From: an uncultured Erysipelotrichaceae bacterium
GTDB taxonomy: Bacteria; Bacillota_I; Bacilli_A; Erysipelotrichales; Erysipelotrichaceae
DNA: 64,000 bases
Assembly (NCBI GenBank): GCA_900315065.1
Contig: OMXQ01000001.1
Span: 1-64,000 of the forward strand
Direction: 5' to 3'
Under the pieces are notes generated by a model that worked only from the letters and a program-made list of their open reading frames with translations, did not search any database and was not told the DNA's origin. Of the stretch, positions 1 to 64,000 are shown piece after piece. Within the stretch, counting starts at the first letter, position 1. Each line of letters begins with the position of its first letter. Both the position numbers and the translations under genes were made by a program.

Positions 1-30
1 TTTTTTTTTTTTTTTTTTCTCTCTCTCTTA
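1..30. repeat. poly-T / (CT)n tract at window edge
   Basis: The window opens with 18 T followed by five CT units. No gene is visible here. It may be a genuine low-complexity tract or the end of a contig. Confidence 0.6.
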
Positions 31-61
31 TGAAAGCATTCATGCATGATATAAGAAAGTA

Positions 62-90
62 CAAAAAAGGAACATACTCACGCATGTTCC
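62..90 (-). terminator. Rho-independent terminator of the GlsB/YeaQ gene
   Basis: Read on the minus strand, 7-base arms GGAACAT/ATGTTCC (69-75 with 84-90) enclose an 8-base loop and are followed by a T6 run. It lies just after the stop codon at 100. Confidence 0.8.
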
Positions 91-99
91 GGATCATGC

Positions 100-342
100 T
101 TACTTCTTAGCGTATTTGTTGTACAGCCAGACGAGCAGGCAGGCACCGATGACAGAGAAGATAATCTGTCCGAAAATATTGGTTGCGCCGATTCCAAAGA
201 GATTGGCAATCAGGCCGAAGACAATGCCGCCGACAAGACCAAGTACAAGATTCAGGAAGATGTTGCTGGAATCTACGTTCATAATTTTAGCAGCAATCCA
301 TCCTGATAGTGCACCGACAATCAGATCAATAATAATTCCCAT
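100..342 (-). CDS. GlsB/YeaQ/YmgE family stress-response membrane protein
   Basis: An 80-residue, very hydrophobic protein with about three membrane segments (residues 3-20, 28-50, 55-75). Glycine-rich helices of the type GALSGWIAAKIM and LGLVGGIVFGLI are typical of the transglycosylase-associated / YeaQ family. Family members are small inner-membrane proteins induced by stress, but their biochemical role is unknown. A strong TAAGGAGG ribosome site precedes the ATG. It is a single-gene unit with its own terminator. The family call is firm. The function is not. Confidence 0.88.
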   Translation of the reverse strand: MGIIIDLIVGALSGWIAAKIMNVDSSNIFLNLVLGLVGGIVFGLIANLFGIGATNIFGQIIFSVIGACLLVWLYNKYAKK

Positions 343-394
343 TTTTACATATCCTCCTTAGGACAATTTCATTTTAGCACTTCATAATCAATTG

Positions 395-1282
395 TTAAGC
401 ATTTTCTTGACCGTTGGTCAAATGAAGACATTCCAACAGGAATCCGTCCCGGATGCCGGTATCAGAAATCAGAATAGTTTCTGCTTCATACGCATTGCAG
501 ATTTCAAGAATCATATGAATGCCCGGCAGCAGAAGGGGCTGTCTTGATACCCGTACTTCTCTCATCACTGCTTCTTCTGCCTCTGCTTCATGATCCAGCA
601 GCCGCTGGTACATTTCCCTTAATCTGACTACCGGAAGCATGTGATCCGTGTGATAAAGATCATTGCAGACAAGACCTGCATAGCGCATGGTGCCGCCGAT
701 GCCGATCAGGTCTTTGCTGGCGGTATTCAAAGACGGATATTCTTTCCTGATTTTGTGCAGTTCTTTTGCACATTCTTGTGTATCCAGAGGTAAATGCGAG
801 AGTCTTACACAGCCCAGGTGGAATGAAACAGCATCCACAGGCTTGGAATCCCTGAAGGAAATCAATTCGGTAGAACCGCCGCCGACATCAAAGGCAATAC
901 CGTCTCTGACATCAGGATAGGAAAAGCGTGTGCCGATATAGTCATAGGCAGCTTCCTGGTATCCGGTCAGAGGATGAATTTCAAATTTTGTTTTTGCTAA
1001 AGCATCTACCAGTTCCTGCTGGTTCCCAATTCGGCAAGGTTCAGTAATGTCTGCAAAACGATATTCAATGCCGGCTGTATCGCACTTCTGATCATAGAGA
1101 GCAAGCACCCGTGCTGCTTCCGCGATGCCTTCTTTGGACATGATTCTGTCAGCATCCACATAATCAATCAGATGAGCAGGCGTGGATTCGTGATACATCT
1201 GGATAGGAACTCCGTCATGAATTTCGTAAAAGATGAGAACCATCGTATTGGAACCGATATCAGTAATGGCATATTGGGTCAT
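395..1282 (-). CDS. Ppx/GppA phosphatase family protein (exopolyphosphatase-like)
   Basis: About 295 residues of the ASKHA-fold Ppx/GppA family, which hydrolyses polyphosphate or pppGpp. The N-terminal phosphate loop DIGSNTMVL and the second loop AFDVGGGSTELI are intact, and GIGGTMRYAG sits in the second lobe. The protein has only the two core lobes and lacks the C-terminal HD-like extension of long Ppx enzymes, so substrate preference is open. The start is ambiguous: the chosen ATG at 1282 has GGAGG 8 bases upstream, but an in-frame ATG at 1297 also has AGGAG 5 bases upstream. The conserved domain begins right after the chosen start. A cytoplasmic enzyme, apparently transcribed alone. Confidence 0.85.
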   Translation of the reverse strand: MTQYAITDIGSNTMVLIFYEIHDGVPIQMYHESTPAHLIDYVDADRIMSKEGIAEAARVLALYDQKCDTAGIEYRFADITEPCRIGNQQELVDALAKTKFEIHPLTGYQEAAYDYIGTRFSYPDVRDGIAFDVGGGSTELISFRDSKPVDAVSFHLGCVRLSHLPLDTQECAKELHKIRKEYPSLNTASKDLIGIGGTMRYAGLVCNDLYHTDHMLPVVRLREMYQRLLDHEAEAEEAVMREVRVSRQPLLLPGIHMILEICNAYEAETILISDTGIRDGFLLECLHLTNGQENA

Positions 1283-1504
1283 ATGGAAAACCTCCATAGT
1301 TTCTCCTGTTATCATATCCTAAATTTGTATCTGGTCAGCACTGCGTCCGGAAATTATTTTCTGATTTCTACTGTTTCATTATTTCTAATGAAAATATTTT
1401 ACATAATTTTACATTTCTTGAAAAGTTTTACGAACATTTAATAGACAGTTGATATTGACTTTCGTTTTTCAAGGCAGAATATATGTAGAAAAGAGGAAAG
1501 GCAT

Positions 1505-1702
1505 ATGAACACGTTGAACGAAGAAAAAAAATTGACACGGCAGATCATTCTGATCGGCACATTGGCTGCTGTTGTTTGTCTGCTGCTTGCCTGGTCTGCA
1601 TATAAAGCAGGCTTCACGCTTCTCTGCGGTTTCAATGTATTTCTTGGTGTTACCGCAGTCTGCAGTATCTTTTATAATCTCAATTTCAAAGAAGCAAAAT
1701 GA
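1505..1702 (+). CDS. Small two-helix membrane protein, unknown
   Basis: A 65-residue protein with two probable membrane helices (about residues 13-32 and 36-56) flanked by charged ends. An AGAGGAAAG ribosome site lies just before the ATG, and a clear terminator follows at 1720-1767. I do not recognise a family. A longer reading frame lies antisense to it, but that frame has no ribosome site, so this small gene is the better supported choice. Confidence 0.6.
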   Translation: MNTLNEEKKLTRQIILIGTLAAVVCLLLAWSAYKAGFTLLCGFNVFLGVTAVCSIFYNLNFKEAK

Positions 1703-1719
1703 TGATTCACAAAGCAAAG

Positions 1720-1767
1720 TGGTGCATGAATACAGTCTGGGAATGCTGAAACATGCACCATTTTTTT
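1720..1767 (+). terminator. Rho-independent terminator
   Basis: Nine-base arms TGGTGCATG/CATGCACCA (1720-1728 with 1752-1760), a 23-base loop and a T7 run. It ends the small membrane protein gene before the pyrH promoter. Confidence 0.75.
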
Positions 1768-1824
1768 CTGCGCTGGCAGGCATCGGCTTCTTTTTCGAAA
1801 AAGAATGAAATGGCATTTGGTATT

Positions 1825-1833
1825 TGCTATAAT
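1825..1833 (+). promoter_or_regulatory. Extended -10 promoter of pyrH
   Basis: TGCTATAAT is a perfect TGn extended -10 box. No good -35 box is visible, as is common for extended -10 promoters. The predicted start is near 1840, about 25 bases before the pyrH ATG. The same nonamer recurs at several other genes in the window. Confidence 0.65.
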
Positions 1834-1865
1834 ATTTCATGGAAAATAGTGGAGGACAATCATTC

Positions 1866-2582
1866 ATGTATAAGCGCGTTCTGTTAAAACTGAGCGGTGA
1901 AGCTTTAGCGGGCAATGAAAAGAATTTTGACCCGGTTGTACTGCATAACCTGGCCCTTGAAATCAAGGAAGCACAGGCTATGGGCGTTCAGATCGCAATT
2001 GTAGTAGGCGGCGGCAATTTTATCCGCGGCAAGCTGGTAGCTGATATTGGTATTGATCGTGTTCAGGGCGACCATATGGGCATGCTGGCAACAATTATCA
2101 ATGCTCTTGCCATTCAGTCAGCTCTGGAACAGGAGGGTGTTGATACCCGTGTCCAGACATCCATTGAAATGGAAAAAGTTGCTGAGCCGTTTATCCAGCG
2201 CCGTGCTATCAGGCATCTGGAAAAGGGCAGAGTTGTTATCTTCGGCGGCGGTACAGGTCTGCCGTTCTTCTCAACGGATACCACTGCAGCCTTGCGTGCC
2301 AACGAAATTCATGCAGAAATCATTCTGATGGCAAAGAACGGGGTTGATGGTGTCTACAGTGCAGATCCGAAGAAAGATCCTGACGCAGTCAAGTATGATC
2401 ATCTGACATATATGGATGTGCTGAACAAAGGCCTGCAGATTATGGATTCTACAGCTGCTTCCATGTGTCAGGATAATCACATGAAGCTTCTCGTCTTCAA
2501 CATGAATGAAAAAGGAAATATTGTAAGAGCTATGCGAGGCGATAAGATCGGAACAATCGTCTCCTGCAAGGAGGAAGAATAA
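1866..2582 (+). CDS. pyrH: UMP kinase
   Basis: Phosphorylates UMP to UDP with ATP in pyrimidine nucleotide synthesis. The amino-acid-kinase fold motifs are in order: LKLSGEAL at the N-terminus, [39 protein letters not shown] and [11 protein letters not shown]. The length of 238 residues is normal. The frame is open 27 bases further upstream, but GGAGGA at 1851-1856 sits 9 bases from the chosen ATG and the conserved sequence starts there. The stop is two bases from frr, whose ribosome site lies inside the end of pyrH. The pyrH-frr pairing is conserved in bacteria. Confidence 0.97.
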
Positions 2583-2584
2583 GA

Positions 2585-3133
2585 ATGAGCTACCCTGTAA
2601 CAGATAATGCAAAAACAAAAATGGAAAAGGCACTTGCCCATTTCCAGGAAGACCTGACAACCATCCGTACAGGTATGGCAAATGCATCCATGCTGAACAG
2701 AGTCATGGTTGATTATTACGGATCCCCGACACCGTTGAATCAGATTGCCGGCATTTCCGTACAGGAAGGCCGTACGCTTGTCATCAAGCCATATGATCCG
2801 TCTTCTCTCAAGGATATTGAAAGAGCCTGCAATGAAGCAGATCTCGGTATCGCTCCGCAGAACGATGGTTCTGTAATCCGTCTGACTGTTCCGCAGCTGA
2901 CTGGTGAAACCCGTAAGGAAATGGCAAAGAAGGTTTCCAAGATGGCTGAAGCAGCTAAGGTCGAAATCAGAAATGACCGCCGTGATGCCATGAATACAGT
3001 TAAGAAAGACAAGACTGTAGATGAAGATACCCAGAAGGATATGGAGAACGAAGTTCAGAAGCTGACTGACAAGTATGTCGCTAAGATCGAAGAACTTGCC
3101 AAGGCCAAGGAAAAGGAAGTTCTTACTGTCTGA
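2585..3133 (+). CDS. frr: Ribosome recycling factor
   Basis: With EF-G it splits post-termination ribosomes. The 182 residues form the usual two-domain protein: a three-helix bundle at both ends with an inserted beta domain (about residues 30-105). Family sequence VDYYGSPTPLNQIA and the RRDAMNTVKKDK helix are present. It is translated from AAGGAGG inside the pyrH tail and followed at once by a strong terminator, so pyrH-frr forms a two-gene unit. Confidence 0.97.
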   Translation: MSYPVTDNAKTKMEKALAHFQEDLTTIRTGMANASMLNRVMVDYYGSPTPLNQIAGISVQEGRTLVIKPYDPSSLKDIERACNEADLGIAPQNDGSVIRLTVPQLTGETRKEMAKKVSKMAEAAKVEIRNDRRDAMNTVKKDKTVDEDTQKDMENEVQKLTDKYVAKIEELAKAKEKEVLTV

Positions 3134-3143
3134 GAATAATCCG

Positions 3144-3170
3144 AAGGAAGGGAAACCTTCCTTTTTCTTT
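3144..3170 (+). terminator. Rho-independent terminator after frr
   Basis: Arms AAGGAAGG/CCTTCCTT (3144-3151 with 3156-3163), a GAAA loop and a T-rich tail. It closes pyrH-frr. Confidence 0.88.
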
Positions 3171-3206
3171 GTCTGAATGCAAACTGCATTTCTTCTGTTA
3201 GTACGG

Positions 3207-3212
3207 TATAAT
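3207..3212 (+). promoter_or_regulatory. -10 box upstream of uppS
   Basis: A perfect TATAAT lies 24 bases upstream of the uppS ATG, directly after the frr terminator. No convincing -35 box is visible. It probably drives uppS-cdsA-dxr-rseP. Confidence 0.45.
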
Positions 3213-3235
3213 AGAGGCAAACAGGAGCATGTGAT

Positions 3236-3940
3236 ATGAAAGAATGCAGGCATGTTGCGATCATTATGGATGGCAACGGAAGATGGGCCCAGGCTCAGGG
3301 CTTACCAAGAACCGCCGGTCATTTAGCGGGTTCGGATAATGTCCGTACCATTGCAATTGCGGCAAGTGAAATGGGAATACAATATCTGACGCTTTATGCT
3401 TTCTCAACTGAAAACTGGAAGCGCAGCAAGGATGAAGTAGGCTACATCATGAAACTTCCGGCTTATTTCTTCAAAAAATATATGCAGGAATTTTTAGACA
3501 GGGGCTACCGCATGAATATTCTCGGCGAACTGGATGCGCTGCCGCCGGCAACGGAAAAAGTTCTGAAAGATGCCATGGAAGAGTCAAAAAAGAATACCGG
3601 CCTCAATCTGAATATCTGTATGAACTATGGTTCGCAGCGGGAAATTCTCTTAGCCGCGAAGCACTATGCAGCAGATGTGCTGGCAGGAAAAGCAGATCTG
3701 AACCTGGATGAAGCAGGTTTTGAAAAGTATCTGATGACAGCAGGGTTCCCGCCGGTTGATTTATTGATCAGAACCAGCGGGGAAGAAAGAATTTCCAATT
3801 ATCTCTTATGGCAGATTGCTTATGCAGAACTGGAATTTGTGCCGGAGAGCTGGCCGGAATTTACGCCGGATGTCCTGAAAAGGTGTCTGGAAGAATATAG
3901 TCACAGAGACAGAAGATTCGGAGGCGTGAAGAATGTCTAA
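3236..3940 (+). CDS. uppS: Isoprenyl transferase (undecaprenyl diphosphate synthase)
   Basis: Adds isopentenyl units in cis to make the C55 lipid carrier for wall synthesis. The catalytic Asp is D12 in the IMDGNGRWA motif. Also present are RTAGHLAGS, LYAFSTENWKRS and the C-terminal IRTSGEERISNYLLWQ signature. At 234 residues it is slightly short but complete. An AGGAG ribosome site lies 8 bases from the ATG. It overlaps cdsA by 8 bases, so translation is likely coupled in the uppS-cdsA-dxr-rseP operon, a standard bacterial order. Confidence 0.96.
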   Translation: MKECRHVAIIMDGNGRWAQAQGLPRTAGHLAGSDNVRTIAIAASEMGIQYLTLYAFSTENWKRSKDEVGYIMKLPAYFFKKYMQEFLDRGYRMNILGELDALPPATEKVLKDAMEESKKNTGLNLNICMNYGSQREILLAAKHYAADVLAGKADLNLDEAGFEKYLMTAGFPPVDLLIRTSGEERISNYLLWQIAYAELEFVPESWPEFTPDVLKRCLEEYSHRDRRFGGVKNV

Positions 3941-4724
3941 AATGGCAGTCAAGGTACTGACCGCAGTGATTATGATTGCGGTGGCAGTACCGGTGTTGTA
4001 TCTCGGCGGGATCTGGATGGAAATCCTGATGGCTTTTATTGCCGGCGGTGCTGCATACGAAGCAGCCAGGCTGGGCAATGAGAAAGTACCGGTTATTCCG
4101 ATGGTTCTGAATTTCATTGCCATTGTCATGCTTTATAAAGCACCGGCTACTCATTTTGCGGCAGTTGCTGCCTTCTGGGCAGTTATTCTCTTCACGATTT
4201 CGCTGATCGATGAAAAGTTTACGACCGACAGCGTTGTCTATAACTTCATGATTACCCTGCTTGCAGGCATGGCTTTAAGGTGCCTGACGCTTCTTTATCA
4301 TCAGCCGGCAGAAGGATGGAAGTATTTCCTCTTTGTAGGTCTGGCATGCTTCGGTTGTGATACCGGTGCCTATTTCTTCGGCGTTTTCCTTGGCAAACAT
4401 AAGATGATCCCGCGGGTTTCTCCTAATAAAACATGGGAAGGTTCCATCGGCGGCTATGCAACGGGTGCCATTGTTTCCTTTGTCTACAGCCTGTTTGTAT
4501 TGAAAGATGTTCTGCCGGTTTCTTTACTGGCTGCAGCTTCCCTATTGCTGCCGTTAGTTGCCCAGATCGGCGATCTTTCCTTTTCTTCCATCAAGAGAAG
4601 ATTCGGCATCAAGGATTTCTCCAATCTTTTCCCAGGGCACGGCGGTGTTCTGGACAGAGTTGATTCCGTGATTTTCTGCCTGATGGTATTCAATGCTTTG
4701 ATGATTATCTGGAGACTTGCTTAA
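3933..4724 (+). CDS. cdsA: Phosphatidate cytidylyltransferase (CDP-diacylglycerol synthase)
   Basis: Makes CDP-diacylglycerol from phosphatidate and CTP at the membrane, feeding phospholipid synthesis. The protein has 263 residues with about seven hydrophobic segments. The C-terminal family signature spans 4582-4670 and includes SSIKRRFGIKD, GHGGVLDR and D-S. DTGAYFFG and SPNKTWEGSIGG precede it. The stop overlaps the dxr start by one base. Confidence 0.95.
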   Translation: MSKMAVKVLTAVIMIAVAVPVLYLGGIWMEILMAFIAGGAAYEAARLGNEKVPVIPMVLNFIAIVMLYKAPATHFAAVAAFWAVILFTISLIDEKFTTDSVVYNFMITLLAGMALRCLTLLYHQPAEGWKYFLFVGLACFGCDTGAYFFGVFLGKHKMIPRVSPNKTWEGSIGGYATGAIVSFVYSLFVLKDVLPVSLLAAASLLLPLVAQIGDLSFSSIKRRFGIKDFSNLFPGHGGVLDRVDSVIFCLMVFNALMIIWRLA

Positions 4725-5881
4725 TGAAAAGATTAGTATTGCTGGGTGCTTCCGGTTCAATCGGAACCCAGACAATTGATGTTGTTCTGCAGCATCCTGA
4801 TTTATTTGAAATTATTGCGCTGAGCGTTGGTCACAGAATTGATGTTCTGCAAAAAATCCTGGAAAAGGTCGATGTCAAAGTCGTCTGCGTCCAGGCGGAA
4901 GCAGATGCCGTGAAGCTGAAGGAAGCATATCCTGACAAGGAATTCCTCCATGGGGATGCAGGTCTGGAAACATTGGCAGAGAGAAATGACTACGATGTTC
5001 TGGTCAATGCTCTGGTCGGTTTTGTCGGTTTCATGCCTACTTTGAAAGCTATTGAAACAGGACATGATGTGGCTCTTGCAAACAAGGAAACCCTGGTTGT
5101 CGGCGGCAAGCTCATCTATGAAGCTTTGCATAAATACAACCGGTCTTTATATCCGATTGATTCCGAGCATAGTGCAATCTTCCAGTGCCTGCAGGGAAAT
5201 AAACATTCCCAGGTCAGAAGATTATTGATTACTGCCAGCGGCGGCTCTTTCAGAAATCGTACCAGAGACCAGCTCAAAGATGTTACGGTTGAACAGGCTC
5301 TGGCACATCCGAACTGGTCCATGGGCGCCAAGATTACGATTGACTCGGCTGACATGATGAACAAGGGCTTTGAAGTGACTGAAGCACATTGGCTCTTCGA
5401 TCTGGATTATGATCACATTGATGTTGTCATGCATCCGGAATCCGTTGTTCACAGCATGGTTGAATATGTTGATCATAGTATTATTGCCCAGATGGGATCA
5501 GCTGATATGAGATTGCCGATTCAGTATGCGCTTACCTGGCCTGAGAGATATCCATTGGAAGAAAAAAAGTTTGATCTGACTGAAATCGGTACGCTTCATT
5601 TTGAAAAACCGGATACCAGAAGATTCCCTTTGCTTGCCTTAGCTTATGAAGCAGGTAAAAAGGGCGGCAATCTGGATGCAGTCATGAATAGTGCCAATGA
5701 AGTTGCCAATGCGGCTTTCCGCAAAGGAGAAATTCCTTTCCTGATGATTGAAGATATCATCATCGAAGCAGTTCATAAAGCGCCGTTCAGAGAAGTCAAT
5801 ACTGTACAGGATCTTCTGGATGCGGATGCCTGGGGCAGGGAATTTGCCCTGGCATATATCAGAAAGGCTGGTGAGAAATGA
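4724..5881 (+). CDS. dxr: 1-deoxy-D-xylulose 5-phosphate reductoisomerase
   Basis: Converts DXP to MEP with NADPH, the first committed step of the MEP isoprenoid pathway that supplies uppS. The N-terminal Rossmann motif GASGSIGTQT, LANKETLVVGG, the metal-binding IDSEHSAIFQ, the phosphate-binding ITASGGSFRN and HPNWSMGAKITIDSADMMNKG are intact. The 385 residues are full length. It shares one base with cdsA and four with rseP, indicating coupled translation. Its presence says this organism uses the MEP route. Confidence 0.97.
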   Translation: MKRLVLLGASGSIGTQTIDVVLQHPDLFEIIALSVGHRIDVLQKILEKVDVKVVCVQAEADAVKLKEAYPDKEFLHGDAGLETLAERNDYDVLVNALVGFVGFMPTLKAIETGHDVALANKETLVVGGKLIYEALHKYNRSLYPIDSEHSAIFQCLQGNKHSQVRRLLITASGGSFRNRTRDQLKDVTVEQALAHPNWSMGAKITIDSADMMNKGFEVTEAHWLFDLDYDHIDVVMHPESVVHSMVEYVDHSIIAQMGSADMRLPIQYALTWPERYPLEEKKFDLTEIGTLHFEKPDTRRFPLLALAYEAGKKGGNLDAVMNSANEVANAAFRKGEIPFLMIEDIIIEAVHKAPFREVNTVQDLLDADAWGREFALAYIRKAGEK

Positions 5882-6939
5882 CAATTCTTTATTTCATTCT
5901 GTTATTGGGCGTGATTATCTGTTTTCATGAGCTCGGCCATTTTATTGCCGCAAAGATTTTCGGCGTTTACGTCTATGAATTTTCTTTCGGCATGGGACCA
6001 AAGCTCTTTCATAAAAAGGGAAAAGAAACCCAGTTTTCTATCCGTGCTCTTCCAGTCGGCGGCTTTGTGGCCATGGCTGGTGAAAAAGACGGGGATAAAG
6101 CATATCCGGATGTAGTTGTGCCGGAAGGAAGAAGATTGACCGACGCGGCTCCATGGAAAAAGATCATCATCATGTTAGCAGGGGTATTCAATAACTTCGT
6201 GCTTGCGTATCTGATCTTTGTTGTTGTATTGCTGATGTCAGGCGTCATTACCACAAGCCCGAAACCTGTCGTTGCTTCAGTTGCCAAGGATTCTCCAGCC
6301 GAGGAAGCAGGGTTTGAAGCTGGCGATGCCATTCTCAAGGTTGAGAAGGAAGACGGCTCCAGCGTGAAGCCGAAGACTTTCCTGGATCTGCAGAGCTTCA
6401 ATGCCGGCTACAGCGATGAGCTGACTTATACGGTACAAAGAGATGATAAAACAATTGAATTGAAAGTTACCCCGGCTTACAATGAAGAAGCTGGTGCCTA
6501 TCTCATTGGAATTACGGCACCGCAGCCTGAAAGCGTGAAGATCACTGTATTGAACTGCTGGTATTACGGCGGCTATGAAATGACCTCCATGGTCAGAATG
6601 ATGAAGACAACCCTGCAGGGTTTGTTCTTTCATGGCTCAGGACTGGATCAGTTATCCGGACCGGTCGGCATTTATCAGGCAACGGATACATATGCATCCA
6701 TGGGACCGGCGGCTTTCCTCTTCCTGGTTGCAGAGCTTTCTCTCAATGTCGGTATTATGAATCTGCTTCCTTTACCGGTATTGGACGGGGGACAGGTCAT
6801 CCTCACATTGATCGAGTGGGCATTCCATAAGACCCTGAATGAGAAGGTAAAGGCCGGCATTATGATCGGCTGCTGGGTATTATTAATTGGTATGATGGTG
6901 TTGGCAACCTGGAATGATATTTCCAGGCTGCTCGCCTGA
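5878..6939 (+). CDS. rseP: Site-2 protease, RIP metalloprotease RseP/YluC
   Basis: Intramembrane zinc protease that cleaves anti-sigma factors or other membrane substrates. HELGH at residues 17-21 in the first helix is the zinc site. A PDZ domain occupies roughly residues 125-200, and LPLPVLDGGQV near residue 300 carries the third zinc ligand. 353 residues with about four membrane helices. Last gene of the uppS operon, starting inside dxr with an ATGA overlap. The substrate cannot be told from the window. Confidence 0.94.
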   Translation: MTILYFILLLGVIICFHELGHFIAAKIFGVYVYEFSFGMGPKLFHKKGKETQFSIRALPVGGFVAMAGEKDGDKAYPDVVVPEGRRLTDAAPWKKIIIMLAGVFNNFVLAYLIFVVVLLMSGVITTSPKPVVASVAKDSPAEEAGFEAGDAILKVEKEDGSSVKPKTFLDLQSFNAGYSDELTYTVQRDDKTIELKVTPAYNEEAGAYLIGITAPQPESVKITVLNCWYYGGYEMTSMVRMMKTTLQGLFFHGSGLDQLSGPVGIYQATDTYASMGPAAFLFLVAELSLNVGIMNLLPLPVLDGGQVILTLIEWAFHKTLNEKVKAGIMIGCWVLLIGMMVLATWNDISRLLA

Positions 6940-6969
6940 TTATATGTAAAGGAGTATATATTACAAATT

Positions 6970-7986
6970 ATGGCTAAGATTCTGGTTACAGGCGGTACCG
7001 GCTACATTGGTTCTCACACAGTTGTAGAACTGATCCAGGCCGGCTATGAAGTAGTTGTACTGGATAATCTCTACAACTCCAAAAAGGCAGTATTGGAAAG
7101 AATTGAAAAGATCACCGGCGTGATGCCGAAGTTCTATGAAACAGACATTCTTGATAGAGACAGTCTTGACAAGGTTTTTGCTGAAAACAAGATCGATGCG
7201 GTTATTCACTTTGCCGGCTACAAGGCTGTCGGTGAGTCTGTCGCAAAGCCTCTGCTTTATTATGAAAACAACATTTCCGGTTCCATCAATCTGTATCAGG
7301 CTATGAAGAAGGCCGGCTGCAAGACCATCGTCTTCTCTTCTTCTGCTACTGTATACGGTGATCCTGAAAAGTGTCCGATTACAGAAGAGGCAAAGGTAGG
7401 AGGCACAACTAATCCATATGGTACATCCAAGCTGATGAATGAAAGAATTCTTGAAGATGTTGCCAGGTCTGATGATGAATGGTCTGTTCTCTTATTGAGA
7501 TACTTTAATCCGATCGGGGCTCATAAGAGCGGTTTGTTAGGTGAAGTGCCGAACGGCATCCCGAACAACCTGGTTCCATATATTGCCAGAGTTGCCAACG
7601 GAACTCTTGAATATCTGCGTGTCTTCGGCAATGACTATCCGACTCCGGATGGAACCGGTGTACGTGATTACATCCATGTTGTAGACCTGGCAAAAGGTCA
7701 TATCGGTGCAGTCAGGTTTGCCCTTGAACACAAGGGTGTAGAACATGTCAACCTGGGCACAGGAAAGGGCTATAGTGTTCTGGATGTTCTGCATGCATAT
7801 GAAAAGGCCTGCGGCAAGACACTTCCGTACAAGATCCTGCCAAGGCGCCCTGGTGATATCGCAGAGTGCTATGCAGATCCATCCAAGGCAAAGAAGCTGT
7901 TCGGCTGGGAAGCACAGTATGATATCGATGACATGTGCAAAGATTCCTGGAACTTCACTTTGAAGAATCCGGACGGTATTGAATAA
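6970..7986 (+). CDS. galE: UDP-glucose 4-epimerase
   Basis: Interconverts UDP-glucose and UDP-galactose (and perhaps the N-acetyl forms) for surface polysaccharides and galactose use. GGTGYIGSH at the N-terminus binds NAD. The catalytic Ser/Tyr/Lys set is in SSATVYG and NPYGTSK. PTPDGTGVRDYIHVVDLAKGH and the 338-residue length fit GalE well. The only ribosome site, AAAGGAG at 6948-6954, is 15 bases from this ATG, longer than usual, but no other in-frame start fits better. A strong terminator follows. Confidence 0.94.
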   Translation: MAKILVTGGTGYIGSHTVVELIQAGYEVVVLDNLYNSKKAVLERIEKITGVMPKFYETDILDRDSLDKVFAENKIDAVIHFAGYKAVGESVAKPLLYYENNISGSINLYQAMKKAGCKTIVFSSSATVYGDPEKCPITEEAKVGGTTNPYGTSKLMNERILEDVARSDDEWSVLLLRYFNPIGAHKSGLLGEVPNGIPNNLVPYIARVANGTLEYLRVFGNDYPTPDGTGVRDYIHVVDLAKGHIGAVRFALEHKGVEHVNLGTGKGYSVLDVLHAYEKACGKTLPYKILPRRPGDIAECYADPSKAKKLFGWEAQYDIDDMCKDSWNFTLKNPDGIE

Positions 7987-8012
7987 GCAGAAAACTGAAT
8001 TGATACACAGGC

Positions 8013-8044
8013 AAAGAGGCAGAAAAGATCTGTCTCTTTTTTTG
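8013..8044 (+). terminator. Rho-independent terminator after galE
   Basis: Eleven-pair stem (8013-8023 with 8029-8039, one G-T pair), an AAAGA loop and a T7-rich tail. Confidence 0.88.
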
Positions 8045-8116
8045 TAAATGCAGACAAATCATTCATATAAGAGTCTGAAATACATAAATATTTCAATATA
8101 GTAACAGATATTAAAT

Positions 8117-8137
8117 AATGATATTCATAGTATCATT
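8117..8137. promoter_or_regulatory. Inverted repeat upstream of the exported-protein/glucosaminidase pair
   Basis: AATGATA and TATCATT arms (8117-8123, 8131-8137) with a 7-base spacer lie in the 208-base AT-rich gap after galE. There is no T-run, so it is not a terminator. It could be an operator for the genes at 8253 and 9218. A TATAAT at 8218-8223 may be their -10 box. Inference only. Confidence 0.3.
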
Positions 8138-8252
8138 TATTAAAATAAAGTGCTGAAAAAGCCTTTATTCAAGCCGTTTTCTGATGTTTTTGTATCACTT
8201 TTTACTTATCTGTAAGATATAATAATAGATGTATTCGGGAGAATAACAGCCT

Positions 8253-9206
8253 ATGAAAACAGGCGTGAAATATATTTTGCTTGGAGCGGCAGTTGCTGCG
8301 GTCACTGCCGGCACACTCCATTTCGTCAATCAGAAAAATGAGAAGACGGAAGTACCGGTACCGCAGACGATCACAACCGGAAGCCCCCAGGAAAAACCAG
8401 CCGTAACAACTGGTCTGGAGGCAGTCAATATTACTCAGCAGGCATATGAAGTTTACAGACCGGATGGTCTGGATTTTGCTTTTGTTATTGCTGATCTGCA
8501 TGTCAAAGGTAATGAGGCAATCAATATTCCTTTGTCTCACTTTACAACCAGTGAAGGGATTGAACTGGATCAGGTGGATTCCTATGTGCAGGCTTTGGAA
8601 AACAGCAGGTATTATCTCGGTAAGAAAAATGTCTGGTATTCTTTAGTCTCAGAGAAAAATGAGACTGATGTGAATATTTTTATTCCGGTGAAAGATACCA
8701 ATGCAAAGGAAATAACATTGAAATGGGATTTCGGAACAGACAATTCAGCCGACTTTGATCTTACGAAAAATCTGAATGACATATCAGAGCTTTATTATGC
8801 CAGCCAGGATGTGATCTCTGACGGCAAGACCTATCAGATGAAAGTATCCAATGCATTTGAAATCACCGGTGATACTTTGCTGGATCAGAATGACAATGAA
8901 TATATTGTCCCGTCTACTGCCAGAGTATTTCTTTTCAAAGTAGATGCTGTTTCTTTGTGGGGGGATACGGTAACGGTAGAATCTGCTTCTTTTGAAAGCG
9001 ACAGTTTCTCCGGCCAGGCGGATGGTTCCATTCATTCTTTAAAATATGAAAACATGATTTCCAAGCCGATTACCGATTCACAAAGCGGTTATCTTTTCTT
9101 CGTGACATTGGATCCTGACCATGATCTGAAGCTTGGAAATGGTCTTCTTCATCTGGAATTAGCTGGACAGGATACGCCGATTGACATTAATGTTTCTTTA
9201 CAATAA
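8253..9206 (+). CDS. Exported or membrane-anchored protein of unknown function
   Basis: 317 residues. The N-terminus has a positively charged start and one hydrophobic segment (about residues 7-24), which could be an uncleaved anchor or signal. A Pro/Thr/Lys-rich spacer follows to about residue 55. The rest looks like a beta-rich extracellular domain with acidic and aromatic content and no catalytic motif that I recognise. A GGGAGA ribosome site lies about 10 bases upstream. It ends 11 bases before the secreted glucosaminidase and shares its direction, so the two are probably cotranscribed and both act outside the membrane. Confidence 0.7.
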   Translation: MKTGVKYILLGAAVAAVTAGTLHFVNQKNEKTEVPVPQTITTGSPQEKPAVTTGLEAVNITQQAYEVYRPDGLDFAFVIADLHVKGNEAINIPLSHFTTSEGIELDQVDSYVQALENSRYYLGKKNVWYSLVSEKNETDVNIFIPVKDTNAKEITLKWDFGTDNSADFDLTKNLNDISELYYASQDVISDGKTYQMKVSNAFEITGDTLLDQNDNEYIVPSTARVFLFKVDAVSLWGDTVTVESASFESDSFSGQADGSIHSLKYENMISKPITDSQSGYLFFVTLDPDHDLKLGNGLLHLELAGQDTPIDINVSLQ

Positions 9207-9217
9207 GGGAAAGTCTT

Positions 9218-12200
9218 ATGAAAAATAAATGGATTCAGAAAATGATCCTGAGTGCAGCTGCAATATTCAGTGCAGTTCCTGCCTTCGGATTCAATACATT
9301 GAGAATACATGCGGAAAAAGCAGATCAGTACGGTTTTGCCTGCTCCGCTTATGAAGTGGATACCATTGCGGACAATGGTTCTTTTGTCAAAAGTTCCTGT
9401 CACAATGATTTTCAAAGTGCACAGAGTGCAATGAATGCAATCGGTCATGATGCCATCGTCCGGCATCCTGCTTCTTATTCTGCCAATTCCATCATTGCCA
9501 TGAGTGACGGTTATGTGTATTCCTATGCCCAGAGAGATAATTCTTCTACGTTGACAATTACGCAGAATAGCAGCAGCCGGTATGCCAAGAGTACTTATAT
9601 CAGCAACTATCGTGAAATGCATTATAAGGGAACTTTGAGCTATGATGGCAATGGTTCCGGTAAAGTTGCCGTGAATGCGGCTGGCTTTGAGGGCTGGGCT
9701 GATCTCAAGGATGTAGATTTTATCCCAGGCAAATTTGTCAGAAACGGGCTTTCTTTATGGGTTGGCGGCAATGACGCTACCAATGCGCATGAAGCAGCCT
9801 GGCAGGTGATTCCGCATGCTGCGCATTATGAAGTACATCAGAACGGAAATTATCTGGATCTTTTCTACAGCGAGTATTCTGATGTTCCATGGAATGGATT
9901 GAATGCTTACCGCAAAGCGTATTACGCAGTTGGTCCGGCAGCTTCCTGGATGCAGGATGGCAGCACCTATTATTCCGATGATGATGTATCTTACTATACT
10001 GACAGCAATCTGACTTCCTTTGCCGGCACTTACTATAATCCGTATCAGTGGGGTGTATTGCGTTCGCATTCTTATGCAACTGCTGATCAGTACAACGGTT
10101 TTCTTCAAAAGAATGGATACAATTCTTCTTCCAAACTCTGGAATACCGGTGAATCCTTTATCAGATACGAAAATCAATACGGCATCAACGGCATGTTTGC
10201 CTTTGCCCAGGCTTGTCTGGAATCCGGCTACGGCACCAGTTCTTATGCAAAGGACAGAAATAATCTGTTTGGTTTTAATGCGGTTGACTCCGATCCGGGC
10301 AAAGCTTCCTATTATCGTTCTATCGACCAGAGCATCAATGAACAGATGTCGCTTGTATTGAGAAACTATATTTCAACGGAAGACTGGCGCTTCTTCGGCA
10401 GTCAGTTCGGCAACAAGGGAGCCGGCATTTCAACCAAATATGCTTCTGCTACCTGGTATGGTCAGTCAATTGCTGCACTGACCTATGACTTTGATAAATT
10501 CTGCAGCGGATATGACGGTACGCGTTCTTATCCGTCTCATATAAAACTTGGCGTCATCAATACCTTCGGTGTTTCAATTCTGAAAACACCAGGCGGGGAT
10601 GAATTATATAATGCCAAGTATGGTTCCGTATATCAGGAAAAACATATGGTCAGTATTGTCGGCGAAGAAGGGGACTACTACAAGATCCAGTCTACCGATG
10701 TCATCGTTGACGGCCATTGCCTGGATACCAATAGTTCTGAAAATCGTCTGAAGAAATATGACTATGACTTTGATACTATGGTCGGCTATGTTGAAAAGAA
10801 ATATGTCGATGTTGTCAATGACGGCAAGCCGCAGGACACAAAGCAGGAACAGACGCAGAAAGACCAGAAGGTCGGCACTGTTACTGTCAACAGATCATAT
10901 ATCCGTATCCGCAAGGGAGCTTCTCTGAGTGCTGATAAGACAGGGGAATACGTTAAGGACGGCACCACTTATGATGTCTATGAAAAGAGTGAAGCAGACG
11001 GATATACCTGGTACAGAATAGGTGATAATCAATGGTTTGCCTCAGCTGATGACTGGAGTTCCTTCACACCTTCTGAAACAAAATCAGAAGAAGAAACAAA
11101 GAAACCTGAAGAAACAGCAAAGCCGGAAGAAACACCGCAGCCTTCTCCAGCTCCTACTCCGACACCAACACCGACACCAACTACGACTCCAGCGCCAACT
11201 GCAGCTCCAACCCCAACACAAACACCTGTTCCAACGGCAACACCTGCACCAACTCAGAAACCTGGAGAAACAGCAAAGCCGCAGGAAGATAATAAATCTG
11301 AAGATGTTGATTATTACAAAGAAAAGAAATCTGATGTGACTATCAGTGGTCAACATGATATGCTTCAGAAACTGACTGCCTTATCTTATAAAGATGATAA
11401 TAAAACTCTTCATTTTGAAGGCTATGCTTACATTCTTGATTTAGATGCATCGGCTGATACTGATCTTGAACATGATCTTGTTCTGGTAAATATGGAGACT
11501 GGCGAGCAACTTGTCATTAAAGGAGAAAGCACCGTAGGAAAGAAAGTTAATATTTTCGATGGTCATGATTATTCTAAGCTTTATTATTCTGCAGACGTTG
11601 ATACATCCAGATTGTCCGGAAGCCATTATTATCTGAAAATCAGAGTGCGCAATGGTTCTGATTTTGAAGAACTGACAATGAAGACAAATAAAAACTTCAA
11701 CGTTCCGGACCAGAATATAGGGAATCAGGTCATGCGTGTTAACACTGAGTCATTATTCCTGAACAGGGTAGAAATCAATAAGGAAGTTGATGGATTTGAT
11801 CATTCTCTGATTTATAAACCGACTACCAGATTTTCTGCACGTACAGTAAAAAATTTGTCAGTAGATAATGGCATTCTTAAGTTCTCCGGGTATGGATATA
11901 TTTATAAAACTCCGACAACTCCATCAGAAAATCCTGTATATCAGTTGATTCTGACTGATAACGACGGAAAAGAATACAAATATTCTGCAAATACAAATGC
12001 ATGTTCTGTAGATTATGGTTCAATGCTTGGATTTGATTTCAGCACAAGCCAGGCTTGTTATTCTTTCGAACAGAATATTTCTGATCTTCCAGCTGGTGAT
12101 TACAGAATGTATCTTCAGATGCAATCCGGTCAATATACAGATATTGTTGAACTTTATAAATTTAATGCTCAGATTTCCGTCGATGGAGAGATCAATGGAA

Positions 12201-12259
12201 AGAAGTACCATATCGACAATACAGGAGTCCGCAGCAGACTTGAATTGAAGATTGAATAA
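9218..12259 (+). CDS. Secreted glucosaminidase (GH73-type) with SH3 domain and duplicated C-terminal domain
   Basis: A 1013-residue wall hydrolase expected to cut N-acetylglucosaminyl bonds in peptidoglycan. Order: signal peptide (about 1-31); an N-terminal region typical of Firmicutes glucosaminidases; a GH73-like catalytic domain at about 305-440 with E335 in QACLESGYG as likely catalytic acid and NNLFGFNA after it; an SH3-like domain at 552-613; a Thr/Pro-rich linker at about 620-690; then two related beta domains (about 707-853 and 877-1013) that I cannot name. The AAGGGAAAG ribosome site overlaps the end of the preceding gene. No LPXTG or transmembrane tail, so it is either released or held by wall-binding domains. 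Confidence 0.88.
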   Translation: MKNKWIQKMILSAAAIFSAVPAFGFNTLRIHAEKADQYGFACSAYEVDTIADNGSFVKSSCHNDFQSAQSAMNAIGHDAIVRHPASYSANSIIAMSDGYVYSYAQRDNSSTLTITQNSSSRYAKSTYISNYREMHYKGTLSYDGNGSGKVAVNAAGFEGWADLKDVDFIPGKFVRNGLSLWVGGNDATNAHEAAWQVIPHAAHYEVHQNGNYLDLFYSEYSDVPWNGLNAYRKAYYAVGPAASWMQDGSTYYSDDDVSYYTDSNLTSFAGTYYNPYQWGVLRSHSYATADQYNGFLQKNGYNSSSKLWNTGESFIRYENQYGINGMFAFAQACLESGYGTSSYAKDRNNLFGFNAVDSDPGKASYYRSIDQSINEQMSLVLRNYISTEDWRFFGSQFGNKGAGISTKYASATWYGQSIAALTYDFDKFCSGYDGTRSYPSHIKLGVINTFGVSILKTPGGDELYNAKYGSVYQEKHMVSIVGEEGDYYKIQSTDVIVDGHCLDTNSSENRLKKYDYDFDTMVGYVEKKYVDVVNDGKPQDTKQEQTQKDQKVGTVTVNRSYIRIRKGASLSADKTGEYVKDGTTYDVYEKSEADGYTWYRIGDNQWFASADDWSSFTPSETKSEEETKKPEETAKPEETPQPSPAPTPTPTPTPTTTPAPTAAPTPTQTPVPTATPAPTQKPGETAKPQEDNKSEDVDYYKEKKSDVTISGQHDMLQKLTALSYKDDNKTLHFEGYAYILDLDASADTDLEHDLVLVNMETGEQLVIKGESTVGKKVNIFDGHDYSKLYYSADVDTSRLSGSHYYLKIRVRNGSDFEELTMKTNKNFNVPDQNIGNQVMRVNTESLFLNRVEINKEVDGFDHSLIYKPTTRFSARTVKNLSVDNGILKFSGYGYIYKTPTTPSENPVYQLILTDNDGKEYKYSANTNACSVDYGSMLGFDFSTSQACYSFEQNISDLPAGDYRMYLQMQSGQYTDIVELYKFNAQISVDGEINGKKYHIDNTGVRSRLELKIE
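11130..11280 (+). repeat. Degenerate Thr-Pro repeat coding for the glucosaminidase linker
   Basis: ACACC(A/G) and CCAACT units repeat imperfectly and encode PTPT-type dipeptides between the SH3 domain and the C-terminal domains. It is a coding low-complexity repeat likely to vary in length between strains. Confidence 0.85.
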
Positions 12260-12266
12260 TAAATAA

Positions 12267-12294
12267 GGTTTCCGTGAACATGCGGAAGCCTTTT
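12267..12294 (+). terminator. Terminator after the glucosaminidase gene
   Basis: Eight-pair stem GGTTTCCG/CGGAAGCC (12267-12274 with 12283-12290, one G-T pair) and a short T4 tail. Confidence 0.7.
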
Positions 12295-12313
12295 GTGCTG
12301 AGAGAACAACATA

Positions 12314-12342
12314 AAAGAAAACAGCCGTTAGGCTGTTTTTCT
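12314..12342. terminator. Bidirectional terminator between convergent genes
   Basis: Arms AAAACAGCC/GGCTGTTTT (12318-12326 with 12331-12339) with a GTTA loop. T-rich tails occur on both strands, so it can stop transcripts from both the glucosaminidase and the PASTA gene. Confidence 0.85.
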
Positions 12343-13457
12343 TAGTTTGTTATGATTGTGACATAAACTGTGCCGCCTTCAGTAACGGTAGGTGTCTGCG
12401 TCATTGAACTGACGCCAGGATTTTCTCCATTGACGGTATTGTATACAATTGATACTTTTTTCCCGGTAAATCTGTTATTTATGAAACTTCTGATTTGATC
12501 AGCAGACCATCCGTCAAAATCATCAGTTGACATGCCGGACAAAGGATTATCATAAACTTCCGGCACATTTGCCTGAGATGTATTGTTGTTTGTTCCACTA
12601 TTGCCTGAATTTGAATTGCCTGATGTTGTTCCACCGGAATTGCCTGCAGAATTATTACTGCTGCTGGAATTGGTGTTATTTGAACTGCTGCTGTTATTCT
12701 TTTCTTCAGCTTCCTTCTGTTCTTCCTGTTCAGGAGTATTCTGACCAGTTGATACTTTGACACCAATTGTGTCACCTTCATGGATGGTCTTGCCTGCTTC
12801 TGTGGAAACAGAGATCAATGATCCTTCTGCAACCGTATCACTGGATTCTTTGACCAGGTTGATATTGATGCCGTTTTCTTCTGCCCATGCATTCAGGTTA
12901 TCAAGAGAATAGGTCATCAGATCAGGAACAGTTACTTCTTTTGCAGGTTTGGAGTATTTCACTTCAATGTGATCTCTTCTCATGACCTTGGAATTGACAC
13001 CTGGTGTCATATCAACGAATTTGTTGTCTTCTACATCAGATTCAACTTCTGTGTAGGTGACATCCGGAAATTTGTTTTCTGTAAAGTAGGTTTTGATTTC
13101 ATCAATCGTCTTGTCAGTGAAGTCAGGAAGGGTAAATTCTTCATACGGATCTGCACCATTGGAAAGGATGATATAGAGGTTTTCATTTTCATTCAGCTTG
13201 TCATTTTCCGGCAGGGATTGTTCAAGAACTACATCCTTGTCTTCTTTCAGACTATATTGATATACATAGACGACTCTGCTTTCATCCAGCTTGTTGTCTG
13301 TACGCCATGTTTCTACATCTGTCTTGGTTTCATCAGTAAAGTCAGGAATATTGATGCCTGTGTGTATATGTGCTACGACAAGACCTGATACAAGTGCACC
13401 TATAGCTGCGGTTGAGATGCATATACAGGTCCATACCTGCGGTTTGAGATTTCTCAT
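12342..13457 (-). CDS. Membrane-anchored PASTA-domain protein without a kinase
   Basis: 371 residues. A single N-terminal membrane helix (about 9-29) is followed by three PASTA domains (about 37-100, 109-168, 177-236), a Ser/Asn/Gly linker (241-297) and a fourth PASTA-like domain (about 313-369). PASTA domains bind peptidoglycan fragments and usually sit on Ser/Thr kinases or penicillin-binding proteins. Here neither catalytic domain is present. The first two repeats share a PDFTD.T start and look like a recent duplication. The GAGGAAAA ribosome site is good, and a TGCTATAAT box precedes it. A role as wall-binding or sensor partner of the convergent glucosaminidase is inference. Confidence 0.85.
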   Translation of the reverse strand: MRNLKPQVWTCICISTAAIGALVSGLVVAHIHTGINIPDFTDETKTDVETWRTDNKLDESRVVYVYQYSLKEDKDVVLEQSLPENDKLNENENLYIILSNGADPYEEFTLPDFTDKTIDEIKTYFTENKFPDVTYTEVESDVEDNKFVDMTPGVNSKVMRRDHIEVKYSKPAKEVTVPDLMTYSLDNLNAWAEENGININLVKESSDTVAEGSLISVSTEAGKTIHEGDTIGVKVSTGQNTPEQEEQKEAEEKNNSSSSNNTNSSSSNNSAGNSGGTTSGNSNSGNSGTNNNTSQANVPEVYDNPLSGMSTDDFDGWSADQIRSFINNRFTGKKVSIVYNTVNGENPGVSSMTQTPTVTEGGTVYVTIITN

Positions 13458-13480
13458 AACTCTGTTTTCCTCGCCCGTTG

Positions 13481-13489
13481 ATTATAGCA
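13481..13489 (-). promoter_or_regulatory. Extended -10 promoter of the PASTA gene
   Basis: Minus-strand TGCTATAAT in the 40-base gap after nagA. It gives the PASTA gene its own start even though it lies downstream of nagA on the same strand. Confidence 0.55.
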
Positions 13490-13497
13490 TGCTCATA

Positions 13498-14631
13498 CTA
13501 AAATTGAAGAATCCCGTCCACAAAAGTATGAACGACTTCATAGTCGTCATCCAGGACAGTAATGTCCGCATAGCAGCCTTCCAGAAGTCTGCCTCTTTCT
13601 TTTTCACCAAGCAGATCTGCCTGGTTCTGACTGCTGGAAAGAATTGCCTGCACATAAGGAACACCAGCTTTTTCAATCAGATTTCTCAACCCGACATTCA
13701 TTTTCAAAGTAGAACCGGCAATGGTATTGGTTCCCTGGATAAAAGCCAGGCCGCTTTCACTCAATACGGTCGGCTGGCCGCCGAATTCAAAGACAGTACC
13801 TGGTTTCAGACCCTTGGCATACAGAGCATCCGTAATCATCAGGGATTTGTCTTCATCTTTTGACTTGAAGAAAATCTTCAATACTTCCTTATCGACATGA
13901 AAAGTATCACAGATGATTTCACTGTACATATCGCTCTGATTCAGTGCAAAGCCGACTGCTCCAGGTTTTCTATGATGCAGGGGCGTCATGGCATTGAAGG
14001 TGTGAGTCATGGACATGGCCCCGTTTTTTCTTGCCTTTTGACAATCTTCATACGTTGCATCGGTGTGACCGATGGAAGGAACAATATTGTTTTCTCTGAG
14101 GAATCTTGTAAAGCTGCCGTCTTTGTCTTCCTCTGGTGCATATGTCATGATGCGGATGTTGTTATGACAGGCAGCCATGTATTCTTTTGCTTCTTCTATG
14201 TCCGGGGGCAGGATGCAGGAAAGAGGCTGGGCACCGGCGTGTTTTTTGCTGAGATAGGGTCCTTCAAAATGAATGCCCAGGATGTGTGCACCCGGGTTAT
14301 TTTCATGCATGACTTTGTCTGCGTTCTTCAGGGCTTTGAGCAGAACTTCCTTATGATCTGTGATCGTTGTTGCAAGGAATGACGTGACGCCTTCATGCGT
14401 AATGTTTTTCTGCCATTTTTTCATGCCTTCTTCCCGGGCATAGTTTGTATCAAAGCCATATGCGCCATGGCAATGAATGTCAATGAAACCAGGCAGAACT
14501 TTGTTTGTGCCAAGGTCCATGTCGCATTCTCCCTGGATCGGGGAAATCGATACGATGCGGCCGTTTTCGATTGTGAGATCGGCCGGCATAAATTGCCTGC
14601 TGGTAAATACATATTGAGATCTGATTTTCAT
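13498..14631 (-). CDS. nagA: N-acetylglucosamine-6-phosphate deacetylase
   Basis: Removes acetate from GlcNAc-6-P, yielding GlcN-6-P for wall synthesis or glycolysis. Amidohydrolase metal and substrate motifs are present: DIHCHGAYGFDTN, HFEGPYLS, GHTDATY, THTFNAMTPLHHRKPG and the catalytic Asp in LMITDALYAKG. About 377 residues, normal. The frame opens 8 codons earlier, but GAGGG about 10 bases before the ATG at 14631 supports this start. It is divergent from a lone PTS EIIA gene. No nagB is in the window. It would fit salvage of amino sugar released by the nearby glucosaminidase. Confidence 0.94.
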   Translation of the reverse strand: MKIRSQYVFTSRQFMPADLTIENGRIVSISPIQGECDMDLGTNKVLPGFIDIHCHGAYGFDTNYAREEGMKKWQKNITHEGVTSFLATTITDHKEVLLKALKNADKVMHENNPGAHILGIHFEGPYLSKKHAGAQPLSCILPPDIEEAKEYMAACHNNIRIMTYAPEEDKDGSFTRFLRENNIVPSIGHTDATYEDCQKARKNGAMSMTHTFNAMTPLHHRKPGAVGFALNQSDMYSEIICDTFHVDKEVLKIFFKSKDEDKSLMITDALYAKGLKPGTVFEFGGQPTVLSESGLAFIQGTNTIAGSTLKMNVGLRNLIEKAGVPYVQAILSSSQNQADLLGEKERGRLLEGCYADITVLDDDYEVVHTFVDGILQF

Positions 14632-14719
14632 AATTGCTTTTCCCTCTGCATTCATTGTATGGATTTTTCTCTCTCATTGACAACATTCTTTGTTACAATA
14701 AAAAAGAAGAAAGTGAGCA

Positions 14720-15136
14720 ATGCATATGATAGGCATCATTGTAACAGGACACGGCACCTTTGCCAGCGGTATGGCGGAAGCAGTCAGACTGCTTGCCGGC
14801 ATGCCTGAATATTTCAAAGCTGTAGATTTTACGCAGGAAGATAGTACAGACGATCTGGAATTCCGCCTGAAGGATGTAATTCTGTCCATGGATGCGTGCG
14901 ACGGGATTGTCATCTTCACTGATGTTGTAAATGGTGCACCGTATAAAGAAGCAGTGGAACTCAGCCGGGAATTGGCTGACAAGCAGGATATCCGGATTGT
15001 TTCCGGAACGAATCTTGCCATGCTGGTACAGGCAGATACTGCCAGAGGTTATGTTCAGGACCCGGACGGCCTGGCAGATCTTGCCGCAGAAGAAGGCAGA
15101 AAGAATATTGTAAAATTCGTCGATTCAGACGAGTGA
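14720..15136 (+). CDS. PTS EIIA component, mannose family
   Basis: 138 residues matching the EIIA-Man fold. The phosphorylated His is H11 in IIVTGHGTFASGM, and FTDVVNGAPYKEA is the second family motif. It receives phosphate from HPr and passes it to an EIIB of a mannose-family sugar permease. No EIIB, EIIC or EIID gene is nearby, so it either serves a permease elsewhere or has a regulatory job. It is divergent from nagA with a 64-base gap between starts, hinting at amino-sugar use. The ribosome site (AGAAAGTGAG) is weak. A possible TGTTACAAT -10 box is at 14691-14699. Confidence 0.88.
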   Translation: MHMIGIIVTGHGTFASGMAEAVRLLAGMPEYFKAVDFTQEDSTDDLEFRLKDVILSMDACDGIVIFTDVVNGAPYKEAVELSRELADKQDIRIVSGTNLAMLVQADTARGYVQDPDGLADLAAEEGRKNIVKFVDSDE

Positions 15137-15168
15137 AGCTGGACGATCCTGTTCAGCTTTTATTTTCT
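15136..15168 (+). terminator. Weak terminator-like hairpin after the EIIA gene
   Basis: Arms AAGCTG/CAGCTT (15136-15141 with 15154-15159), a 12-base loop and a broken T tail. The stem is short, so termination is probably partial. Confidence 0.4.
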
Positions 15169-15184
15169 TGTTGAGGAGGATGCT

Positions 15185-15889
15185 ATGACGGAAGAAGAAT
15201 TGCAGGCAATTCCCTATACAGGCGGAAAGAAATACAAAGAAGGCGATCCGCATGATCTCAATGATCTGAAAGAAATCATTGCCATTTTGAGAAAACACTG
15301 CCCTTGGGATAAGAAACAGAATTATATTTCCCTGAAAGATACGCTTGTCAATGAAGTCCTGGAAGTATGTGCTGCTATTGATGAAGGCGATGATGAAAAT
15401 CTGTGCGAAGAACTAGGCGATGTCCTGTTTCAGCTTGTTTTTATGGCTGACATCGGTAAAGAAGAAGGAACTTTTACCATGGAAGATGTCATTCAGGGGA
15501 TTAGTGATAAAATGATCCGCCGTCATCCGCATGTGTTTGCTGGCGAAGAAGTGCATTCTGAAGAAGAAATCAATGCCATCTGGAAACGGGTCAAGAAAGA
15601 AGAAAAAATGGCAAAACTTTCCTGGTACAGGGAAAAGGAGAAAATCGTCCTGAAGGATCATTCCGGAAAGAAAGCAGGGGAAATCACTTTTCCGTATCAG
15701 AACGGCATGAATGTCATTGATCATACATGGGTATCCGATGATTTCAGAGGCATAGGTCTTGCCGGAGTGCTGGTGGAAGAAGCCTGCAAAGCCATTCTGG
15801 AACAGGGGCACAGGATTGGAGCTGAGTGTTCCTACGCAAGAAGCTGGCTGCAGAAACAAAGCAAATATCCGTATACTGAACAGGAGTGA
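15185..15889 (+). CDS. Fusion of MazG nucleotide pyrophosphohydrolase and YjdJ-type N-acetyltransferase
   Basis: 234 residues in two parts. Residues about 20-140 are MazG-like: CPWDKKQNYISLKDTL, ExxE in NEVLEV and EELGDVLFQLVF supply the magnesium site, and RRHPHVF follows. This family hydrolyses NTPs to NMP and pyrophosphate in nucleotide house-cleaning. Residues about 143-234 match a minimal GNAT domain of the YjdJ kind, with IDHTWVSDDFRGIGLAG as acetyl-CoA loop and CSYARSW near the end. M142 marks the junction, which has no stop or frame change, so the fusion looks real. Whether both parts act on one substrate is unknown. GAGGAGG lies 4-5 bases from the ATG. Confidence 0.85.
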   Translation: MTEEELQAIPYTGGKKYKEGDPHDLNDLKEIIAILRKHCPWDKKQNYISLKDTLVNEVLEVCAAIDEGDDENLCEELGDVLFQLVFMADIGKEEGTFTMEDVIQGISDKMIRRHPHVFAGEEVHSEEEINAIWKRVKKEEKMAKLSWYREKEKIVLKDHSGKKAGEITFPYQNGMNVIDHTWVSDDFRGIGLAGVLVEEACKAILEQGHRIGAECSYARSWLQKQSKYPYTEQE

Positions 15890-15990
15890 TCTGACTTCTG
15901 TTCTTTTCTTTTCCTATCTTCTTAGCTTATTTTCTGAATCTTTCTTTTGCACGTGAATACATAAGTACAAAGGAAAGAAGGAAATCATAT

Positions 15991-16698
15991 ATGGCAAAAA
16001 TCAAAGAATTGCCAAGCGGAGAAAAACCGCGGGAAAAGGCTTTGCAATATGGAGTAAGCACCTTGAGCAACCGGGAGCTGCTGGCTTTATTGCTAAGGGG
16101 AGGCATCAAAGGAGAAAGCGTATTGCAGATAGCGGATGCTTTGTTGAAGAAAGCAGGCGGGATACAGGGACTGGAAAGACTGACCAGAAAGGATCTTTGC
16201 GGGATCCGGGGCATTTCCGATGTCAAGGCAACCATGATTGAAGCGTGTTTTGAAATTGCCAAGCGATGTGCGTATGAAAAAACAGCCAATGAAGATGTTG
16301 TGGAAAAGCCGGCTCATCTGATTGCCTGGCTGCAGAAGGAACTTGGTCCGAGTCTGCAGGAAAAATTCATGGTCATCTATCTGGATGCGTCTCATCACAT
16401 TCTCAAGCATGAAACTTTGTTTATCGGAACTGTCAATGCAGCTTCTGTGTATCCGCGCGATGTTATCCGGGAAGCAGTTGCCAATACTGCTGTTTCCCTG
16501 ATCCTGGTGCACAATCATCCGGCTGGTTCCCTGGTGCCTTCTGCGGCAGATTGCCAGGTTACCAAATTGATCGTTGACAGTGCAGCCCTGGTAGGAATCA
16601 GTGTAACTGATCACATCATCATTACCCGCAGCGGCTGGTTCTCTTTTGCGGAGAGCGGAATGTTGTCTTCCTTCATAGAAGGAAAGAGAAAAGAATGA
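15991..16698 (+). CDS. radC: RadC family JAB-domain protein
   Basis: 235 residues. The N-terminal helix-hairpin-helix region covers about residues 1-90. The C-terminal MPN/JAMM metalloprotease-like domain has HNHPAGSLVPSAAD as zinc signature. Despite the name, the DNA-repair role of RadC is unproven. GAAGGAAA lies upstream of the ATG. It is followed closely by the permease gene, and a shared transcript is possible. Confidence 0.93.
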   Translation: MAKIKELPSGEKPREKALQYGVSTLSNRELLALLLRGGIKGESVLQIADALLKKAGGIQGLERLTRKDLCGIRGISDVKATMIEACFEIAKRCAYEKTANEDVVEKPAHLIAWLQKELGPSLQEKFMVIYLDASHHILKHETLFIGTVNAASVYPRDVIREAVANTAVSLILVHNHPAGSLVPSAADCQVTKLIVDSAALVGISVTDHIIITRSGWFSFAESGMLSSFIEGKRKE

Positions 16699-16721
16699 TA
16701 AAATAAGTGCAGGTGGATGGA

Positions 16722-17810
16722 ATGAAGTTATTTGAAAGATTTAACAAAACGATCGAAGAAGATTTTTCAATCACATTCCTGCTCAAGCTTGCACTTTTGT
16801 TTGTGATTGTATGGCTTTTACAGGCAACCGGCGGCTTCTGGAAGGGGATCTTTTCAAAGATCTGGCTGGTAGTAAAGCCTTTTGTGCTGGGGTTTGTGAT
16901 TGCCTATATATTAAGAGAACCGATCCGCTATGGCGAAAAGCATAATGTACCGCGCAAAGTGATGATTGCTTTGCTTTATGTACTGATCGGATTGATTGCA
17001 GTCTGGCTGATCAGCAGCCTGATCCCGATGCTGGCAGAAAGGGCATCTTCCCTGATTTCTTCTCTGATTGATTCAGTAAACTGGCTGTATAGTCAATACG
17101 AAGAAGCCGGTTCTTCACAGGCACCTGACTGGATGGATACCTTCGTCAATCAAAGTATCTCAGCATTGAGCAATATGAAAAATTTCCTGCCGTCAATCCA
17201 GAGCCTGCCGGATCTTTTCAATGGTGCCGTCAAGTTTCTGGCCAATGTTATTGTGGCAGTTGTAGTTTCTATTTTCATGAGTGCCGGCTGGGAAAAAGTA
17301 CGGACAGGCATTTATCATACCGCCGGCATGGTTTCAGCGGAATTTGCTGAAACTGTAAAGGAAATCAATGTTGAAGAGAGTTCCTATATTCGTTCGCTGC
17401 TGATTCTTGTTGTGATTCATGCAATTGAATATTGTCTGCTGTATCTGCTGGTTGGTCATCAGGACTGGCTGATTATGGGTCTGGTTACCGGTCTTTCTCT
17501 GATTGTGCCGTATCTTGGCCCGACGATTGCCAATGTCATCGGTATTCTTACTGCCCTGGTGCTGCCGCCTTCCCGTGTTATCACATTGATTGTCATGATT
17601 GTGATTCTTTCCAACACGGATGAATATGTATTAGCACCGCTGGTACATGCCCATAATACAAACGTAACGCCTTTGTGGGCAATTTTCTCCGTCTTTGCGG
17701 GCGGTGTCATCCTGGGAGTAACGGGCGTCATCATCGCAATTCCGGTGTATCTGGCAGGAAGAGTTATTTATCTCAATTATCACAAAAAGAAGGAAGAAGA
17801 AAATGCTTAG
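16722..17810 (+). CDS. AI-2E family transporter (PerM/YtvI-like)
   Basis: About 362 residues with roughly eight membrane helices in the pattern of the AI-2E exporter-like family: paired helices at the N-terminus, a soluble loop at about 100-190, then helices with GLVTGLSLIVPYLGPTIANVIG. Members have been linked to AI-2 export, sodium-proton exchange and other transport, so the substrate is open. A GTG at 16707 would add five residues, but AGGTGG sits 5 bases before the ATG at 16722. The gene end overlaps the next lipoprotein gene by 8 bases. Confidence 0.87.
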   Translation: MKLFERFNKTIEEDFSITFLLKLALLFVIVWLLQATGGFWKGIFSKIWLVVKPFVLGFVIAYILREPIRYGEKHNVPRKVMIALLYVLIGLIAVWLISSLIPMLAERASSLISSLIDSVNWLYSQYEEAGSSQAPDWMDTFVNQSISALSNMKNFLPSIQSLPDLFNGAVKFLANVIVAVVVSIFMSAGWEKVRTGIYHTAGMVSAEFAETVKEINVEESSYIRSLLILVVIHAIEYCLLYLLVGHQDWLIMGLVTGLSLIVPYLGPTIANVIGILTALVLPPSRVITLIVMIVILSNTDEYVLAPLVHAHNTNVTPLWAIFSVFAGGVILGVTGVIIAIPVYLAGRVIYLNYHKKKEEENA

Positions 17811-18831
17811 AAAATTTCTGATCCCGCTGCTTTGTGCATGCGCATGCGTGGTGCAGGCAGGATGTACGCCGGTGCGGACTAAGCTTGCCTATACTGTATA
17901 TCCGATCGGCTATATATTACAGCGCATTACTGGTGACAATAATGCGCTTGTTTCTGTTCAGGATGAAAGTGCACCGGTATGCGTGCAAAGAGCACAGGCA
18001 TCCACGGATTTTGATACCGTGCTGGAAAGATCAGAAGTTCTTTTCCATATCGGTACTCTGGAGCCGTATCTTGCCGTTCATCAGCAGGATATTTCTGCTT
18101 CCAGCGTCAATGACGTAGATCTTTCTTCCCTGAATGCTGTGTATGATCTCAAGCGCTATATTCCTTATGTGAATGAAAAGGGCGAAGATGATTTCAAGGA
18201 AGAACCTTTTTATGAAGGAAAAATTTTTGAAAATATCGATATGACGGAAAAAGATCTATCACTTTGGAATGATCCGATCACCATGCTCAGCATGAGCAGG
18301 GCAGTCAGAAACTGGATTATAAAAAACGATCCGTCGCATACAGATACATACGAGAAAAACTACGAGCAGCTGGAAGAGGATCTGATCAATCTGGATGCCC
18401 AGTACCAGATGTTGTCAACCCAGCTGAGTGACGAAGGAAAACGCATTGCTTTTGTATCGGTGACGCCTTCCTACGGTTCATGGCAGAAAGCATATGGATT
18501 TGAAGTCTATCCGCTGATGTTGTCGAGATTCGGCGTGCTGCCGGATGAAGATCAGATCCAGGCCATGGAAGCAGCCATCAAAGCAGATCAGGTTGAATAT
18601 ATTGTCCATGAGACCAATCTTTCAATGGATATGGAAAATTTGTATCAGAGAGTGCAGAAAGATCTGAACCTGAAGGAAATCGGATTTTCAGACCTCTCTT
18701 CTTTGTCAATCAGCCAGAAAGCCGACGGCAAGGATTATCTTTCCATCATGTATGAAAATCTGGCCGCACTTGAAAATATGCAGACAGATGATATGAAAAC
18801 CGGAACAAACATACAGAATGATCCGGAATAA
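17803..18831 (+). CDS. ZnuA-like metal ABC transporter substrate-binding lipoprotein, degenerate site
   Basis: 342 residues with a lipoprotein-like N-terminus and likely acylated Cys at C21 (Q-A-G-C, an imperfect lipobox). The fold matches cluster A-I metal-binding proteins: YTVYPIGYILQRITGD at the start, SEVLFHIGTLEPYL, LWNDPITMLSMSRAV, then the long linking helix. In zinc or manganese binders the second and fourth elements carry His ligands. Here those positions hold Ser or other residues. No ATPase or permease gene is near. It starts inside the AI-2E family gene and is followed 8 bases later by polA. It may be a scavenging or sensing protein, or bind something else. Confidence 0.72.
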   Translation: MLRKFLIPLLCACACVVQAGCTPVRTKLAYTVYPIGYILQRITGDNNALVSVQDESAPVCVQRAQASTDFDTVLERSEVLFHIGTLEPYLAVHQQDISASSVNDVDLSSLNAVYDLKRYIPYVNEKGEDDFKEEPFYEGKIFENIDMTEKDLSLWNDPITMLSMSRAVRNWIIKNDPSHTDTYEKNYEQLEEDLINLDAQYQMLSTQLSDEGKRIAFVSVTPSYGSWQKAYGFEVYPLMLSRFGVLPDEDQIQAMEAAIKADQVEYIVHETNLSMDMENLYQRVQKDLNLKEIGFSDLSSLSISQKADGKDYLSIMYENLAALENMQTDDMKTGTNIQNDPE

Positions 18832-18839
18832 GGAGTTTT

Positions 18840-21464
18840 ATGAAGAAATTTTTACTGACAGACGGCAATTCCATGTTGTTCAGAGCTTACTATGCGACTG
18901 CTTATGGAAAACCGATGACAACCAGAGACGGAAGACCTACCAATGCAGTATTCGGTTTTGCCAATATGCTGCAGAAGGCAATTGACATCGTCAAGCCTGA
19001 CGCATTGCTGGTCGCTTTTGATGCAGGCAAACATACTTTCCGCCATGATCTGTACGCAGATTACAAGGGCGGCAGAAAACCGGCACCGGATGATCTGGTT
19101 CCGCAGTTTGCAACGGTCAGAAACTATTGCGAAGCTTTCGGCATCAAGTGGGTCGAAGAACCTGACATTGAAGCAGATGATCTGATTGGTACAGCTTCCA
19201 AGCAGGCAGCTGATTATGAAACCTTCATTCTGACCAGTGATCATGACATGCTGCAGTTAGTCGACGAGACAACTTCCGTTATTCTGATGAAAAAAGGACT
19301 GACGGATATGGATGTAATGACACCGGCAAAGTTGAAGGAAGAAATGGGTCTGGAACCAAAGCAGATCATTGATCTCAAGGGCCTGATGGGGGATGCCAGT
19401 GATAATTATCCCGGCATTGCCGGCGTTGGTGAAAAGACTGCGCTCAAGCTGCTGAACCAGTATGGCAGCGTCGAAGGAGTTCTGGAACACGAAAATGAAA
19501 TCAAAGGCAAGCTGGGCGAAAAGGTCAGAGCGGGACACGATGATGCGCTTCTTTCCAAAAAGCTTGCAACCATCAGAAGAGATGTTACTCTTTCCTTCAC
19601 GGTAGATGAGTGTGCTTTCCATCCGACTTATTCTTCTCTGATTTCTTTCCTCAGGTCGCTGGATATGAACATGCTTGCTTCCAGATATGAAGAAAAGAGC
19701 AGTCAGGTACAAGCAGAAGAAGTTAAGGATATGACAAGCGGGAAGGAAGCAGAGAACAATCATCATGTTTCTTCGCTGCCGGAAGAGGTTCTGCATCAGG
19801 AAAGCGCCATCTTCATGGACGATGACGGCGGCAATTTCCTTTCTGCTTCTCTGCATGGTCTTGCTTTTGCATTTGAAAATGATTCCTATTTCATCACGCT
19901 TGAGGATCTGAAGAAGGATGAAAAGACACTGGCATATCTGAAGGATGATGCGATTGCCAGGACCGGCTTTGATATCAAGCGCATGCTGCATATACTGACA
20001 CCGCTTGGAATTTCTGTTTCTTTCCATGATGATGCCATGATTATGGCATCCCTGGCAGATTCCACGCTTACCAGCATTGATAAGATCATGGACGGCTTTG
20101 ATCTCCATACGACGGTTTCCTATGAAGAAGTATATGGAAAAACCAATAAGCCTGTATTGATTATCGATGAAGAAAAGCAGACAAGATATGCCTGCGAAAA
20201 TGCGGAGAATATAAAGAAACTTGCTGCGACTGCCCAGGCAAGAATCAAAGAATACGGGATGGAAGATCTCTATCGGAAGATGGAAATGCCGCTGACCTAT
20301 ATTCTGTATGAAATGGAAAATACCGGTATTATCTGCGATGAGAAGATTCTGGACAGAATCTCGGTTGATGTGGGTAAGCAGATTGCAGATCTTGAAAGCA
20401 ATATCTACAAAGAAGCCGGCCGCCAGTTCAATATCAATTCTCCAAAGCAGCTGGGCGAAGTTCTGTATGACCATCTTCATCTTCCTTCCGGAAAGAAGAG
20501 AAGCACGGCTGCTGACAAGCTTGAAAAGCTGAGGGGTGCGCATCCGATTATCGATGATCTGCTTTCTTATCGTAAATTATCCAAGATTTATTCCACCTAT
20601 GCGGAAGGATTGAAGAAGTATATCTGGAAGGATGGCAGAATTCATACCATTTACAACCAGTGTGCTACCCAGACCGGAAGACTTTCTTCTTCCGAGCCGA
20701 ACCTGCAGAACATTTCGGTAAGAGACGAAGCCGGCAAGGAAATACGTAAAGCTTTCCTGCCGGAGCCAGGCTGCGTATTGATTTCTTCCGATTATCATCA
20801 GATTGAATTACGCATGCTGGCCCACATGGCAGATGAAAAGAATCTGATTGCAACCTTCAATTCTGATATTGATGTTCATACCAAGACTGCCATGGATGTC
20901 TTCGGGGTTTCCAAAGAAGAAGTTACGCCTTTGATGAGAAGAAGAGCCAAGGCGGTCAACTTCGGCATTGTCTACGGCATTTCTGATTTCGGTCTTGCCC
21001 AGCAGCTGGGGGTTTCCCGCTATGAGGCCCAGGACTTTATCAATACCTATTACGAAAAGTATCCGGGTATCCGTACTTATATGGATAACGTTGTAAAAAG
21101 CTGTGAAAAGACAGGCTATGTTACAACCATATGCGGCCGCCGCAGAGACATTCCGGAAATTTTTGACAAGAACCGCAATACCCGTGAATTCGGCAAGAGA
21201 GCTGCCATGAATGCGCCGATCCAGGGATCAGCTGCAGATCTGATCAAGCTGGCCATGATTCATATCGATGAAGCAATGAAGAAAGCCGGCGTGAAGTCCA
21301 AGATGATTCTGCAGGTTCATGACGAACTGATCTTCAATGTACCGGAAGATGAAATTGAATCCATGAAGAAGATCATCAATGACGGCATGGTTCATGCCAT
21401 GGATCTCAAGGTGCCGCTGACGGCAGAATGTGCCCTCGGCCATGACTGGTATGAGGCAAAATAA
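18840..21464 (+). CDS. polA: DNA polymerase I
   Basis: 874 residues. The N-terminal 5' nuclease covers about 1-290 (TDGNSMLFRAYYA, ADDLIGT, GDASDNYPGI). The 3'-5' exonuclease region (about 310-480) lacks the DxE catalytic set and is probably inactive, as in other Firmicutes. The polymerase domain has D651 in SDYHQIELR (motif A), RRRAKAVNFGIVYG (motif B) and QVHDELIF (motif C). Fills gaps in repair and Okazaki processing. AAGGAG overlaps the previous stop. It shares one base with mutM and heads the polA-mutM-coaE-dnaB-dnaI operon. Confidence 0.97.
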   Translation: MKKFLLTDGNSMLFRAYYATAYGKPMTTRDGRPTNAVFGFANMLQKAIDIVKPDALLVAFDAGKHTFRHDLYADYKGGRKPAPDDLVPQFATVRNYCEAFGIKWVEEPDIEADDLIGTASKQAADYETFILTSDHDMLQLVDETTSVILMKKGLTDMDVMTPAKLKEEMGLEPKQIIDLKGLMGDASDNYPGIAGVGEKTALKLLNQYGSVEGVLEHENEIKGKLGEKVRAGHDDALLSKKLATIRRDVTLSFTVDECAFHPTYSSLISFLRSLDMNMLASRYEEKSSQVQAEEVKDMTSGKEAENNHHVSSLPEEVLHQESAIFMDDDGGNFLSASLHGLAFAFENDSYFITLEDLKKDEKTLAYLKDDAIARTGFDIKRMLHILTPLGISVSFHDDAMIMASLADSTLTSIDKIMDGFDLHTTVSYEEVYGKTNKPVLIIDEEKQTRYACENAENIKKLAATAQARIKEYGMEDLYRKMEMPLTYILYEMENTGIICDEKILDRISVDVGKQIADLESNIYKEAGRQFNINSPKQLGEVLYDHLHLPSGKKRSTAADKLEKLRGAHPIIDDLLSYRKLSKIYSTYAEGLKKYIWKDGRIHTIYNQCATQTGRLSSSEPNLQNISVRDEAGKEIRKAFLPEPGCVLISSDYHQIELRMLAHMADEKNLIATFNSDIDVHTKTAMDVFGVSKEEVTPLMRRRAKAVNFGIVYGISDFGLAQQLGVSRYEAQDFINTYYEKYPGIRTYMDNVVKSCEKTGYVTTICGRRRDIPEIFDKNRNTREFGKRAAMNAPIQGSAADLIKLAMIHIDEAMKKAGVKSKMILQVHDELIFNVPEDEIESMKKIINDGMVHAMDLKVPLTAECALGHDWYEAK

Positions 21465-22270
21465 TGCCGGAATTACCTGAAGTAGAAACGGTCCTGAGAA
21501 CCCTTGAGAACCAGATCAAGGACAGACAGATTACCAAAGTCCATGTTTATTACGACAAGCTGATTCTCGGTGATGCCAGAGAATTTGAAGAAAAAATGAC
21601 CGGCGAGCATTTCCGTGAATTTGAAAGAAGAGGCAAGTATCTGATCTTCCGCATGGATCATGTGACCTTTGTATCGCATCTGCGCATGGAGGGCAAATAT
21701 TATCTTATGAAGCCGGAAGAACCGCTGACCAGACACATGCATGCAGTATTTGATCTTGATGACGGCCGGCAGCTGCGCTACAACGATACAAGAAAATTCG
21801 GCCGCATGAAATTGTATCCGCTGGATTATGACTTCACGGTTTTAAAAGACCTGGGCCCGGAGCCTTTCTGGCCTTCCTTCAATGCGCAATATATGCATGC
21901 ATATCGGAAAGGCAGAAGTGAGCCGATCAAGTCCATGCTGCTGGACCAGTCTTTTGCGGCCGGCATCGGCAACATCTATGCCGATGAAATCTGTGCTGCC
22001 TGTCATATCAGGCCGGGCAGAAGCGTGAAGTATCTGACGAAGAAGGATGATGAAAACATCGTCCGTGAAACAAAGCGCATTCTGAAAGAAGCCATTGCCG
22101 CCGGCGGCACAACGATCCGGACATATACGTCGTCGCTTGGCGTTACCGGTCGTTTCCAGACGGAGTGCACAGTCCACATGCAGAAGATCTGCCCGCGCTG
22201 CGGCAGTGCAATCAAAGTAAAATATATCGGCGGACGCAGCAGCTATTACTGCCCGCATTGTCAGAAATAA
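21464..22270 (+). CDS. mutM: Formamidopyrimidine-DNA glycosylase
   Basis: Excises 8-oxoguanine and FapyG and nicks the strand. P2 and E3 of PELPEVETV are the catalytic N-terminus. RMEGKY holds the conserved Lys, and a C-terminal four-Cys zinc finger (CPRCGS then CPHC) ends the 268-residue protein. It starts on the last base of polA, so base excision and gap filling are coexpressed. Confidence 0.97.
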   Translation: MPELPEVETVLRTLENQIKDRQITKVHVYYDKLILGDAREFEEKMTGEHFREFERRGKYLIFRMDHVTFVSHLRMEGKYYLMKPEEPLTRHMHAVFDLDDGRQLRYNDTRKFGRMKLYPLDYDFTVLKDLGPEPFWPSFNAQYMHAYRKGRSEPIKSMLLDQSFAAGIGNIYADEICAACHIRPGRSVKYLTKKDDENIVRETKRILKEAIAAGGTTIRTYTSSLGVTGRFQTECTVHMQKICPRCGSAIKVKYIGGRSSYYCPHCQK

Positions 22271-22313
22271 TCACGATTTGAATATCAGATTTTTCCATGA
22301 GGAGGAATGACAT

Positions 22314-22919
22314 ATGATCACAACCGGAATTACCGGAACGATAGCAGCAGGAAAAACAAGTGTTTCTATTCTGCTGAAAAGACATGGCTTTGCCGTCTTC
22401 AATTGCGATAATTATGCAAAGATTGCCCTGCACAAGGGCAGCGGCTGCTATGCTGCTCTGGTGGAATTATTGACAGAAGATGTCGTTTCTGATTCGGGTG
22501 ACATTGATCCGAAAAAGATGGCTGCTGTGATTTTTCATGATGAAGAAAAGCGGAAAGGCGTCAATGCGATTGTGCATCCGTTTGTCAGAGAAGCCATGCA
22601 TCATTTTTTTGAAAGCCATGCACAAGAACAGCTGGTTTTTGCGGAAGTGCCGCTTCTGTTTGAAGCCGGCTGGGAAGATGATTTCGATCAGATCTGCGTA
22701 GTTACGTGTACAAAAGAAACTGCGGTCAGCAGAATGAGAAGGGACCGCGGCTATTCAGAAGCAGAAGCTCTTGCCCGCTACGACAGTCAGATCAATATCG
22801 AAGAACAGAAAAAGAAAGCAGATTTTGTCATCAATAACGACGGTGATCTGAAAAAGCTGAATGATGATGTCAATGCCTGGCTGAGAGAATTGAGAAGGGA
22901 AGCGAGAACATGCAGCTGA
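22314..22919 (+). CDS. coaE: Dephospho-CoA kinase
   Basis: Last step of coenzyme A synthesis. The P-loop is residues 8-15 (GTIAAGKT). FNCDNYAK, EVPLLFEAGWEDDFD and RMRRDRGYSEAEA follow family order. 201 residues. GAGGAGG lies upstream of the ATG. It overlaps dnaB by 10 bases. The mutM-coaE-dnaB-dnaI order is common in Firmicutes. Confidence 0.95.
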   Translation: MITTGITGTIAAGKTSVSILLKRHGFAVFNCDNYAKIALHKGSGCYAALVELLTEDVVSDSGDIDPKKMAAVIFHDEEKRKGVNAIVHPFVREAMHHFFESHAQEQLVFAEVPLLFEAGWEDDFDQICVVTCTKETAVSRMRRDRGYSEAEALARYDSQINIEEQKKKADFVINNDGDLKKLNDDVNAWLRELRREARTCS

Positions 22920-24109
22920 GTGGAAAAGATCAATACAGAGTGACAACCAATATCGGCTTGTCTGATGCATCTCTTTCTTCACTGGCATTGCTTTATCAGC
23001 CTCTGACCGGCGGCGACGGGATTCTGATTTATCTGACTTTGTTTGCGGAAAGAAACGGCCAGCATCCTTCTTCTTTGGAAAAATTGTTTACTTTAATCAA
23101 TATCTCGCCGGATGTGTTTGAAAGAAGCCTGGTAAAGCTGGAAGAATATATGCTGGTCAGAACCTTTGCAAGAGAAGAAAAGGGAGCTGCTTCCTATATC
23201 TTTGTGCTCAACGCACCAATGAACAGTAGTGATTTTATTTCCAACGGCTTGTATATGTCCCGGTATCTGAAGGAAATGGGGCAGGAGATGACCAATGCAG
23301 CAGTGTCTTATCTGAGTGCTTCTTCCATTTCTATGCAGGGTTACAAGGATGTAACGCATGTTGTTAAAAATGTACGCGAAGATACTTTGGAAAGAAAAGT
23401 TTCTTTTGTCAAAGTTCGTCCGTCTTTTACCTTTGATGAAGAAAGTGAATCGATCAATTTTGATTACGAAAAGTTTGTGTCGATTACAACGCCTACTGTA
23501 TTTCCGACCCAGTTCAGGACCAGGGAAAATATGGCTCTGATCGGCAAGCTGGCAACGGTGTATGGATTGACGCCGGAAAGAATGAGAATTCTTGTCAGTA
23601 AGTGTTCGGATCTGAACGGAACTTCTTTTGATACAGAAAAGCTGAAGGTGCTTTGTGCAAAAAGCAGGCCTGAAGTTACTTCCAGTGATCCTTATGATCT
23701 GCCGCCGGTTTCTTTCCTGCAGGGAAAACAGAACGGCGTGCCGGTTACCTTTGCGGACAAGAAGATTCTTGAGAATCTTGCGACGGAAATGCATTTTGCC
23801 AATCCGGTCATCAATGTTATGGTGGAATATATTCTTTCCGTTTCTGATAACAGACTGGTCAGAAGTTTTGTTGAAAGCGTTGCCGGCGAATGGGCAAGAG
23901 ATGGTGTAAAGACCAAAGAAGACGCACTTGCGGAAGCAAAGAAATCAAGGCAGAAAGTGCGTTCCAACCAGGCCCATATCCGGATTGCAGTACCGGATTT
24001 CATCAGGCAGGCAGAGGAAGGAACTTTGCCGAAGAGTGAAAAGGCAAGTGAAAAAGAACTGCAGGAAGCAATGGATCTGCAGAGAAAGTTGAGAAAGCAG
24101 AATGGATAA
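22910..24109 (+). CDS. dnaB: Replication initiation and membrane attachment protein DnaB (Firmicutes type)
   Basis: Helicase co-loader that works with DnaD and DnaI at oriC and restart sites. It is not the helicase called DnaB in E. coli. 399 residues with the N-terminal winged-helix region (LYQPLTGGDGILIYLTL) and the C-terminal DnaB_2 region (ILENLATEMHFANPVINVMVEYIL) ending in a basic tail. It overlaps coaE by 10 bases and dnaI by 8. Confidence 0.93.
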   Translation: MQLSGKDQYRVTTNIGLSDASLSSLALLYQPLTGGDGILIYLTLFAERNGQHPSSLEKLFTLINISPDVFERSLVKLEEYMLVRTFAREEKGAASYIFVLNAPMNSSDFISNGLYMSRYLKEMGQEMTNAAVSYLSASSISMQGYKDVTHVVKNVREDTLERKVSFVKVRPSFTFDEESESINFDYEKFVSITTPTVFPTQFRTRENMALIGKLATVYGLTPERMRILVSKCSDLNGTSFDTEKLKVLCAKSRPEVTSSDPYDLPPVSFLQGKQNGVPVTFADKKILENLATEMHFANPVINVMVEYILSVSDNRLVRSFVESVAGEWARDGVKTKEDALAEAKKSRQKVRSNQAHIRIAVPDFIRQAEEGTLPKSEKASEKELQEAMDLQRKLRKQNG

Positions 24110-25004
24110 GGCAGATTTTCCCTGGAAGCAGCCGGATCAGGTGGAAGTGGAAAAGCTGAAGCAGGAACTGAAGGAAGACAGCAGTGTCAAAGTGCTTCTG
24201 GAAAGAGGAGATATTGATGCTTCCTGCATTGACCGCTTTCCGTATCAGATTCATAAATGGCGGCAGGATTTTGCCCCATGCATCGGCTGTAAGTCTTTGT
24301 CTGCATGTTCACAGAAAAAGAAGGGCTACTTCATGAGTCTGAAGTATGACGGCATTCTGCAGAGGGTTGAAACAGCCTGCCGGTATGAACGAGAGAAGCT
24401 GAAGCAGCAGAAACACCTGGAAAGATATCTGCTGAATGATATGCCGGAACATCTTTATTCTGTCATGCTTGGCAATATTGATCTTTCCCATGAGAGTTCG
24501 GCTTATGTAACGGTTTTTGCCAAAGCTGCCCAGGCCAGTTTGATGAACAGGTCAGTTTATCTTTATGGTACAATGGGATCAGGTAAGACGTATCTTTGCG
24601 CCGGTGCCTGCAATGAACATGCCTGCAGGGGCGAAAAGACAGCTTTTATTCATTATCCGACTTTCACATCGAAAATGGCATCTATGGCATACAGCGGCGA
24701 GTTCCGCAGTGCAGTTGAAAAACTGTCCTATGCGAAGTTTGTTGTCATTGATGATATCGGGGCAGAAAGCGTAACCGAGTGGAACCGCGACAATATATTG
24801 CTGCCGGTTCTGAATGCAAGGTATGAAGCAAAGCTGCCGACCTGGTTTACCAGCAATTATGATCCTGCTGCTCTGAAGAGTCACTTCTCATTTACCTCGA
24901 AAGGAAATGAAGATCTGCTCAAAGCTGCCCGGATTGTTGAGCGCATTGAAGTCGGGTGTGAGTTGTTAGCGCTTTCGTGTGAAGATCGTCGAAAATCAGT
25001 GTAA
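24102..25004 (+). CDS. dnaI: Primosomal protein DnaI, helicase loader
   Basis: AAA+ ATPase that loads the replicative helicase. The N-terminal zinc-binding part has C60, C63 and C69 in CIGCKSLSAC. The P-loop is at 156-163 (GTMGSGKT) and Walker B is FVVIDDIGAE. WFTSNYDPAAL matches sensor 1. 300 residues. Last gene of the polA operon, overlapping dnaB by 8 bases. No clear terminator follows before pfkA. Confidence 0.94.
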   Translation: MDKADFPWKQPDQVEVEKLKQELKEDSSVKVLLERGDIDASCIDRFPYQIHKWRQDFAPCIGCKSLSACSQKKKGYFMSLKYDGILQRVETACRYEREKLKQQKHLERYLLNDMPEHLYSVMLGNIDLSHESSAYVTVFAKAAQASLMNRSVYLYGTMGSGKTYLCAGACNEHACRGEKTAFIHYPTFTSKMASMAYSGEFRSAVEKLSYAKFVVIDDIGAESVTEWNRDNILLPVLNARYEAKLPTWFTSNYDPAALKSHFSFTSKGNEDLLKAARIVERIEVGCELLALSCEDRRKSV

Positions 25005-25061
25005 AATCGCTATGATTGATACAGTCGCAATGATAAAATACTAAAGGATTCGGAGGCTAAT

Positions 25062-26024
25062 ATGGTCAGAAAGATCGGTGTACTTACTTCCGGCGGCGAT
25101 GCGCCGGGCATGAATGCGGCAATTCGTTCCGTAACAAGAATTGCCTTGAATAACGGCGTTGAAGTTGTCGGTGTCCACGACGGTTACAGAGGTCTGCTTG
25201 AAGGAAATTTTGAACCTTTGACCAGACACGACGTCAGTGACATTCTGGATCGGGGCGGCACAAAACTTGGTTCTGCACGTCTGCCTGAGTTCAGGGAAGA
25301 AGAAATTCAGAATGCCTGTGTGAAAAACATGCAGCGGGAAGGAATTGATGCGCTTGTCGTCATCGGCGGCGATGGTTCCTACAGAGGTGCGCTTGCATTG
25401 ACAAAGAAGGGCATCAACTGTATTGGTCTGCCGGGAACAATCGATAACGACATTCCTGGTACAGATTTTACGATCGGTTTTGATACAGCATTGCATACAT
25501 GCGTAGAAAACGTCGATAAGCTGCGTGATACATCCTCATCTCACCACAGATGTTCCATCGTGGAAGTCATGGGCAATCATTGCGGCGATCTGGCATTGTA
25601 TACAGCAATCAGCTGCGGTGCTGAAATGGTCATTACTCCGGAGACCGGTTATGATGAACTTGAAGTGCTCGAACAGCTTCGTTATCTTGGTGCTGCTGTC
25701 CAGAAGAATCATGCAATCGTCATTATTTCTGAAAAGATCTGCGACGTTGATGCATTGGCCAAAAAGGTATCTTTACAGACTAACTTCTCTGGCCGCGCAA
25801 CCGTACTTGGTCATATTCAGAGAGGCGGTTCGCCGACTCCGACAGACAGAATCCTGGCAAGCCGCATGGGTGAAAAGGCAGTTGACCTTCTGATGGAAGG
25901 GATCGGAGGTCAGTGTGTCGGTATCATCGACAATGTCATTTCTGCTATGCCGATTCAGGAAGCACTGGAAAGACCGAGACAGAGCCGCAAGCATCTGTAC
26001 AGATTGTTTGACCGTCTCGTCTGA
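25062..26024 (+). CDS. pfkA: ATP-dependent 6-phosphofructokinase
   Basis: Commits fructose-6-P to glycolysis. [26 protein letters not shown], the active-site [14 protein letters not shown] and GFDTAL are present. 320 residues, normal length for the bacterial allosteric enzyme. GGAGG precedes the ATG. The partner pyk follows 55 bases later, and a shared transcript is likely, as in other Firmicutes. Confidence 0.97.
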
Positions 26025-26079
26025 GATCATCAAAGAAAACTGTAAAGAACTTTAAGGGGCATAAGAAGGAGATTTAGAA

Positions 26080-27513
26080 ATGAATAACACACATCTGTTC
26101 AAGAAGACAAAGGTTGTCTGCACAATCGGACCTGCTTCCGAAAGTGTAGAGAAGCTGACAGAACTTGCCAAGGCCGGCATGAATATCTGCCGTCTGAATT
26201 TCTCTCATGGTACACATGAAGAACACAAGGCAAGAATCGACATGATCCGCCACGTAGCAGATACAACCGGCTTCAACCTCGCAATTGCATTGGATACAAA
26301 GGGACCGGAAATCCGTCTGGGCAATTTCAAGAACGACACTGAAAACTACAAGATCGGTGAAATCGTTTATCTGGAAAAGGCTGAGATTGAAGGTACTCAT
26401 GAGCGGTTCCACATCCAGGTTCCGGAACTGTTCGATGACCTGGGCCAGGGCAACGTCATTCTGATCAACGACGGCAAGATGAAGCTGACTGTTCTGGAAA
26501 ACAACGGCAATGAAATGAAGTGCCGGGTTGAAGTTGCCGGTCCGATTTCTTCTCACAAGGGCTGTAACGTTCCTGGCGTCAAGCTTTCCATGCCTTTCCT
26601 TTCCAAGAAGGATGAGGAAGACATCCGTTTCGGCTGCCAGAATGATGTAGATTTCATCTTCGCATCCTTTACAAGACGTGCAGCTGATGTCAATGCAATC
26701 AGAAAGATCTGTATTGAAGAAGGCAAGCCGCATATCAATATCATCGCCAAGATTGAAAACCAGGAAGGCTATGACAACGTTGATTCCATTCTGGAAGCAG
26801 CTGACGGCGTCATGGTTGCCAGAGGTGATCTGGGCGTAGAAATTCCAACTATGCTGGTACCTGTTTATCAGAAGCACATTATTCACCAGGCTAACATCGT
26901 CGGCAAGCCTGTCATCACAGCTACCCATATGCTGGATTCCATGACGCATAACCCGAGATGTACTCGTGCGGAAGCATCTGACGTCTGCAACGCCGTTCTG
27001 GATGGTTCTGATGGTGTTATGCTTTCTGCTGAATCTGCAGCAGGTGATTATCCGGTTGAAGCATGCGAAACCATGTCTGAGATCGTTGAAGAAGCAGAAA
27101 AGATTCTGCCTTACAGAGACAATCTTGACTGGCTGAAGACGACTTCCAATAAGACTGTTCAGGATGCCGTTTCCATCGCTATTTCTGATGCGACATTGAC
27201 ACTGGACAATATCGGTGCAATCGTCGTCTTCACACAGGGCGGCACAACTGCCCGTCGTATCTCCAAGTTCAGACCAAAGGCACCGATTCTGGCTGTTACT
27301 TTCACAAAGGATACAATGCGCAAGTTGGAATCCTACTGGGGCGTTCTGCCGATCTTCTCTGATGTGCAGAACAAGCTGACAAACGATGACGATCTTGCAT
27401 CTTTGTTTGCCAAGGACTACGGCGTCAAGAAGGGGCAGCTGATCATCATCTCTGCAGGCTATCCGACAGGTGAAGGCACTGCCAACATGATGAAGATCAT
27501 CGAAGTCAAGTAA
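26080..27513 (+). CDS. pyk: Pyruvate kinase
   Basis: Makes ATP and pyruvate from PEP. CTIGPASES, ICRLNFSHGTHEEH, ALDTKGPEIR, IIAKIENQEGYDN, the MVARGDLGVEI loop and TATHMLDSM are intact. 477 residues, ending at the standard C-domain and lacking the extra PEP-utiliser domain seen in Bacillus enzymes. AAGGAGAT ribosome site. Codon use is strongly uniform, consistent with high expression. A strong terminator follows. Confidence 0.97.
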   Translation: MNNTHLFKKTKVVCTIGPASESVEKLTELAKAGMNICRLNFSHGTHEEHKARIDMIRHVADTTGFNLAIALDTKGPEIRLGNFKNDTENYKIGEIVYLEKAEIEGTHERFHIQVPELFDDLGQGNVILINDGKMKLTVLENNGNEMKCRVEVAGPISSHKGCNVPGVKLSMPFLSKKDEEDIRFGCQNDVDFIFASFTRRAADVNAIRKICIEEGKPHINIIAKIENQEGYDNVDSILEAADGVMVARGDLGVEIPTMLVPVYQKHIIHQANIVGKPVITATHMLDSMTHNPRCTRAEASDVCNAVLDGSDGVMLSAESAAGDYPVEACETMSEIVEEAEKILPYRDNLDWLKTTSNKTVQDAVSIAISDATLTLDNIGAIVVFTQGGTTARRISKFRPKAPILAVTFTKDTMRKLESYWGVLPIFSDVQNKLTNDDDLASLFAKDYGVKKGQLIIISAGYPTGEGTANMMKIIEVK

Positions 27514-27527
27514 TTGAATTCCATCCG

Positions 27528-27553
27528 GGAGAACTGAAAAGTTCTCCTTTTTT
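27528..27553 (+). terminator. Terminator after pyk
   Basis: Arms GGAGAAC/GTTCTCC (27528-27534 with 27541-27547), a TGAAAA loop and T6. Confidence 0.92.
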
Positions 27554-27594
27554 CCGGCTGAGAGTATAATGAAACCAAGAGAAGAGGAATACAT

Positions 27595-28215
27595 ATGTCA
27601 GAATTAACCATTGAATATTTCGGCCATTCCTGTTTCAAGCTCATCTGTCACCATAAGTCCCTTGTTTTTGATCCTTATCGTGATAATTCGGTTCCGGGGC
27701 TTTCTTTACCGTCCGGTATAACTGCAGATGCAGTGTATTGTTCCCATGAACATGATGATCACGCCGGCAGGGAAATGATTGAGGCTTCCGGCAAGGATCC
27801 CTTCCCGGTTACTTTCATCAAAGTGCCGCATGATGATGCCAACGGCACCAAAAGAGGCATGAATGATATTACCAAAGTCACAATTGATGAAGTTACGGTA
27901 ACCCATATGGGCGATATCGGAAGATTGCCGACAGCTCATGAATATGAAGAGCTCAAAGATACAGATATTCTGCTTATTCCGGTGGGCGGCCACTTTACGA
28001 TTGATGCAGAGCAGGCAGAAGAAATCATTGAAACCATCAAGCCTTCCCTGACGATTCTGATGCATTACCGGGAAGGGGAAAGAGGCTATGGTGTAACCGC
28101 AGATCTGAGGGATGTTGCAAAGGTCATCGCATTTGACAAACACGAAGAAAATACAATTTCTTTCCCGCTTGATGATATTCCGGAAGGAATTATTACTCTC
28201 GAGCCGATTCAGTAA
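27595..28215 (+). CDS. MBL-fold metal-dependent hydrolase
   Basis: 206 residues of the metallo-beta-lactamase fold. The metal motif is HEHDDH at residues 51-56, with GHSCF near the N-terminus, THMGDIGRLP and PVGGHFTIDAEQA giving further ligands. This is the small UlaG/UPF0173-like branch, whose substrates are mostly unknown. A TATAAT at 27565-27570 and an AGAGGAAT ribosome site precede it. It stands alone between two terminators. Confidence 0.88.
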   Translation: MSELTIEYFGHSCFKLICHHKSLVFDPYRDNSVPGLSLPSGITADAVYCSHEHDDHAGREMIEASGKDPFPVTFIKVPHDDANGTKRGMNDITKVTIDEVTVTHMGDIGRLPTAHEYEELKDTDILLIPVGGHFTIDAEQAEEIIETIKPSLTILMHYREGERGYGVTADLRDVAKVIAFDKHEENTISFPLDDIPEGIITLEPIQ

Positions 28216-28229
28216 TTCTTATCTGTACG

Positions 28230-28257
28230 GGCATTCTGAGACAGAATGCCTTTTTTT
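28230..28257 (+). terminator. Terminator after the MBL-fold gene
   Basis: Arms GGCATTCT/AGAATGCC (28230-28237 with 28243-28250), a GAGAC loop and T7. Confidence 0.92.
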
Positions 28258-28274
28258 GTTGCACATGGCAACAA
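28256..28274. promoter_or_regulatory. Perfect 7-base inverted repeat upstream of the NTF2-like gene
   Basis: TTGTTGC and GCAACAA arms with a 5-base spacer begin at the end of the preceding terminator's T-run and lie about 100 bases before the next ATG. A possible operator. No such site is seen at other genes here. Confidence 0.3.
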
Positions 28275-28373
28275 ATTATAACAATTCAGAAACAATTCTT
28301 TAACGAAACTGAGAATGACAATCCGTATTCTTTATGTGTAAGTTCAAAAAGAATCAAAGGAGATCAAAAAATT

Positions 28374-29057
28374 ATGAGCGAAACAAACAACACAGATTAC
28401 GTTATGGAAAAGGATCCGCAGTACAATGTGCCGACTGCAGAACTGCTGAAGACATTCCCGATCAGGTATGAAACACCGGCAGTATCCCAGATGAACAAGA
28501 ATGTTCAGAATCGTATGCTGAACGGCTTCAACCAGTGGAACCACGGCTACGAAGCATGGGAGAAATGGGGCAACGTTCTGTACTACCCGGGATCTGTTTA
28601 TACAGTCCACGGCGTCCGTCTGACTTTGAAAGAATATCAGAAGGCAATGCAGATTTCTCTCAAGAGAGTCAATATTCAGATGGGCAACTTCATGAACATG
28701 CTGCTGGTCGATGACTGGATGGCAATCCAGTATGAAATCTCTACCAACGGACATCCTGGCAGAACCATGGAATTTGCAAGATTCAAGGACTTCGGTGACC
28801 GCGGTGCCAAGGTTGATGAAGGCTGGGGCGGTGTCAGAGCCGGTGACTATGACGGTATGATGATGTTCCTGAAGCCGGAAGAAAAGGAAGCACAGAAGAA
28901 GTACATGGATGAAATTACTGCCATGACTCTCAAGGATACAGATAATCTGGATGAAAAGTATCCGGTTGAATATCCGACAACTATCTCTACAGAAAAAAAA
29001 CAAGCAGATGAAGGAAGCTGTACTTGCAGAAATCGATGCCTGGAACAAGGGTTATGA
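28374..29057 (+). CDS. NTF2/SnoaL-like protein, first domain; frame breaks at an A8 run
   Basis: As sequenced, the frame encodes 227 residues. Residues about 40-150 form an NTF2-like domain (GFNQWNHGYEAWEKWGNVLY, then DDWMAIQYEIS), a cone fold used by isomerases, hydrolases and binding proteins. After an A8 run at 28993-29000 the frame runs into about 18 unrelated residues and stops. With seven A residues it would read T-E-K-N-K-Q-M and join the second domain at 29008, giving one protein of about 325 residues. AAAGGAGAT ribosome site. Codon use resembles highly expressed neighbours, which argues against a decayed gene. The function is not known. Confidence 0.7.
   Translation: MSETNNTDYVMEKDPQYNVPTAELLKTFPIRYETPAVSQMNKNVQNRMLNGFNQWNHGYEAWEKWGNVLYYPGSVYTVHGVRLTLKEYQKAMQISLKRVNIQMGNFMNMLLVDDWMAIQYEISTNGHPGRTMEFARFKDFGDRGAKVDEGWGGVRAGDYDGMMMFLKPEEKEAQKKYMDEITAMTLKDTDNLDEKYPVEYPTTISTEKKQADEGSCTCRNRCLEQGL
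28993..29000 (+). other. A8 homopolymer at the frameshift between two NTF2-like domains
   Basis: Eight A residues sit exactly where the first domain's frame must move forward one base to enter the second. Candidates are a sequencing indel, a real mutation, transcriptional slippage or phase variation. Confidence 0.85.
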
Positions 29058-29352
29058 ATCCTGGAGCAAAAACGCTGATTCTTTCTATACCGAAAATGCA
29101 TCTGTTACTTACGGCCATCAGACTTTTGAAAAAGCAGGTCTGAAGGATGCCATGAAAAAGCTGGCTGAAACAAAGGACGTAAAGAGAGTCAAGGTCATGA
29201 ACGTTCTGACCAGTGAAGACTGGCTGGCAATTCATTACTGGAACAGTGTCACTGAAAAGGACAGCAGAAAGACAGCAATTGATACAATGACTTTCTTCCA
29301 TTTCAATGATGACATGAAGGTTGATCTCTGTTTCGTCAATGAAAATCTCTGA
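29008..29352 (+). CDS. NTF2/SnoaL-like second domain, displaced frame of the gene at 28374
   Basis: 114 residues starting at an in-frame ATG just after the A8 run. The segment EIDAWNKGYESWSKNADSFY mirrors the start of the first domain, and EDWLAIHYWNS mirrors DDWMAIQYEIS, so the two are an internal duplication. The frame is also open upstream to 28951, but that part is out of register with the protein. No Shine-Dalgarno precedes 29008, so independent translation is doubtful and it is more likely the C-terminal half of one protein. A good terminator follows. Confidence 0.7.
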   Translation: MKEAVLAEIDAWNKGYESWSKNADSFYTENASVTYGHQTFEKAGLKDAMKKLAETKDVKRVKVMNVLTSEDWLAIHYWNSVTEKDSRKTAIDTMTFFHFNDDMKVDLCFVNENL

Positions 29353-29386
29353 TCCTGGATTTTAATAAAGTTAAGATAATAATATG

Positions 29387-29413
29387 AGCCGGGAAAATGC
29401 TTCCGGCTTTTTT
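29387..29413 (+). terminator. Terminator after the NTF2-like gene
   Basis: AGCCGG/CCGGCT arms (29387-29392 with 29403-29408), extended by two A-T pairs across a one-base bulge, then T6. Confidence 0.85.
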
Positions 29414-29421
29414 CATGCATG

Positions 29422-29452
29422 CATAAAGAAAAGAGACTGTTTCCAGTCTCTT
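29422..29452 (-). terminator. Terminator of rnjA
   Basis: Minus-strand arms AAGAGACTG/CAGTCTCTT (29444-29452 with 29431-29439), a 4-base loop and a TTCTTT tail. Confidence 0.85.
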
Positions 29453-29463
29453 GTTCTGCATGT

Positions 29464-31308
29464 TTACTGATTGGTTTCAGCAGGCTTTTTGGCAGGAGCA
29501 TGGTGAGCAGCTGCTCTTCTTGCACCGGTCTTTGCCTTGATTTCTTCAATCGCAGCCTTCTGGTTCAGAATGACCGGAATAACGATCGGGTTGCGGTTTG
29601 TCTTGTCATATAAGAACGGTTCCAGAGAAGTACGGATGCTGTTCTTGAGTTCACCGAAGGTTGTTCTCTGCTGCATCTTTTTCTTGAGGGCATCATAGAC
29701 AACCAGTTCTGCTTCCTTGAGAAGCGGCTGGGAATCTTTGATATAGACAAAGCCTCTGGATACAATGCTTGGTCTGCACAGGATCTTGTTGTAGCGGGAA
29801 TCAATTGTGACAATAACTGCAATCAATCCGTTTTCAGCCAGAATCTTTCTGTCCTTGATGACAGAAGTACTCAGGCCGGTTGCATCATTGCCGTCAACAT
29901 AGATGGCATCTGTCTGGACTCTTTCGTTGGCCTTGAAGACTTCTTCATTTCTCAATACCAGCACGTCGCCGTTAGCACAGATGAAGCAGTTTTCCTTCGG
30001 AACACCGGTTTCCTGGGCAGTATGGGAATGCTGGACAAGCATCTTGTATTCACCATGGTTAGGCATGAAGTACTTCGGCTTGATCAGGTTCAGCATCAGC
30101 TTCTGTTCCTCCACCGGCGCGTGACCGGTTGTATGGAAAGAAGTCAGCGGCGAGTTGGTAACAACGTTTGCACCGACTCTGGTCAGCTGGTTGATAACAC
30201 CGGATACGGAAGTACCGTTGCCTGGAATCGGATTGGATGAGAACAGAACCGTGTCACCTGGAATGATCTTGATAAAGCGGTGGGTGCCGTTAGCAATTCT
30301 GGAAAGGGCAGCCATTGGTTCACCCTGGGAACCTGTACATACAATGCAGATCCGGTTAGCCGGCAGGGTATTGAGCTCATTGCCGGAGATAAAGGAACTG
30401 TCCGGAATACTCAATAAGCCGAGCTTTCTGCCGATTTCAACTGCATTTTCCATGGAACGGCCGAAGACGGCAACTTTCCGGTTGCAGGCAATAGCGCATT
30501 CAAGAATCTGTCTGACTCTGTAGAAGTTGGATGCAAATGTTGAGACGATCAGACGTCCCGGCGTCTTATGCATCTGTTCGAGAATGGCATTGGCGACTTT
30601 CTTTTCAGAGATAGAAGAACCAGGAACACCGGAGTTGGTGGAATCACTCATGAGCAGGGTGACGCCGATCTGACCGATATAAGCCATCTTCTGATAGTCA
30701 CTGTTCTTGCCGATCGGAGTCAGGTCGAACTTGAAGTCGCCGGTTTCAACAATTCTGCCATTAGGCGTGTTGATCAATACGCCTAAGGAATCCGGAATGG
30801 AATGGACGGTATCGAAGAAACCGATATTGAAATATTTTGTACGGATGCGGGAATCGGAATTGATTTCAATGATCTTGCAGGATCTTGAAAGTCTTCTTTC
30901 TTCCAGCTTCTTTTCGATCAGGGCTTTGGCAAAGCGCGGTGCATAGATTTCCCTGAGATGCACGGACTGCAGGAAAAACGGAATACCGCCGATATGGTCT
31001 TCATGACCATGAGTGATAACCATTGCCTTGATCTTCTGCTGGTTCTTGACCAGGTAGGAATAATCGGGAATGACGTAATCAACGCCGAGCAGGCCTTCTT
31101 CCGGGAACAGAATGCCGCAGTCGATAATGATGATTTCATCATCGTGTTCGATGCAGTACATGTTCTTGCCAACCTCGCCGAGTCCGCCTAATGCATACAC
31201 AATCGTATCTGTTTTGTGATTGATCGTGTGTCCGCTTAAGTCAGGCTCCTGAATGCGAGAATAGCGGGAAGGGCGGGTTGAACGTCTTCCGCTTGTTTTC
31301 TCTTCCAT
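29464..31308 (-). CDS. rnjA: Ribonuclease J
   Basis: 5'-3' exo- and endonuclease of the MBL/beta-CASP family, central to mRNA decay in Firmicutes. The zinc motif HGHEDH is at residues 100-105, after GGLGEVGKNMY. The beta-CASP part has CTGSQGEPMAALSR, and the C-terminal domain ends in an Ala/Pro/His-rich tail. 614 residues, with a basic N-terminal extension of about 30 residues before the core. GAGG lies 12 bases upstream, somewhat distant. It has its own promoter downstream of def. Whether it is RNase J1 or J2 cannot be settled without the paralogue. Confidence 0.95.
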   Translation of the reverse strand: MEEKTSGRRSTRPSRYSRIQEPDLSGHTINHKTDTIVYALGGLGEVGKNMYCIEHDDEIIIIDCGILFPEEGLLGVDYVIPDYSYLVKNQQKIKAMVITHGHEDHIGGIPFFLQSVHLREIYAPRFAKALIEKKLEERRLSRSCKIIEINSDSRIRTKYFNIGFFDTVHSIPDSLGVLINTPNGRIVETGDFKFDLTPIGKNSDYQKMAYIGQIGVTLLMSDSTNSGVPGSSISEKKVANAILEQMHKTPGRLIVSTFASNFYRVRQILECAIACNRKVAVFGRSMENAVEIGRKLGLLSIPDSSFISGNELNTLPANRICIVCTGSQGEPMAALSRIANGTHRFIKIIPGDTVLFSSNPIPGNGTSVSGVINQLTRVGANVVTNSPLTSFHTTGHAPVEEQKLMLNLIKPKYFMPNHGEYKMLVQHSHTAQETGVPKENCFICANGDVLVLRNEEVFKANERVQTDAIYVDGNDATGLSTSVIKDRKILAENGLIAVIVTIDSRYNKILCRPSIVSRGFVYIKDSQPLLKEAELVVYDALKKKMQQRTTFGELKNSIRTSLEPFLYDKTNRNPIVIPVILNQKAAIEEIKAKTGARRAAAHHAPAKKPAETNQ

Positions 31309-31352
31309 TATTTATTTAACCTCATTTCTGATTTGCTACTGAATTCATATGT

Positions 31353-31379
31353 ATTATAGCACATACATTGCTTTGTGAA
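31353..31379 (-). promoter_or_regulatory. rnjA promoter
   Basis: On the minus strand TTCACA (31379-31374) lies 15 bases before TATAAT (31358-31353), which is preceded by TGC to give an extended -10. It lies in the 73-base gap between def and rnjA. Confidence 0.6.
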
Positions 31380-31381
31380 TG

Positions 31382-31948
31382 TCAGATCACCATTGCGCCG
31401 TCTACTGTTTTTTCCGGATTTTCAGGATCGATATAGTCATAGAACAAAGTGCCTTTGAAGTGATCCAGTTCATGCTGCAGGACAATGGCCAGATAGCCTC
31501 TTGCCCGGATTGTGATGTTTTTGTTCTGAATCAGATCGAATCCCTTGACCGTAACGCGTGCGCTTCTGATGACATGGCCTTCATGCGGAGCAACCACAGA
31601 CAGACAGCCTTCGCCGGCATTGAGATATGCTTTCTGGACGGAGGAAGAAACGATCTTCGGATTTGCCAGCATGTATTGATATTTCACCGGATTGCCGTTT
31701 TTGTCATAGTCATCGACGATGACAGCAGTCAGCTGCTTCCTGACGCCGACCTGGATTGCGGAAATGCCGACCGCCGGACGCAGATTGAATTTCTTTGCTT
31801 TTTCTTCATCGGTAGAATCCTGGACATATTGGAACATCTCTCTCAGGAGCTGTTCGTCTTCTGCACTTAACGGCAGGGAAACAGGATCGGATTTTTCCCG
31901 GATTAAAGGATCAGTGTCCTTGATAATTGTTTCATTGTTTATTAACAT
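31382..31948 (-). CDS. def: Peptide deformylase
   Basis: Removes the formyl group from new proteins. Metal motifs EGCLSV and QHELDH are intact. The first motif reads GISAIQVG, a variant of the usual GxGLAAxQ. 188 residues with the insertions typical of Gram-positive type 2 deformylases. GAGG lies 9 bases before the ATG, and a near-consensus promoter lies upstream. It is divergent from the SEDS gene and upstream of rnjA. Confidence 0.95.
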   Translation of the reverse strand: MLINNETIIKDTDPLIREKSDPVSLPLSAEDEQLLREMFQYVQDSTDEEKAKKFNLRPAVGISAIQVGVRKQLTAVIVDDYDKNGNPVKYQYMLANPKIVSSSVQKAYLNAGEGCLSVVAPHEGHVIRSARVTVKGFDLIQNKNITIRARGYLAIVLQHELDHFKGTLFYDYIDPENPEKTVDGAMVI

Positions 31949-31967
31949 TTGGAATTACCTCGGCATT

Positions 31968-31996
31968 ATTGTAGGCAGAGTTTCCCTGCTTGTCAA
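31968..31996 (-). promoter_or_regulatory. def promoter
   Basis: Minus strand TTGACA (31996-31991), a 17-base spacer and TACAAT (31973-31968). This is the best sigma-A-type promoter in the window, about 20 bases before the def ATG. Confidence 0.8.
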
Positions 31997-32073
31997 AGGA
32001 ATGACACTATATTATAAGGATAAATGCAATGTATGCGTTTTCTTTTCTGCCGGATGAAAAGATGCGAATTGTA

Positions 32074-32082
32074 TGATAGAAT
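32074..32082 (+). promoter_or_regulatory. Extended -10 box immediately before the SEDS gene start
   Basis: TGATAGAAT is a TGn -10 with ATGAAA 17 bases upstream. The ATG at 32091 lies only 8 bases after the hexamer, so the transcript could be leaderless. Confidence 0.4.
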
Positions 32083-32090
32083 CTCTTCGT

Positions 32091-33314
32091 ATGTCAACAG
32101 GGACAGCAAAACCAAAAAAGAAAAGGTTATTTCTCAGAATGCCGGCTTCTTCTGATCTTTTTATCGTGATGGCAACTCTGGGAATCATGATATTCGGTAT
32201 TGTCATGGTATTGTCCGCTTCCATGGGACAGGCGCTGACACATCAGTCATATCTTCTCATTACTGCCTTCAAGGAAGTTCTCTTTGCGGTAGTCGGTTAT
32301 TTCGGCATGACGTTTGCAGCTCATAACTTCCGCCTGAAGTGGTTGTCAGAGAACAGCTTCCGCAAGTTGATTCTTGTGGTCGGGGGCCTGCTTCTGGTGT
32401 GCCTGGTTTTCCCGGCAGTCAATGGTGCCCATGGCTGGATCCGTATTCCGGGTGTCAATATCACCATTCAGCCGGCAGAGTTTGCCAAGACAATGTCTTT
32501 TCTGATCGTTGCTTCTTTCTTAGGCGACAGGAATTTCAGAAGAGATGCAAAGTGCTGGGATCTGATCAAGCGGCCGTTCATGTTTATCGGTGCGTATTGT
32601 TTTATTATTCTTTTTCTGCAGCATGACTTCGGTTCCATGCTGGTAGTGTTATTGATTGCCTGCGTGTGTATTCTGATTCCGCGTCAGAAAGCATTGTCAG
32701 GGTTCCAGAAAGGGATGCGGATTCTTTTCTGGGGTGTCGTCATTCTGGCTCTTTTCCTGTTTGCAACAAAACCAGGCGGCGCGATTCTGACCGCTGCACT
32801 TGATTCCACGCATATGGCTGCTTACCAGAAGAATCGTTTCCTTTCTGCCATTGATCCGTTTGCTGATCAGTATAATTCTTCTTATCAGCTGATCAACGGT
32901 CTGATTTCTTTTGCCAGCGGCGGCTTGTTTGGAAGAGGCATCGGCGGCAGCGTCCGCAAATACATGAGTTTCCCGGCAGCTAATACTGACTATATTCTTG
33001 CAGTTACCGTAGAAGAAACAGGGTACTTCGGTTTCCTGTTCTTAATGACTTTGTATTTTATCATCATCTTCCGTCTGCTTTCCTATGCACAGAAGATCAG
33101 AAGTGAGAAAGCAAGAATCGTTCTGACTGGAACGGCAATGTATTTTGTCATTCATATTTTCTTCAATGTCGGCGGTGTCACCGGCATGATTCCTCTGACT
33201 GGTATTCCGCTTCTGATGATGAGTGCCGGCGGTTCTTCCACGTTGAATGCGATGATTGCAATCGGTATTTCCCAGGCGGTCATCGGCGAGTATAGGAACG
33301 GGAGGATTCAATGA
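32091..33314 (+). CDS. SEDS family peptidoglycan glycosyltransferase (RodA/FtsW)
   Basis: About 407 residues with roughly ten membrane helices. SEDS enzymes polymerise glycan from lipid II, with a class B PBP partner, for elongation (RodA) or division (FtsW). Marks include GAHGWIRIPGV and QPAEFAKTM, FLQHDFGSM, NSSYQLINGLISFASGGLFGRGIGGS and the C-terminal PLTGIPLLMMSAGGSS, which is closer to FtsW. The ORF also opens at 32073, but that ATG overlaps the -10 box and no start has a Shine-Dalgarno. Followed by rsmD with a 4-base overlap. Confidence 0.88.
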   Translation: MSTGTAKPKKKRLFLRMPASSDLFIVMATLGIMIFGIVMVLSASMGQALTHQSYLLITAFKEVLFAVVGYFGMTFAAHNFRLKWLSENSFRKLILVVGGLLLVCLVFPAVNGAHGWIRIPGVNITIQPAEFAKTMSFLIVASFLGDRNFRRDAKCWDLIKRPFMFIGAYCFIILFLQHDFGSMLVVLLIACVCILIPRQKALSGFQKGMRILFWGVVILALFLFATKPGGAILTAALDSTHMAAYQKNRFLSAIDPFADQYNSSYQLINGLISFASGGLFGRGIGGSVRKYMSFPAANTDYILAVTVEETGYFGFLFLMTLYFIIIFRLLSYAQKIRSEKARIVLTGTAMYFVIHIFFNVGGVTGMIPLTGIPLLMMSAGGSSTLNAMIAIGISQAVIGEYRNGRIQ

Positions 33315-33877
33315 GGATCGTTGCGGGCAAGTTCGGCTCCCGCCGCATTGAAACGAGAAAATCCAATGATACCAGGCCGACGCTTGACAAGGTGAGAGAA
33401 GCAGTGTTTTCCTCATTAGGCGGTATGTTTGAAGGCGGATGCGTGCTTGATCTTTACGGGGGATCCGGGGCAGTGGGTCTTGAAGCAGTCTCCAGAGGCT
33501 TTGATGCAGCTGTTGAGTGTGATCTGAACAGGGAAGCCTGTGCCGTGATCCGCAAGAACATTGAATCTCTGCATTGTGAAGATCAGGTTACGGTCTTGTG
33601 CATGAAGGATGTCAAAGCTTTGTCTGTGTGTAAACAGAAGGGAATGAAGTTTGATCTGGTTTATCTGGATCCGCCTTATGCTAAACAGCAGAATCTGATG
33701 ATCCTGCAGAAGCTGGTTGAGTATGGTCTTCTGAATGAAGAAGCAGATGTTGTCATTGAAAGTGATCAGAAAGATCATTTTGAAGAAACCATTGGAACAT
33801 TGGTTCCCCTGAAGGAAAAGGAATACGGAATTACCCGTATCACGTATTATAAAAATAAAGGAAGTCAGATAAAATGA
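33311..33877 (+). CDS. rsmD: 16S rRNA (guanine966-N2)-methyltransferase
   Basis: Methylates G966 of 16S rRNA. RIVAGKFGSRRIETRK and RPTLDKVREAVF at the N-terminus, VLDLYGGSGAVGLEAVSRG for SAM binding and YLDPPYAKQQ as catalytic N6-type motif. 188 residues. It overlaps its neighbours by 4 bases at each end. The rsmD-coaD pair is widely conserved. Confidence 0.95.
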   Translation: MRIVAGKFGSRRIETRKSNDTRPTLDKVREAVFSSLGGMFEGGCVLDLYGGSGAVGLEAVSRGFDAAVECDLNREACAVIRKNIESLHCEDQVTVLCMKDVKALSVCKQKGMKFDLVYLDPPYAKQQNLMILQKLVEYGLLNEEADVVIESDQKDHFEETIGTLVPLKEKEYGITRITYYKNKGSQIK

Positions 33878-34353
33878 AAGCTTGTTATCCGGGATCTTTT
33901 GATCCGATTACCAACGGCCATCTGGATATTATCAGCCGTGCTTCCGGCATGTTTGAGGAAGTTTATGTGCTGATCATGAAGAATCCGAAAAAGACCTGCC
34001 TTTTTTCGGAAGAAGAAAGAAAGAACATGATTGAAAAGTCGCTGCCGGCAGATATGAAAAATGTCAAGGTGAAGATCGGTGAAGGCCTGACTGTCAATGA
34101 GGCAAGAAGACTTGGCTGCGGTGCCATTATCAGAGGCATCCGGGCAGTATCCGATTATGAATATGAGCTGCAGATTGCAACCGCCAACATGATGCTGGGT
34201 CATGAAATTGAGACAATCTTCCTGATTGCCAAGCCTCAGTATTCCTTCCTGTCGTCCTCCGTCGTAAAGGAAATTGCTTCTTATCATGGAGATATCCTGA
34301 ATCTGGTTCCTTATCAGATAGCGGAAGAAGTAGAGGCAAAGTTTGCTAAGTAA
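33874..34353 (+). CDS. coaD: Phosphopantetheine adenylyltransferase
   Basis: Penultimate step of coenzyme A synthesis; with coaE at 22314 two late CoA enzymes lie in this window. The nucleotidyltransferase motif YPGSFDPITNGHLDI is at the N-terminus. IRGIRAVSDYEYELQIA and FLSSSVVKEIA follow. 159 residues. It starts inside rsmD and is followed at once by a terminator. Confidence 0.97.
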   Translation: MKACYPGSFDPITNGHLDIISRASGMFEEVYVLIMKNPKKTCLFSEEERKNMIEKSLPADMKNVKVKIGEGLTVNEARRLGCGAIIRGIRAVSDYEYELQIATANMMLGHEIETIFLIAKPQYSFLSSSVVKEIASYHGDILNLVPYQIAEEVEAKFAK

Positions 34354-34379
34354 AGGCAATTGAAAAATTGTCTTTTTTT
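34353..34379 (+). terminator. Terminator after coaD
   Basis: Nine-pair stem (34353-34361 with 34366-34374, one G-T pair), a GAAA loop and a T-run. It separates the SEDS-rsmD-coaD unit from the heat-shock operon. Confidence 0.85.
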
Positions 34380-34390
34380 CATGAAAGAAA

Positions 34391-34417
34391 TTAGCACTTC
34401 ATTATTGACAGTGCTAA
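34391..34417 (+). promoter_or_regulatory. CIRCE operator 1 (HrcA-binding)
   Basis: TTAGCACTT, nine bases, CAGTGCTAA: the CIRCE consensus TTAGCACTC-N9-GAGTGCTAA with only the innermost pair changed. It overlaps the -35 box of the hrcA promoter, so HrcA would block RNA polymerase directly. Confidence 0.95.
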
Positions 34418-34433
34418 GCTTTGGAAGTAATAT
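34405..34433 (+). promoter_or_regulatory. hrcA operon promoter
   Basis: TTGACA (34405-34410), a 17-base spacer and TAATAT (34428-34433). The -35 lies inside CIRCE 1 and the predicted start falls at CIRCE 2. Confidence 0.7.
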
Positions 34434-34434
34434 A

Positions 34435-34461
34435 CTAGCAGACACAAAAGCTGAGTGCTAA
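34435..34461 (+). promoter_or_regulatory. Degenerate second CIRCE next to the hrcA ribosome site
   Basis: The right arm GAGTGCTAA (34453-34461) is a perfect CIRCE half. Nine bases upstream the left arm CTAGCAGAC keeps six of nine consensus bases. The right arm abuts the AGGAGG ribosome site. Confidence 0.6.
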
Positions 34462-34477
34462 AGGAGGTGGGGTGAAG

Positions 34478-35527
34478 ATGTTGACGCCAAGAAGAATTGA
34501 AATCTTCAAAGCGATTGTCGATGAGTTTATCAAGACAGCAGAACCGGTAGGTTCCAAGACTCTGCAGAAGAAATATCACCTGCCTTATTCCAGTGCTACG
34601 ATCCGCAATGATATGCAGGTTCTGGAAGAAATGGGGTATCTTGAAAAAACCCATACTTCTTCCGGCAGAGTGCCAAGCACTGCAGGTTATAAATTCTATT
34701 GTGAGAATCTTCTGTCTGATGCCAGGATGGACAACAAGATGGAAATAGCCATCCGGGATGCCTTTGATGCTTCGAATATGAATATCAACGAAGCAGTCAG
34801 ACAAAGTTGTGAAATTCTCTCGTCTATGACGAATATGACTTCCGGTGCGATCGGCCCGGATGCACATGAGCAGAGACTGGAACATATCAAGCTCTTCCCG
34901 CTGGATGAAAGAAATGCAGTGTGTGTCTTTATTACCAACCTTGGTCATACTGAAACAAAGACTTTCCATTTTGACCAGGATGTACCAGTCAGTGATATTG
35001 AAAACTGTACGGAGATCCTGAATCAGAAACTGAAGGATGTCAGAATTGACCAGCTGGTGGATGAGATGGAAAGAATCAGACCGGAACTCAGTGCAGTAGT
35101 ACAGAGACATGATCTTCTCTTTACTGCCTTTGTCAAAGCATTCGTCAGGTTCGCCAGTGAAAATGTGTATTTCTCCGGCAAGGACAGAATGTTGTATCAG
35201 CCTGAGTTTGAAGACATCAACAAGCTCAAGAAACTTATGCAGATGCTGGATGACCAGTCAGTATGGAAAGACATGAACGGCAAGGCAAATGCAGTTGCCG
35301 TAACGACAAAGGGTGCCGAATTAACGTGGTACAACGATCTGGCAGTTGTCAGATCCAAGTTCCATGTCGGTGAGCATGAAACCGGTGAGTTTATGGTCGT
35401 CGGCCCGAGCCGCATGAATTATGACAAAGTTGTCGCAATGGTAGAATACGCTGCCAGAATGATTGAAAAAATGTACAACGCAGGAGGTGATGAGATCGAT
35501 GAATCAGGAAACAAAAAAGACAAGTGA
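34478..35527 (+). CDS. hrcA: Heat-inducible transcription repressor HrcA
   Basis: Represses class I heat-shock genes by binding CIRCE, with GroEL helping its folding. The N-terminal winged helix (LTPRRIEIFKAIVDEFIKTAEPVGSKTL, broken here only by position) is followed by SSATIRNDMQVLEEMGYLEK and HTSSGRVPSTAGY. About 349 residues. AAGGAGG at 34461-34467 is 10 bases from this ATG. A GTG at 34472 is in frame but only 4 bases away. The two CIRCE arms upstream imply autoregulation. It overlaps grpE by 29 bases. Confidence 0.95.
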   Translation: MLTPRRIEIFKAIVDEFIKTAEPVGSKTLQKKYHLPYSSATIRNDMQVLEEMGYLEKTHTSSGRVPSTAGYKFYCENLLSDARMDNKMEIAIRDAFDASNMNINEAVRQSCEILSSMTNMTSGAIGPDAHEQRLEHIKLFPLDERNAVCVFITNLGHTETKTFHFDQDVPVSDIENCTEILNQKLKDVRIDQLVDEMERIRPELSAVVQRHDLLFTAFVKAFVRFASENVYFSGKDRMLYQPEFEDINKLKKLMQMLDDQSVWKDMNGKANAVAVTTKGAELTWYNDLAVVRSKFHVGEHETGEFMVVGPSRMNYDKVVAMVEYAARMIEKMYNAGGDEIDESGNKKDK

Positions 35528-36128
35528 GCAGACTGAAGAAACAAAGCAGGCTGCAGAAAATACAGAGGCTGAAACAAAGGCTGAAGAAAAGCAGGTAGAA
35601 GAAGCACAGGCTTCTGAAGAGAAACCTGCTGAAAAGGCTGAAGAAAAAAAGCCGGAAGAAAAGAAACCAACGCATGAAGAGGAACTGGAAGCCCAGGTAA
35701 AGAAACTTACCGAGCAGGTCAATGTTCTGAAAAATGAATATGCGCGTGCTTATGCCGATACAGAAAACATGAAGAAGAGACTGCAGAAGGAACATGATTC
35801 CTTCGCAAAGTATCACATCCAGTCCTTCGCAATTGAATTGCTGCCGGTATTGGACAATTGTGAAAGAGCGCTTGCCATTCAGGGAATCGATGAAAACATG
35901 AAGAAAGGGCTGGAGATGATATACAGCCAGCTGAAGAGCGCCCTTGAAAAAGAAGGCGTTACGGAAATCGAAGCTGAAGGCAGGCCGTTCGATGGCAATT
36001 GGCATCAGGCTCTGATGAGCGAGCACAAAGACGGCGTTGAGCCGGGTATGGTTTTGCAGGTATTGCAGAAAGGATACAAATTAAAAGACCGCATTCTCAG
36101 AGCGGCTATGGTAAAGGTCAGTGACTGA
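35499..36128 (+). CDS. grpE: Nucleotide exchange factor GrpE
   Basis: Releases ADP from DnaK. 209 residues: a long Glu/Lys/Ala-rich N-terminal tail (about 1-65), a coiled coil (EELEAQVKKLTEQVNVLKNEYARAY split across it), and the C-terminal beta domain with HQALMSEHKDGVEPGMVLQV. The frame opens earlier, but GGAGG at 35483-35487 serves the ATG at 35499. Unusually it starts inside the end of hrcA, so the two are translationally linked. Confidence 0.95.
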   Translation: MNQETKKTSEQTEETKQAAENTEAETKAEEKQVEEAQASEEKPAEKAEEKKPEEKKPTHEEELEAQVKKLTEQVNVLKNEYARAYADTENMKKRLQKEHDSFAKYHIQSFAIELLPVLDNCERALAIQGIDENMKKGLEMIYSQLKSALEKEGVTEIEAEGRPFDGNWHQALMSEHKDGVEPGMVLQVLQKGYKLKDRILRAAMVKVSD

Positions 36129-36138
36129 CCGGAGGTGA

Positions 36139-37980
<1,842 letters not shown>

Positions 37981-37990
37981 TAAAATCATA

Positions 37991-38021
37991 AAGAGTGCGG
38001 AACTGTAGTTTCCGCATTCTT
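37991..38021 (+). other. Intercistronic hairpin between dnaK and dnaJ
   Basis: Twelve-pair stem (37991-38002 with 38010-38021, one G-T pair) with a 7-base loop but no T-run. It may stabilise the dnaK message, mark a processing site or partly lower dnaJ expression. Confidence 0.7.
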
Positions 38022-38044
38022 ACTTTATGGAAGCAGGTGACGAT

Positions 38045-39175
38045 ATGGCTGAGAAAAGAGATTATTACGAAGTACTGGGAGTTTCCAAAAGCGCTACGGA
38101 TGATGAAATCAAGCGTGCGTACCGGAAACTTGCCAAGAAATATCACCCGGACCTGAACAAGGCACCGGATGCAGCTGAAAAATTCAAGGAAGTAAACGAA
38201 GCATACGAAGTGCTTTCTGATCCGCAGAAGCGTCAGACCTATGACCAGTTCGGCTTTGCCGGCATGGATGGTTCACAGGCAGGCGGTTTCAATCAGGGCT
38301 TTGCAGGTGCAGGTTTTGATGACTTCTCCGATATCTTCTCATCTTTCTTCGGCGGCGGTTTCGGAGGCGGTTCGCAAAGACGTGCCTCGAATGCGCCAAG
38401 ACGCGGTGAAGATAAATATATGCGGATGAATGTTTCCTTTATGGATGCATGTTTCGGCAAGACGGAAACCATCAATTTATCCGTCGATGAAATGTGTCCG
38501 CATTGTCATGGCAGCGGGGCAGATTCTCCTTCTGATGTAGAGACCTGTTCCAGGTGTCATGGTTCCGGTACTGTCATTACCCAGCAGAGAACTGCTTTCG
38601 GCATGTTCCAGCAGCAGTCCGTTTGCCCGGATTGCCGAGGGACTGGCAAGAAGGTCAGAAAAGTCTGCAGAGAATGCGGCGGCCAGGGATACATTCATAA
38701 GAGAGAAAGCGTTGATATCAAGATCCCGGCAGGTATCGCTACCGGCCAGCAGCTGAGAGTTGCCGGCAAGGGCGAAAGAGGAACCAACGGCGGTCCTAAC
38801 GGTGATCTCTTTATTGAGATCAATGTGCTTGCCCATAACAAATTCTCCAGAAACGGCAAGGATATCTATCTGGAAATTCCGGTCAGTGCCGTTGATGCAA
38901 CTTTAGGTGTCAGTGTTGATGTGCCGACAATCTATGGTGATGTTACGATGAAGATTCCAGCAGGTACACAGGACGGCACCAAGCTGAGATTGAAGGAAAA
39001 GGGTGTTGTTGATATCAGAGGCGGCCGCAAAGGCGATCAGATTGTCACAGTCAAAGTCAAGGTAGATGAACACCTTACTTCAAAGGAAAAGGAACTCTAC
39101 AAGCAGCTGCAGGAAATGCAGAATGATGGTTCCGGCAAGACCATGTGGCAGCGCTTCAAGGAATCATTCAGCTGA
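38045..39175 (+). CDS. dnaJ: Chaperone DnaJ (Hsp40)
   Basis: Stimulates DnaK ATP hydrolysis. J domain with YHPDLNK (HPD) near residue 30, a Gly/Phe-rich region at about 75-120, and four CxxCxGxG-type zinc repeats ([32 protein letters not shown]), then two substrate-binding domains. 376 residues. The frame opens 18 bases earlier, but AGGTGA lies 5 bases before this ATG. Confidence 0.97.
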
Positions 39176-39254
39176 TAAAAAATATTATTAAACAAAACAA
39201 ATCACATTTCACAAACGACAGACTTTCAGGGGAGAGAACTGAAGGAGGTGTCTT

Positions 39255-41807
39255 ATGAATCCGGAAATGATGACAGAAGCATTGCAGAGAATTATCTCTG
39301 ATGCATATACAAAAGCACAGCAGGGGCACAATAGTGAAGTTACTGCTGAGCATATCTTATTAAGTATCCTGGAAGACAGCACGGCTGACGGGATCTGGGA
39401 AAGACTGCATGTCAACAAGAAAGAAATTGAGTCTGTAGTCAGGAACTATGCCGACCAGCTTGCCAGTGTTTCAGGCAACAACCAGCCTGCTTTAAGCAGA
39501 GAAGTATCTTATGCATGGCAGAACGCTCTTGATTACATGAAGAAAAAGGGCGACAAGTACATGTCGGTAGCAGCTTTGCTGATTGGTCTTTTCGAAACGG
39601 ATGCACCGGTAATCAAAGCCATCCAGCAGAAATACCATGCAGATGCCAGAGCTGTAATTAAAGCAGAAGAAGACAGAAGAGGCGGTATGAAGATGGACGA
39701 TGCCGGGGATGAAGCCCAGCTGGATGCCCTGAAGAAATACGGCCATGATCTGGTTCAGGAAGTCAAGGACGGCAAGATTGATCCGGTCATCGGCAGAGAT
39801 GACGAAATCCGCCGTGTCATAGAAATCCTGTCCCGTAAAACAAAGAATAACCCGGTATTGATTGGTGAGCCTGGTGTCGGTAAGACAGCTATTGTTGAAG
39901 GTCTTGCCTGGCGTATTTACCGGGGTGATGTGCCGCAGGGCTTGCGCAACAAGAAACTGATTGAACTCGACATGGGTGCCTTGATTGCAGGTGCCAAGTA
40001 CAGAGGTGAATTTGAAGAAAGACTCAAGGGTGTCCTGAAGGCTGTCAAACAGGCCAACGGCAACATCATTCTCTTCATCGATGAAATTCATAATCTGGTC
40101 GGTGCCGGCAAGACAGAAGGCTCTATGGATGCGGCCAACATGCTTAAGCCGATGTTAGCAAGAGGCGAGCTCAAGTGCATCGGTGCTACTACCTTCGATG
40201 AATATCGTCTTTATATCGAAAAGGACAAAGCTCTGGAAAGAAGATTCCAGAAGATCATGGTTTCCGAGCCGACTGTCGAAGATACCATCGCTATTTTAAG
40301 AGGTCTCAAGGAAAGATTTGAGACTTTCCATAACGTTACAATCAAAGATGAAGCTCTGATCGCTGCTGCAACTTTATCAGACAGATACATTACTGACAGG
40401 TACCTGCCGGATAAGGCAATTGACCTGGTCGATGAAGCGTGTGCATGCATCCGTACGGAAATGGATTCTGTTCCGCAGGAATTGGATGAGCTGAATCGTA
40501 AGATCATGACCCTGGAGATTGAGAAGACTTCCCTGACCAAGGAACAGGATCAGAAATCACAGAACAGATTAGCTGAAATTGAAAAGGAACTTGCATCCCT
40601 GAAAGAAAAGCAGTCTGCGATGAATTCGCAATGGCAGAAGGAAAAGGAAGAACTCAATTCTGCCAAGGATGCCAAGGAAAAACTTGAAAGAGCCAAGCTC
40701 GATCTGCAGCAGGCCCAGTATGACGGCGACTATGAAAAAGCCGGCCAGCTTCAGTATCAGACTATCCCGGATCTTGAACGCATGATCAAAGAAGCAGATG
40801 CCATCGATGACAAGCGCATGATCCAGCAGACGGTTGACCAGGACATGATCGCCAAAATCGTATCCAGATGGACGCATATTGAAGTATCCAGACTGCAGAC
40901 AACCGAAAGACAGAAGATTCTGCATCTGCCTGAATTCTTAGCCAAGAGAGTTATGGGCCAGGATGAAGCTCTGAAACTGGTAAGTGATGCTATTATGCGT
41001 TCCAAGGCTAACATTCAGGATGAGAACCGACCGTTGGGTTCCTTCCTCTTCCTGGGTCCTACCGGCGTCGGCAAGACCGAAGTTGCCAAGGCTCTTGCTC
41101 AGCAGCTGTTCGATGATGAATCCAAGATCATCAGAATTGATATGTCCGAATACATGGAGAAATTCAGTGTATCCAGACTCATCGGCGCTCCTCCGGGATA
41201 CGTCGGCTATGAAGAAGGCGGCCAGTTAACGGAACAGGTCAGAAGAAATCCTTACAGCATTGTCCTTCTCGACGAAATCGAAAAGGCCCATCCAGATGTC
41301 TTCAATATTCTGCTTCAGATTCTTGATGAAGGCAGAATCACTGATTCCAAGGGTGTTGTCGTTGACTTCAAGAACACCATTATCATTATGACATCCAACC
41401 TGGGTTCCCAGTATGCCTTCGATGATAATGCGGAAGAAAGAAGACAGCACTATCTGGAAGAAGTACATAAGTTCTTCAAGCCGGAACTGATCAACCGTAT
41501 TGATGAAATCATCGTCTTCAATGCTTTAGGCAAAGACGTACAGGTAAAGATCGCCGACAAGTTCCTGAATATCCTCAAGGAAAGACTTGCCAAAAGAGAT
41601 ATTCATCTTCTTGTTACAGATCGTGCCAAGCAGAGAATCATTGATCTCGGCGTAGATCCGCAATATGGTGCACGTCCGATGAGACGTCATATCCAGCGTG
41701 ATATTGAAACCGAAGTTGCCAAGGTTATCCTGGCAGATCCGGATTGCGCCGGCAAGACGATCACCGTCGATGCAGATGATGACCGCTACATTGTTTCGAT
41801 CAATTAA
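39255..41807 (+). CDS. clpB: ATP-dependent disaggregase ClpB
   Basis: Works with DnaK to dissolve aggregates. 850 residues: the N-terminal Clp repeats (1-145), AAA+ 1 with Walker A at 204-211 (GEPGVGKT), a middle coiled coil (about 400-520) and AAA+ 2 with Walker A at 601-608 (GPTGVGKT). The [18 protein letters not shown] linker is present. The long middle domain marks ClpB rather than ClpC. AAGGAGG ribosome site. The 79-base gap after dnaJ has no terminator and I see no CtsR heptad, so it may be read through from the CIRCE-controlled operon. Confidence 0.96.
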
Positions 41808-41816
41808 CATTAAATG

Positions 41817-41847
41817 AGCAGGTGTGCAGAAGCATGCCTGCTTTTTT
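41817..41847 (+). terminator. Terminator after clpB
   Basis: AGCAGG/CCTGCT arms (41817-41822 with 41837-41842), an inner TGC/GCA pair and T6. Confidence 0.85.
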
Positions 41848-41914
41848 GCTGAAATTTCAGATTTTTTCTGATGAACGGAAAGAATTCATGAAATGAAAAT
41901 AAGATGAGGATATT

Positions 41915-41989
41915 ATGCTTTATCCGCATGTAGATTCTGAAAACACCGGTATTTCAGGCGGAATTTCCTGCATATGTCAACGTTTCTGA
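41915..41989 (+). CDS. Possible 24-residue peptide ORF
   Basis: A GAGG about 5 bases before an ATG opens a frame of 24 codons in the 262-base gap after clpB. The predicted peptide ends GGISCICQRF with two Cys. There is no comparison or signal-peptide evidence, and short frames arise by chance, so this is a weak call. Confidence 0.2.
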   Translation: MLYPHVDSENTGISGGISCICQRF

Positions 41990-41992
41990 GAA

Positions 41993-42006
41993 ATTATGTA
42001 CATAAT
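41993..42006. promoter_or_regulatory. Perfect 14-base palindrome
   Basis: ATTATGTACATAAT reads the same on both strands. It lies 36 bases upstream of the TTGACA box of the HAD gene. The shape suggests a dimeric regulator site, with no family assigned. Confidence 0.4.
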
Positions 42007-42042
42007 ATGAACCAAAACGGGTATTATGGCTCTGTCAGTTGA

Positions 42043-42071
42043 TTGACATCTTCCAAAAAGGGATCCATAGT
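42043..42071 (+). promoter_or_regulatory. Promoter upstream of the HAD_SAK-like gene
   Basis: Perfect TTGACA (42043-42048), a 17-base spacer and CATAGT (42066-42071, four of six). A second possible -10, TATGAT, lies at 42109-42114. Confidence 0.45.
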
Positions 42072-42127
42072 AAGTAAGGAATCGCTTTCATTTTTCAATA
42101 CTTTAGGGTATGATAATGGGACAGATT

Positions 42128-42709
42128 ATGAGTGAGAATATAGTAGATGCATCTTCACTGCATGCGATAGAAAAAACGATATCAGCCAATGCCGGAAGAG
42201 GGAAGAAACATATTTATCTCTTTCTGGATTTTGACGGTGTCATCAATCTCTTTATCGATACAGACAGAGACGATGCCGTTGAGATTATGCGCAAGCGCGC
42301 TGAAACCATGGAATTTGCGGACAGGGAATGTGTACGCAATCTGGATCAGCTTCTTTCTGATCATCCGGAAATCGACGTCATTATTTCTTCTTCCTGGAGA
42401 TTGAAGGGTGTTGAATATTGCCGTCAGTATCTGAAAAAAGCAGGTCTGAACAGAGTCAGTCAGATCACGGATGTGATTGAACATAAGGAAGAACTCCACC
42501 GCAGTCAGGAAATTGCCAATTATCTGCTGCAGCATCCTGATTATACCGATTATATGATCTTTGATGATCAATCTATGTCAGTCTTCGGCGACAGATGGGT
42601 CTACACGCATCCTTACCACGGATATGATGCAGAAAGAGATGCCTGGGTCAGACAGAATCTTCTGCATGAACGTCATGCGATAGATGGTAAAACTGTATTG
42701 AGCAGCTGA
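42128..42709 (+). CDS. HAD-like protein of the Swiss-Army-Knife RNA-repair type
   Basis: About 193 residues. FLDFDGVINLF supplies the HAD catalytic Asp pair, VIISSSWRLKG the second motif and MIFDDQSM the acidic end. This pattern matches the HAD domain group found with RNA ligase/repair proteins (HAD_SAK), but here it is free-standing with no ligase nearby. The true start is uncertain: ATG codons at 42110, 42116 and 42128 are in frame and only a weak GGGA precedes the last. Bounded by terminators, so a single-gene unit. Substrate unknown. Confidence 0.7.
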   Translation: MSENIVDASSLHAIEKTISANAGRGKKHIYLFLDFDGVINLFIDTDRDDAVEIMRKRAETMEFADRECVRNLDQLLSDHPEIDVIISSSWRLKGVEYCRQYLKKAGLNRVSQITDVIEHKEELHRSQEIANYLLQHPDYTDYMIFDDQSMSVFGDRWVYTHPYHGYDAERDAWVRQNLLHERHAIDGKTVLSS

Positions 42710-42735
42710 ATAAATAACACACGAATATAACAATG

Positions 42736-42768
42736 AGAAGATGCAATACTGTCAGCATCTTCTTTTTA
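42736..42768 (+). terminator. Terminator after the HAD_SAK-like gene
   Basis: AGAAGATGC/GCATCTTCT arms (42736-42744 with 42755-42763), a 10-base loop and a T tail. Confidence 0.85.
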
Positions 42769-42795
42769 TATTTCAGACAGAAAACAGAAAATCTG

Positions 42796-42804
42796 TGATA
42801 CACT
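42796..42804 (+). promoter_or_regulatory. Extended -10 box 6 bases before the Cof-type HAD gene
   Basis: TGATACACT resembles a TGn -10. Six bases separate it from the ATG at 42811, and no Shine-Dalgarno is present. Possible leaderless start. Confidence 0.35.
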
Positions 42805-42810
42805 ACAGGC

Positions 42811-43626
42811 ATGATCAAAGCGTGTTTCTTCGATATAGATGGTACTTTGTTACCAGGTGATACAAAGCAGGTTCCCCAGGATGCACAAAGAGCTCTGCGC
42901 CTGCTGCATGAAAAGGGGATCTATCTCTTTATCTCAAGCGGCAGACCTTTGAAGCACATGGAATTGATGCCGGATAGTCTGCTGTCGCTTCCTTTTGACG
43001 GCTTTGTCTTGTTAAACGGACAATACTGTATTGATAAAGAAAAACATGAATTACGCAGACACCCGATTTCCAGGGAAGCTCTGCAGGCGCTGGTGCCGTG
43101 GCTGAAGGCACAGTCCTTCCCGTGTTCCATTCATGAGCTGGACTTCGGCTATGATCTGAATGAGAATCCGGGCATGAAGGAATACTTAGCTTCCATCAAC
43201 CGTCTTGACCAGCTGCCGCCGGTTCTGAATCCGGTAAGAGCATTGGTTCACGAAACTTTTATGATCTGTCCGTATATTGATGAAAGCATGGATGCAGAAT
43301 TTCTGAAACACGCCCCGGGCATGAAGAGTGCCCGATGGACGCCTCAGTTTGCGGATATGATTCCGGCCGACGGCGGCAAGGACAAAGGACTGGAAACCAT
43401 GGGCAGACATTTCAGGTTCACCAGAGAAGAAATGCTGGCATGCGGAGATGCGGGAAATGATCTGCCGATGTTCCGTTATGCCGGACATAGTGTTTGTCTG
43501 GGCAACGGGACACAACCTGCCAAAGCGGAAGCAGAATTTATTACCTCTGATATTCATGAAGGCGGCATTGCAAGAGCGCTTGTCCATTATGGTCTTCTTA
43601 CGGAAGAAGAAGCAGGTCTTCACTAA
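42811..43626 (+). CDS. Cof-type HAD-IIB family hydrolase
   Basis: 271 residues. The catalytic motif FFDIDGTLLPGD is at the N-terminus, FISSGRP is motif II and CGDAGNDLPMF is motif IV. The alpha/beta cap between about 85 and 190 marks subclass IIB. Family members dephosphorylate sugar phosphates, nucleotides or cofactors; nothing near by names the substrate. The start lacks a ribosome site. Confidence 0.9.
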   Translation: MIKACFFDIDGTLLPGDTKQVPQDAQRALRLLHEKGIYLFISSGRPLKHMELMPDSLLSLPFDGFVLLNGQYCIDKEKHELRRHPISREALQALVPWLKAQSFPCSIHELDFGYDLNENPGMKEYLASINRLDQLPPVLNPVRALVHETFMICPYIDESMDAEFLKHAPGMKSARWTPQFADMIPADGGKDKGLETMGRHFRFTREEMLACGDAGNDLPMFRYAGHSVCLGNGTQPAKAEAEFITSDIHEGGIARALVHYGLLTEEEAGLH

Positions 43627-43636
43627 TGGATCATTG

Positions 43637-43658
43637 AAAACGGCAATGACCGTTTTTT
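43637..43658 (+). terminator. Terminator after the Cof-type HAD gene
   Basis: AAAACGG/CCGTTTT arms (43637-43643 with 43650-43656) with a CAATGA loop, running into T6. Confidence 0.8.
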
Positions 43659-43715
43659 AATTTGCCGGGATGACAGGTTCTGTAATACGGCTGGTGTTTC
43701 TTCCGGTTTTTGCTG

Positions 43716-43748
43716 CAAAATAAAAGGACCACATCGCTGTGATCCTTT
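43716..43748 (-). terminator. Terminator of purA
   Basis: Minus-strand 11-pair stem (43748-43738 with 43733-43723, one G-T pair), a GCGA loop and a TTTATTTT tail. Confidence 0.85.
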
Positions 43749-43770
43749 GCCTGCAATAAGATGATGCAGA

Positions 43771-45081
<1,311 letters not shown>

Positions 45082-45083
45082 TT

Positions 45084-45110
45084 ATTTTATCACAATCATG
45101 TGTGTGTAAA
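45084..45110 (-). promoter_or_regulatory. purA promoter
   Basis: Minus strand TTTACA (45110-45105), 15 bases, TAAAAT (45089-45084). The spacer is short, so strength may be modest. No PurR-type site is apparent. Confidence 0.45.
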
Positions 45111-45147
45111 AGATGAGGTTCATAATTTTTAATTATTTTTCTGTCCA

Positions 45148-45156
45148 TGGTAGAAT
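45148..45156 (+). promoter_or_regulatory. Extended -10 box of mrp
   Basis: TGGTAGAAT (TGn plus TAGAAT) lies 27 bases before the mrp ATG, in the purA-mrp divergent region. Confidence 0.4.
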
Positions 45157-45182
45157 ATTGTTCGTGAGGTGAAAGTTTTTTT

Positions 45183-46007
45183 ATGAGTGAAAGAAATTCA
45201 AAGGGCAAAACACCGGAAGATTACGGTTTTCATATGCCTGATAAAAACAATTTCAAAATTGATTTCAATGAAAGATCTTCTGTAAAGAAGGTGATCGGCG
45301 TTGTCTCTGGCAAGGGAGGCGTCGGCAAGTCTTTCGTTACCAGCATGCTTGCATCTGAAATGGCGAGAAGAGGTCATCGTACAGCAGTTCTGGACGGTGA
45401 TATTACCGGACCTTCCCAGGGCAAGGCATTCGGCATACATGAAAGAGCTACCGGCGACGGCCAGCTGATTTACCCGGCAATTACGAAGAAAGGCATCCAG
45501 GTCATGACGACAAACATGATTCTTGATACCGATGAAACGCCGGTGATCTGGAGAGGTCCGATGGTTGCCAATGTGCTGAAGCAGTTCTATCAGGAAGTTT
45601 ACTGGAACGACGTTGATTATATGTTCGTTGATATGCCTCCGGGAACTTCTGATGTTCCGCTGACTGCTTTCCAGTCTTTCAAGCTGGACGGCATTGTCAT
45701 TGTTACTTCCCCGCAGGAACTGGTATCCATGGTTGTTGAAAAAGCCATCAACATGGCAAATATGATGAATATCAGAGTACTGGGCTTAGTCGAAAATATG
45801 AGCTATGTCCAGTGCCCGAAGTGCGGCGAAAAGATTTATGTATTCGGCAAGTCCCATATTCAGGAAGTTGCTGAAAAGTATCATCTGCCGGTTATTGCAA
45901 GAGTGCCGCTGGATCCGCGTATTTCTGAAGCAAGTGATGCCGGTGCGGTTGAAGATCTTGAAGTAGAAGAAATCAAGCCGGCTGCAGATTTCATCGAAAG
46001 TCTCTGA
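45183..46007 (+). CDS. Mrp/NBP35 family ATP-binding protein
   Basis: 274 residues of the deviant Walker P-loop family that carries or inserts Fe-S clusters. SGKGGVGKS is at residues 42-50, VFVDMPPGTSDVPLT is the switch region and VQCPKCGEK holds the CxxC that can bridge a cluster between subunits. GAGGTG lies about 12 bases from the ATG. Followed by a two-component system after 60 bases, with no terminator seen between them. Confidence 0.93.
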   Translation: MSERNSKGKTPEDYGFHMPDKNNFKIDFNERSSVKKVIGVVSGKGGVGKSFVTSMLASEMARRGHRTAVLDGDITGPSQGKAFGIHERATGDGQLIYPAITKKGIQVMTTNMILDTDETPVIWRGPMVANVLKQFYQEVYWNDVDYMFVDMPPGTSDVPLTAFQSFKLDGIVIVTSPQELVSMVVEKAINMANMMNIRVLGLVENMSYVQCPKCGEKIYVFGKSHIQEVAEKYHLPVIARVPLDPRISEASDAGAVEDLEVEEIKPAADFIESL

Positions 46008-46067
46008 AAACATCACCTGGCGTTCACATTGCATTATTACCATGAGAAGCATAAGGAGAGAAAAGGT

Positions 46068-46754
46068 ATGACTAAGTTACTGATCGTAGATGATGAAGAA
46101 AAAATCCGTACGATGATCGCAAAGTATGCCGCCCATGAAGGGTTTGAAACCGATCAGGCAGGCGACGGCATGGAGGCGGTTGAAAAGTGTGCGGCCAACA
46201 AGTATGATCTCGTCATTATGGATATTATGATGCCGAATCTGGACGGTTTCTCTGCTGTCAAAGAAATCAGGCAGACCCAGCCGGATCTTCCGTTTATCAT
46301 GCTAAGCGCCTTGGGCGAAGAGTATGATAAAATTCACGGCTTTGATATCGGCGTCGATGATTATGTTGTCAAGCCTTTCTCCAGCAAAGAGCTGATGATG
46401 AGAGTTCACGCAATTCTCAAGCGTGTGCATCCTGCTTCGGCAGCCGGCAAAGATCAGCTGAAAGTAGAAAACATGATCATTGACTACTCGGCAAGAACTG
46501 TCACGATTGACGGAAACAGAGTTACTTTGTCACCAAAGGAATATGAATTGCTGGCGTATCTGGCAAAGAATGCCGGCATTGCCTTAACGCGTGAGCAGCT
46601 GCTGCAGAATGTCTGGGGCTATGATTTCTTCGGTGATGACAGAACTCTGGATACGCATATCAAGCTCCTCCGCAGGAATCTCGGCGATTATGCAAAATAT
46701 ATTGTGACGCTCAGAGGGGTAGGCTACCGCTTTGAAAAAGCAGATCAGTCTTAA
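46068..46754 (+). CDS. Response regulator, OmpR/PhoB family
   Basis: 228 residues. The receiver domain has IVDDEEK and the phospho-acceptor D52 in VIMDIMMP, then LSAL and KPFSSKEL. The C-terminal winged helix has LTREQLLQNVWGYDFFGDDRTLDTHI. The frame is open 39 bases earlier, but AAGGAG serves the ATG at 46068. It overlaps the kinase gene by 23 bases, which points to a cognate pair. Confidence 0.95.
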   Translation: MTKLLIVDDEEKIRTMIAKYAAHEGFETDQAGDGMEAVEKCAANKYDLVIMDIMMPNLDGFSAVKEIRQTQPDLPFIMLSALGEEYDKIHGFDIGVDDYVVKPFSSKELMMRVHAILKRVHPASAAGKDQLKVENMIIDYSARTVTIDGNRVTLSPKEYELLAYLAKNAGIALTREQLLQNVWGYDFFGDDRTLDTHIKLLRRNLGDYAKYIVTLRGVGYRFEKADQS

Positions 46755-48174
46755 GTGGAAGATCGGCAGATACCTGTTGGTATTTGCCGTTCTTGTTATA
46801 GCGGTCATCTTTGTCTTTCAGATTCTTCTGCTGGAGCCGATGTACGAGCAATCAAAGGCTGCCACAATTATGAATGTTTCTGATAATGTCATGGATGCTA
46901 TAGAGAATGACTACGGCAATGATTACATCGGCAAGCTGGCCTTGCAGTCAGATACCTGTGTCATGACCTATATTGATTCTTCTTCCTCTCCGATTACAAG
47001 CAGGGTAATTGCCGGCAACGGCGGTTGTCTGTTCTACAGCATGTCAGCTGAGAATATCAGTTCTTATGTCGATAAGGCTGCTGATAACGGAGGGGCTTAT
47101 CTGACCAAAGTCGATCAGAGCCAGCTTGGCAGCAGGCACGGCTTCCAGATGCAGGATGATGTGATCACCAATATCGTTTATACAAAAATTGCTGAAAGTG
47201 GTGACATTAATTATGTTGTCATCGTCAGCGGTGTCATCACCCCATTGTCTGCGACCATTCAGACTTTGTCTCATCAGCTGCTTTACATCGGCTTGTTTCT
47301 GACTGCTGCCATTTTCTTCCTGACATATATTCTTTACAAGCAGATTGCAAAGCCGCTTGCCAGGATCAACGAAGCGGCTAAGGAATTGTCAAGCGGCAGA
47401 TACAATCCGGATCCGACTACGGATCGTTATAAGGAAGCCCAGGAGCTCAACCTGACTCTGACCAAAGCCGCTGATGAAATTCAGGCTGCGGATAAAGCAA
47501 AGCGGGATCTGATTGCCAATGTTTCGCATGATCTGAGAACGCCGCTGACCATGATTTCCGGTTATGGCGAAATGATGCAGGATCTGCCGGAAGAAAAAAC
47601 CGATGAAAATCTTCAGGTCATCATCGATGAATCCAGGCGTCTGAATCAGCTGGTCAACGATCTGCTGGATCTTTCCAAATTGCAGAGCAGCCAGATTGAG
47701 CTTCATAAAGAAGAAGTAGATCTGACAAGCCTGGTTGCCATGCAGATGCGCAAATATGATGTTTATACAGTACAGGACGGCTTTACCATTGAGAAGGATC
47801 TGAAGGGGGAAGCAGTCATAGAAGCTGATCCGAAGCGGCTTGAACAGGTCTTCAATAACTTCATGACCAATGCCATCAACTATTCAGGTGAAAAGAAACA
47901 CATCATCGTAAGAGAACTCCTTGATGACAAGACGGTCACGATTGAAGTTCAGGACTTCGGCGAAGGCATACCGGAAGACAAACTGGACAAGGTATGGGAC
48001 AGATACTACAAGATCGACAAGACCCATGTCAGAGTTTCCAATGGTTCCGGCATCGGATTGGCATTGTGCAAGGAAATTCTTGATCTGCATGGTGTGCAAT
48101 ACGGTGTAAGGTCCAAAGTAGGGGAAGGCAGTACCTTCTGGTTCCGTTTCAATCTTGTTTCGCAGAAAGCATAA
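46732..48174 (+). CDS. Sensor histidine kinase
   Basis: 480 residues. TM1 at about 12-34, an extracytoplasmic sensor of about 150 residues, TM2 at about 183-203, a HAMP linker, then HisKA with H266 in NVSHDLRTPLT and HATPase with NAINYS, DFGEGIP and GSGIGLALCKEI. The start is TTG with GAGGGGTAGG upstream, inside the regulator gene. The sensor region has no motif I recognise, so the signal is unknown. A bidirectional terminator follows. Confidence 0.93.
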   Translation: MKKQISLKWKIGRYLLVFAVLVIAVIFVFQILLLEPMYEQSKAATIMNVSDNVMDAIENDYGNDYIGKLALQSDTCVMTYIDSSSSPITSRVIAGNGGCLFYSMSAENISSYVDKAADNGGAYLTKVDQSQLGSRHGFQMQDDVITNIVYTKIAESGDINYVVIVSGVITPLSATIQTLSHQLLYIGLFLTAAIFFLTYILYKQIAKPLARINEAAKELSSGRYNPDPTTDRYKEAQELNLTLTKAADEIQAADKAKRDLIANVSHDLRTPLTMISGYGEMMQDLPEEKTDENLQVIIDESRRLNQLVNDLLDLSKLQSSQIELHKEEVDLTSLVAMQMRKYDVYTVQDGFTIEKDLKGEAVIEADPKRLEQVFNNFMTNAINYSGEKKHIIVRELLDDKTVTIEVQDFGEGIPEDKLDKVWDRYYKIDKTHVRVSNGSGIGLALCKEILDLHGVQYGVRSKVGEGSTFWFRFNLVSQKA

Positions 48175-48189
48175 TGATTCAATCAGATA

Positions 48190-48229
48190 AAAAGGGCAGA
48201 GAGCAGATGATTCAGACTCTCTGCTTTTT
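48190..48229. terminator. Bidirectional terminator between the kinase and YdcF genes
   Basis: GCAGAGAG/CTCTCTGC arms (48196-48203 with 48217-48224) with T-rich tails on both strands. Confidence 0.85.
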
Positions 48230-48246
48230 CCTGCAGCGGTTTGGAA

Positions 48247-49326
48247 TCAATGATTCATTTCACTCAGCAGCAGGACAATAAAAGGCAAAAGCAGAAGCAG
48301 ATACCCTGCCGCAAAGAACACCAGATTTTTTCTTTCCTTCATGGTTGCAGTAAATTCCCGGATCATTGCGGAAGGATAATAATAGGCTGCAGTTCTGGCC
48401 CCGCATCCCTGGCAGTTCATGCCGAGTTTCTTTGCATAGCTCAAAGCCCGGTAGACATGAAAGTCGCTGGTAATCAGGCAGATTTTTTCTTTTCTTTGTT
48501 TTCCTGCTGAAGATCCGGTTCTTTGGACAATGAGTTTTTTTGAATTGCGCAGATTTTCCATGGTAGTAGTACTTTGATCTTCCATGAGAATATGGTTTTC
48601 CTCAACGCCGTGAGCGACCAGGTAGTTTTTTATTGACAGACTTTCTGAGATGATTTCATCTTTTCCCTGACCGCCGGAAGGAATGATAATGGGTTTGTTT
48701 TTCTGTTTGTCATACAGGCTGATTGCTTTTTCAATTCTTCCTGCTAACAGCGGGGTAGGAGTACCGTCCTTGCGCAATCCGCAGCCAAGAATGATCAGAT
48801 AGTCAAATTCCTTTCCGGAAGGAAGAATCTGCAGAAAAAGAGAATAGAGCAGAAATGAGAGAAACAGAAGGGAACCATAGAAAACACTGATGCAGACAAA
48901 GGCAAAGACAACGTTAACAGGCAGAAAAGAAGTCAATACCGGCTGCGTATCTTCTGCATAAGGAAGAAAGATGAAGAGAAAGCCGGAAACTTCACCAGCA
49001 GCAATCACAATACCAAGCAGCAGAGATAGCAGATTTGCAAAATGCCTGCCTTCTTTTCTGATCATGACATAGCCGTTATGAATCAGAAATAAAGGAACAC
49101 ACAGCAGAAGCAGAAAAATCAGAATGACAAATACAAGCATGGCGCTTTCATACAGGGGGCCCATGAAAGAAGCAACCACAGGAAGGGTAGAAAAAGCAGC
49201 CAGCAGAAAGAGAAAAGCATTGAATAATCGTCTTTTGTCAATTTTCATGTTGATCAGAAGAAGAACCCAGAAAAACAGGGCTGAAGGCAGGCTGGCGGAA
49301 AGATGTGTTGTAATCTGATTTAGCAT
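48247..49326 (-). CDS. YdcF family (DUF218) membrane protein
   Basis: 359 residues. About five N-terminal membrane helices (to about residue 165), a DUF218 domain at about 175-325 (LIILGCGLRKDGTPTPLLAGRIEKA, IPSGGQGKDE, TTTMENLRNS, LITSDFHVYRA), and a final hydrophobic helix. Related proteins (SanA, ElyC) take part in envelope integrity and lipid-carrier handling in proteobacteria. The role in Bacillota is unknown. GAGG lies 5 bases upstream of the ATG. Confidence 0.9.
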   Translation of the reverse strand: MLNQITTHLSASLPSALFFWVLLLINMKIDKRRLFNAFLFLLAAFSTLPVVASFMGPLYESAMLVFVILIFLLLLCVPLFLIHNGYVMIRKEGRHFANLLSLLLGIVIAAGEVSGFLFIFLPYAEDTQPVLTSFLPVNVVFAFVCISVFYGSLLFLSFLLYSLFLQILPSGKEFDYLIILGCGLRKDGTPTPLLAGRIEKAISLYDKQKNKPIIIPSGGQGKDEIISESLSIKNYLVAHGVEENHILMEDQSTTTMENLRNSKKLIVQRTGSSAGKQRKEKICLITSDFHVYRALSYAKKLGMNCQGCGARTAAYYYPSAMIREFTATMKERKNLVFFAAGYLLLLLPFIVLLLSEMNH

Positions 49327-49426
49327 ATTTACCTCATAAATATTTCTGCATATATTGTAATCAATAGCTTTTGAAATACGAACAGAAATGAAGATCTCAG
49401 GAACATTTTATGAAACTGAGCATGAA

Positions 49427-49454
49427 TTGAATTCGTATAAATATTTGCTAGAAT
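49427..49454 (+). promoter_or_regulatory. Rubrerythrin promoter
   Basis: TTGAAT (49427-49432), a 16-base spacer and TAGAAT (49449-49454) preceded by TGC. No clear PerR box is visible. Confidence 0.6.
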
Positions 49455-49483
49455 AAAAATATCAATGAGGAGGAATACTAATA

Positions 49484-50026
49484 ATGAAAGATTTAACTGG
49501 ATCCAAAACTCTCAAAAATCTGGAAACTGCTTTTGCCGGCGAATCCGAAGCCAGAAACAAGTATGATTACTGGGCAAGCAAGGCCAAGAAGGACGGCTTC
49601 GAACAGATCGCTGCTATCTTCCAGGAAACAGCACTGAACGAGAAAGAACACGCAAAGATGTGGTTCAAGTATCTGCAGGGCGGTGCCATCAAGGATACGG
49701 CTGAAAACCTTGAAATGGCTGCAGCAGGTGAACATTATGAATGGACCGAAATGTACAAGACATTTGGAGATGAAGCTGAAGCAGAAGGATATCTGGAAAT
49801 CGCTGCCAAGTTCAGAGGCGTTGCTGCAATTGAAAAGACACATGAAGAACGCTACAAGGCTTTATTGACAAACGTCAAGGATGAAGCTGTCTTTGCCCGT
49901 CCGGATGAACAGGTATGGCAGTGCCGCAACTGCGGTTATACAGTTGTTGCCAAGGAAGCACCGAAGGTCTGCCCGGTTTGTGCTCATCCTCAGGCTTATT
50001 TCGAAATCAAGAAAGTCAACTATTGA
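49484..50026 (+). CDS. Rubrerythrin
   Basis: 180 residues. The N-terminal ferritin-like diiron domain has [23 protein letters not shown] and [11 protein letters not shown] helices. The C-terminal rubredoxin-like domain has CRNCGY and CPVCAHP for one iron. Reduces hydrogen peroxide in anaerobes and so suits an anaerobic lifestyle. GAGGAGG ribosome site. Monocistronic, with its own promoter and a bidirectional terminator. Confidence 0.96.
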
Positions 50027-50041
50027 TTTACGGATTCTCAT

Positions 50042-50082
50042 GAAAGAAAAGATCTCCCGGTTATATTCCAGGAGATCTTTTT
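50042..50082. terminator. Bidirectional terminator between rubrerythrin and DEAD-box genes
   Basis: AAAGATCTCC/GGAGATCTTT arms (50048-50057 with 50071-50080). T-rich tails on both sides serve the two convergent genes. Confidence 0.88.
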
Positions 50083-50088
50083 GGTTTG

Positions 50089-51168
50089 TCATGATTGAAA
50101 ATGCTTCTTTATATCAGAAAGATATTTTCTCTGCTGCGGGGTGACATACAGGATGGCTGTACCTGTATGCTTTGCCCGGGAGGTTCTGCCGAAACGATGA
50201 ATCAGGGAATCCATGGTATCGGGAAGATCATAGGAAATGACTTTTCCAACCGAAGGAATATCGATTCCTCTTGCGGCAACATCGGTTGCACAAAGGATCT
50301 GCAGTTCATGTTCGCGGAAGCGTTTCATGATCCATTTTCTTTCTTTCGGATCCATTTCAGAATGAATACCATCGATGTCAAAGCCTTTCTGTTTCAATAA
50401 ATCTGTCAGAAATATGACTGTTTTTCTGGTGTTGGCAAAAAGAATAACCTGTGTTTCCGATTTCTTCAGATCTTTGATAACCTGATCAATCTTTCCATGT
50501 TCATCGACATTGATATAGCGGTATTCCGTATGCTGGGGAAGAACTGTTTCTGCTTTCACTTCTGCCGTGTTCGGATCCTTCAGCAATTCTTCTGCAAAGT
50601 TTCTGATATCTTCTTCATATGTGGCAGAAAACAACATGGTCTGATGCTCAGGCAGGAAGGCAAGATCATCGAGCACATCCTGACGGAAACCCATTTTCAA
50701 TATCTCGTCTGCTTCATCGAGTACAACCATATCGATCATCTTCGGCTTGAGCGTGTGCCTGCGTAAATGATCATGAATGCGGGCAGGGGTGCCGATGATA
50801 ATATCTGCACCTTTGGAAAAAGAGCGGATCTGTTTCTGCATATCGACGCCGCCGGTCAGAATGGCAGTGCGGATGCCTTCTCTTTCGGCCAGCATTTTTC
50901 TGGTGACATCCCCGATCTGCAGACAAAGTTCCCGGGTCGGTGCAAAGATGATCGCACGCGGGAAGTGTTTTCCTTTTCCCTGTACTTCTATTCTTTCCAA
51001 TATTGGAATCAGATAGGCAAGGGTCTTGCCGGAGCCGGTTGGTGCTTTGGCAAAGATATCTTTTCCCTGTATAGCTGGCGGGATTGCCTGTTTCTGGATA
51101 TCTGTAAATTCTGTGATTCCGTTTTTCTGCAGGGCTTGTGCAGTTTCATCTCTTAATTCTTCAAACAT
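50089..51168 (-). CDS. DEAD-box RNA helicase
   Basis: About 359 residues, a bare two-RecA-domain helicase without a C-terminal RNA-binding tail. Motifs in order: TDIQKQAIPPAIQG (Q), APTGSGKT (I), PTREL (Ia), TPARI (Ib), DEAD (II), SAT (III), ATDVAARGIDI (V) and HRFGRTSR (VI). The open frame extends about 96 codons upstream as low-quality sequence that is antisense to the TSCPD gene. The ATG at 51168, with AAGG about 11 bases upstream, is the sensible start. Likely acts in ribosome assembly or RNA decay. It is divergent from the TSCPD gene. Confidence 0.92.
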   Translation of the reverse strand: MFEELRDETAQALQKNGITEFTDIQKQAIPPAIQGKDIFAKAPTGSGKTLAYLIPILERIEVQGKGKHFPRAIIFAPTRELCLQIGDVTRKMLAEREGIRTAILTGGVDMQKQIRSFSKGADIIIGTPARIHDHLRRHTLKPKMIDMVVLDEADEILKMGFRQDVLDDLAFLPEHQTMLFSATYEEDIRNFAEELLKDPNTAEVKAETVLPQHTEYRYINVDEHGKIDQVIKDLKKSETQVILFANTRKTVIFLTDLLKQKGFDIDGIHSEMDPKERKWIMKRFREHELQILCATDVAARGIDIPSVGKVISYDLPDTMDSLIHRFGRTSRAKHTGTAILYVTPQQRKYLSDIKKHFQS

Positions 51169-51259
51169 AACATGTGAAACCTTAGCATTCTTTGTCTTTT
51201 TATGCAATATTTGAGGGAAATAAGGTAAAATACAAGAAATAAAAAAGGAGAATACGATT

Positions 51260-51517
51260 ATGTCAGAACATTTTGAATACAAACCGCAGGGCGTATGCTC
51301 ACAGAAGATCATCTTTGAACTGGAAGACGGTGTTGTGGATTCCATGAAGGTTGTCGGCGGCTGCCCGGGCAATCTGCAGGGAATTTCTGCATTGGTGAAG
51401 GGAAGAAAGATCGAGGATGTCATTTCTGCACTGGAAGGCATCCGCTGCGGCGTCAAGCAGACCTCCTGCCCGGACCAGATTGCAAAAGCACTGAAGGACT
51501 ACCAGTCCCAGCATTGA
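51260..51517 (+). CDS. TSCPD domain protein (TIGR03905-like)
   Basis: 85 residues resembling the TSCPD domain, otherwise found at the C-terminus of some ribonucleotide reductases. Conserved Cys in GVCSQK, VGGCPGNLQ and RCGVKQTSCPDQ, the last giving the domain its name. The Cys set may bind metal. AAAGGAG precedes the ATG. First of a closely spaced run leading to lspA and rluD. Stand-alone function unknown. Confidence 0.88.
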   Translation: MSEHFEYKPQGVCSQKIIFELEDGVVDSMKVVGGCPGNLQGISALVKGRKIEDVISALEGIRCGVKQTSCPDQIAKALKDYQSQH

Positions 51518-51532
51518 TTGCAGGAGTATTGC

Positions 51533-52039
51533 ATGCCTGTCATTGAAAAAAATACAAAGATCAGTGCAGAAGAGGATGGTATCTGGCTGGACTACCGGAA
51601 AAATACCTGGCTGTTTCTGATCAGGGATAAAGTCTGGCAGAAAGAAGAAGTTCAGCGCACGGAAAAAAGTGCAGTGAAGATTTCATTTATTCAGAAAGGC
51701 ATTTCTGATGCTTTTCTGCTGGAAATTTATGATTGTCTGGAGCCAAGTGATATTCCTTTCTGCATCAAGGATGCTGACCAGGAAGTGCTGGATTCCCTGA
51801 AAACAAAAGATACATACACTTTTGAAATTGTGCTTGTTTCCGAAGACAATGTGGTCAGAGGCATCAGACAAGGCACTTTTTCTGCAAAAAACAGTGCTTT
51901 GTTAAAGGAAAAGCTGACCGGAAGACTCAGCCAGGATTTTACCAGTGAAGATGCCGATCATTCCTATGCAAAGCTGGAACAGAAATACGAACCATATGAA
52001 TTGGAACAATTTGCCGTATTCTCTGAAGAAGCAGGATAA
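51533..52039 (+). CDS. Hypothetical protein in the lspA operon
   Basis: 168 residues, soluble, rich in Glu and Lys, without a signal peptide or a motif I recognise. CAGGAG at 51521-51526 supports the ATG at 51533. A TTG at 51518 is in frame but abuts the preceding stop. Located 15 bases after the TSCPD gene and 12 before lspA, so cotranscription is likely. Confidence 0.75.
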   Translation: MPVIEKNTKISAEEDGIWLDYRKNTWLFLIRDKVWQKEEVQRTEKSAVKISFIQKGISDAFLLEIYDCLEPSDIPFCIKDADQEVLDSLKTKDTYTFEIVLVSEDNVVRGIRQGTFSAKNSALLKEKLTGRLSQDFTSEDADHSYAKLEQKYEPYELEQFAVFSEEAG

Positions 52040-52051
52040 GGAGGAGAAAAA

Positions 52052-52495
52052 TTGAGCGAAATCATTATTATTTCTTTTGTCCTGGTCATTGACCAGCTGT
52101 CAAAATATCTGGTGGCAGAAATGGGAAACATCAACCTGAGCATCATTCCTCATTTCTTTTATATTACCTATGCTGAAAATACCGGTATGGCATGGTCATT
52201 GCTGGAAGGACAGAAAGTTTTCTTCTGCCTGGCAGCAGCGGCTGCCATCGGGGTCATGCTGTATTATCTTGTCACAAAGAATCCTTCCCGTCTCATCAGG
52301 GTTTCGCTGGCTTTGATGATTGCCGGAGCTGCCGGCAATCTGATTGACCGGCTGGTGCTGGGTTATGTGCGGGATTTTCTGAATTTCTATATTTTCGGAT
52401 ATGATTTCCCGATTTTCAATGTTGCTGATTCTGCTCTATGCATCGGTGTAGCTTTGTTAATTCTCGATTCCTTCCTGGAGAAAAATGATGGCTGA
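52052..52495 (+). CDS. lspA: Lipoprotein signal peptidase II
   Basis: 147 residues with four membrane helices. The aspartate protease pair lies in GNLIDRL and NVADSALCIG. VIDQLSKY and ENTGMAWS are the other family motifs. The start is TTG with AAGGAGGAG 5 bases before it. It processes prolipoproteins such as the one at 17803. It overlaps rluD by 11 bases, a conserved pairing in Firmicutes. Confidence 0.95.
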   Translation: MSEIIIISFVLVIDQLSKYLVAEMGNINLSIIPHFFYITYAENTGMAWSLLEGQKVFFCLAAAAAIGVMLYYLVTKNPSRLIRVSLALMIAGAAGNLIDRLVLGYVRDFLNFYIFGYDFPIFNVADSALCIGVALLILDSFLEKNDG

Positions 52496-53402
52496 ACAGA
52501 AATGGATCGCTGAAGAAGGAAGTGAGGGCAGACTCGACAAGTACCTGAGTGAGAATGCGGATCTTTCCCGGACCCGGGTGCAGCAATTGGCAAAAGAGGG
52601 AAAAATCTTCGTCAACGGCAAAGCAGCCAAGAGTTCTCTCAAAGTCAGAGCAGGAGATGAAATTGTCTGTGATGTCCCGGAAGATCAGCCGCTTGATATA
52701 AAGCCTGAAAATATTCCGCTGGATATTCTGTATGAAGATGAAGATATCATCGTCATCAACAAGCCGAAGGGAATGGTCGTTCATCCTGCCCCCGGCAATT
52801 ATTCCGGAACATTGGTCAATGCTCTGCTGTATCATTGCAGGGACTTATCCGGGATCAACGGCGTGATCAGACCTGGCATTGTTCATAGAATTGATAAAGA
52901 CACGACCGGGTGTATTGTCTGCTGCAAAAATGATAAAGCCCATAAGGCGATCGCAAAACAGCTGGAAGACAAGACATGCCATAGGGAATACCTGGCAGTA
53001 GTCAACGGCGTCATACAAAGCGATGCCGGCAAAGTAGATGCCCCGATCGGAAGAGATCCGCGCGACAGACAGCGCATGACAGTCACTGACAAGAACAGCC
53101 GGGATGCCATCACGCACTTTGTTGTCAAAGAAAGATTCAGGGATGCAACTCTGATTGACTGCAGGCTGGAAACCGGCAGGACTCACCAGATCAGAGTTCA
53201 TATGAAATACATGAAGCATCCGGTGATGGGAGATACAAAATACGGAGGAACCTGCCGCTATATGGATACCCAGGGTCAGGTTCTGCATGCGTACAGATTG
53301 ACACTGGTGCATCCTTCTACTGGTAAGGAAATGACTTTTGAAGCACCGCTGCCGCAGTATTTCCGTGATCTGCTTGAAATTCTGCGCAGGGAGAATGCAT
53401 GA
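52485..53402 (+). CDS. Pseudouridine synthase, RluD/RluA family
   Basis: 305 residues. An N-terminal S4 RNA-binding domain (GRLDKYLSE, QQLAKEGKIFVNGKAAK), then the synthase with the catalytic Asp in VHRIDKDTTG and the GRTHQIRVHM motif. Probably modifies 23S rRNA. Two ATG codons in tandem at 52485 and 52488; GGAG lies 4 or 7 bases away. Start overlaps lspA and end overlaps the rhomboid gene by 4 bases. Confidence 0.92.
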   Translation: MMAEQKWIAEEGSEGRLDKYLSENADLSRTRVQQLAKEGKIFVNGKAAKSSLKVRAGDEIVCDVPEDQPLDIKPENIPLDILYEDEDIIVINKPKGMVVHPAPGNYSGTLVNALLYHCRDLSGINGVIRPGIVHRIDKDTTGCIVCCKNDKAHKAIAKQLEDKTCHREYLAVVNGVIQSDAGKVDAPIGRDPRDRQRMTVTDKNSRDAITHFVVKERFRDATLIDCRLETGRTHQIRVHMKYMKHPVMGDTKYGGTCRYMDTQGQVLHAYRLTLVHPSTGKEMTFEAPLPQYFRDLLEILRRENA

Positions 53403-54172
53403 AAAGAGTAGATGCACCCGTCACAATCATTGTTCTCTCCCTCTGCGTACTTGTCTATTGCCTGATGTTTCTGAGCGGACACACGGATTCTGAGGGCATG
53501 ATCCTATTCGGAGCTTATTACAAGCCGTTTATTATTACCGGTGACTGGTGGCGTTTTGTGACGTGCGGGTTTGTGCATGCAAATATCCTGCATCTTGCCA
53601 TGAACATGGTGTCCCTGTATTCGCTGGGCACGTTATCTGAAAAGCTGTATGGTTCAAAGAACTACGCAGTGATTCTCTTTGGCTCCATTGCCTGCGGGTC
53701 TGCTTTTGTTTATGCAGGGCAGGGAAATGTCCTGATGGTCGGCTTGTCGGCCGGATTGTATGGGCTGATGACATATTATATTGTGCTACTGATTCATAGA
53801 GGTGCCTGGAAGGTGCCGGCTGGCCGGAATGCAATTATGCGCATGGTGTCGATCAATCTGCTGATCAATCTGGTGCCTGGGGTTTCCTGGGTTGCTCATC
53901 TGGGCGGGGCTGCCGGCGGTTTTCTGCTTGGCAATCTGCTGCTGAATAAGGATAAACGTGATCTTCCGGTTACGATTGTACTGGTCGTTTCATTGGTCTT
54001 TCTCTGCGTGCATAATTCTATGATCAAAGACAATGAAATGTATCTGAAGAGTGATTACGATGTTCTGAAAACAATGGAAAAATATATACCTGCCTATGCT
54101 GAAAGAAAAGCGCAGAAACTGGATGCGCTGTATGGCACAGGCAATATACTGGAGGAGGCTTTGCATGGATAA
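53399..54172 (+). CDS. Rhomboid family intramembrane serine protease
   Basis: 257 residues with six to seven helices. WWRFVTCGFVHANILHLAMNM is the family motif ahead of the active site. The catalytic Ser is in VGLSAGLYG, and the His is in VAHLGGAAGG. A soluble tail of about 60 residues follows the last helix. Substrate unknown. Overlaps rluD by 4 bases and the deaminase gene by 8. Confidence 0.93.
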   Translation: MKRVDAPVTIIVLSLCVLVYCLMFLSGHTDSEGMILFGAYYKPFIITGDWWRFVTCGFVHANILHLAMNMVSLYSLGTLSEKLYGSKNYAVILFGSIACGSAFVYAGQGNVLMVGLSAGLYGLMTYYIVLLIHRGAWKVPAGRNAIMRMVSINLLINLVPGVSWVAHLGGAAGGFLLGNLLLNKDKRDLPVTIVLVVSLVFLCVHNSMIKDNEMYLKSDYDVLKTMEKYIPAYAERKAQKLDALYGTGNILEEALHG

Positions 54173-54662
54173 GCGGGTAGAAAATGTATTGACATGGGAT
54201 GAATATTTCATGGGGCTTGCACATCTGAGTGCCTTGCGTTCCAAGGATCCGCATACGCAGGTCGGCGCCGCAATTGTGGATGAAAATCACCGGGTTGTTT
54301 CGGTTGGATACAATGGTTTTCCCTCCGGCGTATCCGATGATGAATTCCCATGGAGCAGAGAAGGCGGGGTGCTGGATTCCAAGTATGCCTTTGTAGTTCA
54401 TGCAGAACTGAATGCTATTCTCAATGCACCGCGGCCAGTCAGAGGCTGCACAATTTATGTTTCTTTGTTTCCATGCAATGAGTGTGCAAAGGCAATTATT
54501 CAATCGGGCATAAAGAAGATCATATATGAATCTGACAAGTACAACGGCGTGGATACCAACATTGCCTCCAAGCGCATGCTGAAGGCAGCCGGCGTCCAGC
54601 TGGTTCGTCTCAATCGGAAAGTGGAAGTATCCGTGAAAATGGACGAAAACAACCAGGATTGA
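54165..54662 (+). CDS. dCMP deaminase / ComEB-like zinc deaminase
   Basis: 165 residues. Zinc motifs HAELNAIL and PCNECAKAI carry the His, catalytic Glu and two Cys. SKDPHTQVGAAIVD and GYNGFPSGVSDDEFPWSRE fit dCMP deaminases, which make dUMP for thymidylate synthesis. GGAGGAGG lies 6 bases before the ATG, inside the end of the rhomboid gene. Last gene of the run. Confidence 0.93.
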   Translation: MDKRVENVLTWDEYFMGLAHLSALRSKDPHTQVGAAIVDENHRVVSVGYNGFPSGVSDDEFPWSREGGVLDSKYAFVVHAELNAILNAPRPVRGCTIYVSLFPCNECAKAIIQSGIKKIIYESDKYNGVDTNIASKRMLKAAGVQLVRLNRKVEVSVKMDENNQD

Positions 54663-54674
54663 ACAATTGAATTC

Positions 54675-54710
54675 AAAAATACAGAGAATTAAAGTTTCTC
54701 TGTATTTTTA
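54675..54710. terminator. Bidirectional terminator overlapping the rnhC stop
   Basis: AAAAATACAGAGAA/TTCTCTGTATTTTT arms (54675-54688 with 54696-54709). The A/T-rich flanks give T-runs on both strands. Confidence 0.88.
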
Positions 54711-55588
54711 AAATGAAGCTTGGCAACTTTGCCAAGATTTTCTTTTCCATATGTTTCAACAAAATGACGGGCACATTGATCAACATCACTGCCTGCACCT
54801 TTGTGGAATGTCATCTTCCATTGCTTTTCCATTTCTTCCATCTGCTTTAAGAAAACATATCTTGCGATGACGGAAGCTGCACCGACGGCAGGATATTTGT
54901 CTTCTGCTTTGGTTTCAAAATGAATAGGCTGGATGATTTTATCTGCTTTGGAAACATAGCGGTAAAAAAGATTTTCCGGCGTAAATTGATCTATAATCCG
55001 GAAAGAAGGAAGCCCGCATTGCTTTTCCAGATTGACATAAGCCTGGTTATGGAGCAGAGCTTTGATTGCATTCATGTTATGGGTTTCATGCACGGCATTA
55101 TATTTTTCCGGCGGTACAATCAGCAGACTATGCGGAAGCAAAGCCATGACTCTCGGTCCGATTTTTCTGATTTCTTCATCACGCAGCTGCTTGGAATCCC
55201 TGACTCCGAGTTTTCTTAATGGATCAATGGTCTTTTCAGTTACGATTGCTGCACATACTACGACCGGTCCAAAGTAATCACCGGTGCCTACTTCATCTGA
55301 ACCGGCCTGGGGCAGGATATCTTTTCTTTCTTCTGCTTTCAGTTTCCTGGAAGATTCTGTTTTCTTTTTTATTTCATTTGTTTTGTCAAGAAAAGGAGAA
55401 GCATAGACAAGGGCATCTTTTCCCTGAAAAACAGTTTTGCCGGAAGTATAGCAGGTAATGACGCAGTTTTCCGGATGCAGCTGCCACTTTGCATACTGCG
55501 GAGTTTTTGCCTGCGTATCAGACCAGGCCTGAAAGAGCTGTTCTTCCTGATCAGGATTGAGTATCAATGTATAAACGGTATCTGACAT
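54689..55588 (-). CDS. rnhC: Ribonuclease HIII
   Basis: Removes RNA from RNA-DNA hybrids. 299 residues. The N-terminal TBP-like substrate-binding domain (about 1-85) is followed by the catalytic domain with D98 and E99 in GSDEVGTGDYFGP. RDSKQL and the later Asp/Glu residues in HKGAGSDVD complete the site. GTGDYFGP and the extra N-domain distinguish HIII from HII. Divergent from cvpA. Confidence 0.95.
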   Translation of the reverse strand: MSDTVYTLILNPDQEEQLFQAWSDTQAKTPQYAKWQLHPENCVITCYTSGKTVFQGKDALVYASPFLDKTNEIKKKTESSRKLKAEERKDILPQAGSDEVGTGDYFGPVVVCAAIVTEKTIDPLRKLGVRDSKQLRDEEIRKIGPRVMALLPHSLLIVPPEKYNAVHETHNMNAIKALLHNQAYVNLEKQCGLPSFRIIDQFTPENLFYRYVSKADKIIQPIHFETKAEDKYPAVGAASVIARYVFLKQMEEMEKQWKMTFHKGAGSDVDQCARHFVETYGKENLGKVAKLHFKNTEKL

Positions 55589-55654
55589 GGGTTCATTTTA
55601 GCATGGAATTCAGACGCTGAATTTAGTATCATAATCAAAAAGGGGGAAAACATT

Positions 55655-56308
55655 ATGTTTGAACTTCAGAAAAGCTGGACATATGGTGTGAATATCCTGG
55701 TTGTAGTGCTTTTTGCATTATTGTTTTTCAGAGGCTTCAAGAGAGGATTTTTCCGTCAGATTATTTCAATTGCCGGGACTTTGCTGTCATTGTATATTTC
55801 CTATATTCTTTGTCCTGTTTTCGGCAAGTATCTCCCTTTGTGGCCGCGGACATTAACACCGATGCAGACGACGCCCTTAGCTGGGGTTGTGTATGATTTT
55901 ACCAACAAGGGCTTCTGGTTCCTGCTGTTTCTGCTGATTACAAGATTTGCCTTCATTGCCATTGATCAATTGCTGAAAGGCGTTGGAAAAATTCCGCTTC
56001 TCAAGCAGATTTCGGAAATTCTCGGCGGCGTTGTGGGTCTTGCAGAAGGGGCTGTGTGGTCATTGATCATCTGCTTTATCATTACCCTGCCTGTTTTCAA
56101 AGGCGGTTCCTATCTGATTGAACATACGTTTTTAGCACCGATCAGGGATGTGACCAATGATGTCCTGACTGGTTATGTTGATCCTCTGCTTGCCAGCGAA
56201 CACGTATCAGATATTGTTTCTGATACCCAGTCTTTGAGCAAAGATGGTCAGAAACAGGCTGAAGACTGGCTGATTGAGCATGGATATATTGAGGAAGAAG
56301 AGAACTAA
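55655..56308 (+). CDS. CvpA family membrane protein
   Basis: 217 residues with four membrane helices. FRGFKRGFFRQIISIAGTLLSLYISY at the N-terminus is the CvpA-family signature (given here in part: RGFKRGFFRQI). Family members are linked to colicin V production in E. coli and to envelope stability. AGGGGGAAA ribosome site. Its stop overlaps the mutS2 start by one base, as in many Firmicutes. Confidence 0.88.
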   Translation: MFELQKSWTYGVNILVVVLFALLFFRGFKRGFFRQIISIAGTLLSLYISYILCPVFGKYLPLWPRTLTPMQTTPLAGVVYDFTNKGFWFLLFLLITRFAFIAIDQLLKGVGKIPLLKQISEILGGVVGLAEGAVWSLIICFIITLPVFKGGSYLIEHTFLAPIRDVTNDVLTGYVDPLLASEHVSDIVSDTQSLSKDGQKQAEDWLIEHGYIEEEEN

Positions 56309-58629
56309 TGAGTTTAGCATCAAGTCTTGAACTGAATACCATCCTGGAGCAGGTAAAAACACACTGCTCTTTTTCACTTGGAAAGAAGAGAATTGAAGAT
56401 CTGCAGCCTTCTTTCGACAAGCTTGTCATATTGCAGAATAATGCCCGCATGAAAGAAGCTCTGCAGGCATGCATCAAATACGGACCGATGCCTTTTGCCG
56501 GCATTCATGATGTTACGGACTTATTGCAGAATGCTGCCAGAGGCAGAGTTCTGACTGCTCAGGAGTGTCTGCAGGAACTCCAGTTTATCCGTGGTGTGAA
56601 AGGCATCCTTGTTTATGAAAAAAGCTTAAACGATCTGCCCCATCCTTCTTTGCAGGAACTTACCGGTTCGCTGGTTGTCCACAGTGCTTTGGAAAAAGAA
56701 CTTGCAAGGTGTTTCAATGAATATGGCGAAGTCATGGATTCTGCATCCGCGGAATTAAGAGGATTGCGGATTGCGAGACATCGTGCAGAAGGAGCTGTAG
56801 CAGATACTGCAAATCGTTTTGTTTCTACCCATTCAGATCACGTCGTTGACAGTATCGTTACCTACAAAGGCGGAAGAGCTGTCATTCTCGTCAAGGCACA
56901 GGACAAGAATTTATTCGGCGGTCTGGTCTATGGAGACAGTGCGTCTGGTGCTGCTACCTATATTGAGCCGGCTGCTTTAGTGGCTGCCAATAACAAGCTG
57001 CAGGAATTCATCAGCCGGGAAAATGAAGAAGTTGTCAGAATTCTGCGGCAATGCTCTGCCCTGATCGGGGCAGCTTCCCGGGAAGAACTAGCTAATGTTG
57101 AAACCTGTGCTATTCTGGATGAAATCTTTGCCAAAGCAATCTGGGGTACAAAGCACGATGCCTGTGCTGCAGTTTTATCGGCAGAAAAAGTCATTTCTCT
57201 GGAAAAGGCAAGGCATCCTCTGATTGATCCGGAAAAAGTCGTTGCCAATACGTATCATCTGGCGGATCCGAAGAAAGTGCTTCTGATTACCGGTCCCAAT
57301 ACCGGCGGCAAAACAGTTTCCATGAAAATTATCGGTTTGTTTACCTTGATGACTTATTGCGGCATGCCGGTTACCTGTGAAAGTGCCGTCATTCCTTTCT
57401 TTGATCAGGTATTCGCTGATATCGGCGATGATCAGTCGGTTGTTTCTTCCTTGTCTTCTTTTTCTGCTCATATCCGCAAGCAGGCAGAAGTAGCCAGCCA
57501 CGCAACCGGAGATTCCCTTGTATTGCTTGATGAAGTTGGTTCCGGTACGGATCCCAAGGAAGGGGAAGCTCTGGCAATTGCCTTGCTGAATGATCTGCGT
57601 GAAAAAGGATGTATGACAATCTGTACAACCCACTATGATCGCCTGAAAGCCTATGGCAAAAGACACGATGATGTGCTGCTGGCATCCGTCCAGTTTGATC
57701 TGGAAACTTTGTCACCGACTTATAAGTATGTAGAAGGACTAACAGGTGCTTCCAATGCGTTTGAAGTCGCAAAGAAATACGGTCTGCCGGACAGGATCGT
57801 CAAGTATGCCCGTTTTCTGAAAGAACAGGCAAGAAGTGAAGAAGATGTTCTGATTGACAGATTGGAAAAGCAGCTGAATGAAAATCATGCCATGCAGGAA
57901 GAACTAAGTGAAAAGCTCAAAGCAGCAGAAGACAAGGAAAAACAGCTGCAGAAACAAAGTGCCATGCTGGAAAAGCAGCGGGATGAATTGAAGGAAAAAG
58001 CCGAAGCAGAAGCTGAGAAATACCTGGAAGACGTCAGAAAGCAGGCAAAGGAAATTCTGAAGGACATGCGGCGCAAGGCAGAAAATGCAAAGTATCATGA
58101 AGGCCTGGAATCCTTGTCGAAAATCAATGCTCTTTCTGAATCTTTGAATCAGAAAGAAGAAGAAATTCCGAAAGACATTCATTACAAAGTCGGGGATGCA
58201 GTTGAATTGCGTTCTTCTTCTACCGTTGCCCAGATCCGCAAGATCGAAAAGAAAGACATTATCATTTCTGTCAACGGCAGGGAAATGCGTGTGAAAAAGA
58301 ATCAGATTCGTCCAAGTACCCATGTCATTCCAAAACAGAAACCGGTCAGTGTCGTACATGTACAGAGTGAAGATATCTTTGCTGAGGTACCGACGGAAGT
58401 GAATCTGATCGGGATGAGAGTAGATGAAGGGCTTGATAAGATGGCTTTGTTTCTGGATCAGGCAAAGCTTCATCATCTCAATTCTGTCCGGATTATTCAT
58501 GGTGACGGGACCGGAAGGCTGCGTAAGGCAGTTCATGCAAAACTGTCTTCTGATCCTTCCGTGAAATCTTTTCGGCTCGGCATGCCAAACGAAGGCGGTA
58601 CAGGTGCAACCATCGTTACCCTGAAGTAA
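56308..58629 (+). CDS. mutS2: Endonuclease MutS2
   Basis: 773 residues. Core helical domain, then the ATPase with Walker A at 329-336 (GPNTGGKT), DDQSVVSSLSSFSAH and Walker B DEVGSGTDPKEG. A long coiled coil (about 500-620) is followed by a KOW-like segment and a C-terminal Smr nuclease domain (about 695-773) with NLIGMRVDEG and HGDGTGRLR. Restrains recombination and acts on stalled or collided ribosomes in Bacillus. Starts on the last base of cvpA. Confidence 0.96.
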   Translation: MSLASSLELNTILEQVKTHCSFSLGKKRIEDLQPSFDKLVILQNNARMKEALQACIKYGPMPFAGIHDVTDLLQNAARGRVLTAQECLQELQFIRGVKGILVYEKSLNDLPHPSLQELTGSLVVHSALEKELARCFNEYGEVMDSASAELRGLRIARHRAEGAVADTANRFVSTHSDHVVDSIVTYKGGRAVILVKAQDKNLFGGLVYGDSASGAATYIEPAALVAANNKLQEFISRENEEVVRILRQCSALIGAASREELANVETCAILDEIFAKAIWGTKHDACAAVLSAEKVISLEKARHPLIDPEKVVANTYHLADPKKVLLITGPNTGGKTVSMKIIGLFTLMTYCGMPVTCESAVIPFFDQVFADIGDDQSVVSSLSSFSAHIRKQAEVASHATGDSLVLLDEVGSGTDPKEGEALAIALLNDLREKGCMTICTTHYDRLKAYGKRHDDVLLASVQFDLETLSPTYKYVEGLTGASNAFEVAKKYGLPDRIVKYARFLKEQARSEEDVLIDRLEKQLNENHAMQEELSEKLKAAEDKEKQLQKQSAMLEKQRDELKEKAEAEAEKYLEDVRKQAKEILKDMRRKAENAKYHEGLESLSKINALSESLNQKEEEIPKDIHYKVGDAVELRSSSTVAQIRKIEKKDIIISVNGREMRVKKNQIRPSTHVIPKQKPVSVVHVQSEDIFAEVPTEVNLIGMRVDEGLDKMALFLDQAKLHHLNSVRIIHGDGTGRLRKAVHAKLSSDPSVKSFRLGMPNEGGTGATIVTLK

Positions 58630-58639
58630 AATAATAACC

Positions 58640-60466
58640 ATGAATAAAGAATATATTAAGGCCAAGCTTCTGGAGCTGCCGCATAAACCGGGCAGCTACC
58701 AGATGAAGGATAAGTACGGAACCATCATTTATGTAGGCAAGGCAAAAGACCTGCATAACCGGGTGAATTCATATTTTACCGGTGCCCATAATTTCAAAAC
58801 GACCAAATTGGTTGAAAATATTGAAGATTTCGATTTCATCGTGACTGCCTCTGAGAAAGAAGCACTGGTGCTTGAAATCAATCTGATCAAGAAAAACAGG
58901 CCGAAATACAATATCCAGTTCATGGATGATTCTTCCTATCCCTATATCAAGCTGACCAGGGAAGAGTATCCGCGCCTGATGATTGCAAGAGATCTGAAAA
59001 AAGACCGGAAGGCCAGGTATTTCGGACCGTTTCCGGACGCCGGGGCAGCTTCGGTTACCTTGAAGCTTCTGCAGCAATTGTATCCGTTTCGAAGATGCAG
59101 CCGCATGAAGGATAAAGTCTGTCTCTATTATCATATGGGACAATGCCTGGGACCGTGCGAATATAAAATAGATAAAAAAATCTATGAAGATATGACCGAC
59201 CGCTTCATCCGTTTCATGAACGGAGATACGAAAAATGTCGAAGATGAGCTGAAGCAGAAAATGACGGCTGCTTCCGAAAAACTGGAATTTGAAAAAGCCC
59301 AGGAATACAAGCTGATGCTGGATTCCATCGCTTCTGTAGTCGGGGACAAGCAGAATATTGAGAAAGACAACCGGGGTGACATGGATGTCTTTACCTGGTA
59401 CGCAGAAAAAGGGTATCTTGCGATTGCCGGCATGTTAGTCAGAAGAGGTACCATTCTCAACAAGGAATATCGTCTGAAGCCTTTGTATGGTGATGCAGAA
59501 GAAGAATTTATTTCATTCCTTGTGCAGTATTATCAGGATCATCCGGCCGCAAGAGAACTGGTTCTGCCGCCGAAGATGGATATTGAAACAATATCTCAGG
59601 TTCTGGATATTCCGATTTTTCAGCCGCAGAAGGGCTACCGCATGCGATTGATGGAAATGGCGGAAGGCAATGCAAAGACGCAGCTGGATCTGAAATTCAA
59701 AGTTGTCGAAAGACAGGATGAGATGACGGAGGAAGCTGTAAAGCAGCTCAGTGATCTGGCTGGCAGAGATATGCGCAGAGTGGAATTGTTTGATAACTCT
59801 CATATATCCGGTACCTTTACGGTTGCATCCTGTGTTGTTTATGAAGACGGCAAGCCGGATAAATCATCTTATCGTTTATATAAGCTGCATACCGGCAACA
59901 GTGATGTAGACTCTATGAAGGAAGTTGTTTACCGCAGATACTTCCGTCTGCTTAAAGACGGGGGCAGAATGCCGGATGGAATTTTAGTTGACGGCGGCTG
60001 GACACAGATTGAAGCTGCTGAAGAAATACTGACTTCATTAGGTCTGCAGGATCAGATCAAAGTCATGGGCCTGGTCAAAAATGACAAGCACAGCACCAAT
60101 GCGCTGATGGATACAGACGGCAATGAGCTGAATATTGACAAGAACTCAGGTCTTTTCTTCCTGTTGACAAGAATGCAGGATGAAGTGCACAGAGTTGCTA
60201 TTACCTATCACCGCAAGCTGCGAGCCAAGGCACAGACAAAGAGCGTTCTTGATGAAGTGGAAGGCATCGGGCCGAAGCGGAAGCGTCTTCTCTTACGTGA
60301 GTTCAGAAACTTCACGAATCTGAAGAATGCATCTCTGGAAGAGATTGAAAAGTTTGTACCTAAAGAAGCAGCCAGAAATGTCTATGAAGCTCTGCATCAG
60401 GAAAATACAGCAGAAAAAGAAGAAATGGAACCATTGTTTGAAGAGGATACCGGGGAAATCCGGTAA
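58640..60466 (+). CDS. uvrC: Excinuclease ABC subunit C
   Basis: Makes both incisions in nucleotide excision repair. 608 residues: GIY-YIG nuclease (about 12-95; GTIIYVGKAKDLHNRVNSYF), Cys-rich loop (CSRMKDKVCLYYHMGQCLGPC in parts), UVR motif near 200-235, RNase H-like nuclease (ELFDNSHISGT, DGGWTQIEAA) and a helix-hairpin-helix end (VEGIGPKRKRLLLREF). Only 10 bases separate it from mutS2, and no Shine-Dalgarno is visible, so translation may depend on coupling or a leaderless message. Confidence 0.96.
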   Translation: MNKEYIKAKLLELPHKPGSYQMKDKYGTIIYVGKAKDLHNRVNSYFTGAHNFKTTKLVENIEDFDFIVTASEKEALVLEINLIKKNRPKYNIQFMDDSSYPYIKLTREEYPRLMIARDLKKDRKARYFGPFPDAGAASVTLKLLQQLYPFRRCSRMKDKVCLYYHMGQCLGPCEYKIDKKIYEDMTDRFIRFMNGDTKNVEDELKQKMTAASEKLEFEKAQEYKLMLDSIASVVGDKQNIEKDNRGDMDVFTWYAEKGYLAIAGMLVRRGTILNKEYRLKPLYGDAEEEFISFLVQYYQDHPAARELVLPPKMDIETISQVLDIPIFQPQKGYRMRLMEMAEGNAKTQLDLKFKVVERQDEMTEEAVKQLSDLAGRDMRRVELFDNSHISGTFTVASCVVYEDGKPDKSSYRLYKLHTGNSDVDSMKEVVYRRYFRLLKDGGRMPDGILVDGGWTQIEAAEEILTSLGLQDQIKVMGLVKNDKHSTNALMDTDGNELNIDKNSGLFFLLTRMQDEVHRVAITYHRKLRAKAQTKSVLDEVEGIGPKRKRLLLREFRNFTNLKNASLEEIEKFVPKEAARNVYEALHQENTAEKEEMEPLFEEDTGEIR

Positions 60467-60477
60467 GCCTCTTTTTT
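60441..60477 (+). terminator. Terminator overlapping the end of uvrC
   Basis: Outer arms AAGAGG/CCTCTT (60441-60446 with 60468-60473), an inner ACCGG/CCGGT stem and T6. The left half lies within the uvrC coding end. Confidence 0.82.
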
Positions 60478-60478
60478 C

Positions 60479-60505
60479 ATAAAAAAACCGGAAGATTATT
60501 CCGGT
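60479..60505 (-). terminator. Terminator of the small membrane protein gene
   Basis: Minus-strand AACCGG/CCGGTT stem (60505-60500 with 60490-60485), a 9-base loop and a T6 run. Confidence 0.8.
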
Positions 60506-60888
60506 TAAATGGATGAGATAAGGCGCTGCATGATCTGTTTGATATCCTTTTCTCTGCGGGCGTATCTGTTTGCGGCAGCTGCGTAGCCCTTGATGCCATG
60601 GAGATTATCGTCTTCATCATAGATATGCTTGATTGCCAGAAGGATCGGAATCGCAATTTTCAGGTACTTGTTTTTAGCTTCATCTTCCTGTTTCTTTTCT
60701 GCCATGGCTTCTTTTTTGATTTTTGCCAGGGTGACGTTCTTTTCGATTTCGTCAAGAACCGGCTTGCGGGCTTTGATGGTTTTGATCAGAGCGATGCCGT
60801 GTTTTGCAAAAAGGACAAAGAATACAAGCAGAACGATAATGGATGCCAGAAAAATCCACATATTATAAGGACTAAGTGTCAGACCCAT
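60505..60888 (-). CDS. Small membrane-anchored protein, unknown
   Basis: 127 residues. One strong N-terminal membrane helix (about 10-30, WIFLASIIVLLVFFVLFA), then a Lys/Glu-rich helical region (35-75) that could form a coiled coil, a second weaker hydrophobic stretch (KYLKIAIPILLAIKHIY) and a basic tail. GGAGGAAA lies 8 bases before the ATG at 60888; the frame opens earlier without a ribosome site. No family recognised. It is divergent from the phosphodiesterase gene. Confidence 0.7.
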   Translation of the reverse strand: MGLTLSPYNMWIFLASIIVLLVFFVLFAKHGIALIKTIKARKPVLDEIEKNVTLAKIKKEAMAEKKQEDEAKNKYLKIAIPILLAIKHIYDEDDNLHGIKGYAAAANRYARREKDIKQIMQRLISSI

Positions 60889-60942
60889 AAAATTTCCTCC
60901 GGAAATATTTCCTGTGATTAGTTTAACATATTTATGATTTGA

Positions 60943-60973
60943 TTGACAGAAAAGGGATATATTCAATTATAAT
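60943..60973 (+). promoter_or_regulatory. Promoter of the YfcE-like gene, adjacent to its ATG
   Basis: TTGACA (60943-60948), a 19-base spacer and TATAAT (60968-60973). The ATG is at 60980, where transcription should begin, so the mRNA is probably leaderless. Confidence 0.6.
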
Positions 60974-60979
60974 GAAGTC

Positions 60980-61465
60980 ATGAAAGACAAGTATACGATC
61001 ATTTTGTGTTCGGACAATCACGGCCAGGAAGCTGGTCTGCGTTTCCTGCAAAAAGAATATATGAATGCGGATTATTTTATTCATTGCGGTGATACCGAGC
61101 TGCCTGCGCAGGCAACTGCAGATTTTGTCGTAGTGCAGGGAAACAATGATTACTACGGCAATTTTCCTGCCAGCCGGATTCTGGAGATCGGCCTCCATCG
61201 TATTTATGTGTGCCATGGTCATCGGGACATGTTCTTCGGCCGCTATGATATGTTGGCAGAAAAGGCTGAGAAAGCAGGCTGTGACATTGCTTTCTGCGGG
61301 CATTCCCATGTGCCGTTTGCGGGTGAATACAAAGGCGTGCTTTGTCTGAATTCGGGTTCTATCTGGCGCAACAGAGACGGCAGTGAACCAAGTTATATGA
61401 TTGTTACATTCAGCGGCAGTGATGTATCTTATGAATTGAAGCGGTATAATCCAATGACGGGTTGA
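60980..61465 (+). CDS. YfcE/MJ0936-like metallophosphoesterase
   Basis: 161 residues of the calcineurin-like fold. Metal-binding motifs in order: SDNHG, HCGDTE, QGNNDYYG, CHGHRD and GHSHVP. Members hydrolyse phosphodiesters with manganese. The natural substrate is unknown. The usual family opening is SDTHG; here it is SDNHG. No ribosome site precedes the ATG. Confidence 0.92.
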   Translation: MKDKYTIILCSDNHGQEAGLRFLQKEYMNADYFIHCGDTELPAQATADFVVVQGNNDYYGNFPASRILEIGLHRIYVCHGHRDMFFGRYDMLAEKAEKAGCDIAFCGHSHVPFAGEYKGVLCLNSGSIWRNRDGSEPSYMIVTFSGSDVSYELKRYNPMTG

Positions 61466-61487
61466 GGTGGTTTTGAAAAATTTTTTC

Positions 61488-61516
61488 TTGCATTCTTCAT
61501 CAGTTCTGCGTATTAT
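61488..61516 (+). promoter_or_regulatory. tRNA-Arg promoter
   Basis: TTGCAT (61488-61493), a 17-base spacer and TATTAT (61511-61516). The predicted start is about 14 bases before the mature tRNA. Confidence 0.7.
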
Positions 61517-61536
61517 AAATATCGCACATAAGATAT

Positions 61537-61613
61537 GTCCTGGTAGCTCAGCTGGATAGAGCTCCCGCCTTCTAAGCGGACGGTCAGGCGTTCGAATCGC
61601 CTCCAGGACACCA
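61537..61613 (+). tRNA. tRNA-Arg (anticodon UCU)
   Basis: 77 bases including an encoded CCA. The acceptor GTCCTGG pairs fully with CCAGGAC. The D arm (GCTC/GAGC) and T arm (AGGCG, TTCGAAT, CGCCT) are perfect. The anticodon TCT is at 61571-61573 in loop CTTCTAA. The anticodon stem has one C-A mismatch at its outer pair (61564 with 61580, tRNA positions 27 and 43). Reads AGA and probably AGG, the codons that many genes here use for Arg. A strong promoter precedes it and a terminator follows. Confidence 0.97.
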
Positions 61614-61615
61614 TT

Positions 61616-61641
61616 AAGCCGGCAGAAATGCCGGCTTTTTG
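61616..61641 (+). terminator. Terminator after tRNA-Arg
   Basis: AAGCCGGCA/TGCCGGCTT arms (61616-61624 with 61629-61637), a GAAA loop and a T-run. Confidence 0.93.
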
Positions 61642-61690
61642 TTACCTGAGGATGATGGGGTATAATACTTCTGGCTGAAAAGGTGAAGAT

Positions 61691-62398
61691 ATGAGTTATT
61701 ACGAAGAAATTCTGGAAGAAATCGAAGAGAAGATCCGGCAGAAAAAATATGAAGAAGCATTAGCTGCAGTGAATCATGAGCTGGGGATGCCGTATGTGCC
61801 TTCTGACTTTGAAAAAAGTCTGCGGAAATACAAAAAAGATCTTGCGTTTCTGATGAGTGAGAAAGAAAAGCCGCGTGAATTGTCGGCGGATCAGCTGCTT
61901 GGTTTACTGGAATCCGACAAGCCGGAGGCTCAGTTAGCAGCCGTGAGCGGGCTTGCGAAAAGAGATCTGCGTGAATTTGTCCCGGAGATTCAGAAGTGGC
62001 TGGAAGACAAACCGTATCCTGAAGCTGCCGCATATCTTGTCGATGCAATAGCTGTCCAGAGAATCGGTGATGATTTTACCTGGAACAAGAATGGAGTTGA
62101 GTATGATTTCTTCGGTGATGGTCTGACGCCGGTTGCTGAAAGCGGCGGGGTCAGAAAGGCGGTGCATCTGCTGCAGACCTGGCTGGAAAATGATTATCCG
62201 GATCTGTATGAAATGACGAAAATGGTGCTGTCTCATGAAGCATATATGTTTCTGCCGCTTTCCTATGATGAAGAAGAAGGGGAAGCGTTAGCACTGGAAG
62301 TTGTGAAGCAGGTATCGGACATGATGGATGCAGGCGAAGTTTATCAGAAGGTATTGAAGGAAACCGGTCATTCTGATCCGTCCGTACACTTGTCCTGA
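61691..62398 (+). CDS. DUF3196-like helical-repeat protein
   Basis: 235 residues, almost all helical and acidic. The N-terminus (EEILEEIEEKIRQKKYEEAL, ELGMPYVPSDFEKSL) matches my knowledge of DUF3196, a family mostly of Mollicutes and Erysipelotrichia. Residues 65-135 look like HEAT-type repeats (ADQLLGLLES..PEAQLAAVSGLAKRD). AAGGTGAAG ribosome site, and a TATAAT about 25 bases upstream of the ATG. Function unknown; a protein-binding role is inferred from the fold. Lies between tRNA-Arg and trigger factor. Confidence 0.75.
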   Translation: MSYYEEILEEIEEKIRQKKYEEALAAVNHELGMPYVPSDFEKSLRKYKKDLAFLMSEKEKPRELSADQLLGLLESDKPEAQLAAVSGLAKRDLREFVPEIQKWLEDKPYPEAAAYLVDAIAVQRIGDDFTWNKNGVEYDFFGDGLTPVAESGGVRKAVHLLQTWLENDYPDLYEMTKMVLSHEAYMFLPLSYDEEEGEALALEVVKQVSDMMDAGEVYQKVLKETGHSDPSVHLS

Positions 62399-62481
62399 GG
62401 CAGAATTGCTGTGCATTCATTGATTTCTGTCGAAATTTACGGTGACTGAAAGCATATTTTGTAGAATATGTGTCTGAATTT

Positions 62482-62490
62482 TGCTATAAT
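62482..62490 (+). promoter_or_regulatory. Extended -10 promoter of tig
   Basis: TGCTATAAT, identical to the pyrH box, lies 39 bases before the tig ATG. No obvious -35. Confidence 0.65.
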
Positions 62491-62529
62491 AGGCGGGCAC
62501 GAAAAGTGAAAGATAAAGGAGTTAATACA

Positions 62530-63813
62530 ATGTCAACTTGGACACTGAAAGAAAAGAGCACTGGTGAACTGGCTGTTACAGTTGAAGGTGAAGAATGGAA
62601 GAATGCTGTAGAAAAGGCATTCAATAAGATTGCAAAGAACGTAACAATCAATGGTTTCCGCAAGGGCCATGCCCCTAAGGCATTATTGGAAGAAAGAGTT
62701 TCTGAAGCTGAGCGTGAAGCACAGGCTGTCAATGATAATGCAAACGAATGGATGAGAAAGGCTCTGGAAGAAAACAAGCTGGAACCAATCTCCCAGCCGG
62801 AGCTTGATGTCAAGTCCATGTCTGCAGACAAGGCTGAACTGGTTTTCACATTTGCTGTTGAACCGGAAGCTGTTGTCAAGGATTACAAGGGTCTGCCTTA
62901 TCACATGGATGATACAACCGTTACAGATGAAGAATTCGATGCTGAACTGAATCGTATGAGAGAAACATATGCTGACCTGCAGACAAAGGAAGGCGAAGCT
63001 GAAAAGGGCGACACAGTCAACATTGATTATGAAGGTTTCAAGGACGGCGTCGCATTTGACGGCGGCAAGGCTGAAAACTACAACCTTGAGCTTGGTTCCG
63101 GTTCCTTCATCCCTGGTTTTGAAGATCAGCTGATCGGTGTCAAGGCAGGCGACGAAAAGGAACTCAACCTGACTTTCCCGGAAGACTATCATGCAGATGA
63201 ACTCAAGGGTGCTGCCGTTGTATTCAAGGTCAAGGTTAACGAAGTAAAGACAAAGGTTCTGCCTGAAATTGATGATGATTTCGCAGCTGATGTCAATATT
63301 CCGAATGTTTCTACTGCCGAAGAGTTGAAGAAGACAGTTCGTGAAAGACTTGAAAACAATAAGAAGAATGCAGCTGAACAGAAGGCTGACAATGAACTGA
63401 TGGATGCTCTGGTAGCCAAGGTGGAAGTTGATCTGCCGGATGTTATGGTTGATGAAGAAGTACAGAACCAGGTTAATCAGCTGGCTGCTCAGATTCAGCA
63501 GTACGGCATGTCCCTGACTCAGTATCTGTCCATGATGGGCAAGAAGCCGGAAGATCTGAAGAAGGATTATCATGATCAGGCTGAAAAGACTGTTCGTCTT
63601 AGACTCGGTCTGGCTGCAGTTGCCAAGGCTGAAGGTCTGGAAGTTACAGAGGAAGATCTGGAAAATCAGTACAAGGAAATTGCTGAACAGTACAGCATGG
63701 ATGTAGAAAAGGTCAGGAACCTGATCAATCCGGAAATGCTGAAGAAGGATGTTCTGAACCAGAAGGCATATGACTTTATCAAGGAAAATGCTGAAACTGG
63801 TGAAAACAAGTAA
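62530..63813 (+). CDS. tig: Trigger factor
   Basis: Ribosome-associated chaperone and prolyl isomerase. 427 residues: the N-terminal ribosome-binding domain with GFRKGHAPKALLEERV (about 38-54), the FKBP-type domain (about 155-245; GDTVNIDYEGF, GSGSFIPGFEDQLIG) and the long C-terminal helical arms. The frame opens 60 bases earlier, but AAAGGAG just before the ATG at 62530 fixes the start. Codon use is that of a highly expressed gene. Confidence 0.97.
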   Translation: MSTWTLKEKSTGELAVTVEGEEWKNAVEKAFNKIAKNVTINGFRKGHAPKALLEERVSEAEREAQAVNDNANEWMRKALEENKLEPISQPELDVKSMSADKAELVFTFAVEPEAVVKDYKGLPYHMDDTTVTDEEFDAELNRMRETYADLQTKEGEAEKGDTVNIDYEGFKDGVAFDGGKAENYNLELGSGSFIPGFEDQLIGVKAGDEKELNLTFPEDYHADELKGAAVVFKVKVNEVKTKVLPEIDDDFAADVNIPNVSTAEELKKTVRERLENNKKNAAEQKADNELMDALVAKVEVDLPDVMVDEEVQNQVNQLAAQIQQYGMSLTQYLSMMGKKPEDLKKDYHDQAEKTVRLRLGLAAVAKAEGLEVTEEDLENQYKEIAEQYSMDVEKVRNLINPEMLKKDVLNQKAYDFIKENAETGENK

Positions 63814-63845
63814 TTCCCGTTCATTTCAATTCTTATCGTAAATAA

Positions 63846-63875
63846 AACAAGCCTTGGCAATCAGGGCTTGTTTTT
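63846..63875 (+). terminator. Terminator after tig
   Basis: AACAAGCC/GGCTTGTT arms (63846-63853 with 63865-63872), an 11-base loop and a T5 run. Confidence 0.87.
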
Positions 63876-63979
63876 CCTACCGGAAGCAATTTTCCTGTAG
63901 AAACGCAGATTTTGTGATTTAATTATTAAGAGGATTTATACAGAATTCTCAGGCATCATACATTTGCAGAACTATGCAG

Positions 63980-63989
63980 AAAGGAGGAG
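63980..63989 (+). promoter_or_regulatory. Ribosome-binding site of a gene beyond the window
   Basis: AAAGGAGGAG near the right edge implies a start codon at or just past position 64000. In many Firmicutes clpX or lon follows tig, but nothing here identifies the gene. The rest of 63876-64000 shows no other clear feature. Confidence 0.6.
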
Positions 63990-64000
63990 ACGCAGTCATT

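Follow-up and report, generated by a model that had tools for sequence, protein, structure and literature searches.

A tandem NTF2-fold gene divided between two frames at a run of eight adenines in an uncultured Erysipelotrichaceae bacterium

Described genes broken at adenine runs and the present locus

Transcriptional slippage is established at A/T runs in bacteria, for example at the 11 As of Citrobacter rodentium tssM1 (PMC4256274), a gene that resembles the one described here in being interrupted after an A run with its C-terminal domain out of frame. In tssM1, however, insertions restore the frame and the products were tested, whereas the present gene has eight As and needs a change of minus one (or plus two). 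A second parallel is provided by the homopolymer-frameshifted genes of Blochmannia, in which a single indel lies in a poly-A tract, the rest of the gene is intact and slippage may correct the frame (PMC3017870); these genomes have extreme AT bias and many genic poly-A tracts of at least nine bases (153 in B. vafer), unlike the single case found here, where the window has 45% G+C. In transcripts of E. coli and Buchnera, the changes seen in homopolymer A/T runs are mostly insertions, deletions seldom being associated with such runs (PMC5574713), and nine bases is the length at which, in a large share of genomes, genic A/T runs are visibly selected against (PMC1088944). According to Antonov et al., a frameshifted gene that is unclustered and validated by BLAST is expected in most cases to reflect a sequencing error (PMC3711429).

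The gene considered here occupies positions 28374-29352 on the forward strand of a 64,000-nucleotide stretch of DNA (the window) from a gut-type bacterium. As assembled, its first open reading frame (ORF 1, 28374-29057) encodes 227 residues, comprising an NTF2-fold domain 1 (approximately residues 38-166), an inter-domain stretch and, after an A run, an out-of-frame tail of 18 residues, QADEGSCTCRNRCLEQGL. The frame changes by +1 at this run of eight As (A8, 28993-29000, forward strand), and the rest of the gene, encoding a second NTF2-fold, SnoaL-like domain (domain 2), continues in the shifted frame of the same strand from 29002 to 29352, with its stop at 29350-29352. An earlier note on this DNA had placed two NTF2-like domains in frames differing by +1, with the switch at the A8, and the sequence confirms that exact position. 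The note had also held that seven As give a continuous reading of about 325 residues, as is indeed found when the run length is varied: A7 yields a read-through product of 325 residues and A10 one of 326, A8 yields 227 residues and A6 or A9 yields 211-212. The second frame is open across 116 codons with coding-like codon use; log-odds per codon near the A8 are 0.49 upstream and, in the shifted frame, approximately 0.37-0.38 downstream, values usual for coding sequence in this genome, in agreement with the active-gene codon use previously ascribed to both halves.

ORF 1 begins with a good Shine-Dalgarno sequence (AAAGGAGATCAAAAAATT-ATG) within a ribosome-binding region at 28352-28373 on the forward strand (AATCAAAGGAGATCAAAAAATT); no Shine-Dalgarno sequence comparable to it precedes the internal ATGs at 28951 and 29008. 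Together with domain 2, ORF 1 forms a single transcription unit, alone between two forward-strand intrinsic terminators, that of the upstream metallo-hydrolase gene (28229-28251) and one just 3' of domain 2 (29386-29409). The upstream neighbour (27595-28215, forward strand), which in congeners adjoins RNase J, encodes what we take, from reading the protein, to be a metallo-beta-lactamase-fold hydrolase, and the convergent downstream neighbour (29464-31308, reverse strand) presumably encodes ribonuclease J, likewise named from its protein.

The joint and domain 2 compared with relatives

Both domains are encoded in one unbroken frame in six relatives. One of these (L015) is a contig of the congener G081, obtained from a search of the genus; L012 (a Sphaerochaetaceae MAG), L013 and L014 (both Lachnospiraceae) came from a scan of species genomes, and L141 and L143 from a search of the family of the L013 genome, the Lachnospiraceae relatives being of rumen type. 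The intact relatives are 44-54% identical to the read-through product over its whole length (approximately 54% for the nearest), and in all six the alignment is gapless at the joint. Here the read-through frame of the window has STEKNKQMKE and the relatives have, among others, DTELGKKMKS, DTELGEKMKA, PAGDGEKMRD and STEAGKNMKD; the shift must therefore lie within the A run or the few bases next to it. As all six relatives are continuous across this joint, 28374-29352 is, by sequence comparison, one gene in two pieces, as the earlier note's proposal of a tandem NTF2-like gene split at the A8 had it, and in annotation the two pieces should stand as one gene with a private frameshift.

That domain 2 is instead a separate gene, re-initiated near 29008 or 28951, is hardly credible. 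Although ATGs in the second frame do precede the first stop, and an in-frame TAG separates the domains of the tandem relative L142, neither ATG has a Shine-Dalgarno sequence, a start at 29008 would truncate at its N-terminal end the first helix of domain 2 (residues 207-224 in an AlphaFold2 model, the frame break falling where this helix begins), and the six relatives are fused.

Joint DNA was read in four of the relatives (L012-L015), where it runs GAA CTT GGC AAA AAG, GAA CTT GGC GAA AAG, GGA GAC GGA GAA AAG and GAG GCA GGA AAG AAC, respectively. None of the four has a homopolymer comparable to the A8 at this point, so that run and shift are not conserved and the site does not appear to be kept for slippage. 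Of 13 residues that do not vary among the six intact relatives, domain 2 itself retains 11, and its identity divided by that of domain 1 gives 0.49-0.70 for the window, values that fall inside the span found between intact relatives (0.45-0.95). On this evidence domain 2 is undecayed, which implies that the lesion is recent, or unreal, or bridged.

Origin of the surplus adenine

The reliability of such runs in the same genome, a 144-contig assembly, was surveyed over 720 kb of its 2.52 Mb, comprising the window, the large contigs and the surroundings of A8 runs on contigs as far as C81. A general scan for frame switches proved too noisy, being triggered by ordinary gene overlaps, and this was solved by restricting the search to homopolymers. 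Of 76 intragenic coding A/T runs of at least seven bases, 75 are in frame (64 A7/T7 and 11 A8/T8), and the window A8 is the only one to break a recognisable gene, indicating that errors at such runs are infrequent and that the assembly is not generally homopolymer-prone. The automatic test flagged five further places, which are gene junctions or non-coding frames; two of them, the junction of RNase R with SmpB and an ordinary stop in L059, were checked by direct reading, and the others were judged from translations. The longest homopolymer of the window is a run of 18 Ts at the start of the contig (positions 1-18), possibly an assembly edge artefact.

The earlier note had listed a base-call error, a fresh mutation, phase variation and RNA-polymerase slippage as possible causes of the split. 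Whilst this is fair as a list, the causes are unequal in likelihood: the relatives do not share the shift, those read at the joint lack an A run, no stimulatory structure lies nearby and the direction of slip required is rare, and together these points make an indel at the DNA level, whether a true one or an error of the consensus, more likely than slippage or phase variation. We give about an even chance to a commonplace frameshift of one base, probably recent, in a two-domain gene that had been acquired. The ancestor would have been an acquired tandem NTF2-fold (SnoaL-like) gene with both domains in one frame, whose inter-domain stretch turned A-rich in the window lineage; strand slippage during DNA replication would then have added one A, giving the A8 and shifting the frame where the first helix of domain 2 begins. 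The default product would be the 227-residue protein, i.e. domain 1 with its out-of-frame tail, and domain 2 would not be made. The event would be recent because domain 2 still resembles that of the relatives, although an undecayed domain 2 is explained equally well by the main rival, an isolated consensus error, in which the surplus A arose in sequencing or metagenome assembly and the true gene is intact and encodes the 325-residue tandem protein. The privacy of the frameshift to the window assembly, the fragmentation of the source genome into 144 contigs and the expectation for unclustered, BLAST-validated frameshifts (PMC3711429) all argue for such an error, whereas the 720 kb surveyed argues against it, 75 more coding A/T runs, each of 7-8 bases, being in frame there; we regard it as a credible account, but one that is somewhat doubtful.

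Readings in which both forms of the protein are made from the locus have no positive support. Phase variation, i.e. a run length that varies between cells and so switches between full-length (A7) and domain-1-only (A8) forms, would be in keeping with a coding-region homopolymer whose on and off forms are one base apart, but is improbable given that the run is short (eight bases), that it is absent from the four relatives read, and that the gene gives no hint of the surface or DNA-modification roles typical of phase-variable loci and has no signal peptide by eye. Quite improbable, despite the precedents of tssM and Blochmannia, is transcriptional slippage (or ribosomal frameshifting) on the A8 that would yield some full-length protein beside the 227-residue form. 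The frame requires minus one or plus two As, and a one-base insertion (A9) meets a stop within four codons, as does a minus-one ribosomal slip, which enters the same frame; the run is also shorter than both the nine-base selection point and the well-studied cases (11 As in tssM), and its site is not conserved in the four relatives read. RNA folding up- and downstream of the A8 found no unusually stable structure, such that ribosomal frameshifting, too, would want for a stimulatory element. There is thus no sign of a programmed frameshift: a slippery run conserved in orthologues, as expected of programmed transcriptional slippage, was not seen in the four relatives, and neither was a slippery site in the right frame with a stimulatory element, as expected of the ribosomal kind. 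It is unlikely that the A8 acts as a low-level switch, by slippage or reversible indel, through which this rumen-type bacterium makes one- and two-domain forms of an acquired NTF2-fold protein; were slippage or switching on only eight As to be true, the run length expected for such control would fall in these bacteria.

Fold, family and distribution

The AlphaFold2 model of the read-through protein, built with four relatives (pLDDT 85, pTM 0.86), contains two copies of the NTF2 fold. Both halves follow the order H-H-E-E-H-E-E-E-E, an alpha+beta cone with helices on a curved sheet, placing them in the NTF2-like superfamily. The usual role of this fold is to bind or convert a small hydrophobic molecule. 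Against NTF2-fold structures, domain 2 (residues 205-325) gives a best Z of 16.3, and domain 1 (residues 38-166), folded alone, a best Z of 13.9 from a weaker model (pLDDT 61.5). A search of solved structures by sequence returned no meaningful match to the window protein. By Foldseek at full length, tandem polyether epoxide hydrolases lead, followed by ketosteroid isomerase and SnoaL-type cyclases. The leading matches, Lsd19 and MonBI-MonBII (3rga, 9kw6), share with the window protein the possession of two NTF2-fold domains per chain, but at approximately 11% identity and with a different domain arrangement (rmsd approximately 16 over both domains), the likeness seen being one of fold. Ketosteroid isomerase, SnoaL2 and limonene epoxide hydrolase, to which domain 2 aligns at Z of approximately 15, likewise resemble it in NTF2 fold. 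Both window domains share the fold of the SnoaL-like, ketosteroid-isomerase-type proteins of Pfam SnoaL_2 (PF12680), a model matched by four of five tandem proteins; the scores for the second-frame ORF (23.3 bits) and the read-through protein (21.5 bits) fall below its curated cut-off of 27 bits and do not place the window protein in that family. It belongs to a small family of tandem NTF2-fold proteins, patchy in distribution and not well covered by any Pfam or NCBIfam model. Some members look by eye like lipoproteins, with lipoprotein-like signal peptides seen in this way at the start of L012, L013 and L141.

The neighbourhood formed by pyruvate kinase, the hydrolase and RNase J is conserved, and at least eight congeners have the hydrolase and RNase J genes as direct neighbours there and lack the NTF2-fold gene, which therefore looks acquired. 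Its nearest relatives lie in other families and another phylum, and 392 genomes drawn from the phylum yielded no match beyond the window, indicating a patchy gene. These comparisons are most simply read as acquisition by the window's lineage, with repeated loss a possible alternative; misbinning of contigs in metagenome assemblies might also make the hosts assigned less certain. No relatives were found in phage collections, plasmid collections or viral contigs, and hence there is no sign of a mobile-element gene.

Single-domain relatives also exist (L018, L144 and L145), making a domain-1-only protein plausible. In the seventh tandem relative, L142, the TAG between the domains (1972-1974) is a case in which the two were separated independently. 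L145, which comes from one genome in the Lachnospiraceae search, carries a single-domain gene (1402-1932) directly upstream of a tandem-domain gene (1944 onward), a pair consistent with spread by duplication. A further NTF2-like-looking gene (similar to MTLEERLAHHKAMAESYH...), at 5538-6125 in L014 and 1906-2454 in L018, follows the tandem gene in the former and the single-domain gene in the latter. Elsewhere in the window's own genome a single-domain NTF2-like paralogue (L025, 1441-1971, on contig 38 of G000) adjoins a gene for a regulator that by eye is of TetR type, and the same pairing, with the regulator again typed by eye, occurs in L009.
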